From Bacillota bacterium (GTDB lineage Bacteria > Bacillota_I > Bacilli_A > Erysipelotrichales > Coprobacillaceae): DNA of 50,314 bases. This document shows, piece after piece, positions 1-50,314 of this stretch. The notes below the pieces were generated by a model, which ran no database searches, was not told where the DNA came from, and was given only the letters and a program-made list of their open reading frames with translations. Numbering within the stretch: the first letter of the stretch is position 1; each line of letters begins with the position of its first letter. The stretch is from NCBI GenBank assembly GCA_030540195.1, contig JAUNWT010000007.1, positions 1 through 50,314 of the forward strand, written 5' to 3'. The position numbers and the translations under genes were made by a program.

Positions 1-1
1 A

Positions 2-244
2 GTATTTTCTTTTGAAAAACCTGATCCGCTTGAAGACGTTCATGAAGCAAAGAAAGATGTGGTTGATTTTACACCGGTTGTATTTTCAAACATTATGTTA
101 GAAGTGCCAATGAGGGTCGTAAAAGATGACGCTAACATCAAGGAATCAGGTAAAGGTTGGAAAATACTCGACGGTCAAGAAGATCGAGATGAGGAATACA
201 TTGATCCAAGGTTAGCAAAATTGAAAGATTATTTTAAACAATAG
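2..244 (+). CDS. YceD/DUF177 family protein, C-terminal part
   Basis: The reading frame is open from the left edge, so the N-terminus lies outside the window and about 80 residues are visible. They carry the family's VPMRVV-type motif, an acidic stretch and the C-terminal DPRLAKLKDYF segment typical of DUF177 proteins. It ends 12 bases before rpmF. The yceD-rpmF pairing is one of the most conserved in bacteria, and YceD proteins are linked to 23S rRNA/large-subunit metabolism. The family call rests on motif plus neighbour. Confidence 0.85.
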   Translation, partial: VFSFEKPDPLEDVHEAKKDVVDFTPVVFSNIMLEVPMRVVKDDANIKESGKGWKILDGQEDRDEEYIDPRLAKLKDYFKQ

Positions 245-256
245 GAGGATATAAAG

Positions 257-424
257 ATGGCAGTACCATTTAGAAGAGTTTCTAGTACAAGAAGAAATAA
301 AAGAAGAACACATGATAAATTATCTGCACCAACTTTAGTTGTATGTCCAGAATGTGGAGAATACAAAATGTCTCATAGAGTTTGTAAACATTGTGGAACT
401 TACAAAGGTAAAAAAGTTTTATAA
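257..424 (+). CDS. rpmF: 50S ribosomal protein L32
   Basis: A 55-residue protein beginning [20 protein letters not shown], with the basic N-terminal half and two cysteine pairs (CPEC and CKHC) that bind zinc in the C+ form of L32. A strong ribosome binding site (AGGAGG, 244-249) precedes the ATG. It follows the yceD-like gene directly and is followed by two terminator hairpins, so the yceD-rpmF unit ends here. Having all four cysteines means it is the zinc-dependent paralogue type; whether a zinc-free copy exists elsewhere cannot be seen. Confidence 0.97.
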
Positions 425-428
425 GAAG

Positions 429-451
429 ATCACCGTTTAGGTGATTTTTTT
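429..451 (+). terminator. Intrinsic terminator 1 after rpmF
   Basis: Stem ATCACC (429-434) pairs with GGTGAT (440-445) around a 5-base loop and runs into seven T (445-451). Confidence 0.85.
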
Positions 452-458
452 GTTTTTA

Positions 459-482
459 GAGGGCGAATGCCCTCTTTTTTTT
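459..482 (+). terminator. Intrinsic terminator 2 after rpmF
   Basis: Stem GAGGGC (459-464) pairs with GCCCTC (469-474) around loop GAAT, followed by eight T. This second terminator insulates the division cluster from rpmF transcription. Confidence 0.9.
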
Positions 483-536
483 GTGACTTTGTCCACAATT
501 TGTGAACATTTCCCATGATTTATTCACATTCGTTTA

Positions 537-565
537 TTGAATAATAAATATAAAGAGTATATAAT
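537..565 (+). promoter_or_regulatory. Sigma-A-type promoter of the mraZ operon
   Basis: TTGAAT (537-542) and a perfect TATAAT (560-565) separated by 17 bases. The start point would fall near 572, inside the MraZ-box array, so repressor binding there would block initiation. Confidence 0.8.
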
Positions 566-611
566 GGTGGTATAAAGTGGTAAAAAAGGATATAAAAGTG
601 TTAAAAAGTGG
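564..611 (+). promoter_or_regulatory. MraZ-box repeat array
   Basis: Three good boxes, AAAGTGG (574-580), AAAGTGT (595-601) and AAAGTGG (605-611), with weaker copies ATGGTGG (564-570) and AAAAGGA (584-590) filling the gaps, give a 10-11 bp period. AAAGTG-type repeats at this period are the known operator of MraZ in low-GC Gram-positives and mollicutes. The array starts at the -10 element and runs to the mraZ start, which fits autorepression. Confidence 0.75.
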
Positions 612-620
612 GTGAAAAAT

Positions 621-1052
621 ATGTTCATGGGTGAATTTAGGCATTCAATTGATGCCAAAGGACGTCTTACAATTCCATCAAAGATAAGAAATCAATGTCA
701 AGGCTCTATTTATGTCGCTCGTGGATTTGATGGATGCCTTGCTTTTTACACTAAAGAAGAATGGGAACCTTTTTGCCAAAAGCTTTTAGCACTTCCTTCA
801 AATAAAAAAGAGGTGCGTAAAGCTATCCGTTTTACCATTTCTAGTGCCAGTGAGTGCGAATTTGACAAGTTAGGAAGAATCAATATACCCACAAACCTAC
901 GTACACTTGCCGGACTTGAAAAAGAATGTGTCATTATCGGTGCTGGAAATCATGGTGAAATCTGGTCTCAAGAAAAATGGGATGAATATTATAACGATAA
1001 TCAAGACGGTTATGATGATATCTTAGAATCATTAGATGACTTTAGTTTATAG
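621..1052 (+). CDS. mraZ: Transcriptional regulator MraZ
   Basis: A 143-residue protein with two SpoVT/AbrB-like repeats, each with the DxKGR/DxLGR signature ([13 protein letters not shown] near the start, [13 protein letters not shown] in the second half). MraZ forms a ring and binds direct repeats in its own promoter to control the division/cell-wall cluster. I chose ATG 621 ([11 protein letters not shown]) because family members begin exactly so and are 143 residues long; an in-frame GTG at 612 lies in the operator array. It ends 10 bases before rsmH, whose ribosome binding site overlaps its stop. Confidence 0.96.
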
Positions 1053-1062
1053 GAGGAAAAGT

Positions 1063-1998
1063 ATGTTCAACCATGTGACAGTTTTATTAAATGAAGCAGT
1101 AGAAGGTTTGAATGTAAAATCCGATGGTATTTATGTCGATTGTACACTTGGTGGAGCAGGACACTCAAGCTTGATCTTAAAACAACTCACAACAGGACAT
1201 TTGTATTGTTTTGATCAAGATGAAAATGCTATCCAAGCAGCAAGACAAAGACTCGAAGCTATTGGAGATCAATTTACAATTATTCAATCAAACTTTAAAA
1301 ATATAAAGGCAGAACTTAATCAACGTGGTGTGGATCATGTTGATGGGATTCTTTTTGACTTAGGAGTTTCATCTCCACAATTTGACAATGCTGAAAGAGG
1401 TTTTAGCTATAACTATGATGCACGTTTAGATATGCGTATGGATCAATCATCTTCTTTAGATGCCCATGAAATTGTCAATCATTATAGTTATGAACAACTC
1501 GTAGAGATATTATATAAATATGCTGATGAAAAATTTGCGAAACAAATTGCACGAAGAATCGAAAAAGAACGTGAAATTCAACCAATCGATACGACTTTCC
1601 AATTAGTAGAAATCGTTAAAAGCGCGATTCCTGCCTATGCTAGAAGAAAAGGGGGACATCCCGCTAAAAGAACTTTTCAAGCATTAAGAATTGCGGTCAA
1701 TGATGAATTGAATGTCTTTGATATTGCTTTAAAAGATGCACTTGATTTATTAAATATCAATGGGCGTATTGCCGTTATTACCTTCCATAGTTTGGAAGAT
1801 AAAATATGTAAATATACATTTAATGACGTTTCTAAATTAAAGGATGTACCTAAAGGATTACCCGTTATTCCTGAAGAAATGCAACCTAAATTTAAACTCA
1901 TTAATAAAAAACCAATTATCGCAACAGAAGAAGAATTAAATGAGAACCATCGTTCTCATTCAGCTAAATTAAGAGTAATAGAGAGGGTTAGAGTATGA
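1063..1998 (+). CDS. rsmH: 16S rRNA (cytosine(1402)-N(4))-methyltransferase
   Basis: A 311-residue class I SAM-dependent methyltransferase that N4-methylates C1402 in the decoding centre of 16S rRNA. Visible signatures are the N-terminal [10 protein letters not shown], the SAM-binding loop [23 protein letters not shown], the RGFSY/DMRMD segment, [20 protein letters not shown] and the C-terminal [11 protein letters not shown]. The start follows TAGGAGGAAAAGT, and the length equals the Bacillus enzyme. It overlaps the following ftsL-like gene by ATGA (1995-1998), indicating translational coupling. Confidence 0.98.
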
Positions 1999-2285
1999 AA
2001 AAAAGAAGAAAAACAGGTTTTGAATCATTTGCACAAACATTTTTAATTATCACAACAGTTATTTTTGTCTTTGGAATTATTATGGTTAAGTCTGTTGAAT
2101 CTTCTTATAACCGCACAATTCAAAAGTTACAAAATGAAATTAATACAGTTGAATCAGACATTGATAGCTTACAAATGCAAAAACAAGAACTTGTCTCTTT
2201 TAATAGAGTAGCAGAAGTGGCAACATCTAAAGGATATACGTATCAAAATGATGCAACAGCTTCAACAACAGGAGTTCAAGAATAA
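1995..2285 (+). CDS. FtsL-like cell division protein
   Basis: A 96-residue protein with a short basic N-terminus (KKRRK), one transmembrane helix at about residues 15-33, and an extracytoplasmic coiled-coil segment (about 38-65). This is the bitopic FtsL layout. Sequence is poorly conserved in this family, so the call rests on topology, size and the position between rsmH and a class B PBP gene. FtsL normally forms a complex with DivIC/FtsB and the septal transpeptidase. It overlaps rsmH by four bases and the next gene by one (TAATG). Confidence 0.8.
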
Positions 2286-4435
2286 TGAAGAAATCAAAAA
2301 GCGCAAAGGTAACGGCAGTTGTCTTTGCTATTATTATTTTTGCTCTTGTCGTTAATATTGTTTTTTTAGGAGCTACAGGAAAGCATTTGATCAGTGGTGA
2401 AAATATTGCTGCATTTGCGAAAAATAGAAGTAAAAAAGAAGTTGTTGAATATGCTCAAAGAGGGCAAATCTATACCAGTGATCAAGAAAAAGTTGCGGTT
2501 AATGTCAAAAAATATAAAATCATTCTTGTTCTTTCTTCAAGTCGTACAGGCTATGGAAAGAAGCTCGCCTATGTTAAAAATATTAGTAAAACAGCAAGTC
2601 AATTGGCTCCTATTTTAGGTATGGATGAAAATGAATTGACGACAAAACTTCAAAAAGCAAAAGATGCAGGAAGATATCAAGTTGAACTTGGAAGTCAAGG
2701 AAATAATCTTTCAGCTTCTGTCAAAAAACAAATTGAAGATTTAAAATTACCAGGTATTGAATTTACTGAATCGAATTCACGTTATTATCCATTAGGTGAT
2801 TTTTGTAGTTATATTGTTGGTTATGCAAAAAGTTACGAAGACCAAAGTATAAAAAAAATGGTTGGAGAAATGGGACTTGAACTTTCTTATGATAAAACGC
2901 TTAAAGGAAAAAATGGTTATAAGGTTTATCAAACCGACGCTAATGGTTATGCTTTAGTGGATGGAACTTTAAGAGAAAAAGATCCAACAAATGGACAAGA
3001 TATTTATTTAACAATCGATAGTGGTTTACAAAGAAATCTCGATTACATGATGTCTAGTGCCTACAATGAAAGTGGGGCACAAGTTGTCACAGCGGGTGTT
3101 ATGGAAATTAAAACAGGAAGAATCCTTGCAATGTCAACTTATCCTTCATTTAATCCAAACGAAAGAAACATTTCAACTTTTAATAATTACTTCTTAGAAG
3201 GTACAATTGAATGTGGATCCGTTTTTAAACCTTTTATTTATGCAGATTCAATTGAAGAAGGTAAGTATGATCATAATGCTTACTATAATTCAGGTATGTA
3301 TAATGTTTATTATGGAAATAAACTAGTTGCGACAATTAAAGATCATAACCATGGTGAAGGATGGGGTTCAATTACATATGATCAAGGTCTTTATCATTCA
3401 AGTAACGTCGCTATTTGTAATTTATTAGATAAAGGATATGTAACGAAAGATGTCTTAACAGAAAAATTGAATGATTTAGGTTTCTTCCAAGGAGATACGA
3501 TGGATGGACTTACATGTTCTTCTTCTATTAATGCTTATACCCGTAGTGGTGCAGGAAAATTAGAATATCTTACAACTGGATTTGGACAAGGTTCTACGGT
3601 AACTCCTTATCAATTATTAAAAGCGTATAGTGTTTTTGGTAATGGTGGAAAAACAGTACAACCTCATGTGGTTGATAAAATTGTTGATCCTGAAACAAAT
3701 AAAGTCACTTATCAAGCCACACCACAGTACTCTAAACAAATTTTTTCTGAAAACACAGTAAAAGAAGTAAGAGATTTAATGTTAGGTGTTATTGAAGATC
3801 AACAAGGGACAGGTAAAAATTATCGTTTAGATAATGGGGTTCGTATGATTGGTAAAACAGGAACAGGACAAGTTGTAGAAAATGGTGGCTATAGTACTTC
3901 AGTTTATATGCACTCTTTTGTTGGGCTTGCCCCTTATGAAGATCCTCAAGTTGTCATGTTTTTAACTTTTAAATCAGGGGATTCTTACGCTCAATATATG
4001 CCAGATATTGTTAAACAAACGATGACAGGTGCTTTACAAGTTGTTAATCAATATAACGCGACAGATGAAAAAACAGTGGATGAAAGCTATACGCTTGATT
4101 CATATACAAATCAATCTGTCAACTATGTTAAATCTAAGCTTGAATCAAAATCTTTAAATGTTCAAGTTATTGGAAATGGTGGAAGTGTCATTGAACAATA
4201 TCCACTTGCTAAAAATAAGGTTACAAGTGGTGACAAAGTCTTTATTAAGACCGAAGGAACGGATATTACGCTTCCGGATTTAACGGGCTGGTCTAAAAAA
4301 GAAGTACAAACGTATGCTTCACTGGCAGAAATTCAATTATCAATTGAAGGTACTAGTGGACATGTCACCTCACAAAGTATAGAGGCAAATCAGGTGATTC
4401 ATAAAGGAGATAGCTTATCGATCACTTTATCTTAA
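2285..4435 (+). CDS. Class B penicillin-binding protein with two PASTA domains (PBP2X/FtsI-like)
   Basis: A 716-residue D,D-transpeptidase expected to crosslink septal peptidoglycan. It has an N-terminal membrane anchor (about 10-30), a PBP dimerization domain, and a transpeptidase domain with the acyl-enzyme serine in SVFK (Ser312-Lys315), the SSN triad (372-374) and KTGTG (Lys524). Two C-terminal PASTA repeats follow (about 600-655 and 660-716). The catalytic tetrad is SVFK where STxK is common; the required Ser and Lys are present. It is coupled to the ftsL-like gene by a one-base overlap and is followed by a strong terminator-like hairpin. Confidence 0.93.
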   Translation: MKKSKSAKVTAVVFAIIIFALVVNIVFLGATGKHLISGENIAAFAKNRSKKEVVEYAQRGQIYTSDQEKVAVNVKKYKIILVLSSSRTGYGKKLAYVKNISKTASQLAPILGMDENELTTKLQKAKDAGRYQVELGSQGNNLSASVKKQIEDLKLPGIEFTESNSRYYPLGDFCSYIVGYAKSYEDQSIKKMVGEMGLELSYDKTLKGKNGYKVYQTDANGYALVDGTLREKDPTNGQDIYLTIDSGLQRNLDYMMSSAYNESGAQVVTAGVMEIKTGRILAMSTYPSFNPNERNISTFNNYFLEGTIECGSVFKPFIYADSIEEGKYDHNAYYNSGMYNVYYGNKLVATIKDHNHGEGWGSITYDQGLYHSSNVAICNLLDKGYVTKDVLTEKLNDLGFFQGDTMDGLTCSSSINAYTRSGAGKLEYLTTGFGQGSTVTPYQLLKAYSVFGNGGKTVQPHVVDKIVDPETNKVTYQATPQYSKQIFSENTVKEVRDLMLGVIEDQQGTGKNYRLDNGVRMIGKTGTGQVVENGGYSTSVYMHSFVGLAPYEDPQVVMFLTFKSGDSYAQYMPDIVKQTMTGALQVVNQYNATDEKTVDESYTLDSYTNQSVNYVKSKLESKSLNVQVIGNGGSVIEQYPLAKNKVTSGDKVFIKTEGTDITLPDLTGWSKKEVQTYASLAEIQLSIEGTSGHVTSQSIEANQVIHKGDSLSITLS

Positions 4436-4458
4436 GGGCATAAAATGCCCTTTTTTTT
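4434..4458 (+). terminator. Terminator hairpin between the two PBP genes
   Basis: AGGGCAT (4435-4441) pairs with ATGCCCT (4445-4451) around AAA and is followed by eight T (4451-4458). The first stem bases overlap the stop codon of the upstream PBP. It should reduce or end transcription before the second PBP gene. Confidence 0.85.
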
Positions 4459-4480
4459 CATATTTTATAATGGTGACATT

Positions 4481-6385
4481 ATGTTATTTGAACAAACAAT
4501 CAAAAAAATAAAAATGGTTAAACTCTTTATTATTCTTTTAAGTTTAGCTCTTATTTTTAAAGTAGGTTATATACAAATAATAGATCGTAAAACAATTTAT
4601 GATAAAGCTTTAGAGTCCTGGCAAAGATCTTTTCCTGTACAGGCAAATCGAGGAAAAATTTATGATCGTCGTGGTAATGTTTTAGCTACAGACTTAACAA
4701 CGGCTTCTTTAGTTGTAGTGCCAAGTCAAATTCAAGATAAAGCAACGACTGCGTTTGCCCTTGCTAAGATTTTAAATGTCGAAGCAAGGTCACTAGAAGA
4801 AAAATTGAATAAAAAAGTATCAATTCAAAGAATATCTCCTGAAGGAAGACAACTTGATGATGAAAAAGCATTACGTATCCAACGTCTAAATTTATCAGGT
4901 GTTTATTTGATTAAAGATACTAAACGTTATTATCCTTTAAATCATTATTTAAGTCATTGTCTTGGATTTGTCGGAATTGATAATCAAGGGTTGCTTGGTT
5001 TGGAATTAGAATACGATCATTATTTAAAAGGAAAGAACGGTTCCATTGATTACTACATGGATGCTAAAAGCCATAATTTAAAAATGTATCCGAGTCATTA
5101 TAGTGCGAGTCTTTCAGGAATGAATCTTGCTCTTACAATTGATAAAAAAGTTCAGGATGTTGTTGAAAGAGAACTGAATAATGCCTATGATACCTATCAT
5201 CCTGATGGCATTTGGGCACTTGCCATGAATCCTCAAAACGGAGAAATTCTGGCAATGTCCAGTAAACCAGATTTTAATCCTAATGATTATAAAAATGAAG
5301 ATTCTTCTATTTATAATCAAAATATTCCTATTTGGAAAACTTATGAACCAGGTTCAACCTTTAAAATTATTACTTTTTCTAGCGCCCTTAATGAAAATCT
5401 CTTTGATATGGATAAGGATACGTACTTTGATAAAGGCTATGAATATGTCTCAGGAGCACGTATTAAATCATGGAAAAAGGGAGGACATGGCTTGCAGACA
5501 TTTCGGGAAGTTCTCCAAAATTCATCCAATCCAGGCTTTGTGGAAATTGGTCGACGTCTTGGTAAAAAAAGAATTTATAATTATGTCAAAAACTTTGGAC
5601 TTACTCAAAAAACAGGAATTGATTTACCAGGAGAATCTTGTGGAATCATGTTTGACTATAAAAACTTTCATGAACTTGAACAAGCAACCGTTGCTTTTGG
5701 ACAAGGAATTTCGGTTTCACCTTTACAACTTGTGACAGCAATCTCTGCTTGTGTCAATGGGGGTTATCTTTTACAACCACATATTTTAAAAGAAGTTCGC
5801 AGCAATAATAATGAACTTGTTTATCAAGCAAAAAGAAAAGTCAAAAGACAAGTGATTAAAGAAGAAACCTCAAAGAAAGTGCGAGATGCGCTTGAAAGTG
5901 TTGTTACTGATGGTGGAGGGAGAAATGCCTATATTGATGGTTATCGAATTGGGGGAAAAACCGGAACGGCCCAAAAAGCCGTCAATGGAAGTTATGTTGG
6001 AGGAGGTTATATTCTTTCCTTTGTTGGAATTGCCCCTATTGATGATCCTCAAATTGTTTTATATATAGCCATGGATAATCCTAAAAACTGTATTCAATAT
6101 GGAGGAACAACGGTAGCCCCGATTGCAAGAAAGATGTTTTTAGATATTTTACCGGCTTTAAATGTGAAAAAAGTGAAATCACAAAGACAAAAATCATTTT
6201 CAGTAATGGATAAAAAAACAATCAAAGTTGAAAATTATATTGGTAAACAAAGAAAAGAAGTTCAAAATATTTCTTTACGTTTTAAATTTGAAGGAAAAGG
6301 AAATGTTGTTATTGATCAACTACCTCGAAAAGGAGAGTATGTTGAAGAAGGAGATACGATTGTCATTATGTTAGGAGAAAAATAA
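4481..6385 (+). CDS. Class B penicillin-binding protein (FtsI/SpoVD-like)
   Basis: A 634-residue transpeptidase with an N-terminal anchor helix (about 13-32), the dimerization-domain motif RGKIYDRRGNVLA, catalytic STFK (Ser292-Lys295), SSN (348-350) and KTGTA (Lys493), plus one C-terminal PASTA-like module (about 575-634). I chose ATG 4481 (MLFEQTIKKIK); the frame is open upstream to 4445 but that part overlaps the hairpin's T run and has no ribosome binding site. It is closer to the FtsI/SpoVD type than its neighbour. Whether the two share septal work or one serves another stage cannot be told from sequence. Confidence 0.92.
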   Translation: MLFEQTIKKIKMVKLFIILLSLALIFKVGYIQIIDRKTIYDKALESWQRSFPVQANRGKIYDRRGNVLATDLTTASLVVVPSQIQDKATTAFALAKILNVEARSLEEKLNKKVSIQRISPEGRQLDDEKALRIQRLNLSGVYLIKDTKRYYPLNHYLSHCLGFVGIDNQGLLGLELEYDHYLKGKNGSIDYYMDAKSHNLKMYPSHYSASLSGMNLALTIDKKVQDVVERELNNAYDTYHPDGIWALAMNPQNGEILAMSSKPDFNPNDYKNEDSSIYNQNIPIWKTYEPGSTFKIITFSSALNENLFDMDKDTYFDKGYEYVSGARIKSWKKGGHGLQTFREVLQNSSNPGFVEIGRRLGKKRIYNYVKNFGLTQKTGIDLPGESCGIMFDYKNFHELEQATVAFGQGISVSPLQLVTAISACVNGGYLLQPHILKEVRSNNNELVYQAKRKVKRQVIKEETSKKVRDALESVVTDGGGRNAYIDGYRIGGKTGTAQKAVNGSYVGGGYILSFVGIAPIDDPQIVLYIAMDNPKNCIQYGGTTVAPIARKMFLDILPALNVKKVKSQRQKSFSVMDKKTIKVENYIGKQRKEVQNISLRFKFEGKGNVVIDQLPRKGEYVEEGDTIVIMLGEK

Positions 6386-6408
6386 TTCAATAAATTAAAG
6401 CCAAAGAG

Positions 6409-6437
6409 TTGACAGTGAAAATGAATTTGTATACAAT
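6409..6437 (+). promoter_or_regulatory. Promoter of the aro operon
   Basis: Consensus -35 TTGACA (6409-6414), 17-base spacer and TACAAT (6432-6437). Transcription would start near 6444, giving a leader of about 305 bases before aroF. Confidence 0.88.
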
Positions 6438-6444
6438 AAGCTTA

Positions 6445-6712
6445 CATTTGATATAAATACTGTGAAAAGAAAGAGTAGACATTAACCTTTAGCGTAGAGA
6501 TTTCCTGGTTGGTGAAAAGGAAAATAAATGTTTTTGTTGAATTCGTCTTGGAGTAGAGTGTTGAACAGTTTTTAAGTAGGCATCTCCGGTTACACCCGTT
6601 AACGTGGAAGAGTATGATTGTACTCAATGAGATTAATATAGTAATATATTAATGAACAAAGGTGGTATCACGAAGCGATAGCTCTCGTCCTTTAGGGATG
6701 AGAGCTTTTTTA
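6445..6712 (+). promoter_or_regulatory. T-box leader, probable Phe specifier
   Basis: A tRNA-sensing T-box riboswitch. Stem I elements are visible: GAGTAGAC (about 6472), the AGAGA motif (about 6496), the distal hairpin TTTCC...GGAAA with GGTTGGTG, and a specifier loop GAA-TTC (6539-6544), in which UUC (6542-6544) would pair with the tRNA-Phe anticodon. A stem III segment with CCGTTA-like sequence follows (about 6585-6625). The T-box AAGGTGGTATCACGA lies at about 6659-6673; its TGGT would pair with the ACCA end of uncharged tRNA. The terminator stem GCTCTCGTCC/GGGATGAGAGC (6681-6690, 6695-6705) ends in seven T. Low Phe-tRNA charging should switch on the operon. The specifier assignment is by alignment to the general pattern and fits a Phe pathway operon. 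Confidence 0.93.
6681..6712 (+). terminator. Regulated terminator of the T-box leader
   Basis: Stem 6681-6690 with 6695-6705 and loop TTTA, then a T run to 6711. It is mutually exclusive with the antiterminator formed by the T-box sequence just upstream. Confidence 0.9.
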
Positions 6713-6749
6713 TTTATATCAAGGAATAGAAAAAAAGGGGAAAAGAAAA

Positions 6750-7766
6750 ATGATTATTGTAATGAAATCAACAGCATCTAAAGAAGATGTAGAAAAAGTA
6801 TCAGGGTCAGTAGAAAAATTAGGATTAAGAGTTAATGTTGTAAATGGGGCAACACAATCAGTTATTGGAATTATTGGAGATACCACAAAAGTAGATCCAG
6901 AATCAATCGAAGTCGATCCAGCCGTAGAAAAAGTTATGCATGTTTCAGAACCATACAAACTTGCAAACAGAGCTTTCCATCCAGAAGATTCAGTTATCGA
7001 TGTCGGTGGTGTCAAAATTGGGGGAGGACACTTAGCTGTCATTGCTGGACCATGTTCCGTAGAAAGCAAGGAACAAGTCATTGAAATCGCTAAAGCAGCT
7101 AAAGCTGCTGGTGCGAATCTTTTAAGAGGGGGCGCTTTTAAACCAAGAACATCACCTTATGCTTTCCAAGGAATGGGATCAGCAGGGTTAGATATCTTAG
7201 TAGCGGCTAAAGAAGCAACAGGACTTCCAATCGTATCAGAATTAATGGATGCCGAATACCTAGATGAATTTATTGAAAAAGTAGACTTGATTCAAATTGG
7301 GGCAAGAAATATGCAAAACTTTGATTTATTAAAGAAAGTGGGAAAAGCAACAAAGAAACCAATCTTATTAAAAAGAGGATTAAGTGCAACCTTCCAAGAA
7401 TGGATCATGTCGGCAGAATATATCATGGCAAGTGGAAATCCAAATGTCATCCTATGTGAAAGAGGAGTGAGAACATTTGAATCATATACAAGAAACACTT
7501 TAGACTTACAAGCTGTACCAGTCATCAAAGAATTAACACACTTACCAATCATTATTGATCCAAGTCATGCTGGAGGAAAATGGTGGTTAGTCAATCCGAT
7601 GGCAAAAGCAGCGGTCGCAGCAGGATGTGATGGATTAATGATCGAAGTGCATAACAATCCAGAAAAAGCGTTATGTGATGGACCACAATCATTAAAACCA
7701 GCAAAATTTGAACAACTTATGAAAGAATTAAAACCAATTGCAGATGCTGTTGGTAAAGAAATTTAG
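6750..7766 (+). CDS. aroF: 3-deoxy-7-phosphoheptulonate synthase (type I-beta, with N-terminal regulatory domain)
   Basis: A 338-residue enzyme condensing phosphoenolpyruvate and erythrose 4-phosphate, the entry step of the shikimate pathway. Residues 1-70 form a ferredoxin-like regulatory domain (MIIVMKSTASKEDVEKV), as in the Thermotoga-type enzyme, where it mediates feedback by aromatic amino acids. The catalytic barrel shows AGPCSVES, RGGAFKPRTSPYAFQG, QIGARNMQNF, LLKRG and the metal-binding DPSHAGG. It is the first gene after the T-box, with AAGGGGAAAAG as ribosome binding site, and its TAG stop touches the aroB ribosome binding site. Confidence 0.97.
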   Translation: MIIVMKSTASKEDVEKVSGSVEKLGLRVNVVNGATQSVIGIIGDTTKVDPESIEVDPAVEKVMHVSEPYKLANRAFHPEDSVIDVGGVKIGGGHLAVIAGPCSVESKEQVIEIAKAAKAAGANLLRGGAFKPRTSPYAFQGMGSAGLDILVAAKEATGLPIVSELMDAEYLDEFIEKVDLIQIGARNMQNFDLLKKVGKATKKPILLKRGLSATFQEWIMSAEYIMASGNPNVILCERGVRTFESYTRNTLDLQAVPVIKELTHLPIIIDPSHAGGKWWLVNPMAKAAVAAGCDGLMIEVHNNPEKALCDGPQSLKPAKFEQLMKELKPIADAVGKEI

Positions 7767-7775
7767 GTGATTGTA

Positions 7776-8834
7776 ATGGAAATGATCGTTAATTTAAAGG
7801 AACATAGTTATCCTATTTATATAGAAAAAAATATTTTAAATCAGGCCAATGACAAAATTAAAGAAATCTTTAAAGGAAAGAAAATAATGATCATTTCCGA
7901 TGATCAAGTTTATCCTTTATATGGTAATGCCTTAACTTCAAATCTTGGAAAAGATTTTGAAGTTGGACATGTCGTTGTTCCTCATGGAGAAAAATCAAAA
8001 CGTTTCGATATGTTACCAACACTTTATAAAGCATGTTTAGATTTTAAACTTACTAGAACTGACTTAATCATTGCTTTAGGTGGTGGTGTTATTGGTGATA
8101 TGGCCGGATTTGTGGCAAGTAGTTATTTAAGAGGAGTAAAACTTGTCCAAATTCCTACTTCTTTACTTGCTCAAGTGGATAGTTCAGTTGGTGGTAAAGT
8201 AGCAGTTGATTTACCAGAAGGAAAAAACTTGGTAGGAGCTTTCTATCATCCTTCTATGGTTTTAATTGATCCATGTACTTTAAAAACATTAGATCCTCAT
8301 TTTATCAGTGATGGAATGGGTGAAGTGATTAAATATGGATGTATTAAAGATAAAAAATTATTTGATCAATTAAATTCTTATCAAAATTTTGAAGAACTCT
8401 ATGAATTTATTGATGAAATCGTATATAATTGTGTCAACATCAAAAGAGAAGTTGTTGAAAAAGATCAATTTGATTTTGGTGACCGTTTGCTTTTAAACTT
8501 TGGACATACTTATGCTCATGCTATTGAACAATATTATCACTATGAAAAATATTCTCATGGTGAAGCCGTAGGCATTGGCATGTATCAAATTACCAAACTT
8601 GCTGAAAGTCTAGATTTGACAAAAGCAGGATCTTCTATACAAATCAAAGAAATCTTACAAAAATACAATCTACCCTATGAGTGTCAGGTAGAAACAAAAA
8701 ATCTTATCCAAGCGATTGCTTTAGATAAGAAAAATATTAATAATTCTTTATCTGTTGTTTTATTAAAAGAAATAGGAAAGAGTTATGTTTATCAAACAAA
8801 TCAAGAATTTTTATTAAAAAAAGAAAGGGTATAA
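7776..8834 (+). CDS. aroB: 3-dehydroquinate synthase
   Basis: A 352-residue NAD- and zinc-dependent enzyme that cyclises DAHP to 3-dehydroquinate. Clear motifs are VPHGEKSK, ALGGGVIGDMAGFVASSYLRG, QIPTSLLAQVDSSVGGKVAVD, GKNLVGAFYHP, and the metal-ligand region LLNFGHTYAHAIEQ with HGEAVGIGM. I chose ATG 7776 because AGGTGA (7765-7770) sits five bases before it; GTG 7767 overlaps that site. The gene follows aroF with a 9-base gap and precedes aroA by one base, so the genes are surely cotranscribed. Confidence 0.97.
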   Translation: MEMIVNLKEHSYPIYIEKNILNQANDKIKEIFKGKKIMIISDDQVYPLYGNALTSNLGKDFEVGHVVVPHGEKSKRFDMLPTLYKACLDFKLTRTDLIIALGGGVIGDMAGFVASSYLRGVKLVQIPTSLLAQVDSSVGGKVAVDLPEGKNLVGAFYHPSMVLIDPCTLKTLDPHFISDGMGEVIKYGCIKDKKLFDQLNSYQNFEELYEFIDEIVYNCVNIKREVVEKDQFDFGDRLLLNFGHTYAHAIEQYYHYEKYSHGEAVGIGMYQITKLAESLDLTKAGSSIQIKEILQKYNLPYECQVETKNLIQAIALDKKNINNSLSVVLLKEIGKSYVYQTNQEFLLKKERV

Positions 8835-8835
8835 A

Positions 8836-10122
8836 ATGAGTCAAATTAAGTTAATTCCTACAAAACTAAAAGGAAAAGTATCTGTTCCACCTTCAAAATC
8901 ATTAGCACATCGTGCTATTATTGCAGCTAGTCTTGCTAAAGGTATTTCAAGAATAGATCATATTGAATATTCTCAAGATATCAAAGCAACAATTGGTGCG
9001 ATGGAAGCACTTGGAACAATTATTGAACAACATGAAGATTATCTTATTATTAATGGTAATTATACATTTACTAAAAATAATACGATGCCAGGAGTCCAAA
9101 TTGATTGTGAAGAATCAGGATCAACACTTCGCTTCATGGTTCCTATTTCTCTTGCCAAAGAAAATAAAGTACGTTTTATAGGAAGAGGACAATTAGGGAA
9201 AAGACCATTAGATACCTATTATGAAATCTTTGAAAGACAAAATATTGGTTATTTATATCGAGAAAATGTTTTAGATTTAAATGTTGTAGGTGAATTAAAA
9301 CCTGATTTATATCGTATTCCAGGTAATATCTCCTCACAATTTATTACCGGTTTATTATTTGCTTTACCTTTATTATCATTTGATTCAATTATTGAAATTA
9401 CTACACCTCTTGAAAGTAAAGGATATATTGATTTAACGCTTCAAGTATTAAAACTTTATGGTATTGAAGTCGTTAATCATGAATATAAACAATTTATTGT
9501 AAGAGGAAGACAAGAATATAAAGCCAGAGACTACCGTGTAGAATCTGATTTTTCACAAGCAGCTTTCTATTTAGTAGCGGGTGCTTTAGGAAATGATGTC
9601 ACATTATTAGACTTAAACTTAGATTCTTTACAAGGAGATAAAGCGACAATTGATTTTTTAAAACAAATGAATTGTGAAATTATCGAAAATGACGATGGAA
9701 TTAAAGTAGTCAGTCATGGTTTAAAAGCGACAACTGTTGATGCCAGTCAATGTCCGGATGTTATTCCTGTTGTTTCACTCGCTTTAGCACTGGCAAGCGG
9801 TCATAGTGAAGTTGTTAATGCGGGACGTTTACGTATTAAAGAATGTGATCGTCTTCAAGCAACGGTAGAAGAATTAAATAAATTAAAAGCACATGCCGTT
9901 GAACATGAATCTTCTTTGGAAATAGAAGGGGTAGAAACTCTTGAAGGTGGAAATGTATCAAGTCATGATGATCATCGTATGGCGATGATGCTAGCGATTG
10001 CTTCAACAGTGTGTCAAGAACCAATCATTATTGATAATAAAGAATGTGTCAAAAAATCTTATCCAAGTTTCTGGGAAGATTTTGAAATGTTAGGAGGAAA
10101 AATCGATGGGGGCAACTTATAA
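8836..10122 (+). CDS. aroA: 3-phosphoshikimate 1-carboxyvinyltransferase (EPSP synthase)
   Basis: A 428-residue two-domain enzyme that adds enolpyruvate from PEP to shikimate 3-phosphate. It shows PPSKSLAHRAIIAASLA at the N-terminus, the ESGSTLRFMVP motif, the SSQFITGLL substrate loop, ESDFSQAAFYLVAGAL, RLRIKECDRL and DDHRMAMMLAI. It starts one base after the aroB stop, and its end overlaps aroC by 17 bases. The SGSTLRF and KECDR signatures make this a confident call; the class by glyphosate sensitivity cannot be judged reliably by eye. Confidence 0.97.
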   Translation: MSQIKLIPTKLKGKVSVPPSKSLAHRAIIAASLAKGISRIDHIEYSQDIKATIGAMEALGTIIEQHEDYLIINGNYTFTKNNTMPGVQIDCEESGSTLRFMVPISLAKENKVRFIGRGQLGKRPLDTYYEIFERQNIGYLYRENVLDLNVVGELKPDLYRIPGNISSQFITGLLFALPLLSFDSIIEITTPLESKGYIDLTLQVLKLYGIEVVNHEYKQFIVRGRQEYKARDYRVESDFSQAAFYLVAGALGNDVTLLDLNLDSLQGDKATIDFLKQMNCEIIENDDGIKVVSHGLKATTVDASQCPDVIPVVSLALALASGHSEVVNAGRLRIKECDRLQATVEELNKLKAHAVEHESSLEIEGVETLEGGNVSSHDDHRMAMMLAIASTVCQEPIIIDNKECVKKSYPSFWEDFEMLGGKIDGGNL

Positions 10123-11182
10123 AAATAATATAGAACTGACAATTTTTGGTGAATCTCATGGTAAAGCCATTGGTATTACCATTGGCAATCTTCCTAGCGG
10201 TATTCAAATTGATTTAGATGAAGTCGCTCGTGATATGAAAAGAAGAGCACCAGGACAAAATAAAATGTCGACAGCTAGAAAAGAAGCTGATCAAGTAGAA
10301 ATTTTATCAGGATTACAAGATGGTATCACGACAGGAGCACCTCTTACAGGGGTCATCTACAATAGTGATCAACATTCTAAAGATTATTCTTTACTTAAAA
10401 CAAATATGCGACCAGGACATAGTGATTATCCAGCTTATATTAAATATAAAGGATTTAATGATGTTCGTGGGGGTGGTCATTTTTCTGGAAGAATTACGGC
10501 ACCAATCGTTTTTGCGGGAAATATTGCAAAACAAATTTTAAAACAAAAAGGAATTCAAGTAGGGGCACATATTTTATCTATTGGAAAAATCAAAGATGAA
10601 AAGTTTCCGGTGGATGTAGATGATGAAATGCTTTTAAAATTAAGTGAAAAACAATATCCAACAATCAAAGAGGATGTTTTTGAAAAGATGGAAGAAACCA
10701 TTTTAAAAGCAAAAGAAAATTTAGATAGCGTTGGTGGAAAGGTAGAATGTGTGGCTTTACATGTTCCAGCTGGGGTAGGTGAACCTTTCTTTGATTCATT
10801 AGAAAGTCATTTATCTTCATTGATGTTTTCAATTCCTGCTGTTAAAAGTGTTTCATTTGGTGATGGGGAAAACATTGATGAAATGTTAGGTAGTGAAGCT
10901 AATGATTGTTATTATTATGATGAAGATGGAAACGTAAAAACATCTACAAATCATAATGGGGGTATTACTGGAGGTATCACCAATGGTATGCCCGTAAGTT
11001 GTACGGTGACTTTTAAACCAACACCTTCGATTGCGAAAAAACAAAAAACAATTAATATTGAAACAAAAGAAAATATTGAATTAGAAATTAAAGGAAGACA
11101 TGATCCTTGTATTGTACAAAGAGCAGTGGTTGTTGTTGAAGCCATGATGGCTTTAGGAATACTTGATATGATGGGGGAATAA
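10106..11182 (+). CDS. aroC: Chorismate synthase
   Basis: A 358-residue FMN-dependent lyase converting EPSP to chorismate. Signatures include FGESHGKAIGITIGNLPSG, the RRAPGQNKMSTARKEAD stretch, HYSxxxKTNMRPGHSDYPA-like sequence, and GGGHFSGRITAP. The C-terminal part has NHNGGITGGITNGMPV and a final RHDPCIVQRAVVVVEAM. The ATG is preceded by AGGAGG within the aroA coding region; the 17-base overlap implies translational coupling. Confidence 0.97.
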   Translation: MGATYKNNIELTIFGESHGKAIGITIGNLPSGIQIDLDEVARDMKRRAPGQNKMSTARKEADQVEILSGLQDGITTGAPLTGVIYNSDQHSKDYSLLKTNMRPGHSDYPAYIKYKGFNDVRGGGHFSGRITAPIVFAGNIAKQILKQKGIQVGAHILSIGKIKDEKFPVDVDDEMLLKLSEKQYPTIKEDVFEKMEETILKAKENLDSVGGKVECVALHVPAGVGEPFFDSLESHLSSLMFSIPAVKSVSFGDGENIDEMLGSEANDCYYYDEDGNVKTSTNHNGGITGGITNGMPVSCTVTFKPTPSIAKKQKTINIETKENIELEIKGRHDPCIVQRAVVVVEAMMALGILDMMGE

Positions 11183-11184
11183 GT

Positions 11185-12306
11185 ATGAAAGATTTAAAAC
11201 AATGTCGAATTGAAATAGATGCAATTGATCAACAATTAATGGAACTTTTTGAAAAAAGAATGGCTCTTTCTAAAAGTGTAGTGGAATATAAAATTGAAAA
11301 CCATTTAGAAATCTTTCAACCAGAAAGAGAAAGAGAAGTTATTGAAAAGAATCTTAATCGTTTAAATAATGATCAATTAAAAGAATACGCAAGATGCTTT
11401 ATTCAAGAAATGATGACAGTTTCTAAATCTTATCAATCAGATTTATTACCTCTTGAATTAGATGAAAATATTAAAACAGAATTTAAAAAAGATCCTGTTG
11501 TGGGTTATCAAGGAATTGCCGGTGCTTTTTCACAAAGTGCCGTAGAAAACTTCTTTGGTGAAGGAACAAAGAATATTGGTTATAAAGACTTTGAAGATGT
11601 TTATGTAGCTTTGGAAAATGGGGAAATAGATTATGGGGTTTTACCTATTGAAAATAGCTTAACAGGATCTATTAATGATAACTATGATTTAATAAGAAAA
11701 TATGGGTTCTATATCGTAGGAGAAACAGCTGTTAATGTCAGCCAATGTTTAATGGCTCTTCCAGGAACAAAGATTGAAGACATTAGACAAGTTTACTCAC
11801 ATCCACAAGGGTTAGCACAATCAAGTGAGTTTTTATATCAACATCGTTACATAGAACAAAGACCATTTCAAGATACAGCAATGGCCGCTAAATATGTAAA
11901 GGATTCAAATGATCCAATGAAAGCAGCAATTGCTTCACCACTTGCATGTAAACTTTATGGTTTAGAAATGTTGAAAGAAAATGTACAAAACAAAAAAAAC
12001 AACAGAACACGTTTTATGGTGATTTCTAAAGAATTGATTTGTCCAAAAGATAGTGATAAAGTATCGGTTATCTTTACGTTACCACATCAAGTAGGAGCTT
12101 TAGATAACATGCTACAAACAATCAAACAAAGTCAAATTAATATGGATCGTATTGAATCAAGACCAATTGAAACCCAATATTGGCAATATTATTTCTATAT
12201 TGATTTTGAAGGAAATATGCATGAAGAAAGAATTCAACGTGCAATAAATAAAATGAAAGCAAATAGTACAACATTGAAAGTATTGGGAAATTATAAAAGG
12301 GCGTAA
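11185..12306 (+). CDS. pheA: Bifunctional chorismate mutase / prephenate dehydratase (P-protein)
   Basis: A 373-residue fusion making phenylpyruvate from chorismate. Residues 1-85 are an AroQ-type chorismate mutase (IDAIDQQLMELFEKRM, YKIENHLEIFQPERE). Residues about 103-285 are prephenate dehydratase (VGYQGIAGAFSQSAV, LPIENSLTGSINDNYD, NNRTRFMVI with the catalytic Thr). Residues about 290-373 are an ACT domain with GALDNML and ESRPI, the usual Phe-binding, feedback-inhibited site. The fusion is standard in enterics and frequent in anaerobic Firmicutes. Its Phe-specific role supports reading the leader specifier as Phe. Confidence 0.96.
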   Translation: MKDLKQCRIEIDAIDQQLMELFEKRMALSKSVVEYKIENHLEIFQPEREREVIEKNLNRLNNDQLKEYARCFIQEMMTVSKSYQSDLLPLELDENIKTEFKKDPVVGYQGIAGAFSQSAVENFFGEGTKNIGYKDFEDVYVALENGEIDYGVLPIENSLTGSINDNYDLIRKYGFYIVGETAVNVSQCLMALPGTKIEDIRQVYSHPQGLAQSSEFLYQHRYIEQRPFQDTAMAAKYVKDSNDPMKAAIASPLACKLYGLEMLKENVQNKKNNRTRFMVISKELICPKDSDKVSVIFTLPHQVGALDNMLQTIKQSQINMDRIESRPIETQYWQYYFYIDFEGNMHEERIQRAINKMKANSTTLKVLGNYKRA

Positions 12307-12308
12307 GA

Positions 12309-12800
12309 ATGGAAAATATTATATTAGTGGGAATCATGGGATGTGGGAAAACCACAATCTCTAAATTATTATCAGAAAAATTAAAGATGCCAGTCATTGA
12401 CATGGATGAATATATTGAAAAGAAATATCAATGTACGATTCCTGAAATGTTTGATATCTCTGAAGAATATTTCAGAGATCGAGAAAGTGAAGCATGTTTA
12501 GATATGGCAAAATTAGATGGCTACATTATTTCTACGGGTGGGGGCGTTATTAAAAGAAAGAAAAACCGTGAGATTTTAAAAAAAGCGGGGAAAGTATTCT
12601 ATATTGATCGACCTTTAGATAATATTGTAAGTGATGTGGAAACAGCACATCGTCCATTATTGAAAGATGGACCACAAAAACTTTATCAATTATTTGATGA
12701 AAGACATGATCTTTATTTAGATAGTTGTCATTATCATGTAAATAATGATGGAACATTAGATGATATTGTTAATAAAATTGTAGAAGATATTCAAAAATAG
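12309..12800 (+). CDS. aroK: Shikimate kinase
   Basis: A 163-residue P-loop kinase phosphorylating shikimate. It has Walker A GIMGCGKTTI near the N-terminus, DMDEYIEKKYQCTIPEMF with the substrate-binding aspartate, FRDRESEA, STGGGVI and a lid region around DVETAHRPLL. It is the last gene of the operon and starts two bases after pheA. The operon thus lacks only aroD and aroE for the common pathway. A terminator hairpin overlaps its last codons. Confidence 0.95.
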   Translation: MENIILVGIMGCGKTTISKLLSEKLKMPVIDMDEYIEKKYQCTIPEMFDISEEYFRDRESEACLDMAKLDGYIISTGGGVIKRKKNREILKKAGKVFYIDRPLDNIVSDVETAHRPLLKDGPQKLYQLFDERHDLYLDSCHYHVNNDGTLDDIVNKIVEDIQK

Positions 12801-12813
12801 AATATCTTTTTTT
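12785..12813 (+). terminator. Terminator of the aro operon
   Basis: AGATATTC (12785-12792) pairs with GAATATCT (12800-12807) around a 7-base loop, then seven T. The stem begins within the aroK coding sequence and its loop holds most of the stop codon. Confidence 0.8.
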
Positions 12814-12880
12814 ATTTCTTTGAAGAAAAAATGTAAAAAAAAGCGAATATAGTAATGAAAGGAAAATTGTATGGAATATA

Positions 12881-12912
12881 AAAAAGTATAAAACTAAGAT
12901 TTTATACTTTTT
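12881..12912 (-). terminator. Terminator of the AI-2E permease gene
   Basis: A long A/T-rich inverted repeat: 12881-12893 pairs with 12900-12912 around a 6-base loop. In the leftward direction the stem ends in a T run. It overlaps the last codons of the permease gene. Confidence 0.65.
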
Positions 12913-14003
12913 GATTTAATATATTCTTTAAAGAGAGTATAAACGATGGAGGTAAGAGGAATGAATAAAAACATACCTAAAATACCCATAAGATTTCCAC
13001 CGATAACAACGGCAACAAATACCCAAATAGATGGAAGACCAACAGAGTTACCAACAACGTGTGGGTAAATGAAATTACCTTCTATTTGTTGAAGAACTAG
13101 AAACAGAATGACAAAAGCAACTGCTTGTAAAGGATTAATAATACCAATCATAATAATTCCTATAAAGCAACCAATAAAAGCGCCAAAGACAGGAATGAGT
13201 GCAGTTATTGCTATAATAATTCCCATAAGTAAAGCATAGGGCATTTGTAGAATAAACATAGAAATTACAAACATTGTTCCAAGAATACATGCTTCTAAAC
13301 ATTGACAGGTAATAAAACTTGTAAAAGTATCACTGGAAAGTTTAATAATTCTACAAATTTTATCTGTTTTTTCTTTTCCTATTAAGGCATGTGATGCAAT
13401 TTTTAATTGTCTAGAAAGTGTTTCTTTAAAAAATAACAGATAGATTGAAAAAACAAAGCCAATAAAGAAAGAAGAAAGACTGCTTACGGTATTCGTAATT
13501 ATTGAAAATCCAGAGTTAAATAAGGGTTTCCAATTTTCTATGATATGACTAAAAATTTTAGATAAATCAAAATCTAAGGAAATAAGTGAATCAATGACAT
13601 TTGTAAAACTTCCATTCAGCATATTTCTATTTGTTTTTAAGAAATGAATAAAATTTTCATAGGCAATAGGAGTTTGCTTCATAACCATTTTTATAGAATG
13701 AATGAGTTCAGGACCTACTATAAAGCAAATAAGACCTATAAAAACAATAATTAATAAAAACATAGTCATAAAAGAAAATATTCTTTTGTTTTTCTTGGTA
13801 TTTTTATAAAGTGTGTTTTCTAATTGATGAATAATAATATTTAACACAAATGCAATTCCAAAGCCAATAATAAAAGGGACAAAGAGTTGCCAAATATAGG
13901 ATAAAATATCAATGACTTTAGAAAAGTATAGGATGATAAATAATATCATTCCAGCATAAGTAATAGTTAATATATTTTTTTTCATTTCTTTATCTATATT
14001 CAT
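12894..14003 (-). CDS. AI-2E family transporter (PerM/YdiK-like membrane protein)
   Basis: A 369-residue polytopic protein with about eight hydrophobic segments: two pairs near the N-terminus, a soluble stretch with amphipathic helices (about 95-165), then a membrane block with PYALLMGIIIAITALIPVFGAFIG and QQIEGNFIYPHVVGNSVGLPSIWV. The last motif is the hallmark of the AI-2E/PerM family. Members include the E. coli TqsA exporter and sodium/proton antiporters, so the substrate cannot be given. The start has GAGGTGA at good spacing. It is transcribed alone, divergently from the prepilin peptidase. Confidence 0.9.
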   Translation of the reverse strand: MNIDKEMKKNILTITYAGMILFIILYFSKVIDILSYIWQLFVPFIIGFGIAFVLNIIIHQLENTLYKNTKKNKRIFSFMTMFLLIIVFIGLICFIVGPELIHSIKMVMKQTPIAYENFIHFLKTNRNMLNGSFTNVIDSLISLDFDLSKIFSHIIENWKPLFNSGFSIITNTVSSLSSFFIGFVFSIYLLFFKETLSRQLKIASHALIGKEKTDKICRIIKLSSDTFTSFITCQCLEACILGTMFVISMFILQMPYALLMGIIIAITALIPVFGAFIGCFIGIIMIGIINPLQAVAFVILFLVLQQIEGNFIYPHVVGNSVGLPSIWVFVAVVIGGNLMGILGMFLFIPLTSIVYTLFKEYIKSKSIKS

Positions 14004-14136
14004 AGGTTCACCTCATTTTAATATTATAGATTTAAATATGAACTGTAGATGAAAAAATGCTTCTAAAATAGCATTTATGGCTAAAAGCACAATTGTTATC
14101 GAAATATATAAAAATAGAAAGGAGCTAAAAAAGCTG

Positions 14137-14883
14137 ATGATTTATTATATTTGTTGTTGTGTAATAGGAATGTGTATTGCCAGTTTTATAAATGTTGTGA
14201 TTATTCGTATTCCCCGTGGAGAAGATTTTGTATTGGGAAGAAGTCATTGCGATTATTGTGGAAAAGAAATAGTATGGTATGATTTGATACCTGTATTAAG
14301 CTATTTGATGTTAAAAGGAAGGTGTCGATATTGTCGTAACAAAATATCTATAAGAAGTTTCTTTATTGAAATCTTTGGTGGAATAATAGGAGTATTTTGT
14401 TTTTTTCGGTTTGGTTTTTGTGATGAAATGATATGTATCTTTTTAATAGCAATGCTTTTGCTTGCTCTTGCAATGATAGATTTGGATACAATGACTATAC
14501 CTGATGGATTAAATGTCAGCATATTTTTAGTATGTTTTGTTTTAGTAATTTTAAGAGAAATGAACATTCTTGAAAGTATCATTGGTATGTTTTGTATTAG
14601 TTTGCCCATGTTTTTATTGAATTTAGTAATCCCAAATTCTTTTGGTGGAGGAGATATTAAATTAATGTTTGTAAGTGGAATGATATTAGGATGGAAATAT
14701 AGTTTACTGGCTATATTTATAGCTATATTCATTGCAGGAATTTATTGTATCTATTTGATCTTGAAAAGAAAAGTTAATAAAAAGGCACATATAGCATTTG
14801 GTCCCTTTTTATCTATTGGTATCTTTACATCTTTATGTTATGGTCAGGAGATTGTTTCTTGGTATTTGAATTTATTGATGTAA
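14137..14883 (+). CDS. comC: Type IV prepilin peptidase (ComC/PilD family)
   Basis: A 248-residue membrane aspartyl protease (A24) that cleaves, and in bifunctional members methylates, prepilin leaders. It has an N-terminal membrane helix, the cytoplasmic zinc-type region with CDYC and CRYC pairs, and catalytic aspartates in DLDTMTIPD (Asp115) and GGGDIKLM (Asp173). The frame is open back to 14077, but ATG 14137 (MIYYICCC) gives the family's normal N-terminus and length (248 residues, as in Bacillus ComC). The AAGGAG at 14119-14124 is a rather distant 12 bases away. No pilin or comG genes are near, so targets are encoded elsewhere. Confidence 0.92.
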   Translation: MIYYICCCVIGMCIASFINVVIIRIPRGEDFVLGRSHCDYCGKEIVWYDLIPVLSYLMLKGRCRYCRNKISIRSFFIEIFGGIIGVFCFFRFGFCDEMICIFLIAMLLLALAMIDLDTMTIPDGLNVSIFLVCFVLVILREMNILESIIGMFCISLPMFLLNLVIPNSFGGGDIKLMFVSGMILGWKYSLLAIFIAIFIAGIYCIYLILKRKVNKKAHIAFGPFLSIGIFTSLCYGQEIVSWYLNLLM

Positions 14884-14963
14884 AAGGAAAATAAAGGAGT
14901 TTAAAAAGAAAAGTAATATTAAACTTTAGAAATATAAATGATACAATAAGCATAGGTGATTTT

Positions 14964-15377
14964 ATGAAATTAGAGTTATTAAGTTACGAAAATACAAATT
15001 TACTTCCAGGATGGAAACCTTATTATATTTATTTAATTAAAATTAATCATCAAGAAGTAGGACGTATTGTTTTAAGAGAAGGAAATAGCTTAGAAAGATA
15101 TTATGATGGCCATATTGGGTATTCTATAGATGAAAAATATCGAGGACATCATTATAGTCGTAGGGCATGTTTATTGTTGTTTGATATTGCAAAAGAGAAA
15201 GGGTTTAAGGAATTGATGATTAGTTGTTCTCCTGAAAATTATGCAAGTAGAAAGATTATTGAATCATTACCTTTTCATTATTTAGAGACAAAAACTGTAC
15301 CTAAGGAGTTAAGAAAATACTTTGATCAAGATGATTATGTTAAAAGAATCTATCGATTAGATTTGGAGGAATTATGA
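14964..15377 (+). CDS. GNAT family N-acetyltransferase
   Basis: A 137-residue protein with the GNAT fold: HIGYSIDEKYRGHHYSRRAC resembles the acetyl-CoA-binding V-x-x-x-x-R-G-x-G/A loop (YRGHHYS), and NYASRKIIESLPFHYLE is the usual helix-strand end. The substrate is not predictable. ATAGGTGA precedes the ATG. It overlaps sbcD by ATGA (15374-15377), so it is cotranscribed with sbcDC, although a functional tie is not evident. A TACAAT -10 at 14942-14947 with a poor -35 may be the promoter. Confidence 0.85.
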   Translation: MKLELLSYENTNLLPGWKPYYIYLIKINHQEVGRIVLREGNSLERYYDGHIGYSIDEKYRGHHYSRRACLLLFDIAKEKGFKELMISCSPENYASRKIIESLPFHYLETKTVPKELRKYFDQDDYVKRIYRLDLEEL

Positions 15378-16501
15378 AGTTTATACATTTAGCGGATCTG
15401 CATTTAGGAAAGATCATTTACCAAAATAATTTAATAGATATTCAAGAAGATTTATTAAATCAAGTTGTTGATTATATGAACCAGCAAGAAATCGATGTTT
15501 TAGTGATTGCCGGTGATATTTATGATCGAGCAGTTGCTTCAAGAGAGAGTATTACTTTATTAAATACTTTTTTATCAAAATTAATTTTAAAGTATCATAA
15601 AAAAGTATTAATGATTACTGGGAATCATGATAGTAGTGAGCGTTTAAATTTTGCAACATCATTACTCGTAGATCAAGGACTTTATATTGTTTGTTATCCT
15701 GAAAAAGAAATAAAACCTGTTGTTATTGAGGGTGTTTATTTTTATTTAGTTCCTTTCTTTAAACCTTCTTATATACGCTATTTGTATGAAAATGATGATT
15801 TAAAAACATATCAGGATGCTTTTGCTTATTATTTAAGTCAACAAAATTTTGTTGAAGATCATCCAAAGGTTTTAGTAACGCATCAATTTATTGCGGGGAA
15901 TAAAGAGGTTGTAAGAAGTGAAAGTGAAGTTATTTTATCAGTAGGTGGTAGTGAAATCATTGATGTGGATTTATGCAAGGATTTTGATTATGTTGCTTTA
16001 GGACATATTCATGCCAGTCAAAAAATTAAATATGACTATATACGTTATGCAGGAAGTCTCATGAAATATTCGTTTGATGAAGTGAATCAAGTTAAAGGTA
16101 TGGTAGAAGTGACCATTGATGAAAAAGGAGTGTGTAGTAAGATTATTCCTTTAAAACCTAAAAGAGATTTAATAAAACTTACGGGAAAATATGAAGATGT
16201 TCTTCATTATCCTAATAATGAAAATGATTTTATAGCGGTAGAACTGTTAGATAAACAAATGATTGGCCATGGGTATGAACGTTTAAAAGAAAAATATCCG
16301 CATTTATTACAACTTACTTATAAGAAGTTAGAAATTAAAGGAGAAAATCATACAGCTTCATCTTTAGATATGGATAAAAACAGTCCTTTAGATATCTTTA
16401 AAGAGTTTTATGAAAAGATGAAGGGAGAAGAAATGGATTCAAAAAGCCAAGAAATCATTGAAGAATTACTGGAGGAGGATGATTTATATGATGCCCATTA
16501 A
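15374..16501 (+). CDS. sbcD: Exonuclease subunit SbcD (Mre11-like)
   Basis: A 375-residue calcineurin-like nuclease subunit of the SbcCD complex, which cuts DNA hairpins and processes double-strand ends. The five phosphoesterase motifs are present in order: DLHLGK, GDIYDR, GNHDS, THQF and GHIHASQ. The C-terminal third is a capping/coiled region ending EEDDLYDAH. It is coupled to the upstream GNAT gene by ATGA and overlaps the start of sbcC by 14 bases. Confidence 0.96.
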   Translation: MKFIHLADLHLGKIIYQNNLIDIQEDLLNQVVDYMNQQEIDVLVIAGDIYDRAVASRESITLLNTFLSKLILKYHKKVLMITGNHDSSERLNFATSLLVDQGLYIVCYPEKEIKPVVIEGVYFYLVPFFKPSYIRYLYENDDLKTYQDAFAYYLSQQNFVEDHPKVLVTHQFIAGNKEVVRSESEVILSVGGSEIIDVDLCKDFDYVALGHIHASQKIKYDYIRYAGSLMKYSFDEVNQVKGMVEVTIDEKGVCSKIIPLKPKRDLIKLTGKYEDVLHYPNNENDFIAVELLDKQMIGHGYERLKEKYPHLLQLTYKKLEIKGENHTASSLDMDKNSPLDIFKEFYEKMKGEEMDSKSQEIIEELLEEDDLYDAH

Positions 16502-19499
16502 TTTAACATTATCTGCTTTTGGCCCTTATCCAGGTCAAATCAACATTAATTTTGAATCCTTTCAAGAAGATGGCTTATTTTTAATTACTGGTCCTACAGG
16601 AAGTGGAAAGACTATGATTTTTGATGCCTTGATTTTTGCCTTATATGGTAAAACCAGTGGACAAATGCGACAAAGTGATAGTTTAAGATGTGATCATGTT
16701 TTAAATGAAGTTCCTACTTTTGTTGAATTGACCTTTTCTTTACACCAACAAATTTATACAATTAAACGTAGCCCTAAATATTATTTAGAGGGAAAGAAAA
16801 CACCTAAACAACCTACAGCACTTTTAACTTTACCAGATGGTAAAATGATTGAAGGAGTTAAAGAAGTTACAAGTAAGGTCATTTCTTTGCTTGGGATTGA
16901 TGAACATCAATTTAAACAAATTGTCATGATTGCTCAAGGAGAATTTACGCAATTGATTATGGCTTCAAGTGATGAAAGAGAAAAAGTATTAAGAGAGTTA
17001 TTTCATAGTGAAATCTATCAAAAAATTGAAGAAAAGCTAAAAGAACGTTTAAAAACATATCAAGATCAATATTCTTTATTACTTAATAAAAGAAAAGATT
17101 ATCAAGAAGAATTAAATATTGAAGAAGAAGGAAATGTTTATCTTGATCGAAAAAGAAAAATAATTCAAGAACTTGAAACAAAGATTCAAAAACAAGAAAA
17201 ACAAAAAGAAGAGCTCAACCAACAAATACAACTTTATCATCTTCAAAATCAACGTTTACAAAATCTAAAAGAAAATAAAAAGCGTTATCAAGATTTATTA
17301 TTACAAGAAAAAGATTATCAAGAACTCTTTATAAAGATTCAATTACTAAAAAAAGCCAAAGAGACAAACTATGATTATCTTTCTTTAAAACAACAAGAAA
17401 CAAAACTAAAACAATTAAAAAATAAACAAGCACAAACTTTACAAAAATATCAAATATTAGAAAAAGAAAGTCAAGATCTTGAACAAAAATATCAAACATT
17501 CTCTTTAAAACAACAACAAAATCAACGGCTATTTCAACAAATCCAAGAACAAAAACAATTGATTGAAGCTGTCTTACAATATCAACACTATTATCAAAAT
17601 TTACAAGAATTAAAACAAACCTATCATCAACTTGAAAAAGAAAATACTTTATTTAATCAAAAGAAAGATAAGCTCCAAATATCTATTGAAAGAGATTTAG
17701 AAACGATTCAAAGTGAAAAACAAATTGAAACAACATGTAAATTACTACAACAAGATTATCAAAAAATAAATAATCAAAAAATAAAAATACATCAACTTTC
17801 TCAATACTATGATGAACTTTTACAAGTTATAGAAAAAAGAAGTGATTTACAAGAAGAATATGTACATCTTGAAAAAGAAGTAGATGCTCAAAGAAATCAT
17901 TGCCAACAATTAGAAAAACTTTATTTTAGAAAACAAGCAGGTATTTTTGCGAGTCAATTAAAAGAAAATGAGCCATGTCCTATTTGTGGTTCTTTACATC
18001 ATCCTCATCCTGCTTTGTATGAAAAAGAAGATATTTCTAAAGAAAAATTGGATCAACAAAAAAAGATTGTTACACGTTTTGAAAACAAACTTCAAGAACA
18101 TATTCAACAACTTCTTCTACAAAAACAAAAAATAGAGATGAAGCAACAACAAATCAAACAACTCTCTACTGAATTAGATATGGAAGATGTTGAAAAAGAA
18201 AGTTTTATTAAAGCGTTAGATGCTCTTTCTAAAGAAGAAAAAGAGATGAAGAAAAAATATCTTCAATACCAAGATGAATTAAAATATATTCAAAAACTTA
18301 AAAAGAGCGTTGAACTCTCACAAAAAGATATGATTGTTTATCTTCAAAAAGAAGAAAAACAAAAACATCAACTTGAACAACTTCAAATACAAATCCACCA
18401 GCTTTCTGGAAAAATAGATGATACCAAAAAAGCTTATGAAATAAATCAACTTCAAGAGGAGTTACAAGAATTTGAAAGAAGTTATCAAGAAAAAGTAAAA
18501 GAAGTTGAAAATTTACAAAACGAGTATACAAAATATAAGGATCTTTCAATACAATTACAAACTCAAATTGAAAGTGATCAACAACATGTTTCTTTGGAAC
18601 AAAAACAATTTGATTTATTTAATAAAAATTATAAAGAACATCTCAAAGCATTTAAAAATGAAGAAGAATTTCTTCAATTAAGGGAAGGACTTACTCAACT
18701 TAATCAAAAAGAAAAAAGATATCAAGATTATCAAATGGCGCTTAATTCTTTAAAGCAACAAATTGCTTCTTTAGAAAATGAAGTAAAAGATGCAAAAGAA
18801 ATCGATGTCTCTTCTTTAGAAAAACAGCTTATTGAATTACAAGAAAAGCTTAAGGAAAATCAAAAAATCTATGAACAAGAAAAAATCAATTTTACCCTTA
18901 AAGAAAAATTGATCCATCAAATTGAACAAATCAACAAAAAGCTTGAAAAAGATGAAGAAACTTATCAAAGATATTTAGATCTTTATAATCTTTCAAGTGG
19001 TAAAAATGAAGCACGTGTCTCTTTAGAAAGATATGTTTTAGCGACGTATTTTGAACATATGTTACTTTATGCAAATCGAATTTTTAAACAATTGACACAA
19101 GGAAGATATCAATTGATTCGTAAAGATGAAGCTGAAAAAGGAAGAAAGCAACAAGGTTTAGAACTCGATGTATTTGATCAAGAAAGTGGACAACTAAGAG
19201 GAATTAAGACCCTTTCAGGGGGAGAATCTTTTAAAGCAGCCTTATCGCTTGCTTTAGGTCTTTCAAGAATGATCCAAGAATATGCCGGTGGTATTGAACT
19301 CAATACGCTCTTTATTGATGAAGGATTTGGTTCTTTAGATAGTCAATCGTTAGATCAAGCGATGAATTGTTTAATGGAACTTCATCAAGATAATAAGCTT
19401 ATTGGTATCATTTCTCATGTAAGCGAACTTAAAGATCGCATTGATCGTCAAATTATTGTGGATAGAAAACAAAAACAAAGCGTGATTCATGTGAGATAG
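16488..19499 (+). CDS. sbcC: Exonuclease subunit SbcC (Rad50-like ATPase)
   Basis: A 1003-residue SMC-like ATPase, partner of SbcD. The N-terminal lobe has Walker A GPTGSGKT and a Q-loop (IAQGEF). A very long Gln/Lys/Glu-rich coiled coil (about 180-830) is interrupted by the zinc-hook CPICG (Cys497-Cys500). The C-terminal lobe has the ABC signature LSGGESFKAALSLALGLS and Walker B TLFIDEGFGSLD. I chose ATG 16488 (MMPINLTLSAFGPY), nine bases after GGAGGAGG (16471-16478); the upstream in-frame ATG overlaps that site. The coil is unusually rich in Gln. Confidence 0.96.
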   Translation: MMPINLTLSAFGPYPGQININFESFQEDGLFLITGPTGSGKTMIFDALIFALYGKTSGQMRQSDSLRCDHVLNEVPTFVELTFSLHQQIYTIKRSPKYYLEGKKTPKQPTALLTLPDGKMIEGVKEVTSKVISLLGIDEHQFKQIVMIAQGEFTQLIMASSDEREKVLRELFHSEIYQKIEEKLKERLKTYQDQYSLLLNKRKDYQEELNIEEEGNVYLDRKRKIIQELETKIQKQEKQKEELNQQIQLYHLQNQRLQNLKENKKRYQDLLLQEKDYQELFIKIQLLKKAKETNYDYLSLKQQETKLKQLKNKQAQTLQKYQILEKESQDLEQKYQTFSLKQQQNQRLFQQIQEQKQLIEAVLQYQHYYQNLQELKQTYHQLEKENTLFNQKKDKLQISIERDLETIQSEKQIETTCKLLQQDYQKINNQKIKIHQLSQYYDELLQVIEKRSDLQEEYVHLEKEVDAQRNHCQQLEKLYFRKQAGIFASQLKENEPCPICGSLHHPHPALYEKEDISKEKLDQQKKIVTRFENKLQEHIQQLLLQKQKIEMKQQQIKQLSTELDMEDVEKESFIKALDALSKEEKEMKKKYLQYQDELKYIQKLKKSVELSQKDMIVYLQKEEKQKHQLEQLQIQIHQLSGKIDDTKKAYEINQLQEELQEFERSYQEKVKEVENLQNEYTKYKDLSIQLQTQIESDQQHVSLEQKQFDLFNKNYKEHLKAFKNEEEFLQLREGLTQLNQKEKRYQDYQMALNSLKQQIASLENEVKDAKEIDVSSLEKQLIELQEKLKENQKIYEQEKINFTLKEKLIHQIEQINKKLEKDEETYQRYLDLYNLSSGKNEARVSLERYVLATYFEHMLLYANRIFKQLTQGRYQLIRKDEAEKGRKQQGLELDVFDQESGQLRGIKTLSGGESFKAALSLALGLSRMIQEYAGGIELNTLFIDEGFGSLDSQSLDQAMNCLMELHQDNKLIGIISHVSELKDRIDRQIIVDRKQKQSVIHVR

Positions 19500-19501
19500 C
19501 C

Positions 19502-19530
19502 TTGCGTGTTTGACGTTTCTATAGTAAAAT
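19502..19530 (+). promoter_or_regulatory. Promoter of proS
   Basis: TTGCGT (19502-19507), 17 bases, TAAAAT (19525-19530). A nearer TTGACG at 19510 has too short a spacer. Confidence 0.6.
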
Positions 19531-19559
19531 AGAAAAGCATTTATGAGGAGGCAAAAAAG

Positions 19560-20999
19560 ATGGCAAATAACAAGAAAAATGATGCAATTACAGCTAGAGA
19601 TGTTGACTTTGCTCAATGGTATACAGATGTATGTCGTAAAGCAGAATTAATGGATTATAGCGGTGTGAAAGGATTTATTATTTATCGTCCGTATGGTTAT
19701 GCAATGTGGGAACAAATTCAAAAACATATGGATCAAAAATTTAAAGAATTAGGACATGAAAATGTTTATATGCCGATGTTGATCCCTCAATCTTTATTAC
19801 AAAAAGAAGCAGATCACGTAGAAGGATTTGCGCCAGAATGTGCAGTTGTCACAAAAGGTGGATTGGATGATTTAGAAGAAAACTTAGTAATTCGTCCAAC
19901 ATCAGAAACTTTATTTTGTGAACACTATGCAAAAATTGTAAATTCTTATCGTGATTTACCAAAATTATATAATCAATGGTGTTCCGTTGTTCGTTGGGAA
20001 AAGACAACAAGACCATTTTTACGTGGTTCTGAATTCTTATGGCAAGAAGGTCATACAATTCATGCTAGTGAAGAAGAAGCTAGAAAAGAAACTTTACAAA
20101 TGTTAGAAGTTTATCGTTCAACAGCACAAGATTTACTCGCAATTCCAATGGTTACTGGACGTAAAACTGAAAGTGAAAAATTTGCAGGAGCTGAAGAAAC
20201 ATATACAATGGAAGCTTTAATGCATGATGGAAAAGCTTTACAATCAGGAACATCACATTATTTTGGGCAAGGATTCGCCAAAGCATTTGATGTTAAATTC
20301 TTAAATAAAGATAATAAACTAGAATATGTTTATCAAACTTCTTGGGGAGCATCGACACGTTTATTAGGAGCCATTATTATGGTTCATGGGGATGACAATG
20401 GTCTTGTCTTACCACCAAGAGTAGCCCCAATCCAAGTTATGATCGTTCCAGTTATGCAACATAAAGAAGGCGTTTTAGATAAAGCTTACGAATTAGAAGC
20501 ACAATTAAAAGCAGCGGGATTACGTGTTAAAGTGGATGCAAGTGATAAAACACCAGGTTATAAATTTGCGGATGCTGAAATGAGAGGAATTCCTGTAAGA
20601 CTTGAAATTGGTCCTAAGGACATTGAAAAAGGACAATGTGTTATCGCTAAAAGATTAGATGGTTCTAAAGAAACTTATGCTTTAGGTGATGATCTTGGTT
20701 CAAAAATTCATACTTTATTAGATCAAATTCATGATGAAATGTATGCAAAAGCATTAAAATTCAGAGATGAAAATATTAGAACAGCACATACTTATGATGA
20801 ATTTAAAGAAATCTTAGAAACAAAAGCAGGGTACATTCGTATGATGTGGTGTGAAGATGATGCTTGTGAAGCAAAAATCAAAGAAGAAACAGGTGCGACA
20901 TCAAGATGTATTAAAGAAGATGAAGAACCATTTGATGATGTTTGTCCAATCTGTGGAAAACCAGCTAAAAAAGTGGTTTACTTCGCAAAAGCTTATTAA
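19560..20999 (+). CDS. proS: Prolyl-tRNA synthetase, archaeal/eukaryotic-type
   Basis: A 479-residue class II synthetase of the short type without the INS editing domain. It has motif 2 in [24 protein letters not shown], motif 3 around [27 protein letters not shown], an anticodon-binding domain (about 285-390), and the C-terminal zinc domain with Cys in [14 protein letters not shown] and CPICGKPA, ending in Tyr. This is the type 3 architecture found in archaea, eukaryotes and some bacteria including Mycoplasma and certain Firmicutes. AGGAGG precedes the ATG. It is monocistronic. Confidence 0.97.
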
Positions 21000-21012
21000 T
21001 ATGAGATTTATA

Positions 21013-21047
21013 AAGTCCATTTCTTAAAAGAGAAGTGGTCTTTTTTT
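21013..21047 (+). terminator. Terminator after proS
   Basis: AAAGTCCATTTCT pairs, with G-U pairs, to AGAGAAGTGGTCTTT around TTAAA, followed by seven T (21041-21047). Confidence 0.75.
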
Positions 21048-21048
21048 C

Positions 21049-21093
21049 TTGACAAAAAATAGAAAATCATATATCGTTGATATGTCAACGATA
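21049..21093 (+). promoter_or_regulatory. Promoter and palindromic operator of marR-MATE operon
   Basis: A consensus TTGACA (21049-21054) lies just after the proS terminator; the -10 (TATCGT, 21072-21077, 17-base spacer) is poor. Across it lies a perfect inverted repeat with 9-base arms TATCGTTGA (21072-21080) and TCAACGATA (21085-21093) around TATG. The right arm abuts the AGGAGG ribosome binding site. This is the expected operator form for a MarR dimer, so autorepression is likely. Confidence 0.82.
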
Positions 21094-21102
21094 GGAGGAA
21101 CT

Positions 21103-21522
21103 ATGAATCTAGCACGTTTAATTTCTACAGTACATAATCAAAAAAATAGTTATATGAATGGTTATTTAAAAGCTCTTGGTTTATCTCATGGACAAGCTAT
21201 TGCTCTTAAAATTATTCATGAGGAAGAATGTATTAAACAAGATGATTTAAATAAAAGATTACAAATTGATAAAAGTGCCGTAACACGCATTTTAAAGACT
21301 TTAGAAGAAAAGAAATTGATTGTTAAAACAAGATGTGAAGATGATAAAAGAAATCAACATATTGTTTTAACAGATGAGGGAAAAAAACTGTATCCTTCTA
21401 TTAAACAAATTGTTTTACAAACTGCAAATGAAATGTTGGAAGGAATTGATGAAAATCAACAAAAACAATTAGAAGAAATATTATTAAAAATGAAAAAGAA
21501 TTTGGAGGGAAAAAATGAATAA
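21103..21522 (+). CDS. MarR family transcriptional regulator
   Basis: A 139-residue winged-helix regulator. The HTH (LSHGQAIALKIIHEEECIKQDDLNKRLQIDKSAVTRILKTLEEKKLIVKTR) and the wing (CEDDKRNQHIVLTDEGKKLYP) are typical. The frame is open from 21049, but ATG 21103 follows AGGAGGAACT and gives the normal N-terminus. It overlaps the MATE gene by 8 bases. It probably represses its own operon through the palindrome at 21072-21093 and is released by a ligand or substrate of the pump. Confidence 0.93.
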   Translation: MNLARLISTVHNQKNSYMNGYLKALGLSHGQAIALKIIHEEECIKQDDLNKRLQIDKSAVTRILKTLEEKKLIVKTRCEDDKRNQHIVLTDEGKKLYPSIKQIVLQTANEMLEGIDENQQKQLEEILLKMKKNLEGKNE

Positions 21523-22864
21523 AAGTGATAAGATGGGAACAAAAAAGATTCTTCCCTTACTTGTAGAATTTTCAATACCTGCGATCATTGGAATGCTGGT
21601 TAATGCCATCTATAATATTGTCGATCGTATGTTTATTGGTAATGCTCCTGAACTTGGTTCTATTGGACTTGCTGGAATTAGTATATGTTATCCAGTAACA
21701 CTTGTTTTGATGGCTATTTCTTTAATGATTGGTATGGGTGGTGCCACACGCTTTTCTATTGCTTTAGGGCAAGGGAAAAAAGAAGAAGCGGGAATGTATA
21801 TGGGAAATGGATTGACTCTTACCATTATTTTAGGACTTCTATTCATGATTTTAGGAAACTTATTTCTAGACCCAATGTTAAAAGTATTAGGTGCTTCAAA
21901 AGTAGTCCTTCCCTATGCTAGAAGTTATTTAAGTATTATTTTATATGGAGCTGTTTTCCAATGTGTGGCAATGGCTGGAAATAACTTTTCTCGAGCGCAA
22001 GGAAATCCTAAAAATGCGATGATTTCTCAATTGATAGGAGCGGGCTTTAATATTTTATTTGACTATATTTTAATTTGTATTTTTCATATGGGAATGGAAG
22101 GTGCTGCTCTTGCAACCATTGGAGGACAACTTTTAAGTGCTCTTTGGCAACTTACTTTCTTATTTGGGAAAAGAACACTTATTACTTTAAACGCTTCTTT
22201 GTTAAAGCTTAAATTCTCGGTTTCAAAACAAATTATGCAAACAGGAATTCCTGCCTTTTTAATGCAAATATCGAATAGTGTTTTAAATATTATTTTGAAT
22301 GCCTCTTTAGTTAAATATGGTGGCGACTTGGCTCTTAGTGCTATTGGTATTGTTACAAGTATTCAAACATTGATTCTTATGCCAATTACAGGATTGATGC
22401 AAGGACAACAACCTTTGATTTCTTATAACTTTGGGGCAAGAAAAATGGATCGTGTAAAAGAAACATTAAAATATGCCATTATTGGAGCGACATTTATTGC
22501 CTGTATTGGTTTTATTGCAGTACAATTCTTTACGAAAAATATTGTTTATATGTTTAATAATGAAAATGATGTGGTTGTTTTATGTAGTCATGCTTTACAT
22601 ATTTGGTTTTTATGTTTACCAGTTATTGGAGCACAAGTTATGTGTGCAAATTACTTTCAAGCAATTGGTAAAATTAAGATTTCAAGTGTATTAAATCTTT
22701 TAAGACAAGTTATTATTTTAATTCCATGTATTCTTATTTTATCAACGATTTTTGGTTTAGATGGTATCTTTATGGCAGTACCGATTGCAGATTTTTCAGC
22801 ATTTATGATAACTGTTATTTTGTTAAAACATTCTTTAAAAAAAGAAATAAAAATGAGCTTATGA
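21515..22864 (+). CDS. MATE family multidrug efflux transporter
   Basis: A 449-residue protein with about twelve membrane segments in two homologous halves. The N-terminal half shows PAIIGMLVNAIYNIVDRMFIGNAPELGSIGLAGIS, and the second half GLMQGQQPLISYNFGARKMDRVKETLK, both typical of the MepA-like branch. These pumps use sodium or proton gradients to expel cationic drugs or metabolites. Its start lies in the marR coding region. A second MATE gene (40659-42020) in this window has about the same length and organisation with marR. Confidence 0.93.
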   Translation: MNKSDKMGTKKILPLLVEFSIPAIIGMLVNAIYNIVDRMFIGNAPELGSIGLAGISICYPVTLVLMAISLMIGMGGATRFSIALGQGKKEEAGMYMGNGLTLTIILGLLFMILGNLFLDPMLKVLGASKVVLPYARSYLSIILYGAVFQCVAMAGNNFSRAQGNPKNAMISQLIGAGFNILFDYILICIFHMGMEGAALATIGGQLLSALWQLTFLFGKRTLITLNASLLKLKFSVSKQIMQTGIPAFLMQISNSVLNIILNASLVKYGGDLALSAIGIVTSIQTLILMPITGLMQGQQPLISYNFGARKMDRVKETLKYAIIGATFIACIGFIAVQFFTKNIVYMFNNENDVVVLCSHALHIWFLCLPVIGAQVMCANYFQAIGKIKISSVLNLLRQVIILIPCILILSTIFGLDGIFMAVPIADFSAFMITVILLKHSLKKEIKMSL

Positions 22865-22891
22865 TATGAATTGATTTCATATCATTTTTTT
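22861..22891 (+). terminator. Terminator of marR-MATE operon
   Basis: Perfect 10-base arms: ATGATATGAA (22861-22870) and TTCATATCAT (22876-22885), loop TTGAT, then seven T. It includes the MATE stop codon. Confidence 0.85.
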
Positions 22892-22905
22892 AATTAAAAT
22901 AAAAG

Positions 22906-22943
22906 GAGGAAAACCAGGACTGGACATCAGTCTTATTTTCCTC
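22906..22943 (-). terminator. Hairpin downstream of the cyclophilin gene
   Basis: GAGGAAAA (22906-22913) pairs with TTTTCCTC (22936-22943), with an inner stem GACTG/CAGTC (22918-22922, 22928-22932). Read leftward it is followed by a T-rich stretch, so it could end transcription of the lipoprotein gene. It lies 60 bases beyond that gene's stop. The 140-base gap 22865-23004 otherwise holds nothing I can name. Confidence 0.55.
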
Positions 22944-23004
22944 TTAAAAAAGTCTAGATATTTTAGAACTTTAAAATTATTTCAAGTTGCTTTTATAAAA
23001 AATG

Positions 23005-23613
23005 TTATTTTACTTTTTGACAACGAATTGATTCGATGACAGGTTGATTTTCTTTTGCGACTGTTCCATTATTATCTTCAACTTGAACATCATCACAAAT
23101 TTTATCAACGATATCCATACCTTCATAAACATAGCCAAAAACAGCATATTGACCATCTAAATAGGAAGATGTTTTTTGAACAATGAAGAATTGAGAAGAA
23201 GCACTATCGTTATCTTGGCTTCTTGCCATAGAAAGGGCACCACGCGTATGTTTTAAAGGATTTTCAACACCGTTATCAGAGAATTCTCCTTTAATTGTTT
23301 CATCGCTTCCACCTGTTCCATCTCCGTTAGGATCTCCACCTTGAATCATAAAATCTTTAATGATTCGATGGAAAGTTAAACCATCATAGAAATGTTTTTT
23401 ACAAAGATTTACAAAGTTAGTAACGGTAATTGGTGCTGTATCGGCATCGATTTCAGCATAAATTGTACCATAATCTTTTACTTTGATTTCTACTTGATAA
23501 TTTCCTTTTAAAGTTTTTGTTTTCTTTGTTTTTTCTGTTGTTTTACTTGAAGAACATCCAACAAGGGAAACAACAGTTAATAAAACAAAAAAGACTTTCA
23601 TCCATTTTTTCAT
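23005..23613 (-). CDS. Peptidyl-prolyl cis-trans isomerase (cyclophilin), lipoprotein
   Basis: A 202-residue exported protein: signal peptide MKKWMKVFFVLLTVVSLVGC with lipobox LVGC (lipidated Cys20), a Ser/Thr/Lys linker, then a cyclophilin-type domain. The domain shows FVNLCKKHFYDGLTFHRIIKDFMIQGGDPNGDGTGG, HTRGALSMARSQDNDSASSQFFIV and YLDGQYAVFGYV. It should catalyse Xaa-Pro isomerisation on the outer face of the membrane, helping secreted proteins fold. GAGGTGA precedes the ATG, and an extended -10 lies 19 bases upstream of it. Confidence 0.95.
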   Translation of the reverse strand: MKKWMKVFFVLLTVVSLVGCSSSKTTEKTKKTKTLKGNYQVEIKVKDYGTIYAEIDADTAPITVTNFVNLCKKHFYDGLTFHRIIKDFMIQGGDPNGDGTGGSDETIKGEFSDNGVENPLKHTRGALSMARSQDNDSASSQFFIVQKTSSYLDGQYAVFGYVYEGMDIVDKICDDVQVEDNNGTVAKENQPVIESIRCQKVK

Positions 23614-23631
23614 TTATTTCACCTCATCTCT

Positions 23632-23640
23632 ATTATAACA
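23632..23640 (-). promoter_or_regulatory. Extended -10 promoter of the cyclophilin gene
   Basis: TGTTATAAT on the minus strand, 18 bases upstream of the start codon; no convincing -35. Confidence 0.65.
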
Positions 23641-23713
23641 AAGATGTTTTATGAAAAAAAGGTACTCAAGCAAAGGTCAATGTGTTAAAATACTTGAAAG
23701 AGGAAGTAGTAAT

Positions 23714-24532
23714 ATGAGAGAAAAGAGAATTGTATTAGTGAATGATGTTACCGGTCTGTCGCGTTGTTCAGTAGCTTGTCAATTACCCATCATTTCTTCT
23801 ATGGGAATTGAAACAGCTTTTGTACCAACAGCAATCTTATCGATTAACACATATCATAAAGACTTTTTCTTTGATGATTATACATCAAAGATGAAAGACT
23901 ATATTGAAACATATAAAAAGATGAATATTGATTTTGATGGTATTTGTAGTGGTTTTTTAGGATCTGCCAAACAAATTGAAATTGTGAAAGATTTTTTTAA
24001 AGATTTTAAAACGGATAAAAATTTTATTTTAGTTGATCCTGTAATGGGAGATCATGGAAAACTTTATCCAACTTATACGCAAGAAATGCAAGAAAAGATG
24101 CGAGAATTAATGCCTTATGCGACGATTGTCACACCAAATTTAACAGAGCTTTGTGCTTTGATTGACGAAGCATATCATGAAACAACAGATAAGGAAGAAC
24201 TTTCAAGAATGTGTCAAAAATTAAGTCAAATGGGTCCACAATATATTGTCGTGACAGGAATTTCAGTAGGTGATCAAATCTTAAATTTTATATATGATCA
24301 TGGACATATTGAAATGCTTTATGTAAAACGTATAGGAGAAGATCGTAGTGGCACTGGGGATGTTATTTCAGCAGTGATTGCGGGAAGTTATTTAAAAGGA
24401 GATAGTTTTTTAGAAGCAGTTAGAAAGTCAACAGACTTTGCTTCAAAATGTATTCAACATTCTGTTGATATTGATGCTCATCCACATATGGGATTATGCT
24501 TTGAACCATTATTAAAAGAATTGGGGGATTAA
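23714..24532 (+). CDS. Pyridoxamine/pyridoxal kinase family protein
   Basis: A 272-residue ribokinase-fold kinase. It begins REKRIVLVNDVTGLSRCSV, has FDGICSGFLGSAKQIEIV, the DPVMGDHGKLYPTYT loop, TPNLTELCAL, and the anion-hole/catalytic motif GTGDVISAVIAGSYLKG. These fit the PdxK/PdxY group that phosphorylates vitamin B6 vitamers to pyridoxal 5'-phosphate. I chose ATG 23714 with AGAGGAAG upstream; the frame is open from 23651 but that part does not resemble the family. It stands one base before a radical SAM gene, so they form an operon. Confidence 0.85.
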   Translation: MREKRIVLVNDVTGLSRCSVACQLPIISSMGIETAFVPTAILSINTYHKDFFFDDYTSKMKDYIETYKKMNIDFDGICSGFLGSAKQIEIVKDFFKDFKTDKNFILVDPVMGDHGKLYPTYTQEMQEKMRELMPYATIVTPNLTELCALIDEAYHETTDKEELSRMCQKLSQMGPQYIVVTGISVGDQILNFIYDHGHIEMLYVKRIGEDRSGTGDVISAVIAGSYLKGDSFLEAVRKSTDFASKCIQHSVDIDAHPHMGLCFEPLLKELGD

Positions 24533-24533
24533 G

Positions 24534-25178
24534 ATGATTTTATATACATTATATAAAAACAGTTATATTGATATTGCACATTTAGAAAGTACAAAAGGAA
24601 TTACATGTTATGTAAACTCTACAAATCGTTGTACGTGTTCATGTACTTTTTGTTTGAGACAAACAAAAGAAATGATTGAAAATAATTCATTATGGTTAAA
24701 GAAAGAACCAACTGTTGAAGAAATTAAAGCTGAATTTGATAAATATGATTTAAATGATTTTAAAGAAGTGGTTTTCTGTGGATTTGGTGAACCACTTATG
24801 CGTCATGATGATTTAATGCAGGTAGCAAAATACTTAAAAGAAAGAAGACCAGATTTGCCAACACGTGTTAATACCAATGGTTTATCTTCTCTTTATAATA
24901 AAAGAGATATTACACCTGAATTTAAAGGTTTATTAGATACAGTTTCAATTAGTTTAAATACAAGTAATAAAGAAGAATATTATAAACTTACACGTAGCCA
25001 ATATGGAATTGATTCTTTTGATGAGCTTTTAGATTTTGCGAAAAAATGTAAACCTTATGTTTCTAAAGTGGTTTTAACAGTTGTTGATACAACAATACCA
25101 CCAGAAGAAATTAAACAATGTCAAGAAATCGCAGATAAGATAGGGGTTACTTTACGTGTACGACCCTTTGAAAGTTAG
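24534..25178 (+). CDS. TatD-associated radical SAM protein
   Basis: A 214-residue protein with a 4Fe-4S radical SAM motif in RCTCSCTFC (Cys33, Cys37, Cys40; an extra Cys at 35). Further motifs are VVFCGFGEPLMRHDDL (SAM-binding GGE-like), RVNTNGL and VSISLNTSN. It matches the group annotated as TatD family-associated radical SAM proteins, whose reaction is unknown. Here the partner tatD is not adjacent; instead it lies between a B6-type kinase and a phosphatase-like gene. It is shorter than most radical SAM enzymes and has no extra cluster domain. Confidence 0.85.
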   Translation: MILYTLYKNSYIDIAHLESTKGITCYVNSTNRCTCSCTFCLRQTKEMIENNSLWLKKEPTVEEIKAEFDKYDLNDFKEVVFCGFGEPLMRHDDLMQVAKYLKERRPDLPTRVNTNGLSSLYNKRDITPEFKGLLDTVSISLNTSNKEEYYKLTRSQYGIDSFDELLDFAKKCKPYVSKVVLTVVDTTIPPEEIKQCQEIADKIGVTLRVRPFES

Positions 25179-25193
25179 AAAGGAATTAGTATT

Positions 25194-25928
25194 ATGATGC
25201 AATTATCACGTGAAGAGAGAATGCTTCACATTGGAAAAATGACAAATGTCAGAGATCTTGGAGGGTATGAAACTCAAGAAGGTTATTATACAAAATCACA
25301 TAAATTTGTAAGAAGCACTTGCCCAAGTGGAATCAGTGATGATTTAAAAGAAAAATTTTATGATTATGGTATTCGCACAGTTATTGATTTAAGAAGTGAT
25401 TATGAGCTTGTTCATCAACCTCATAGTTTAAAAGATTATAAAGATATTGAATACTATCATATTAACTTATTACAAAATGAGAATATGTCAGTACTTCCTG
25501 ATGATATTAAAGATTATCAAGATTTAAGTGGATTTTATATTTTTATGATTGAAGCCAATAAAAAACAATTCAAAAAAGTATTTGAAGTCATTTTAAATCA
25601 TCCTTATGATTGTACACTCTTTAACTGTTCTGCAGGAAAAGATCGTACCGGAATTCTTGCTTGTTTACTTTTAGATCTTGCGGGATGTCATGAATATGAT
25701 ATCGTGAAAGACTATTCAGAATCTTATGAAAACAACATGGAAATGATGAAACAACTAGAAGAAATGTTGCCAAAGGAAGAAGAAAAATTCTTAGGTTCAG
25801 ATCCACGTGTGATGATGCGTTTTCTAGCGTATTTAAGAGAACAATATGGTAGTAGTAAAGGATATTTATTAAATATTGGTCTAAATGAAGATCAAATCGA
25901 AGAAATTAAAGAAAATTTCATAATTTAG
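25194..25928 (+). CDS. Tyrosine/serine phosphatase-like protein (Y_phosphatase3 type)
   Basis: A 244-residue protein with the N-terminal NVRDLGGYETQEG of this family, a general-acid region, and the P-loop FNCSAGKDRTG (nucleophile Cys145, Arg151). The residue before the cysteine is Asn144, where His is usual, which may change the pKa of the nucleophile. Relatives such as Listeria LipA dephosphorylate phosphotyrosine and phosphoinositides. It follows the radical SAM gene by 15 bases. No signal peptide is seen, so it acts in the cytoplasm. A hairpin directly follows it. Confidence 0.87.
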   Translation: MMQLSREERMLHIGKMTNVRDLGGYETQEGYYTKSHKFVRSTCPSGISDDLKEKFYDYGIRTVIDLRSDYELVHQPHSLKDYKDIEYYHINLLQNENMSVLPDDIKDYQDLSGFYIFMIEANKKQFKKVFEVILNHPYDCTLFNCSAGKDRTGILACLLLDLAGCHEYDIVKDYSESYENNMEMMKQLEEMLPKEEEKFLGSDPRVMMRFLAYLREQYGSSKGYLLNIGLNEDQIEEIKENFII

Positions 25929-25932
25929 AAGA

Positions 25933-25975
25933 AAAAACGCCTCCACATGACGAATAAATAAGTGGAGGTATTTTT
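25933..25975 (+). promoter_or_regulatory. Hairpin covering a ribosome binding site; possible terminator
   Basis: CCTCCAC (25940-25946) pairs perfectly with GTGGAGG (25962-25968). A G-U pair, one mismatch and a five-pair A/T extension (25933-25937 with 25971-25975) lengthen the stem. The right arm contains GGAGGT (25964-25969), the ribosome binding site of the ATG at 25976. The structure resembles both a weak terminator for the phosphatase operon and an occluded ribosome binding site. Confidence 0.7.
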
Positions 25976-26377
25976 ATGAAAGCAATCACTTATAAAGAAA
26001 AAAAGGAAGAATTAGAAAAAATATTTCGAGGATATCATCGCGCACAAATGAAGTTGCAGCTTTTAAAAGAAAAAAGCTATTACCCAAGTATTCAACTAGA
26101 TACCGTAAGGGAAAGAAAAAGTTATTACCAAGATAAAGGAACTCAATGGATTGATTCGCTTTATAATAAAGAAGAATTAGAAAAAGCGATACAATCCTAT
26201 GAATTTATTTTAAGTTGTTTAAGTGCAGAAAGCCGTCAAATCATTGAAAAAGATTTTCTCTATAAAGATAAAAAGGATTGGTGGGTTTTGTATTACTCAA
26301 GAAGTACATATTATCGTTTAAAAACAAGAGCGATGGAAGAAGTTTTGTATTATTTTAATTGTTTAGAAAAATCATGA
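25976..26377 (+). CDS. Small protein with sigma-region-4-like C-terminus, unknown function
   Basis: A 133-residue, highly charged, Tyr-rich protein. The first 60 residues look like helical coil (YKEKKEELEKIFRGYHRAQMKLQLLKE). The C-terminal half, from LSAESRQIIEKDFLYKDKKDWW to YYSRSTYYRLKTRAMEEVLYYF, has the pattern of a sigma-70 region 4 or phage ArpU/RinA-type helix-turn-helix. I cannot assign it to a named family. No promoter is visible between it and the phosphatase gene, and its ribosome binding site is within a stem. Its end overlaps the tspO end by 23 bases on the other strand. Confidence 0.7.
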   Translation: MKAITYKEKKEELEKIFRGYHRAQMKLQLLKEKSYYPSIQLDTVRERKSYYQDKGTQWIDSLYNKEELEKAIQSYEFILSCLSAESRQIIEKDFLYKDKKDWWVLYYSRSTYYRLKTRAMEEVLYYFNCLEKS

Positions 26378-26813
26378 AGTTTAAATAGAAGGCAAATATA
26401 AGCCAAAGAAGATAAGGAATGTTTAAATAAAATGCTTTAATATTGATTTCTTTAAAGGTATAAAGCATATAAATGACAGAAATAATTAAGATAATGAGGA
26501 TTAAAAGGGCTAAAAAATAATTTTGTAAATTAAAGAAAAAGAGTGGCCAGATAAAGTTAACTAATAATTGAAATCCATAAAGAATCAATGCCTTTTCTTT
26601 ATTAGAAGAATAACTTTGCACAATAAGATAACTTGAAAGACCCATTAAAAGATAAAGAATCGTCCAAACCACAGGAAAAAGCCAGTTAGGTGGAGAAAAA
26701 GGAGGTCTATTAAGGTCTTGATAGAGAATCGTTGAATCCATGGTTAGAAAACCGCTTAAGCCACCTATAAGTAAAGGAATTAAAAGACAAAGAATCAATG
26801 TTTTTTTATTCAT
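26355..26813 (-). CDS. TspO/MBR family protein
   Basis: A 152-residue, five-helix membrane protein with the family signatures SGFLTMDS, LNRPPFSPPNWLFPVVWTILYLLMGLSSYLI and a WPLFFF segment in the middle. TspO proteins bind porphyrins and tryptophan-rich or cholesterol-like ligands and are tied to tetrapyrrole or stress responses; the role here is not predictable. AGGTGA precedes the ATG. It is transcribed alone. Confidence 0.93.
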   Translation of the reverse strand: MNKKTLILCLLIPLLIGGLSGFLTMDSTILYQDLNRPPFSPPNWLFPVVWTILYLLMGLSSYLIVQSYSSNKEKALILYGFQLLVNFIWPLFFFNLQNYFLALLILIILIISVIYMLYTFKEINIKAFYLNIPYLLWLIFAFYLNFMIFLNN

Positions 26814-26885
26814 AGTATCACCTAATTAATTATATCCTTAAATCATTTTAATATGCTTCTTGCATATATATTATTGGAAAACATG

Positions 26886-26894
26886 TGGTATAAT
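26886..26894 (+). promoter_or_regulatory. Extended -10 promoter of exoA
   Basis: TGGTATAAT, 31 bases before the exoA start. The nearest -35-like TTGCAT (26860-26865) is too far (23 bases), so the extended -10 probably drives it. Confidence 0.7.
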
Positions 26895-26925
26895 AAATTT
26901 ATCTGTTAGAAAAAGAGGAAAAAGT

Positions 26926-27675
26926 ATGAAATTAGTAAGTTGGAATGTCAATGGAATACGTGCGTGCATGCAAAAAGGATTTTTAGAAAGCTTTAAACAA
27001 CTTGATGCGGATATCTTTTGCGTACAAGAAACTAAAATGCAAGAAGGACAAGCAAATATTACTATTGAAGGGTATCATCATTATTTAAATAGTGCAGTAA
27101 AAAAAGGTTATAGTGGAACACTTATTTATACCAAAAAGAAACCGTTACATGTTTTTTATGGAATGAATAAAGAAGAACATGATCAAGAAGGGCGTTTAAT
27201 TACTTTAGAATTTGAAGATTATTATGTCGTTACATGTTATACGCCTAATAGTCAAAATGAACTTAAACGTCTTGATTATCGTCAAGTATGGGAAGACGAT
27301 TTTTTAGCGTATTTATTATCACTTGATAAACCGATTATTTTATGTGGGGATTTGAATGTTGCCCATCAGGAAATTGATTTAAAAAATCCTAAGGCCAATC
27401 GAAAAAATGCAGGATTTAGTGATGAAGAACGTGCAAAAATGACACAACTCTTAAGTCATGGTTTTATTGACACTTATCGTTATTTATATCCTGATGTAGA
27501 AGGGGTGTATTCTTGGTGGTCTTATCGTTTTAAAGCGAGAGAAAAAAATGCAGGATGGCGTATTGACTATTTTATCGTTAGTGATTGTTTAAAAGATAAA
27601 ATTCAAGAAGCTACAATTGAAACGACAATTATGGGAAGTGATCATTGTCCAGTGACACTTACAATTGATTTATAG
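26926..27675 (+). CDS. exoA: Exodeoxyribonuclease III / AP endonuclease
   Basis: A 249-residue Mg-dependent enzyme of base-excision repair. Motifs in order: SWNVNGIRACM, CVQETKMQ (metal-binding Glu), TCYTPNSQ, LCGDLNVAHQEIDL (catalytic Asp/Asn), YSWWSYRFKAREKNAGWRIDYF, and GSDHCPVTL with the catalytic His. I chose ATG 26926 (MKLVSWN) with AGAGGAAAAAG upstream; the frame is open from 26860 but that part spans the promoter. A tiny membrane-protein gene follows 10 bases later. Confidence 0.96.
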   Translation: MKLVSWNVNGIRACMQKGFLESFKQLDADIFCVQETKMQEGQANITIEGYHHYLNSAVKKGYSGTLIYTKKKPLHVFYGMNKEEHDQEGRLITLEFEDYYVVTCYTPNSQNELKRLDYRQVWEDDFLAYLLSLDKPIILCGDLNVAHQEIDLKNPKANRKNAGFSDEERAKMTQLLSHGFIDTYRYLYPDVEGVYSWWSYRFKAREKNAGWRIDYFIVSDCLKDKIQEATIETTIMGSDHCPVTLTIDL

Positions 27676-27685
27676 GAGGTGTATT

Positions 27686-27793
27686 ATGCTTATTGAAGCT
27701 GTTTATTTATCACCACTTGTTTCTCTTTCAATTATTGCCCTTGTCATTATTTTTTCAATTTTTGGATATTTTTATACAAAAACAAAATATTAA
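27686..27793 (+). CDS. 35-residue single-span membrane protein
   Basis: An ATG seven bases after a full AGGAGGT (27674-27680) opens a 35-codon frame ending TAA. The product has a short N-terminus (MLIEAVYLSP), one hydrophobic helix (about 11-29) and a basic tail (YTKTKY). The strong ribosome binding site, clean membrane segment and terminator right behind the stop argue that it is translated. I do not recognise a family. It shares a transcript with exoA. Confidence 0.7.
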   Translation: MLIEAVYLSPLVSLSIIALVIIFSIFGYFYTKTKY

Positions 27794-27819
27794 AAATGCG
27801 CTATTAAAAGCGCATTTTT
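27792..27819. terminator. Bidirectional terminator between the small membrane protein and glycerate kinase
   Basis: AAAAATGCGC (27792-27801) and GCGCATTTTT (27810-27819), loop of eight; A and T runs on each side make it work for both converging transcripts. It contains the glycerate kinase's last codons. Confidence 0.87.
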
Positions 27820-28934
27820 TGTCCTAATTGAATACTTCTTGCTAAACGGAAAGCTGCCTTATAAACATTGTCTTTCGCATTTTCTAAAGCTTCATCAATA
27901 TCACAACAATGATCGACACAACTTTCAATAGTTGTAATACAATCATAAACCTTTCCTATTGGACTACCAATAGAGCCAACAATACAAACTGTTTCAATAC
28001 CTTGTTTTTTTGCTCGTTTCGCGACACCGGTAGGGACTTTTCCATACATCGATTGATGATCAATACGACCTTCACCACTAATAACAAGATCACAATCTTT
28101 AATCACTTCATCAAAATCTACAATATCTAAAACCGTTTCAATACCACTTTGTAAATGCGCTTTTAAAAAAGTCATTAAACCAAAACCTAAACCACCGGCA
28201 GCACCAGAGCCAGGAGCAAGGCTATAATCTTCATAGCCTTCTTGAAGACATATCTTTACTAAGTGTAAAAGACCTTGATCTAAAAAGGCAATATCTTCTT
28301 TTGTGGCACCTTTTTGTGGACCATAAATAGCACTCGCTCCATCTTTTCCACAAAGAGGATTAGAAACATCACACATAACTATGATTTTTGTTTCTTTGAT
28401 TCTTGGATCTAGATTTGTAGAATCAATTTTTTCAATAAAAGGAAGATTGGCTGGAATTGGTTCTAAAGCTTCATTATTTTTATCTAAAAAACGTATTCCT
28501 AAATGATGCGCCATGCCTAAACCACCATCATTGGTTGCAGAGCCCCCAATACCTAAATAAATTTGACGACATCCACGATTGAGGGCATCTTCAATCAATT
28601 CACCTGTTCCAATGGTATTGGCTTTTCTAATTCTTTTTTCTTTGACTAATGGAAGACCAGAAGCACTTGCCATTTCAATAATCGCAAAATCATCGACAAG
28701 ACCATAACTGGCTTCAATTTCTTCATTGAGAGCATTATGGCAAGCTACTGAAATATATTTTCCATTTAATGATTCAACGATGGCTTGAACGGTTCCTTCA
28801 CCACCATCAGCCATTGATAAGGTTTTAAAAGAAACATCTTCAAAAACCTCTTTAAATCCTTTTTGAATACATTTAGATACTTCTAAAGAAGATAAACTTC
28901 CTTTATAAGAATCACTCGCAATTAATATTTTCAT
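27804..28934 (-). CDS. Glycerate kinase (GlxK/GarK family)
   Basis: A 376-residue type II glycerate kinase, phosphorylating D-glycerate to a phosphoglycerate. The family start ILIASDSYKGSLSSLEV, MADGGEGT, EMASASGLPL, GIGGSATNDGGLGMA, CDVSNPLCG, PGSGAAGGLGFGL and SGEGRIDHQSMYGKVPTGVAKRA are all present. AGGAGG precedes the start. It lies 9 bases downstream of addA and is probably read from the addBA transcript; no carbohydrate genes are near. Confidence 0.94.
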   Translation of the reverse strand: MKILIASDSYKGSLSSLEVSKCIQKGFKEVFEDVSFKTLSMADGGEGTVQAIVESLNGKYISVACHNALNEEIEASYGLVDDFAIIEMASASGLPLVKEKRIRKANTIGTGELIEDALNRGCRQIYLGIGGSATNDGGLGMAHHLGIRFLDKNNEALEPIPANLPFIEKIDSTNLDPRIKETKIIVMCDVSNPLCGKDGASAIYGPQKGATKEDIAFLDQGLLHLVKICLQEGYEDYSLAPGSGAAGGLGFGLMTFLKAHLQSGIETVLDIVDFDEVIKDCDLVISGEGRIDHQSMYGKVPTGVAKRAKKQGIETVCIVGSIGSPIGKVYDCITTIESCVDHCCDIDEALENAKDNVYKAAFRLARSIQLGQKMRF

Positions 28935-28943
28935 AAAAACCTC

Positions 28944-31900
28944 CTAAATAACCACATAACGATGAATGTGTAAATAATAAACAATTGCTTCTACTTCATG
29001 GTCAGGAAACATTTGTTTCATGATTTTTTTATAATAATACATTTGACCTTGATGAAGTTCTTCTAAAGTTTGTGTAGAACTTTCTTTAGAAAGCGTATCC
29101 GTTTTATAATCAATGATTGTTATTTTATCTTCATTGATACATAAAACGTCAAAGATTCCATGAATAATTTGGTTATTTTCATTTAATAAAGAAAATTCTT
29201 TTTCTTTATAACAATGTTTACTTTCTAACATCAATTGATAAACATCACTTTCTACAAAGTTTTTTAAATGAACCTTATAATTATTTAATAACTCTTTTGC
29301 ATCTTCATTAAAAACCTCACGTTGAAGTGTTTTTTCAAATGCTTCTTCAAAATCAAGATTCTTTTGTAAAGGGAATAACTCTAAAAACAAATGAACAAGA
29401 GTCCCTCGATCCGTTGCTTTAAAAGAAGAATCTTCGACTTCATCATCTCTTTCAAAATAACGATTTCCATCATCAATAATAGAAGTAACTGCCACGGTTT
29501 TATCAAAGTCACCATGACTTTGATAAACAAAAGCCTTATTTTTTAAATAGATTTCTTCATCTTTCTTTTCCTTTAAAGAAGCAGGATAGATATATTCATC
29601 AATTGTATGCGTATCAATAATCGATGTATGAAACTTAGAATGACAGGTATTAAGTTGCATTTGTTTTTCTTGATACAATTGTAATTGTAACGCGTTATTT
29701 TTTACTTCCGCTAAATCATAACTATTTCTAATCTTTTCATCAAATAAAGAGAAGTCAATACATTGTTGAATAAAATCCGGATGGCGAATCAAAGCAAGCA
29801 TGATCCAATTCAACATTTGATTTGATTTACGAATCGTTGCTGGTAAAAGATGCTTTGAAGCATCTAAGGCCGAATCAATGACTTGTTTTTGCCATTTTTC
29901 AATCATCTTAAGTTCTTTTAAACCGCCTGTTAAAATAAGCTTTTGCGAGGCTCTCGTAAGAGCTACGTAAAGAATACGCATCTCTTCATTAATGGTTTCA
30001 TTATCAAGAATTGTTGAAAAAATACCACGTAAAGGATGAGGGTATTCAACCAATACATTTTTAAAATCACCTAAATCTTGTTTTTGGTGAGGGTTTAAAA
30101 TGATTCCTAAATTCTTATCTTGAATTAATGGGGCCTTACCATCTGCAAAGTTGAATTGATGATTCATTTGATTGACAATTACAATAGGAAACTCTAAACC
30201 TTTTGATTGATGAATGGTCATAAAAGTCACGGCATCTCCATCACTAGAAAGTGTAGCAGGTTTATAATCAATTCCTAAAGTCATGGTTTGGGTAATTTTT
30301 TGTACGATTTGGTAAAGCGAAAGATCTTCGTCTGCTTTCAACATTTCAATAAATAATTGAACATTGGCATAACGTTGTTTTCCATTATAAAGAGAACTAA
30401 TAAACAAATCATATTCATTTTCTTTAATAAATCTTTCTAAGACTTCATAAACAGGATGATTTTGAGCGTATTCTTGCATTTCATGATAATAGTTTAAAAA
30501 GTCAATAGCTTCTTGATCATTTGCTTGTTTTAAAGATTCATACATGGATGTTTTTTCTATTTTATGAAGATACAACCAGTTTTCATCAAAGTGTGTTTTT
30601 GTATAATTACCTTTAAGTAAAGAAATCAAAGCTAGATCATCTAAACAATTATCTAAAGCCTTTAAAAAATAAACACAATCAAGAATTTCATTACTTTCAA
30701 AAAAACCTTTTGTAAGAACAATAAGATTAGGAATAGAAATGGCATCAAAAACCTTTTTATAAGTAATAAAGTTAGCGACATTTCTCATTAAAACGACAAT
30801 GTCTTTATAACTGGCTAAACGATTGCCTGTATAAAAATCAAGTTCTAAATGACCCACCATTTCATGAATTCTTTTACCAATCATTTTTGCTTCATATTCA
30901 ATCATGTCTACTTTTTCTTCTTCGGGTTTTAAAACCAACATGATCTCACTATCAAAACGTTTTTCTTGATCTAAACGATGCATTGCTTGTTGAAGTTTTT
31001 CTTCATTATCACACTTTTCTTTTCTTAAAAAGTCATAATTAAGTTGAGCGTGAGGGTCATTGTCATATTCTAAGCCACCATAACGTTGATCCATAATCGC
31101 ATTGAAAATATAGTTAATACTATCAAGGACAATTTTATTAGAACGATAATTGAATTTTAAATCAATACGTTGATTATTGTCTTTAATGCCATAAGTAAGA
31201 TACTTTTCATTAAAGATATCTAAATCTGCTTTTCTAAAACGATAAATCGATTGTTTCATATCACCAACCATAAAACGATTAATTTCAGGCGTTTGATAAC
31301 GTGAAATCAATAAAATTAAGTTTTCTTGAATTTCATTGGTATCTTGATATTCATCAATCATGATTTCATGAAATTGTTTATAAAGCGTTTGAGCAACCCC
31401 ATTAGATTCACTTAAAAGCTGTAAAGTATATTGTTCCAAATCGTTAAAATCAAGATATGAAAGTGATTTTTTATAAGCTTGGTATTCTTTTTGAAATTCT
31501 TTTAAGTATTTTAAATAGATTTTTAAATGATGAGATGAAACCTTTAAGATTTCACTGAGTTCTTCAATAGAAGAAGGCATACACTTTTTATAAGCTTTAC
31601 TAAAGGTATTCTTTGTTTGATCGAGTAAATCTTTATAGATTTCTTTAATAGAATCATCAACATCTTTATAACTAGCTGCGCGGTGTTTTTCAATTTCAAG
31701 TCCCATTGAAAAATACTTTCTTTGGTCAAATAAAGTTTTTAAATTTTGAAAATAACTCTCTAATACTTGATGAGGTGAGGGAAGTTTCTTTGTTTCTTCA
31801 AAGTAAAATCCAAGACCATATGTTTGACAATAATCTTCCAGTTTCAAATAACTTTCATAAGCTTCTTGATAAGCTTCATGTAAAACTTTCTTTAAAGGTT

Positions 31901-32540
31901 TTTCAATAGGGGTTCCTTCAATTGTTTGTTTGTTGATAACACGATCATAAAGATTTGCATCAACTTCTTTTAAATAATCATCAAAATGATAGACTGTATG
32001 TGAAAGATTATCTAATTGAAAGAGAATTTCTTTAAAGGAGTCAAATTGATAACCCGTATAGTTTTCTTGATAAAATGTATAGAAATCTTCTTCTTGAACC
32101 CATCTTTGTAAACATTGATTCAATATGTTTTCTTTAATAAGTGCCGGATTTTCAATAATTTCAAACTTAGAATCCAAATGGATCATATACCCATATTGAC
32201 TTAATAAATCACTACAAAAAGAATGAAAGTTTGTAATATAAGTATCATTTAATAAAAGCTTTTGTTTTTCTAAATGATCTCTTAAAGAAGCGTCACAGAC
32301 TTGAATCCTTTGATCTAGACTTTCTACTAAACGTTGTTTCATTTCTAAGGCAGCTGCTTTAGTAAAAGTCAAAACAAGTAAAGAGTCAACATTGACATGA
32401 TCATCTTCAATTAATGACATCATACGATTAACTAGAATTTTTGTTTTTCCTGAACCGGCAGGAGCAGAAACAAGAATTGAACTGCCACGACTATAGACCG
32501 CTAAATTTTGTTCATCGTTTAAACTTTTATCTTTCTTCAT
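28944..32540 (-). CDS. addA: ATP-dependent helicase/nuclease subunit A
   Basis: A 1198-residue UvrD-like helicase with a C-terminal RecB-type nuclease, the motor subunit of AddAB that resects double-strand ends until a Chi site. It has a Q-motif (LNDEQNLAV), Walker A SAPAGSGKTKIL (about 25-36), DEYQDTNEIQ (Walker B), GDMKQSIYRFRKAD, later helicase motifs TIHQSKGLEFPIV and ILYVALTRASQKL, and the nuclease core GIFDVL...TIIDYKTDTL near the end. It overlaps addB by 14 bases and is translationally coupled to it. Confidence 0.96.
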   Translation of the reverse strand: MKKDKSLNDEQNLAVYSRGSSILVSAPAGSGKTKILVNRMMSLIEDDHVNVDSLLVLTFTKAAALEMKQRLVESLDQRIQVCDASLRDHLEKQKLLLNDTYITNFHSFCSDLLSQYGYMIHLDSKFEIIENPALIKENILNQCLQRWVQEEDFYTFYQENYTGYQFDSFKEILFQLDNLSHTVYHFDDYLKEVDANLYDRVINKQTIEGTPIEKPLKKVLHEAYQEAYESYLKLEDYCQTYGLGFYFEETKKLPSPHQVLESYFQNLKTLFDQRKYFSMGLEIEKHRAASYKDVDDSIKEIYKDLLDQTKNTFSKAYKKCMPSSIEELSEILKVSSHHLKIYLKYLKEFQKEYQAYKKSLSYLDFNDLEQYTLQLLSESNGVAQTLYKQFHEIMIDEYQDTNEIQENLILLISRYQTPEINRFMVGDMKQSIYRFRKADLDIFNEKYLTYGIKDNNQRIDLKFNYRSNKIVLDSINYIFNAIMDQRYGGLEYDNDPHAQLNYDFLRKEKCDNEEKLQQAMHRLDQEKRFDSEIMLVLKPEEEKVDMIEYEAKMIGKRIHEMVGHLELDFYTGNRLASYKDIVVLMRNVANFITYKKVFDAISIPNLIVLTKGFFESNEILDCVYFLKALDNCLDDLALISLLKGNYTKTHFDENWLYLHKIEKTSMYESLKQANDQEAIDFLNYYHEMQEYAQNHPVYEVLERFIKENEYDLFISSLYNGKQRYANVQLFIEMLKADEDLSLYQIVQKITQTMTLGIDYKPATLSSDGDAVTFMTIHQSKGLEFPIVIVNQMNHQFNFADGKAPLIQDKNLGIILNPHQKQDLGDFKNVLVEYPHPLRGIFSTILDNETINEEMRILYVALTRASQKLILTGGLKELKMIEKWQKQVIDSALDASKHLLPATIRKSNQMLNWIMLALIRHPDFIQQCIDFSLFDEKIRNSYDLAEVKNNALQLQLYQEKQMQLNTCHSKFHTSIIDTHTIDEYIYPASLKEKKDEEIYLKNKAFVYQSHGDFDKTVAVTSIIDDGNRYFERDDEVEDSSFKATDRGTLVHLFLELFPLQKNLDFEEAFEKTLQREVFNEDAKELLNNYKVHLKNFVESDVYQLMLESKHCYKEKEFSLLNENNQIIHGIFDVLCINEDKITIIDYKTDTLSKESSTQTLEELHQGQMYYYKKIMKQMFPDHEVEAIVYYLHIHRYVVI

Positions 32541-35310
32541 TTTGACCTCCTAATTCAATTTGATGATCTTCGTTATAGAAAATATCGTAATTACAAATGG
32601 CTTTATAATGACAAAAACGACAAGGATTGATATGCATATCAATCGTTGGATTATCACTACGTGTTGGATAAATACGAATATCTCCAGAAATCATTTGTTG
32701 GTAAAGACCTTGAATGTGTAAAGTGATTTCTTGTAAAAGAGTATTTAATTCATCATGACTAATAATTTTTGCGTTATTATAAGGACTACCATCTTTTTTT
32801 AGCTTGACTTGAATAACAGAACTTTCTTGTTCCATATCATGATCAATTTCTAAATACGTATCATCAACACTATAACCATCCATTTTATAAAGCTTAAAAA
32901 AGTTTTCAGGATCTTGTTTTTCTAAAATAGACACATCACTTTTAAGCATTCTTTTTTTCGTATTGAAGTATAAAACCGCACCTTTATCATAATTTTTATT
33001 TTTTGACAACATTTCTAAATAAATCAACATCTGCATATTAAATCCCAAACGTGCCAATTCTAAATTCAATTCTTTATTCGATGATTTATAATCAATGACT
33101 TTTAAATAATTTTGATAGAGATCTACCCGATCAATAAAGCCTTTTAATTCAATATCTTGAATTTGATCATAAACTCTTTCTTCACAAACCGATAATTCAA
33201 ATAAACCTCTTTGCATTTGTTTAGAAAGAACAAGAATGGTGTTATAAAGATCATCTTCCACAAGTTTTAAAAAGAATTGATTTTTTGGTAAAGTATATTT
33301 CTTTTGAAAATGTTCATTTAAATACTTTTGAATACATAAATGAATATCTTTTTTTAAATGATCGAAGTTCTTGGCTTGATTATTATTAAAATAAAAATAA
33401 TTCTTTTCTAAAACATAATGAACAAGGGTACCAATCTCATTACTTTGTATTTTAGAATCATTGATTTGATCGACTTTCAAGATATATTGTAAGTAATATT
33501 TATATGGACATTGATTATAAACTTCTAACTTACTCGCTGAAAGAGGATTATGTTGATAATCGATTTGTAGAGGTAGTACTTGATGATGGGATTGTTTATA
33601 CGTCAGTATTTGATGATTTAAAACAAGTAGATCTTCATCTTGATTTCCTCGTAAATAATAATCTTCTTTTAAAGCTTGATGAATAAGGTCATGCTTTTTA
33701 AAAGCAGGTATCTCAAAGAGTTTTGTTAGTTTTTTGATAATGGATGAAACAACCAAATCCCCACCATTTAAATCTCTCAAAGCATAACTTAAAACTATTT
33801 TTTCATGATGAGATGAAAAAAGATGTTTTAAATCATTTTGATGTTCTTTCAAGGCATCATAGGTCGTTGGATAATTGATGGCGAGTGCTTCTTGATTTAA
33901 AAGTAAATGCGTATTTTTAAATTCTTGAGGGATAATCGTTTCATTGAGTCCTAGACAATAGACATATTGAATTCCTAAAAGCTCACTATAGGGTTGATTA
34001 TAATTTAAAAGATAGATACTATCATAACTTTCTTTAATAAAATGATTCTTAGATGAAAACATTTCTTCAAGTAAATTCATATATTCTTTTAAAGAAAGAC
34101 TTTCGTTTCCTAATAAATCAATACTTGAAAGAAAAGCATAAACTTCTTCTGATTTATTAAAAGAGGCTTCTATGAAATTCCTTAAAGAAACGGAGAAAGT
34201 TGTAAGATCAACTCCTTGAATCTTTAATACAGCTTTTTTTAGATTATTATAAGCTTCATCATCAATAAAACCTTGTGATTTATATTTGTTTTTTAAATAA
34301 GAAACATATTGAAAATCTTGAAAACCTTGTAACTGATAAGAGCTTAAAGCATCAAGTAGATCTTCTTCTTTATGATTTAGAACATAACGTAAAAGCATTC
34401 TCACAGTTTGAAAAGTTTTATTAACAAGAGTTTCTTTTTTATTATAAGCAAAACCAAACTGATCAAGAATACGGCATAAGTGACGGTAATAATCTTCATT
34501 TGGATAATAGATTGCAAAATTACGTAAAGCATGATTTGAAAGCAACGTATTGATATCAAAAACCACTTGTTTGACTTCCTCTTGAATCGTTGATGCTTTT
34601 AAGAGTTGATAAGGATGTAAAAACGTACTTTTTTCTTGTAAAGAATCAAAGAGATGATTTGTGGCATAACCGGTATAATCATCTATTTTATTTTCTTGAT
34701 TGTCTTGATAAAGAAAGACATGACCAAATTGATCAAGTTTTTGGATGATTTCTTGATTTTTTGAAAATTTACTTTGATTGGTTAGAAAATAATAGTAATC
34801 TTGACATTTTTCATCAATTAACGAAAGAATAAGATCATGAACTAAGAAATGTTTTTGATCAAATTGTTGGTATAAATGAAAAAGTGTCTTGATTTTATTT
34901 TGTGAAAGACATGGTAAATCTTTATCGGTTTCTTTTAAAGAATAGAGATAAAAGTTTTTAAAGATTTCTAAAATCTCTTTAGCTGTTAAAACATGATTAA
35001 GACTATGATGAAATAAAGAAGAAGGATCTTCTTTATTGAGTTTCATGATTTCTAAGATATTTTCTAAATTGGTTTTTTGTTTAAAATCTTGATGATATTT
35101 TTGAAGAAGCTTTTGATAAAACGTTGAAAGCGTTATGATTTCAATATTAAAGAGTGCTTTTGTTTGTTTTAAAAAGATTTCTTCATAATATTTAGGATCA
35201 TCAACGATAATATAATGAATATCAAAAGGATTTTCTTTTGCAGATGTAAGACAATCATTGATGATTTGTTTCATTGTTGAACTATAGTGATTTGAGTTAT
35301 AAATATGCAT
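32527..35310 (-). CDS. addB: ATP-dependent helicase/deoxyribonuclease subunit B
   Basis: A 927-residue partner of AddA. The C-terminal RecB-type nuclease has GFIDRVDLYQNYLKVIDYKSS. The four iron-sulfur cysteines are in pattern: one in YNQCPYKYYLQY and three in CRFCHYKAIC. No Walker A is visible in the N-terminal region, which otherwise looks like a degenerate helicase fold, and it is shorter than Bacillus AddB (about 1166 residues). So it is an AddB with iron-sulfur cysteines but a RexB-like inactive ATP site. It heads the addB-addA-glycerate kinase unit. Confidence 0.9.
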   Translation of the reverse strand: MHIYNSNHYSSTMKQIINDCLTSAKENPFDIHYIIVDDPKYYEEIFLKQTKALFNIEIITLSTFYQKLLQKYHQDFKQKTNLENILEIMKLNKEDPSSLFHHSLNHVLTAKEILEIFKNFYLYSLKETDKDLPCLSQNKIKTLFHLYQQFDQKHFLVHDLILSLIDEKCQDYYYFLTNQSKFSKNQEIIQKLDQFGHVFLYQDNQENKIDDYTGYATNHLFDSLQEKSTFLHPYQLLKASTIQEEVKQVVFDINTLLSNHALRNFAIYYPNEDYYRHLCRILDQFGFAYNKKETLVNKTFQTVRMLLRYVLNHKEEDLLDALSSYQLQGFQDFQYVSYLKNKYKSQGFIDDEAYNNLKKAVLKIQGVDLTTFSVSLRNFIEASFNKSEEVYAFLSSIDLLGNESLSLKEYMNLLEEMFSSKNHFIKESYDSIYLLNYNQPYSELLGIQYVYCLGLNETIIPQEFKNTHLLLNQEALAINYPTTYDALKEHQNDLKHLFSSHHEKIVLSYALRDLNGGDLVVSSIIKKLTKLFEIPAFKKHDLIHQALKEDYYLRGNQDEDLLVLNHQILTYKQSHHQVLPLQIDYQHNPLSASKLEVYNQCPYKYYLQYILKVDQINDSKIQSNEIGTLVHYVLEKNYFYFNNNQAKNFDHLKKDIHLCIQKYLNEHFQKKYTLPKNQFFLKLVEDDLYNTILVLSKQMQRGLFELSVCEERVYDQIQDIELKGFIDRVDLYQNYLKVIDYKSSNKELNLELARLGFNMQMLIYLEMLSKNKNYDKGAVLYFNTKKRMLKSDVSILEKQDPENFFKLYKMDGYSVDDTYLEIDHDMEQESSVIQVKLKKDGSPYNNAKIISHDELNTLLQEITLHIQGLYQQMISGDIRIYPTRSDNPTIDMHINPCRFCHYKAICNYDIFYNEDHQIELGGQNEER

Positions 35311-35392
35311 AATGTCACCTCTTGCTTTATTTTATCATAGATAGCTTTAAATATTTAGTGAAAACCTTTATTAAAAGGATAAAATAGGGTGT

Positions 35393-35417
35393 TAAAAAAG
35401 AACTGCAGAGCAGTTCT
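35393..35417 (-). terminator. Terminator of nadE
   Basis: Arms AGAACTG (35399-35405) and CAGTTCT (35411-35417), five-base loop, and six T on the minus strand. The stem includes part of the nadE stop codon. Confidence 0.85.
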
Positions 35418-37320
35418 AAATTTTTTCCACTTCATCAAGCCATATTTGAACATTGGCATCACTTGGCATACGCCAATCTCCACGAGGGGATAAGGCAACC
35501 GAACCAACTTTTGGACCATCAGGAATACAGCTACGTTTAAATTGTTGGCTGAAGAAACGCCAGTAGAATAAGCGTAACCATTTTTTGATCGTTTCTTTAT
35601 CGTACTTGTCTTTAAAGGCAAGTTTTGTCTTTTTGTAAAGTTTACGTGGTTCATCACCAAAACGCACCATATGATAAATAAAGAAATCATGAAGTTCATA
35701 AGGACCTACGATATCTTCTGTTTTTTGAACGATTTTATCATCTTCTTGAGGAAGAAGTTCAGGAGATACAGGGGTATCTAAAACATCTTGTAAAATTGTT
35801 TCAAGAACTTGTCCTTGATAAAGCGATGAAACATAATCAACAAGATAACGAACAAGTGTTTTTGGAACAGAAACGTTTACGGCATACATTGACATATGAT
35901 CTCCATTATATGTCGACCAACCTAAAGCCACTTCACTTAAATCACCGGTTCCAATTACAAGTCCACCAATTTGATTAGCTTTATTCATTAAGATTTCTGT
36001 ACGTTCACGGGCTTGAACATTTTCATAAGTAACATCATGAACATTTTCATCTTGATCAATGTTTTTAAATTGCATTCTTACTACATCAGCGATATTAACA
36101 GTTTGACTTGTAACACCTAATTCTTCCATAAGACCTAAAGCGTTATTTTTTGTACGCGATGTTGTGCCAAAACATGGCATAGTAATCGCATAGATATTCT
36201 TTTTATCATAACCAAGTTTGTCAAAAGCCATGACACACACAAGAAGGGCAAGGGTTGAATCTAAGCCACCAGAAATACCAATAACAACTTTATCAATATG
36301 TGTTGCTTTAAGTCTTTGCATTAAACCTCGTGTTTGAATTTCAAATACTTCTTTACAACGTAATTCTCTTAATTTTGGATTACTTGGTACAAAAGGATGA
36401 GGATCGTAATAATGATTTGTTTCGATATCAATCAAATCCATATCAAAATAGACATAATCATAGTCATGATGTGATTGATAAGTTGTCATTTTTCTTCTTT
36501 CACTAACAAGCTTTTCTACATCTAAATCTCCATAAATGATTTCAGCATCAAAGCCAGTACTTTCATTTACAATCGTTCCATTTTCACAAATTAAATGATG
36601 ACCAGAGAAAACCACATCCGTTGTACTTTCACCACTTCCTGCATTACTATAAACATAACCAGAAACAAGTTTTGCAGATTGCATTGAAACAAGGTTTCGA
36701 CGGTAATCTTTTTTAGCTGTTAATTCATTACTTGCAGATGTATTACAAATAACAGTTGCCCCATTTAAAGCAAGTTCATTACTTGGCGCATTAGGAAGCC
36801 ATAAATCTTCACAAATTTCGACTCCTAAAGTAAAACTTGGTAGATTTTGACAAGCAAAAACCACTTTACGTCCAAATAAAACGATTTGTCCAAAGAGTTC
36901 AATTTCAATATTATCTTCAAAACAAGGTGTAAAACGTCTTCCTTCGTAATATTCATTATAGTTTGGAATATGATATTTAGGGACGATTCCTAAAATATTT
37001 CCATCATATAAAACTGCAGAAACATTATATAAATTGTTTTGATAATGGAAAGGTAAACCAATAACAACAATTTGTTGGTGTCCTTTTGTATCTTTCATGA
37101 TTTCTTCTAATTGAACAAGACATTCATTTAAAAGACGATTTTGTAAGAAAAGATCTTCTAACGTATACCCACTTAAAACAAGCTCAGGGAAAACAACCAC
37201 TTGCGCTTTCTTTTCACGGGTTTCTTTTAAGACTTTTTTGATTTCACTAGCATTATGTTTTACATTGCCAATAAGTGTATCAATCGATGCACTAGCAACT
37301 CTTATATATCCATCTTTCAT
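35416..37320 (-). CDS. nadE: Glutamine-dependent NAD+ synthetase
   Basis: A 634-residue two-domain enzyme amidating nicotinate adenine dinucleotide. The N-terminal nitrilase-type glutaminase (about 1-270) shows the Glu-Lys-Cys triad in VVFPELVLSGY, VPKYHIPNYNEYYE and GVEICEDLWLP. The C-terminal synthetase (about 330-634) has the P-loop GISGGLDSTLAL, TGDLSEVALGWSTYNGDHMSMYAVN and a Lys/Arg-rich end (FKRSCIPDGPKVG). It forms its own ammonia through a tunnel. It is transcribed alone, divergently from the ZIP transporter. Confidence 0.96.
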   Translation of the reverse strand: MKDGYIRVASASIDTLIGNVKHNASEIKKVLKETREKKAQVVVFPELVLSGYTLEDLFLQNRLLNECLVQLEEIMKDTKGHQQIVVIGLPFHYQNNLYNVSAVLYDGNILGIVPKYHIPNYNEYYEGRRFTPCFEDNIEIELFGQIVLFGRKVVFACQNLPSFTLGVEICEDLWLPNAPSNELALNGATVICNTSASNELTAKKDYRRNLVSMQSAKLVSGYVYSNAGSGESTTDVVFSGHHLICENGTIVNESTGFDAEIIYGDLDVEKLVSERRKMTTYQSHHDYDYVYFDMDLIDIETNHYYDPHPFVPSNPKLRELRCKEVFEIQTRGLMQRLKATHIDKVVIGISGGLDSTLALLVCVMAFDKLGYDKKNIYAITMPCFGTTSRTKNNALGLMEELGVTSQTVNIADVVRMQFKNIDQDENVHDVTYENVQARERTEILMNKANQIGGLVIGTGDLSEVALGWSTYNGDHMSMYAVNVSVPKTLVRYLVDYVSSLYQGQVLETILQDVLDTPVSPELLPQEDDKIVQKTEDIVGPYELHDFFIYHMVRFGDEPRKLYKKTKLAFKDKYDKETIKKWLRLFYWRFFSQQFKRSCIPDGPKVGSVALSPRGDWRMPSDANVQIWLDEVEKI

Positions 37321-37341
37321 AAAATTCCTCCATTTGACCCT

Positions 37342-37350
37342 ATTATAACA
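37342..37350 (-). promoter_or_regulatory. Extended -10 promoter of nadE
   Basis: TGTTATAAT on the minus strand, 21 bases before the nadE start codon. No good -35. Confidence 0.65.
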
Positions 37351-37398
37351 AAAACATAATTATTTTAGCATATCATTATGCAAAATATTCAAAATCTT

Positions 37399-37404
37399 TA
37401 TAAT
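37399..37404 (+). promoter_or_regulatory. -10 element of the ZIP transporter gene
   Basis: Perfect TATAAT 19 bases before the start codon; the -35 region (TTATGC, 37376-37381) is weak and lies in an inverted repeat GCATA/TATGC (37368-37372, 37377-37381), a possible regulator site. Confidence 0.5.
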
Positions 37405-37423
37405 AAAAGAAAAGGAGAGATTT

Positions 37424-38209
37424 ATGAATACAATACTTTATCCATTACTTGGAACTTTATTTACCTTTTTAATGACAGCTTTAGGAAGTGCACTTGTCTT
37501 TTTCTTTAAAGATGAGGTCAAATCCTTTTATCAACAACTCTTTTTAGGGTTTGCGGCAGGAATTATGATTGCTGCCTCTGTTTGGTCGTTACTGATTCCT
37601 TCTCAGGAAATGGCTGAGGCAAATGGACAAAACAGTGCGCTTATTTTAGGCGGTGGTTTTATTGTTGGAGCGCTCTTTTTACTTTTTTTAGATCATGTGA
37701 TTCCTCACCAACACTTAAATGAAGATAAACCTGAAGGGCCAAAAAGTATGTTAGGAAAAAATACGATGCTTGTTTTAGCGGTAACTCTTCATAATATTCC
37801 TGAAGGTTTTGCGGTAGGCTTGACTTTTGCGATTGCGGCAAGCAATTCAAGTATTACCCTTGCTTCTGCTTTTGCCTTAGCACTAGGAATTGGGCTTCAA
37901 AACTTACCAGAAGGTGCAGCTATCTCGCTTCCTTTAAAACAAGGAGGAATGTCACGTACAAAGGCTTTTGTTTATGGAAGTCTTTCAGGAATTGTTGAAC
38001 CCATTGCTGGGGTCATTGCAGGATTTACGATACATATTATGCAAACCATTTTGCCTGTTTGTTTATCTTTTGCGGCAGGGGCAATGATGTATGTCGTGGT
38101 AGAAGAACTCATTCCTGAAGCACAACTTGGTAAACATAGTCATGTTGGAACTTTTGGGGTTTTAAGTGGTTTTGTGATCATGATGTTGATGGATATTTTT
38201 TTAGGATAA
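37424..38209 (+). CDS. ZIP family divalent metal transporter
   Basis: A 261-residue, about eight-helix membrane protein. Metal-binding helices carry HNIPEGFAVGLTF and QNLPEGAAISLPL, the two signatures of ZIP carriers, with VEELIPEAQLGKHSH near the end. There is a hydrophilic loop with His (DHVIPHQHLNEDKPEG). It should import Zn2+ or related metals. AAGGAGAG precedes the ATG. A 71-residue membrane protein follows 12 bases later in the same unit. Confidence 0.94.
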   Translation: MNTILYPLLGTLFTFLMTALGSALVFFFKDEVKSFYQQLFLGFAAGIMIAASVWSLLIPSQEMAEANGQNSALILGGGFIVGALFLLFLDHVIPHQHLNEDKPEGPKSMLGKNTMLVLAVTLHNIPEGFAVGLTFAIAASNSSITLASAFALALGIGLQNLPEGAAISLPLKQGGMSRTKAFVYGSLSGIVEPIAGVIAGFTIHIMQTILPVCLSFAAGAMMYVVVEELIPEAQLGKHSHVGTFGVLSGFVIMMLMDIFLG

Positions 38210-38221
38210 GAGGGGATTACA

Positions 38222-38437
38222 ATGTTTTATTTTCTATTTATGATTTTGATGTTTTATATTTTTGGAAAATTATTTTTCTTTGGTTTAAAGGCAGCTTGGG
38301 GACTTTCAAAATTTGTCTTAACGATTATTTTATTGCCAATTACCTTAATGGTGATGGTTTCAGCTGGTTTACTTTATCTTGCCTTTATTTTATTGATTGT
38401 TGTAGGAATTATGAGCTTTTTTAAAACAAATATCTAA
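38222..38437 (+). CDS. 71-residue membrane protein, unknown function
   Basis: Almost wholly hydrophobic, with two or three membrane segments (about 2-22, 33-50 and 51-66) and few charges. It follows the ZIP gene closely and is likely cotranscribed. I do not recognise a family. Confidence 0.65.
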   Translation: MFYFLFMILMFYIFGKLFFFGLKAAWGLSKFVLTIILLPITLMVMVSAGLLYLAFILLIVVGIMSFFKTNI

Positions 38438-38438
38438 A

Positions 38439-38457
38439 TGTCAACTATCAGTTGACA
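38439..38457 (+). promoter_or_regulatory. Palindrome upstream of the XRE regulator gene
   Basis: Perfect arms TGTCAACT (38439-38446) and AGTTGACA (38450-38457), spacer ATC, 66 bases before the regulator start. It has no following T run, so it is not a terminator; an operator is more likely. TTGACA in the right arm could be a -35, though no good -10 follows at the right distance. Confidence 0.6.
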
Positions 38458-38523
38458 AAACGAAAAGTAGAGTTGGTAGTGCTTTTTGAATAATTAGTCT
38501 ATGATAGAAACAGGAGGGAAGTT

Positions 38524-39487
38524 ATGAACTTATCAGAAAAAATAATGACATTAAGAAAAAAACAAGGATGGTCACAAGAAGAATTGGCGAGTCGTTTGAA
38601 CATCTCAAGACAGTCCGTCTCGAAATGGGAATCTGGTCAATCACTACCTGATATCGATAAGATTATTTTACTTAGCCAATTGTTTCAAGTAACGACAGAT
38701 TATCTTTTATTAGATCAAGAAAATGAAGAACACACACAAACTGGAAATTTATTTATCTTTAGTACAAGTACAAGAATATTTAGCTCTTAGAAAACAATCA
38801 TCTTTAAAAATTGCCTTCGCTACTTTTTTATGTGTGATTTCGCCAATACCGTTAATTGGACTTTCAACATTAAGTCAATATCAACAATTTCATATAACAG
38901 AAAATTTAGCCATAAGTATAGGACTTAGTTTTTTAATTATTTGTATCACAATTGCGGTCATTCTTTTTTGTTTATGTGCTTTTAAAGTAAAAAAATATGA
39001 ATTTTTAGAAAAAGATGATTTTTCTCTTGAAAATGGTGTTAAAGAATATGTTTTTAAAGAAAAAGAGTCTTATCAAGATTACTATCATCGCTATCAAATT
39101 ATAGGAATTGCCTTATGTATTTTATCTGTTTTACCTATTTTTATCTTTTTAAATTATGAGTTTTTAGAAAGTATTGCAGTATGTATTTTATTATTCTTTG
39201 TAAGTATTGGTTGTTTTTTTCTTGTTTTAGCGGGAACGTATCAAAATGCTTTAGATAAGATTCTACAAATAGGGGATTATACACCCAAACAAAAAAAGAA
39301 TAATCTTTTAAAATCAAAAATCAGTACCATTTATTGGCTTGTTGTGACCGCTATTTTTCTTTATTATACCTTTGGTAAAAATGGTAATGGACAAATGCAA
39401 TATAGTTGGATTATTTGGGCCATTGCAGGTGTTTTATTTGGTGTTGTGATGATTGTTATAGATTTAATCAATAAAAGAAGGAATTAA
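38524..39487 (+). pseudogene. XRE family regulator with C-terminal membrane domain, frameshifted
   Basis: The first frame (38524-38790) encodes a clear HTH: MNLSEKIMTLRKKQGWSQEELASRLNISRQSVSKWESGQSLPDIDKIILLSQLF, then DYLLLDQENEE. The second frame (to 39487) continues in register with VQVQEYLALRKQSSLKIAFATFLCVISPIPL and several membrane segments. Homologues are single proteins joining these parts. The switch lies at a four-unit AC repeat (38730-38737); one extra AC, or loss of one base, would restore one frame of about 320 residues. It may be a pseudogene, a phase-variable gene or a sequencing error. As it stands, an 88-residue DNA-binding fragment could still be made. Confidence 0.8.
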
Positions 39488-39488
39488 G

Positions 39489-40072
39489 ATGCAAACAATA
39501 GGATTGATTATTTTATTTGTTTTCTATCTTTGTTATTTCATGAAGATGTTTCAACAAAGAAAACAAGGAATACAAACAGATCATATGGAAAAGGAAAGCA
39601 AGGTATCCAAAAGAAAATAGAAATACTTATGAAAACGGCGACAATTTTTACATTTATCGTAGAAATCATCAGTATTTATTTCAATACCACAATGTTTCCC
39701 ATGATTATTAGAATAATAGGAGTGGTACTAGGAATATGTGGGGATATTATTTTTATCATTTCTGTTTTAACGATGAAAGAAAGCTGGCGTGCTGGAGTAA
39801 GTTATGAAGAAAAAACAGATTTGATTACAAGTGGTATTTATCAAATCAGTCGAAATCCTGCCTTTTTAGGCTTTGATCTTGTTTATGTAGGAATTGGTTT
39901 TATGTTTTTTAATTTCTATTTAGGTGTTCTTTCATTTTTAGCGATGATTATGTTTCATCTTCAAATTAAATATGTAGAAGAACCTTTTTTAAAACAAGAA
40001 TTCAAAGAACAATACTTTCAATATTATCAACAAGTTAATCGTTATATAGGAAAAAGGACAAGTTTTAAATGA
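39489..40072 (+). pseudogene. Isoprenylcysteine carboxyl methyltransferase-like membrane protein, frameshifted
   Basis: From ATG 39489 the frame reads MQTIGLIILFVFYLCYFMKM...GIQTDHM, then hits a stop at about 39618. The other frame takes over with GKGKQGIQKKIEILMK and the methyltransferase part: membrane helices, SGIYQISRNPAFLGFDLVYVGIGF, and EEPFLKQEFKEQYFQYYQQVNRYI. One extra G at GG 39587-39588 (HM-GKGKQG) would join them into one protein of about 194 residues. It follows the broken XRE gene by one base, so two neighbouring genes in one operon carry frameshifts. Confidence 0.78.
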
Positions 40073-40080
40073 CTTGTCCT
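40051..40080. terminator. Hairpin between the methyltransferase-like and GNAT genes
   Basis: AGGACAAGT (40055-40063) and ACTTGTCCT (40072-40080), loop of eight. Good T run (five) in the leftward direction, so mainly the terminator of the MATE-GNAT operon; weak rightward. Confidence 0.75.
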
Positions 40081-40662
40081 TTATACATTTTCTTCAATAA
40101 AATGTTCATATTGATTCCAATATTTTTGATAAATACGTTTCTTTCCATCAAGGTTTATTTGATACATTCTAAAAATAACAGGAATATTTTTAGGCATGAC
40201 GACTTCTTTATAGGAATAACAGTAATGCATCCCTATTTTTTTCATAACATTGCCACTATGGATATTTTTTATATCATGGGTAGCTGTAATGTAACAAATC
40301 CCATCTTTTTTTGCATGTTTTATTACAGCTTCAGCTGCTTCACTGACAATACCTTGATGCCAATATTCTTTTTTTAGACCATAGCCTAAATCATGACTTT
40401 CATCTAAATCAATATTGACATAACCAATTGGAAGATTGTTTTCTTTTAAACAAATAGCATAAGCGTATCCTTGTTCTTTTTGATAAATAGAAACATATCT
40501 TTCTTGATAGAAGATTTTGGCTTCTTCTAGATTCTTTAATGGAAACCAAGGGAGAAAACGATTGACTTCTTTATCAGAAAGGATTTCATACAAAGCTTCT
40601 ATGTCATTTTCATTAAATTTTCTTAAAATGAGTCTTTGTGTTTTTAAAGTTGGGGTATTCAT
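40081..40662 (-). CDS. GNAT family N-acetyltransferase (RimJ/RimL-like)
   Basis: A 193-residue acetyltransferase beginning LKTQRLILRKFNENDIEALYEILSD, the usual start of the RimJ/RimL-type group. It has GYGLKKEYWHQGIVSEAAEAVIKHA (acetyl-CoA site) and NVMKKIGM. Substrate unknown. It overlaps the MATE gene by ATGA and is the third gene of marR-MATE-GNAT. Its place suggests a detoxifying partner to the pump. Confidence 0.9.
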   Translation of the reverse strand: MNTPTLKTQRLILRKFNENDIEALYEILSDKEVNRFLPWFPLKNLEEAKIFYQERYVSIYQKEQGYAYAICLKENNLPIGYVNIDLDESHDLGYGLKKEYWHQGIVSEAAEAVIKHAKKDGICYITATHDIKNIHSGNVMKKIGMHYCYSYKEVVMPKNIPVIFRMYQINLDGKKRIYQKYWNQYEHFIEENV

Positions 40663-42020
40663 ACAGCCTCCTTACATTTTTGTTGAAGTTTTCTACCAAT
40701 AGTCAACCACATAGTAATATAACAAGCGCCTCCACCAATAAAGTTACTGATAGCTTCGGCAATAAAGACACCATTAATACCAATAAATTTTGGTAAGATA
40801 ACAGTTAATGGGGCAACAATGATTACTTTTCTAAAAATTGAAAAGAAAATGGCTTGTTTTGATTTTCCTAAACCAACGGCAGCGGATTGTCCGACCATTT
40901 GGAAAGTCATCATAAAGAATCCAAAGAAATAAAGATGTAAAGAAGTCACGCCATGGCTAATGATCTCTTGATTATGCGTAAAGATTTGAATAAAAAATTC
41001 AGGGAATAGGGTAATGGCAAGCCATATCACAAACATCATTATAAAAGAAACAATTGTGACAAACTTAATTCCTGATAAAACACGTTTATATTCCTTTGCT
41101 CCATAGTTATATCCTAATACGGGTTGACAGGCATTTGCCATTCCTTGACCGGGTAATTGAGCAATTTCACGAATGGAATTGATAATTGTCATGATAGCAA
41201 TATAAAGATCTCCCCCATAAGTTTGTAAAGTAGAATTACAAACAATTGTGACAATAGAATTAGTAATACCCATCATAAAACCAGCAGTTCCAAGTGAAAA
41301 AATACGTTTTACATAATAGAAATTAAGTTTAAAATATTTCTTTTTAAGTTTTAAAATAGTTTTTTTACCTGTTAAAAATTGTAAGGTCCATAAAGCAGAA
41401 ATACCTTGTGAAATAATAGTTGCAATCGCTGCACCTTTAACATTCATATGTAAAACAAAGATAAATAGAGGATCTAAAATAATATTCAAAACAGCACCAA
41501 TAAGAACTGTCATCATTCCTACTTTCGCAAAACCTTGACTATTAATAAAACTATTCATCCCTAAACTTACTAAAACAAAAATTGTCCCAATTAAATAGAT
41601 TGATAAATAATCTAAAGCATAACTAATAGTATGTTTACTAGCACCAAAAGCCCATAAGATATCTTCTCTAAAAATAAAACCAATAACAGTAAGCAAAATT
41701 CCAAAAATGACAAGCAATGAAAAAGAATTACCCATAATTTCTTCTGCTTCGTCATTTTTACCTTGACCTCTTGCAATTGAACAAAGAGGGGAACCACCCA
41801 TGCCAAAAAGATTCGCAAAAGCCATGACAATAGAAATAATTGGTAAACAGATTCCTAGACCACCCATGGCAAGGGTGGCTACATGGGGAATACGTCCAAT
41901 ATAAATACGATCGATGACATTGTATAAAACATTAATGAGTTGAGCGACAATCATTGGCCCAGCAATGGACATAATATGTTTAGGAATACTTCCTATCGCA
42001 AAGTTATTTTGTGTTTCCAT
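40659..42020 (-). CDS. MATE family efflux transporter
   Basis: A 453-residue, twelve-span transporter. It has the N-terminal IMSIAGPMIVAQLINVLYNVIDRIYIGRIPHVATLAMGGLGI and the second-half GQGMANACQPVLGYNYGAKEYKRVLSGIK. It belongs to the same broad MepA-like branch as the other MATE gene here (21515-22864). AGGAGG precedes the start, which lies 17 bases inside the end of the marR gene. Cotranscribed with that regulator and a GNAT enzyme. Confidence 0.93.
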   Translation of the reverse strand: METQNNFAIGSIPKHIMSIAGPMIVAQLINVLYNVIDRIYIGRIPHVATLAMGGLGICLPIISIVMAFANLFGMGGSPLCSIARGQGKNDEAEEIMGNSFSLLVIFGILLTVIGFIFREDILWAFGASKHTISYALDYLSIYLIGTIFVLVSLGMNSFINSQGFAKVGMMTVLIGAVLNIILDPLFIFVLHMNVKGAAIATIISQGISALWTLQFLTGKKTILKLKKKYFKLNFYYVKRIFSLGTAGFMMGITNSIVTIVCNSTLQTYGGDLYIAIMTIINSIREIAQLPGQGMANACQPVLGYNYGAKEYKRVLSGIKFVTIVSFIMMFVIWLAITLFPEFFIQIFTHNQEIISHGVTSLHLYFFGFFMMTFQMVGQSAAVGLGKSKQAIFFSIFRKVIIVAPLTVILPKFIGINGVFIAEAISNFIGGGACYITMWLTIGRKLQQKCKEAV

Positions 42021-42447
42021 ATGTATCCTCCTTTTCTAACGAACCATTTATTTTTTTCAACATATCAATCATTTCTTTTTGTTGTTTTTTGGAAAGACTT
42101 TGTAAAAGAACTTGATTACTTTCTTGACAAATTTGTTTGACAAGTTGTGTTTTTTCTTTTCCTAAAGGTGTTAAATGAATTTGAATAGAACGTTTATCAT
42201 GATTTTGATTTTTCTTTTCAATATAATTCATCTTTTCCATTTTATTGAGTAAAGAAGTTGTTGTTGATTTATCCACAATACATAACTTTCCTATTTCTTT
42301 AGGAGTAAGAGGTCCATATTCATCTAGACATTGTAAAATTTTACTTTGTCCTGGTAAAACATCAATTTGAATCGTTCTTTGATTGATCCATCTTTTTTGA
42401 TGATTAAAACATTTAAGTAATTGAAAATGAAATTGTGCTTCTAACAT
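42004..42447 (-). CDS. MarR family transcriptional regulator
   Basis: A 147-residue winged-helix protein. LDEYGPLTPKEIGKLCIVDKSTTTSLLNKMEKMNYIEKKN is the HTH and HDKRSIQIHLTPLGKEK the wing. Its N-terminal QFHFQLLKCFNHQKRWINQRTIQIDVLPGQSKIL is typical. The ATG follows AGGAGGTACTT. The 24-bp palindrome between its promoter and start is the likely autoregulatory operator. Confidence 0.93.
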   Translation of the reverse strand: MLEAQFHFQLLKCFNHQKRWINQRTIQIDVLPGQSKILQCLDEYGPLTPKEIGKLCIVDKSTTTSLLNKMEKMNYIEKKNQNHDKRSIQIHLTPLGKEKTQLVKQICQESNQVLLQSLSKKQQKEMIDMLKKINGSLEKEDTYGNTK

Positions 42448-42458
42448 AAGTACCTCCT

Positions 42459-42482
42459 ATATAGTTTGAATTCAAACTATAT
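42459..42482 (-). promoter_or_regulatory. 24-bp palindromic operator of marR-MATE-GNAT
   Basis: Perfect 12-base arms without spacer: 42459-42470 (ATATAGTTTGAA) and 42471-42482 (TTCAAACTATAT). It sits just downstream of the -10 TAAAAT (minus strand, 42486-42481), overlapping its last bases, and ends about 11 bases before the marR start codon. A half-site TTCAAAC recurs at 42525-42531 next to the divergent promoter. Confidence 0.85.
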
Positions 42483-42508
42483 TTTATACTTCTTTTTTTA
42501 GAAGTCAA
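42481..42508 (-). promoter_or_regulatory. Promoter of marR-MATE-GNAT operon
   Basis: On the minus strand, TTGACT (42508-42503), 16 bases, TAAAAT (42486-42481). Confidence 0.7.
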
Positions 42509-42513
42509 GACTA

Positions 42514-42522
42514 TGTTATAAT
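42514..42522 (+). promoter_or_regulatory. Extended -10 promoter of the Tim44-like gene
   Basis: TGTTATAAT, 22 bases before the start codon, with only a T-rich -35. The TTCAAAC half-site lies two bases downstream. Confidence 0.7.
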
Positions 42523-42544
42523 AATTCAAACGGGGGAAATATGT

Positions 42545-43270
42545 ATGAAAAAGATAATGATAATACTTTCAACATTTATAATAATCACTTTATTATTTAC
42601 AGGAAGCTGTTATGCTCGCGCTGGGGGAGGCGGAGGTTCTGGAAGTAGTGGTGGAGGAGGCTCTTCAAGTTCTGGAGGCAATAGTTATCATGATCATTAT
42701 TATGGAAGAAGAGGACGTTCAAATCCTATAGAAAGCATTATTATCACAGGTGTGGCTGTTTCGGGAATTTATGGATTAAATGCTTATCAAAGAAGACGAA
42801 AAGCACATTTGCTTCATCAAAGGACTAAAAAACAACTGGATATTTTAGATGATGAAGATGTTTTTTGGAATGAAGAAAGAATAAAAAAAGAAGTCAAACG
42901 TAATTATTTCATTATTCAAGAAGCTTGGTCAAAAAAAGATTTAGAAACTTTAAAAGATTATTTAACGCCACAACTATTCGATGCTTGGCAAACAAAGATG
43001 AACTGGTATGAGTTTCAAGGGAAAAGAAATGAACTTACAAATATAAAACTTATAAAGCAACATGTCGTTAATGTTTATGATAGTGAAAATGATGATGAAG
43101 ATTATTTTTGGGTCTATATTGAAGGAATGATGGATGATCTAACAATTGATGATCAAAATCAAGTGATTGAAAGTTATGATGGTGTTTTTGTGGAATATTG
43201 GAAATTTAAAAGATCAGGAAAATGTATTTTATTAGATGAAATTAGACAACAAGATGAATATGAAAATTAG
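42545..43270 (+). CDS. Secreted or membrane-bound Tim44-like domain protein with Gly/Ser linker
   Basis: A 241-residue protein: signal-type helix (about 4-21), a Gly/Ser-rich low-complexity stretch (about 26-46), a His/Arg segment, a second short hydrophobic helix (about 62-78), and a C-terminal alpha/beta domain (about 100-238). The last shows the Tim44/NTF2-like pattern EAWSKKDLETLKDYLTPQLFDAWQTKM and DGVFVEYWKFKRSG. Bacterial members lie on the cytoplasmic membrane; function unknown. GGGGGAA precedes the start. It is followed by a DUF4375-like gene and a GNAT gene in one run. Confidence 0.82.
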   Translation: MKKIMIILSTFIIITLLFTGSCYARAGGGGGSGSSGGGGSSSSGGNSYHDHYYGRRGRSNPIESIIITGVAVSGIYGLNAYQRRRKAHLLHQRTKKQLDILDDEDVFWNEERIKKEVKRNYFIIQEAWSKKDLETLKDYLTPQLFDAWQTKMNWYEFQGKRNELTNIKLIKQHVVNVYDSENDDEDYFWVYIEGMMDDLTIDDQNQVIESYDGVFVEYWKFKRSGKCILLDEIRQQDEYEN

Positions 43271-43282
43271 AGGAAATAAAAG

Positions 43283-43876
43283 ATGAATAAGAAAACAAAA
43301 ATAATTGGAATTATAGGGATAAGTGTTCTTTTAGGAGCTTTTGTTTTGGGGCGTGTAAAAGAAAAAGTAGATGATTTTAATCAAAGTCCTACAAAACAAA
43401 TGTGGGATCTTTATAAGGTAAGTGAAAAGATTTCTCAAACACCTTTAAAAGAACTCTTAAACCAAGAAATAACCGACACAACCATTGATGAAGTATATCT
43501 TCGTTTATGTGATTTATGTGAAGATGGTTATAAACTGAATCAAATCAATGAATATCAAAGAAATTTCTGGCTTGTTTATAATTTTAATGGAGAAACAGGA
43601 AATGGTGGTATTGAACAATTTCTTTATAATTGTCATGATCAAATTGATATTACACTACAAACTTTACAAGATGTCCATTTGGAAAACAGTATACGTTATT
43701 TAGCTGAGTCAAAAGAGATTTATCCTGAAAAAATAGAAATGTATAGTAATGATGAAATTACAGAAAAACTCAATCAAAAAGATGATACTTATTATGATGA
43801 AAGTGAAAAGGAATGTTATGCATTCTTATTTCAATATTTAAAAGAAAATAAAGAATATTTTATGAAAGAAAGTTAA
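43283..43876 (+). CDS. DUF4375/DMP19-like protein with N-terminal membrane helix
   Basis: A 197-residue protein with one hydrophobic helix (about 7-24) and a soluble domain. NGETGNGGIEQFLYNCHDQIDITLQTLQDV matches the hallmark of DMP19/DUF4375 proteins (GG-x-x-QF-x-x-N), and the C-terminal part is acidic (DDTYYDESEKECY). No enzymatic function is known; related proteins are often immunity-like. It follows the Tim44-like gene by 12 bases. Confidence 0.75.
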   Translation: MNKKTKIIGIIGISVLLGAFVLGRVKEKVDDFNQSPTKQMWDLYKVSEKISQTPLKELLNQEITDTTIDEVYLRLCDLCEDGYKLNQINEYQRNFWLVYNFNGETGNGGIEQFLYNCHDQIDITLQTLQDVHLENSIRYLAESKEIYPEKIEMYSNDEITEKLNQKDDTYYDESEKECYAFLFQYLKENKEYFMKES

Positions 43877-43882
43877 TAGGAA

Positions 43883-44419
43883 ATGAAAGATTATATTATT
43901 AGAAAAGCAAACGAAACAGATCTAGAAGCTATTTCAACGATTTATGAAAAAATTCATGATTTAGAAGAAAAAGGAAAACAAACAATTGGCTGGATAAGAA
44001 ATGTCTATCCAACGAAACAAACAGCAAGTGATGCTATCAAAAGAAAAGAGATGTTTGTTTTGGAGAAAAGGGATAAAGTCATGGCTTCAGCAATCCTCAA
44101 TCAACAACAAGTCGATGCTTATAAAAATGGAAAGTGGCATAATCAAGTTCAAGATGAAGATGTTTGTGTCTTACATACATTAGTGATTTCACCTGATATT
44201 TCAGGGAAAGGTTATGGGAAAATCTTTGTCAAGTTTTATGAAGAATATGCAAGAAAAATGGGATGGAATGAACTAAGAATGGATACAAATGAAAGAAATC
44301 AAATTGCCCGTTCTTTGTATAAAAAATTAGGTTATCAAGAAATTGGAATTGTCCCAACGGTGTTTAATGGCATACCAGATGTCAATTTAGTGCTTTTAGA
44401 AAAGTATTTAAATAAATAA
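43883..44419 (+). CDS. GNAT family N-acetyltransferase
   Basis: A 178-residue acetyltransferase: IIRKANETDLEAISTIYEKI at the start, LHTLVISPDISGKGYGKIFVKFYEEYARKMG with the acetyl-CoA loop, RMDTNERNQIARSLYKKLGYQEIG at the end. Substrate unknown. It follows the DUF4375-like gene by 6 bases. It is the third GNAT gene of the window and not closely similar to the others. Confidence 0.88.
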   Translation: MKDYIIRKANETDLEAISTIYEKIHDLEEKGKQTIGWIRNVYPTKQTASDAIKRKEMFVLEKRDKVMASAILNQQQVDAYKNGKWHNQVQDEDVCVLHTLVISPDISGKGYGKIFVKFYEEYARKMGWNELRMDTNERNQIARSLYKKLGYQEIGIVPTVFNGIPDVNLVLLEKYLNK

Positions 44420-44447
44420 TTGTGATTCAAAAAGAAGTTGTTATAAT
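44420..44447 (+). promoter_or_regulatory. Promoter of the amidohydrolase gene
   Basis: TTGTGA (44420-44425), 16 bases and TATAAT (44442-44447), with extended TG at 44439-44440. Confidence 0.75.
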
Positions 44448-44530
44448 AGATTTAATAAACAATATGTTTATTTTCAAAATAATGTGAGGTGAAAAATTAT
44501 TATCATATCAATTTGAAAGGAGACTATAAA

Positions 44531-45499
44531 ATGACAAAACAAATAATTGATATCCACTCACATTTTTTAACACCTGAATATCTTACGATGTTAGATCAAC
44601 ATCAAGCTTTATTAGAAGATGGGTTCCCACTTCCTCAATATAATCATCAAGACCATCTTAAATTAATGAAAGATTGTTCTATTGAATGGACTTTACTTTC
44701 TATTTCTTCACCACATCCTTATTTTAAAGAAAGTGAAGAAGAATCATTAAAGATGTGTCGGCATCTTAATGAAAAAATGGCTCAACTAAAAAAAGATGAT
44801 CCTAAACATTTTGGTTTTCAAGCCTGCCTGCCACTTCCAAATGTGGATGCTGCAATACAAGAAGCTATTTATACTTTAGACATTTTAAAAGCAGAGGGTA
44901 TTAACTTTCCTAGTAATAGTCGAGGACTTTACTTAGGAGATCCAAAGCTAGAACCTTTGATGGAAGAATTGAATAAACGCCATGCTCTTTGTAATATTCA
45001 TCCACATCGTCCTGAACCTATCAATGAAGATGTTTTTACTGCAGGACCTGTTCCTTTATTTGAATTTATCGCTGATACGACGCGTGCGATCTTAAATTTA
45101 ATAGGAAACGATGTTATTTTACGTTATCCAAATATTACCTGGATCATTCCTCATTGTGGCTCTTTTTTACCAAATATTTATGAGCGTTTTATTGGAATGT
45201 CAAAAATATTAATACCACAAAAAATGATGAAGGAAGTAGATGTTGAAGCAAGCTTTAAAAAGCTTTATTTTGATATAGCCGGTAATCCTGCACCACAACT
45301 TTTAAAATGGTTACTTACAATTACAACCCCAGATCATATAATGTATGGAAGCGATTTTCCATTTACGCCTGCAAAACAAATTGAAACAAATCTAGAGACA
45401 TTAGTGAAGATGTTAGATGAAGAGGATTTAAAATCGTATAAAGAAATGATTTTATTTAAAAATGCGCAACAATTGTTTTTTAAAAGCGACTCAAAATGA
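44531..45499 (+). CDS. Amidohydrolase family protein (ACMSD-like, amidohydrolase 2)
   Basis: A 322-residue TIM-barrel metal enzyme. Metal-binding IDIHSHFL opens the protein; the strand-end motifs NIHPHRPEP, WIIPHCGSFLP and MYGSDFPFTP (catalytic Asp) follow in order. This is the family of aminocarboxymuconate-semialdehyde decarboxylase and related hydrolases/decarboxylases of aromatic acids, so the substrate is open. ATG 44531 follows AAAGGAGA; the frame is open from a GTG at 44489. The stop lies in a bidirectional terminator stem. Confidence 0.88.
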   Translation: MTKQIIDIHSHFLTPEYLTMLDQHQALLEDGFPLPQYNHQDHLKLMKDCSIEWTLLSISSPHPYFKESEEESLKMCRHLNEKMAQLKKDDPKHFGFQACLPLPNVDAAIQEAIYTLDILKAEGINFPSNSRGLYLGDPKLEPLMEELNKRHALCNIHPHRPEPINEDVFTAGPVPLFEFIADTTRAILNLIGNDVILRYPNITWIIPHCGSFLPNIYERFIGMSKILIPQKMMKEVDVEASFKKLYFDIAGNPAPQLLKWLLTITTPDHIMYGSDFPFTPAKQIETNLETLVKMLDEEDLKSYKEMILFKNAQQLFFKSDSK

Positions 45500-45508
45500 G
45501 TCGTTTTT
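45482..45508. terminator. Bidirectional terminator that contains both convergent stop codons
   Basis: CGACTC (45487-45492) pairs with GAGTCG (45498-45503) around AAAAT, extended by A/T pairs. The rightward TGA is 45497-45499 and the leftward TGA is 45493-45491. Confidence 0.87.
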
Positions 45509-46012
45509 AAAATAGAGAAGCATTTGTTCGATTGCTTTTAAATTATCATTTTTGTTTTTTTCTATGATCCAAGTTTCATTATGGTAAGGAATAATAATTT
45601 TATTGATTTTTAAAGAAGCATTTTTTAAATAAGATGAAGGAATTTGTACAAGTTGATTTCCTTTGCGGTCATAAAAAGTTAATCCTGATTGCCAATAGGC
45701 AAGTAAATACATTTTATGGACTCTTTTATAAGTGATATAAAGTAGTAAAATGATTAAAATGTAACATAAAGCAACCATATCAAAATGATATACTTGTAAT
45801 TGAATGAAAATGCATAATAATAAAACAGCTATTAAAATAGGTGATACCAATAAAAAAGCATAAGCTTGATAATAACCGGATACAAAAAGATGAGGTTTAT
45901 TATAGATAGCTTCTTCTTGTTGTATCTTTTTATGAGTTGTTTTGGTAATTATTTTTTCTGTTTGTTTTTCAATTGATTTAGTTATTAATTCTTGAATTAT
46001 ATGATTGAACAT
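45491..46012 (-). CDS. Two-span membrane protein, unknown function
   Basis: A 173-residue protein: charged helical N-terminus with many Lys/Glu/Gln (1-40), two adjacent membrane segments (about 52-70 and 75-95), then a beta-rich cytoplasmic tail (LTFYDRKGNQLVQIPSSYLKNASLKINKIIIPYHNETWIIEK) that looks like a small PH-like domain. YcxB-type proteins have this layout, but I cannot assign a family. GAGGTGA precedes the ATG. Transcribed alone. Confidence 0.75.
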   Translation of the reverse strand: MFNHIIQELITKSIEKQTEKIITKTTHKKIQQEEAIYNKPHLFVSGYYQAYAFLLVSPILIAVLLLCIFIQLQVYHFDMVALCYILIILLLYITYKRVHKMYLLAYWQSGLTFYDRKGNQLVQIPSSYLKNASLKINKIIIPYHNETWIIEKNKNDNLKAIEQMLLYFKNDSF

Positions 46013-46118
46013 AAAATCACCTCATCTATAAAGTAACATAAAAATAACTTGATAAAAATAATGAAAGAGGTTACATTTATATATTTTTTATGTTATTGTA
46101 AGAAACGGAGGAAATTTT

Positions 46119-46886
46119 ATGGATTATGAATTATTAGAAAAAGCGGCCATGACAAAATATGAAATGTCAAAGAATGATCCGTTTCGTTTTTTTATAAGAA
46201 GTATTGTGGCAGGACTTTATTTAGGACTTGCGACCATCTTATCTTATACGTTAGCGGTTTTACTTGTAGAACATCATGTTATTGCGGCCAAGATTGCTTT
46301 TGCGGGAGCTTTTGGAATTGGGTTAGTAATTATTGTTTTGCTTGGATCAGAGTTGTTTACGGGAAATTGTTTTACGACGATGTTTCCGGTTTATCATAAA
46401 AAATTAAGATTTTTAGAGATTTTACCAATGTGGGGAATTTGTTATGTAGGAAACTTTGTGGGTATTGCCTTGATTTGTTTTTTATTTATTAAAAGTGGTG
46501 TCAATCATGAAGCAATGAATCAATACCTTGCAAACGTCGTTTCAAATAAATTAAGTTTTGATTGTTTAGAACTTTTTATTAAAGGAATTTTATGTAACTT
46601 TATTGTTTGTGCAGCAGCTTTTGTCGGCATGAAATTGAAAGAGGAAACCGCTAAAACATTTATTATGATGATTATTGTCATGACTTTTGTTTTACCAGGA
46701 TTTGAACATAGTATTGCGAATATGGGAACTTTTTCTATGACCTTTACTGCTCTTGGTACAGGAATTTCTTGGAGTGGGGTAGGATTACATATGGTCTTAT
46801 CAACATTAGGAAATATTATAGGTGGAAGTGTTCTCCTTGGCTTACCTATCTATTTAATGATTCGACCAAAAAAATCTAGCAAATAA
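46119..46886 (+). CDS. Formate/nitrite transporter family channel
   Basis: A 255-residue, six-helix FNT protein. It shows AGLYLGLATILSYTL, GSELFTGNCFTTMF (the broken-helix pore motif), a CNFIVCAAAFVG stretch and HSIANMGTFSMTF with the central pore His. FNT channels carry formate, nitrite, hydrosulfide or lactate; in a fermenting gut Firmicute, formate is a reasonable guess. GGAGG precedes the ATG. It is monocistronic and ends in a strong hairpin. Confidence 0.93.
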   Translation: MDYELLEKAAMTKYEMSKNDPFRFFIRSIVAGLYLGLATILSYTLAVLLVEHHVIAAKIAFAGAFGIGLVIIVLLGSELFTGNCFTTMFPVYHKKLRFLEILPMWGICYVGNFVGIALICFLFIKSGVNHEAMNQYLANVVSNKLSFDCLELFIKGILCNFIVCAAAFVGMKLKEETAKTFIMMIIVMTFVLPGFEHSIANMGTFSMTFTALGTGISWSGVGLHMVLSTLGNIIGGSVLLGLPIYLMIRPKKSSK

Positions 46887-46899
46887 GCTAGATTTTTTT
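46868..46899. terminator. Bidirectional terminator between the FNT channel and ChbG genes
   Basis: Thirteen-base arms, 46868-46880 (seven A then TCTAGC) and 46887-46899 (GCTAGA then seven T), loop of six. The loop contains the FNT stop. Confidence 0.92.
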
Positions 46900-47616
46900 A
46901 ATGTCTTGATAATTAATCAATTCAATATTTTTTATCATTTCTTTGACTTTTTGACTACATAAGATGTCTAATTCATGAGCGCGTTTTAAATTATAAGAAG
47001 ATATTTGGTATAGTTTCCAATCAATCATAGCTGGATGACACATCAATTCATAATTTTCAACTTCTTTATGTAAAATCGTATCAATCATTTCAAAGGTGGC
47101 ATCTTGATTATAGAAAAGTTCTTCAAAATAAACCGGTTCAAAATCTTTTTGTAAGTGTGTTTCTTGACGAATTGGAAGATCGTATTCATGAGCAAGTTTT
47201 AAAACGACATCTCTATTGCTTTTAAGTAAATGGACATGATGATGAGAATCTAAGTGGGTTGGCTTATGTCCCATAATGTCTATAAACTTTTCAATTTGAG
47301 CTTTCCATTCTTGATACAGTTCTTCTTGTAATACAATCGCTTCTCGATTTTTATAAGTATCTCTTGATTTGAAATTTCCTTTGTCATCAACAAAGCTAAC
47401 TTTCGTTAAAGGACTTCCTACGGTAATATTTAAATGAACACCTAAACCTAAATGAGGATAGGCTTTTGTCATTTCTAAATAGTTTTCAATATTTTCCATA
47501 TTCATCATACAGGTTGTTGAAGTTAAAATACCCTCTCTATGCGCTTTTAAAATACCTAAACATACACCTTCTGATAACCCAAAATCATCCGCGTTAACAA
47601 TTAATTTTTTAATCAT
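46888..47616 (-). CDS. ChbG/HpnK-type carbohydrate deacetylase (YdjC family)
   Basis: A 242-residue metal-dependent deacetylase. It has the family start LIVNADDFGLSEGVCLGILKAHREGILTSTTCMMNM with metal-ligand Asp, LGVHLNITVGSPL, and PTHLDSHHHVHL with the His ligands; ELMCHPA lies near the end. Members remove N-acetyl groups from chitooligosaccharides, as ChbG does with diacetylchitobiose. No phosphotransferase system or chitobiase genes are near, so the substrate is open. AGGAGG precedes the start. Confidence 0.92.
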   Translation of the reverse strand: MIKKLIVNADDFGLSEGVCLGILKAHREGILTSTTCMMNMENIENYLEMTKAYPHLGLGVHLNITVGSPLTKVSFVDDKGNFKSRDTYKNREAIVLQEELYQEWKAQIEKFIDIMGHKPTHLDSHHHVHLLKSNRDVVLKLAHEYDLPIRQETHLQKDFEPVYFEELFYNQDATFEMIDTILHKEVENYELMCHPAMIDWKLYQISSYNLKRAHELDILCSQKVKEMIKNIELINYQDIKKI

Positions 47617-47705
47617 AACGAACCTCCTAAAGATATTATAAAGAAAATAAGTGAACTATGATACAAAAAATGCTAAAATACATACAAAGAAAGTGAGATG
47701 AAAAT

Positions 47706-48290
47706 ATGAAAGAACTCATAGTAGCGACAACCAATCAAGGAAAAGTTAAAGAAATTCAAGCAATGTTGAAAGATTTAAACATCGAAGTTAAATCTTTAAA
47801 AGATGTTTATGATGAAGTACCTGACATTGTTGAAGATGGAAAGACTTTCAAAGAAAATGCTTTGATCAAAGCTCAATATGTTGCTAATGATTTACATAAA
47901 ATTGTTTTAGCCGATGATAGTGGTATTGAAATTGATGCTTTTGGAAAATTACCAGGAATCTATTCAGCACGTTTTTTAGGAAAAGATACCCCTTATCCTG
48001 TTATCAATCAAGCTATCATTGATGCTGTTGCAGGAAAAGAAAGAACATGCCGCTTTGTATGTGCTTTAGCCTTATGCATCCCAGATCAAGAACCTATCTT
48101 AATTCAAGAAACTTTTGAAGGAGAAATCAATGATCATATTGCCGGTGTCAATGGATTTGGCTATGATCCTATTTTCTATTTCCCACCTTGTCAAAAAACA
48201 AGTGCCGAAATGACTTTAGAAGAAAAAAATAAGTACTCACATCGTGCCAAAGCACTTAAAAAATTATATACTATTTTAAAAGAATTATAG
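47706..48290 (+). CDS. rdgB: XTP/dITP diphosphatase (HAM1/RdgB)
   Basis: A 194-residue house-cleaning pyrophosphatase removing dITP, XTP and similar deaminated nucleotides. ATTNQGKVKEI at the start, DIVEDGKTFKENALIKA, VLADDSGIEIDAFGKLPGIYSARFLG and GVNGFGYDPIFYFPP, then the C-terminal SHRAKALKKL, are all family signatures. It is followed 12 bases later by trmL, with which it forms an operon. Confidence 0.97.
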   Translation: MKELIVATTNQGKVKEIQAMLKDLNIEVKSLKDVYDEVPDIVEDGKTFKENALIKAQYVANDLHKIVLADDSGIEIDAFGKLPGIYSARFLGKDTPYPVINQAIIDAVAGKERTCRFVCALALCIPDQEPILIQETFEGEINDHIAGVNGFGYDPIFYFPPCQKTSAEMTLEEKNKYSHRAKALKKLYTILKEL

Positions 48291-48302
48291 AAGGAGATAA
48301 AA

Positions 48303-48812
48303 ATGAACCATATTGTATTAGTACATCCAGCAATTCCTCAAAATACTGGAAATATCATGAGAACATGTGTGGCAACCAACACAGCGCTACATATTATTAA
48401 ACCAATGTCATTTGATTTAGATGATAAAAAAATGAAAAGAGCAGGACTTGATTATATTAAAGATCTAGATTTACATGTCTATGAATCTTATGAAGAATTC
48501 AAAGCGAAAAACCCAGGAGAATATCATTTCTTTACGCGTTATTCAAAACTTTGTTATACCGATCAAGATTATAGTGATAGCTCTAAGGAACATTATTTAT
48601 TCTTTGGACATGAACATGATGGCATTCCTAAAGAAATTTTAAAAGAAAATTTAGATCGTTGCGTCCGCATCCCTATGTCTGATAAAGTAAGAAGTCTTAA
48701 TTTATCCAACTGTGCTGCTCTTACGATTTATGAAGTCTTAAGACAACAGGATTATCCAAACCTTTCTAAAGTAGAAGTACAAAAAGGTGAAGAATTTTTA
48801 TATGAGTTATAG
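48303..48812 (+). CDS. trmL: tRNA (cytidine(34)-2'-O)-methyltransferase
   Basis: A 169-residue SPOUT methyltransferase that modifies the wobble base of certain Leu tRNAs. It has HIVLVHPAIPQNTGNIMRTCVATNTALHIIKPM, FGHEHDGIP and the trefoil-knot end RIPMSDKVRSLNLSNCAALTIYEVLRQ. AGAAGGAGAT precedes the start. Its last codons overlap the next gene. Confidence 0.95.
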   Translation: MNHIVLVHPAIPQNTGNIMRTCVATNTALHIIKPMSFDLDDKKMKRAGLDYIKDLDLHVYESYEEFKAKNPGEYHFFTRYSKLCYTDQDYSDSSKEHYLFFGHEHDGIPKEILKENLDRCVRIPMSDKVRSLNLSNCAALTIYEVLRQQDYPNLSKVEVQKGEEFLYEL

Positions 48813-49467
48813 TAAAAAAGATATACTGACAAGTATATCTTTCATGCTATTTATCATTTCTTTTGCGATTGTCTTTGTTGTCTTTTTTAAACCACTTTAT
48901 TATTTTGATATTCATCATTTAAAACTTGTTGAAAATACCCATTATACGTACCAACAAATAAAAGAAAACTATCAAATCTTAATTCATTATCAATCCATCT
49001 TTTATCAAGGAAAGCTTGTTTTTAAAGATTTTATTATGTCAAAGGGTGGACGTATTCATTTCGAAGAAGTAAAACGTATTTTTGAAGTGATTCAAGTTAT
49101 CTGTCTGCTTACTTTTTGTACAACTTCTATTTTGATTTATAAACAAATCAAACAAAAAGAATATCGTTTTTTTAAACTAACAGCCATTTTAACGATTGTT
49201 ATTCCTTTGATTTTAGGTTTCTTTGCCTTTATTGATTTTGATCGTTTATTTATTACTTTTCATCAACTTGTTTTTAGTAATGATTATTGGCTTTTTAATC
49301 CAAGCCTTGATCCAATTATTAATATTTTACCTGAAAGTTTCTTTATGCATTGTTTTATACTGATTGTTTTTATTGTTTTACTTAGCGCATTTATTTGTTA
49401 TAAAATTTATCAACATTATCAAAAAAAGATTCTAACTATTGATAATCATGAATCGTATATTCTTTGA
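48802..49467 (+). CDS. DUF1461 / TIGR01906 family integral membrane protein
   Basis: A 221-residue protein with about five hydrophobic segments: an N-terminal helix (about 12-32), an extracytoplasmic region of about 70 residues, then helices near 98-117, 128-147 and 191-211. The extracytoplasmic part (HYTYQQIKENYQILIHYQSIFYQGKL, FHFxEVKRIFEV-like) and HxxxFSNDYWLFNPSLDPIINILPESFF match the TIGR01906/DUF1461 family. Function unknown. I chose ATG 48802 (MSYSKKD) because AAAGGTGAAG lies upstream; GTG 48787 falls in that site. It overlaps trmL by 11 bases and runs 32 bases into the convergent gene. Confidence 0.85.
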   Translation: MSYSKKDILTSISFMLFIISFAIVFVVFFKPLYYFDIHHLKLVENTHYTYQQIKENYQILIHYQSIFYQGKLVFKDFIMSKGGRIHFEEVKRIFEVIQVICLLTFCTTSILIYKQIKQKEYRFFKLTAILTIVIPLILGFFAFIDFDRLFITFHQLVFSNDYWLFNPSLDPIINILPESFFMHCFILIVFIVLLSAFICYKIYQHYQKKILTIDNHESYIL

Positions 49468-50107
49468 TTTGATTATATTTTTTATAACGCAATGTTTTAA
49501 AAAACATATAAATAAATAAAAGAAGATGAATAAGACTGATACTTAAATAAATAAGATTTTGATATTGAAAGTATAAATAGTAAAAAAGACAAATAATGAT
49601 TAAATCAACAACATAACAATAAAAAGGAATCTGGCTTGAAAAAAGTTTTGCTTTTTTAAGCATCTTTAAAAGCTTCGTACGATCAATTAATAAAATATCA
49701 TTGACAGAAGCAAGCTGATAAGCAGCTTCTGTAAAATAAGAATTCGTAATGACAATTGCACGATCTAAATGATAGTAAGAAATGCCGCCATAAGCTTGTT
49801 GAATGGCGTTTACACCAATGTTCTTTTGATATCTTTTACATTGAAAGCCATAAGAAACATGATTCTTTTTTGCTAGAAGATCAATACCATAATCACCACT
49901 TGCTTGAGTGATTTTAACGGAATGATAACCACTTTTAATCAAAAGTTTTTGAATCACTAATTCAAATTCAAATCCTGTAAGTTGATCAATTTTATTTTCA
50001 TCGATATGTAAACAAAAAATATTTTTATAAAATTGGAAAGTCCAATGAATAAGTGTTTTTAAAAACCAATATGGATATAAAAGACAAATTTTATAAATAA
50101 AAGACAT
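49436..50107 (-). CDS. Membrane-anchored Mrr-like restriction endonuclease domain protein
   Basis: A 223-residue protein: an N-terminal hydrophobic/amphipathic stretch (about 5-35), a PD-(D/E)xK nuclease domain (about 40-160) and two C-terminal membrane helices (about 163-181 and 186-210). Nuclease residues are visible: Glu in LTGFEFELVIQKLL, Asp in ASGDYGIDLLAKK, and QCK in YGFQCKRY, the Mrr_cat pattern. Mrr-type enzymes cut modified DNA (type IV restriction), though membrane-linked members have unknown targets. GAGGTGA precedes the ATG. Confidence 0.85.
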   Translation of the reverse strand: MSFIYKICLLYPYWFLKTLIHWTFQFYKNIFCLHIDENKIDQLTGFEFELVIQKLLIKSGYHSVKITQASGDYGIDLLAKKNHVSYGFQCKRYQKNIGVNAIQQAYGGISYYHLDRAIVITNSYFTEAAYQLASVNDILLIDRTKLLKMLKKAKLFSSQIPFYCYVVDLIIICLFYYLYFQYQNLIYLSISLIHLLLFIYMFFKTLRYKKYNQIKEYTIHDYQ

Positions 50108-50124
50108 AAATTCACCTCTTCGTG

Positions 50125-50133
50125 ATTATAACA
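50125..50133 (-). promoter_or_regulatory. Extended -10 promoter of the Mrr-like gene
   Basis: TGTTATAAT on the minus strand, 17 bases before the start codon. Confidence 0.6.
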
Positions 50134-50146
50134 TAAGGAGTATTCT

Positions 50147-50284
50147 ATGAAAAAATTTCTTTTAAAAATAATCATTATTTTCTTAATTATTGTTACTGGG
50201 TTTGGTGGCTATTATGGTTATTTAGGCTATCAAATCTATCAAGATAAAATAGAAGAACAATCGGGTGTTTTACAGTTGATGTAA
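50147..50284 (+). CDS. 45-residue membrane-anchor ORF at the right edge
   Basis: ATG 50147 follows AAGGAG (50135-50140). The product has a basic start, one transmembrane helix (about 8-26), then YYGYLGYQIYQDKIEEQSGVLQLM and a stop. That layout looks like the membrane anchor of a larger extracytoplasmic enzyme, such as a transglycosylase/PBP1-type protein. Only 30 bases follow before the window ends, so I cannot tell a short gene from a truncated or frameshifted one. Confidence 0.5.
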   Translation: MKKFLLKIIIIFLIIVTGFGGYYGYLGYQIYQDKIEEQSGVLQLM

Positions 50285-50314
50285 AGCTTTATAGATCATA
50301 CAAATAAAAAGAGT

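Follow-up and report, generated by a model that had tools for sequence, protein, structure and literature searches.

Results

Gene arrangement at the locus and a hairpin over the ribosome binding site

The window analysed here is the whole 50,314-nt stretch of contig JAUNWT010000007.1 (assembly GCA_030540195.1), and all coordinates refer to it. A gene for a Y_phosphatase3 tyrosine phosphatase-like protein (25194..25928, + strand; PF13350, E 4.7e-54, and the ORF list) is followed on the same strand by a gene encoding a 133-aa protein (25976..26377, +). The interval between them can be folded into a hairpin in which seven Watson-Crick pairs join CCTCCAC (25940-25946) to GTGGAGG (25962-25968) around a loop of 15 nt (25947-25961). 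The left arm, (G)CCTCCAC (25939..25946, +), and the right arm, GTGGAGGT (25962..25969, +), also allow a G-U pair between G at 25939 and T at 25969, and an A-tract (25932-25937) stands opposite a T-tract (25971..25975, +). The full GGAGGT Shine-Dalgarno (SD) site (25964-25969) is inside the right arm, and the ATG (25976) is 6 nt further on, the T-tract forming the spacer. Pairing, fold and relatives agree with the earlier note, made from the sequence alone, which had placed the SD in a perfect 7-bp stem with an A/T extension, and the stem with its 3' T-tract does carry the terminator-like features described there.

The minimum free energy of the hairpin was -14.7 kcal/mol (z = -3.94 against 200 dinucleotide shuffles). 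When the left side was shuffled, the stem of the window by itself was borderline (p = 0.064), and the weight for the hairpin is therefore carried by the relatives.

Conservation of the hairpin in relatives

The leaders of 40 family orthologues were read, and all but one, which was too short, entered the stem statistics. Nearly all consisted of a CCTCC-like left arm, a TATA-like loop core, a GGAGG right arm, a T-rich spacer and ATG. In the shuffle test the stem reached p ≤ 0.05 in 29 of the 39 orthologue leaders, compared with 4/24 for dprA and 4/23 for comGA, after 5 of 29 dprA and 3 of 26 comGA leaders with an unclear SD or too short a sequence had been left out. Pairing of the SD in the read-through RNA was predicted at 0.7 or more in 39/39 orthologue leaders (controls: dprA 8/25, comGA 9/26), and the median T fraction 3' of the SD was 0.875 in the orthologue leaders, 0.375 for dprA and 0.5 for comGA. 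Among 21 representatives, left arms paired better with their own right arms than swapped ones did (24.1 vs 17.7, Wilcoxon p = 3.5e-4), leader L045 being the clear exception. This indicates that the arms of the hairpin co-evolve and compensate across genera. A chance stem was also considered and is ruled out by the leaders of the relatives, despite the p value of 0.064 for the window alone.

Leader L025 retains the TATA motif with no clear CCTCC arm, and L044 forms a different stem. These two and L033 were left out of the alignment of the other 37 leaders, in which the only block of invariant letters outside the start codon, ATA, lies in the hairpin loop. The divergent copies L292 (genome G019) and L284 (G210, from the sister family) keep the SD-hiding hairpin and have no TATA-type loop motif, which suggests that the hairpin can persist while the spelling of the promoter changes.

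A putative competence-type promoter in the hairpin loop

The earlier note had seen no promoter between the two genes. A bipartite promoter-like element nevertheless lies between the end of the phosphatase gene and the SD, consisting of a -35-like box GAAGAAAAAA (25928..25937, +), about 10 nt, and a -10-like box TGACGAATAAA (25948..25958, +). The phosphatase stop codon (25926-25928) touches or overlaps the -35 box, the left arm of the SD-hiding hairpin falls in the promoter spacer, and the -10 box, identified from the 37-leader alignment, is in the loop. The element resembles a ComX/SigH box. In the genome of the window the -35 box also occurs upstream of comGA and dprA, as it does before other genes of the genus, and the -10 box matches GAGCGAATAAA of comGA. 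Both genes share the -35/-10 spelling, comGA having GAAGAAAAAAAC..GAGCGAATAAAC and dprA GAAGAAAAAACA..GGCTTATATA. Transcription starts directly after the published ComX motif (PMC6560143); with the start placed in the same way, the RNA is predicted to begin here at about 25960-25964.

Within the genus of the window, sites of the same type were seen, in this species or in F. faecis, in front of comGA, recA, Rpn and GG-peptide genes. At comGA, recA, the Rpn genes and a gene for a 189-aa protein the SD and gene start lie directly behind the site, and the GG-leader peptides begin about 50 nt behind it. By count alone, a relaxed pattern was not enriched in two genomes of the genus (33 vs 27 control sites), and sites matching 15 of 16 positions of the published ComX core by itself were no commoner in the window than expected by chance (4, compared with 2-10 in shuffles).

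Co-variation of the promoter spelling with com genes

For comparison with com genes, dprA was collected from 29 genomes and comGA from 26. The spelling of the element drifts with the genus, and it does so jointly in the gene for the 133-aa protein and in the com genes. It reads GAAGAAAAAA ... CGAATAAA or TATATA in Faecalibacillus, AAAGTAAT ... GTATATG or GTAAAAG in Thomasclavelia, and AAGTGTTT ... GGGATAWA in genus g9, where AAGTGTTT is found at all three genes. Across 23 genomes for each com gene, the leader of the 133-aa-protein gene scored 8.1 against the comGA leader of its own genome and 2.1 against those of other genera (p = 2.8e-4), and 7.3 and 1.6, respectively, against dprA leaders (p = 2.9e-4); both p values are optimistic because the genera were unequally sampled. 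Counter-examples to the likeness within a genome are G024 and G030 (both genes), G011 (comGA) and G022 (dprA). In G018 the gene for the 133-aa protein is absent, and its dprA and comGA leaders, judged by eye, are without the element.

The predicted regulon across the family

A search of six genomes with the loop motif led to genes for DprA, a ComGA-like ATPase, a peptidase-C39 exporter and Rpn nucleases, and an A-rich box stood 10-11 nt before the motif at the sites found. The pattern AAAGAAA-N11..16-CGTATATA, which was picked after these sites had been inspected, gave 187 sites in 43 family genomes, and its reversed control 23. Twelve genomes from four genera accounted for 174 of these sites and for 8 of the control sites, and the spacing was almost always identical. 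In genus-specific spelling, the same element stands before comGA and dprA; some members of the family also have it ahead of the genes for RecA, peptidase-C39 exporters, GG-leader peptides and Rpn nucleases. Profiles assigned the downstream proteins to DprA, T2SSE/ComGA-like (277 bits for ComGA, under the equivalog cut-off of 300), Peptidase_C39 plus ABC, RecA, and PD-(D/E)XK transposase/Rpn; no profile match was obtained for the downstream 189-aa, 114-aa and 52-aa proteins and one 313-aa protein. The idea that the element is a general repeat spread over the genomes was rejected: a generic CTCC..TATA..GGAGG pattern was only weakly enriched over relatives, but it pointed to the Rpn leaders.

Predicted SD pairing of 0.8 or more was counted in regulon leaders with an immediate start codon, the classes of which were set by simple motifs. 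It was reached in 11/14 leaders of the 133-aa-protein family, 8/20 of Rpn and other genes, 3/6 of C39 exporters and 2/7 of ComGA, and in 0/6 of a 170-190-aa family, 0/4 of DprA and 0/1 of RecA. Since other regulon classes also reach this level, the nested device recurs in some members. The leaders of genes resembling PD-(D/E)XK/Rpn-type nucleases (L049-L054 in G033, L055 in G000 and L056 in G012) have a competence-type promoter set inside a hairpin that holds the SD, with many near-identical copies in G033.

Two further groups of genes were observed behind these promoters. Peptides of 52-53 aa with GG leaders lie behind competence-type boxes in genus g11 (L140, L154) and in Faecalibacillus (L354, L377), with peptidase-C39 exporters in the same regulon; these peptides are candidates for competence-linked bacteriocins or pheromones. 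A family of 169-189-aa proteins with the motif HQTxQLEYFYC belongs to the regulon of several genera (L362, L076, L114), and its tested member, L362, had no Pfam or NCBIfam match. In 40 genomes of the sister family a SigH-type -35 pattern showed no clear enrichment; 'AGGAA' boxes seen by eye in some leaders there are anecdotal. ComEC-type proteins are described as lost in Erysipelotrichaceae (PMC6299819), an observation that weighs against a complete uptake apparatus for some or all members of that family.

The 133-aa protein and its sigma-region-4-like C-terminus

The 133-aa protein could not be assigned to a family in the earlier note. It matches NF045770, the MG284/MPN403 family, with 74.8 bits (E 3.8e-21), over the curated cut-off of 37.3, and all 39 aligned sequences match this profile at E ≤ 0.01. 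It also matches PHROG 248 (phage transcriptional activator), as well as the ArpU family TIGR01637 with 36.7 bits (E 4.2e-9), under the curated cut-off of 43.1. No Pfam family at E ≤ 1 and no sigma region profile were matched, and a profile-based sequence search of the PDB gave nothing convincing (best E 0.19).

The AlphaFold2 model, built from 39 sequences (pLDDT 81), begins with a helix, which is followed by a long middle helix and, at the C-terminus, by a helix-turn-helix. Its only helices are 6-32, 54-81, 84-95, 102-105 and 109-132; no sigma region 2 is seen in it, with the loop at 35-51 being unreliable. Residues from about 57 to 133 align with many sigma region 4 chains (best Z 6.7), with Foldseek E values above 0.001 and thus not significant, and the nearest viral models include phage transcription regulators and region-4 proteins (best E 1.1e-3). 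In the model, the C-terminus resembles sigma region 4, and profile, model and fold matches are in line with the sigma-region-4-like end read from the sequence.

A protein search found a single copy in 40/43 family genomes, and a profile search added divergent copies in G019 and G026 and none in G018. Profile matches were obtained in 234/294 genomes of the order. NF045770 was matched in 47/198 genomes of the class, several of which have in-frame TGA as in mycoplasmas, and in 0/14 control genomes. Copies in the sister family mostly have about 95-120 aa. Named matches place the window in the genus Faecalibacillus, the F. faecis protein being 93 percent identical. A literature search for MG284/MPN403 returned unrelated matches only.

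A SigH-like sigma factor in the same genomes

SigH-profile matches, below the equivalog cut-off, were found in 30/30 genomes tested, and in most of these the protein is full-length, at about 200 aa. In the genome of the window the SigH-like sigma gene follows the RlmB gene (TIGR00186 over its cut-off), and its sigma region 2 is over the cut-off. The rlmB-sigH neighbourhood is typical of sigH. Elsewhere, SigH drives com genes and competence in Lactobacillus sakei (PMC3364868), the pneumococcal ComX box is CGAATA, and ComX of S. pneumoniae controls bacteriocin and recombination-promoting-nuclease-like loci (PMC6560143). Because SigH and ComX control com, bacteriocin and nuclease-like loci in other bacteria and a SigH-like gene is present here, the SigH-like protein adjoining rlmB would most likely be the reader of the promoter. 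The 133-aa protein would then probably be a secondary regulator within the competence programme, with DNA binding of the sigma-region-4-like/ArpU-like kind.

Discussion

Proposed mechanism and rival explanations

From the sequence comparisons we assign a probability of roughly 0.77 to the reading that the unit at 25.9-26.4 kb is a competence-regulon gene with its promoter nested in the SD hairpin. RNA of the phosphatase operon would form the full hairpin with its T-tract and be terminated at the T-tract, and in RNA reading through the SD would be paired and the gene not translated. With the competence sigma factor active, RNA would start at or just before the right arm, having the SD at its 5' end and lacking the left arm; begun in the loop and free of that arm, it would be translated. 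The hairpin would thus be an insulator of the regulator gene against leaky expression, not a sensor. The leaders of comGA and dprA are short and of the same shape without the hairpin, which therefore appears to be an addition. A calculation on the short RNA beginning near the right arm counts against this mechanism: in the window the SD is predicted to pair at 0.79 with the coding region. Pairing in such short RNAs was at least 0.7 in 7/39 leaders, and the median was 0.47.

Alternatively, the hairpin could be no more than an intrinsic terminator that ends the phosphatase operon and has been squeezed onto the next SD, the hiding of the SD being an unselected by-product. The form of A-tract, stem and T-tract and the T-rich spacer suit this explanation, and comGA leaders such as that of G001 have an ordinary inverted repeat with a T-tract just upstream of the -35 box, so that terminator insulation would be a common theme. 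However, the Rpn leaders of G033 keep a CCTCC/GGAGG hairpin and the SD without a T-tract, and a 15-nt loop is long for a terminator, the hairpin being left unlisted by a terminator scan with a loop limit of 8. We consider a mere terminator unlikely; as termination and SD hiding are not exclusive, it would only trim the explanation preferred here. A switchable RNA, with a stem that opens as a thermosensor, in response to a trans-acting RNA or when the upstream gene is translated, fits the stability of the SD hairpin. This is the idea of the earlier note, in which transcription would have to pass the terminator-like structure and the stem would have to be released, perhaps in one of these ways, before the protein is made. 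An RNA started in the loop, though, would never contain the left arm. The promoter matched by the conserved loop bases also occurs before genes without a hairpin. In addition, ribosomes on the phosphatase gene stop at 25928, ahead of the stem, and would therefore reach the left arm at most. We regard such a switch as very improbable. Of the earlier interpretation, the SD in a conserved terminator-like hairpin and the sigma-4-like end are supported, and control by stem opening and the lack of a family are not; with the stem conserved in relatives and no profile match to a non-DNA-binding family, the ideas of a hairpin and of a regulator were not refuted.

The 133-aa protein might itself be the specificity factor of the competence promoters, as a small sigma or an obligate co-activator that autoactivates through the nested promoter. 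This is in line with its sigma-region-4-like C-terminus, with the regulon promoter carried by its own leader family-wide (bar the exceptions noted above), with the absence of the element at dprA and comGA in G018, which has no such gene, and with the persistence of the family in small mycoplasma-like genomes with in-frame TGA. On the other hand, the protein has no sigma region 2 in the model and no Pfam match, its sister-family copies are short, a SigH-like sigma with region 2 is at hand, and variation in the recognition helix does not discriminate between SigH and the 133-aa protein (0.61 against 0.63). We find this role doubtful. An equally tentative extension, which we would not expect to hold, is that the MG284/MPN403-family protein is a region-4-only partner working with SigH or replacing it at the com -35 box and activating its own gene, where the terminator and the SD lock would keep leakage from igniting the feedback. 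If true, a bistable competence switch would here be locked twice over, and its regulator would have been retained as far as minimal genomes of the mycoplasma kind.

Comparison with known systems

The nested arrangement has a counterpart in the T4 late genes I-TevI, segB, soc and e, for which a review (PMC2988022) describes nested promoters. There, too, the ribosome binding site is hidden in long read-through transcripts (here as predicted, at 0.7 or more in 39/39 leaders), and a phase-specific promoter gives a translated RNA from which part of the hairpin is missing, as we infer here. Unlike the T4 late genes, this is a chromosomal bacterial gene with a competence-type promoter and a terminator-like T-tract, kept over many genera. 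The predicted regulon shares with those of ComX/SigH (PMC6560143, PMC3364868) the CGAATA-type -10, targets of the comGA/dprA/recA class, bacteriocin-type peptides and Rpn-type nucleases. It differs in including an MG284/MPN403-family gene and in the hairpin nested in the promoter, and its -35 is A-rich, whereas the pneumococcal ComX motif has a T-rich stretch (PMC6560143). The protein is like the MG284/MPN403 family (NF045770), matched over the cut-off, and like the ArpU phage late regulators (TIGR01637), with a weak full-length match under the cut-off; unlike both, it is encoded here on the chromosome in single copy beside a phosphatase gene, with a competence promoter.

In the literature searched, outside subscription journals and preprints, no account of such a competence regulon or of a chromosomal T4-type design was found. 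The present reading would provide a testable role for the MG284/MPN403 family, known only by mycoplasma gene numbers, predict a competence regulon in the common gut bacteria Faecalibacillus, Thomasclavelia and their relatives, and mean that the T4 arrangement, with a promoter placed within the hairpin of the RBS, is conserved in a bacterial chromosome.

Other competence-type features in the window

A prepilin peptidase gene (PF06750/PF01478; 14077-14883, +), of the type IV pilus/competence type, is also found in the window, with no competence box evident immediately in front of it. A second competence-type promoter, TTGAAGAAAAAATG..AGCGAATATA (12825-12851, +), lies downstream of a gene that we take to be shikimate-kinase-like. 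The only features in the roughly 35 nt behind it are a frame of six codons and an inverted repeat, rich in A/T and with a T-run, the repeat being absent from the list of the terminator scan. Judged by its sequence, this promoter may possibly serve a small RNA.
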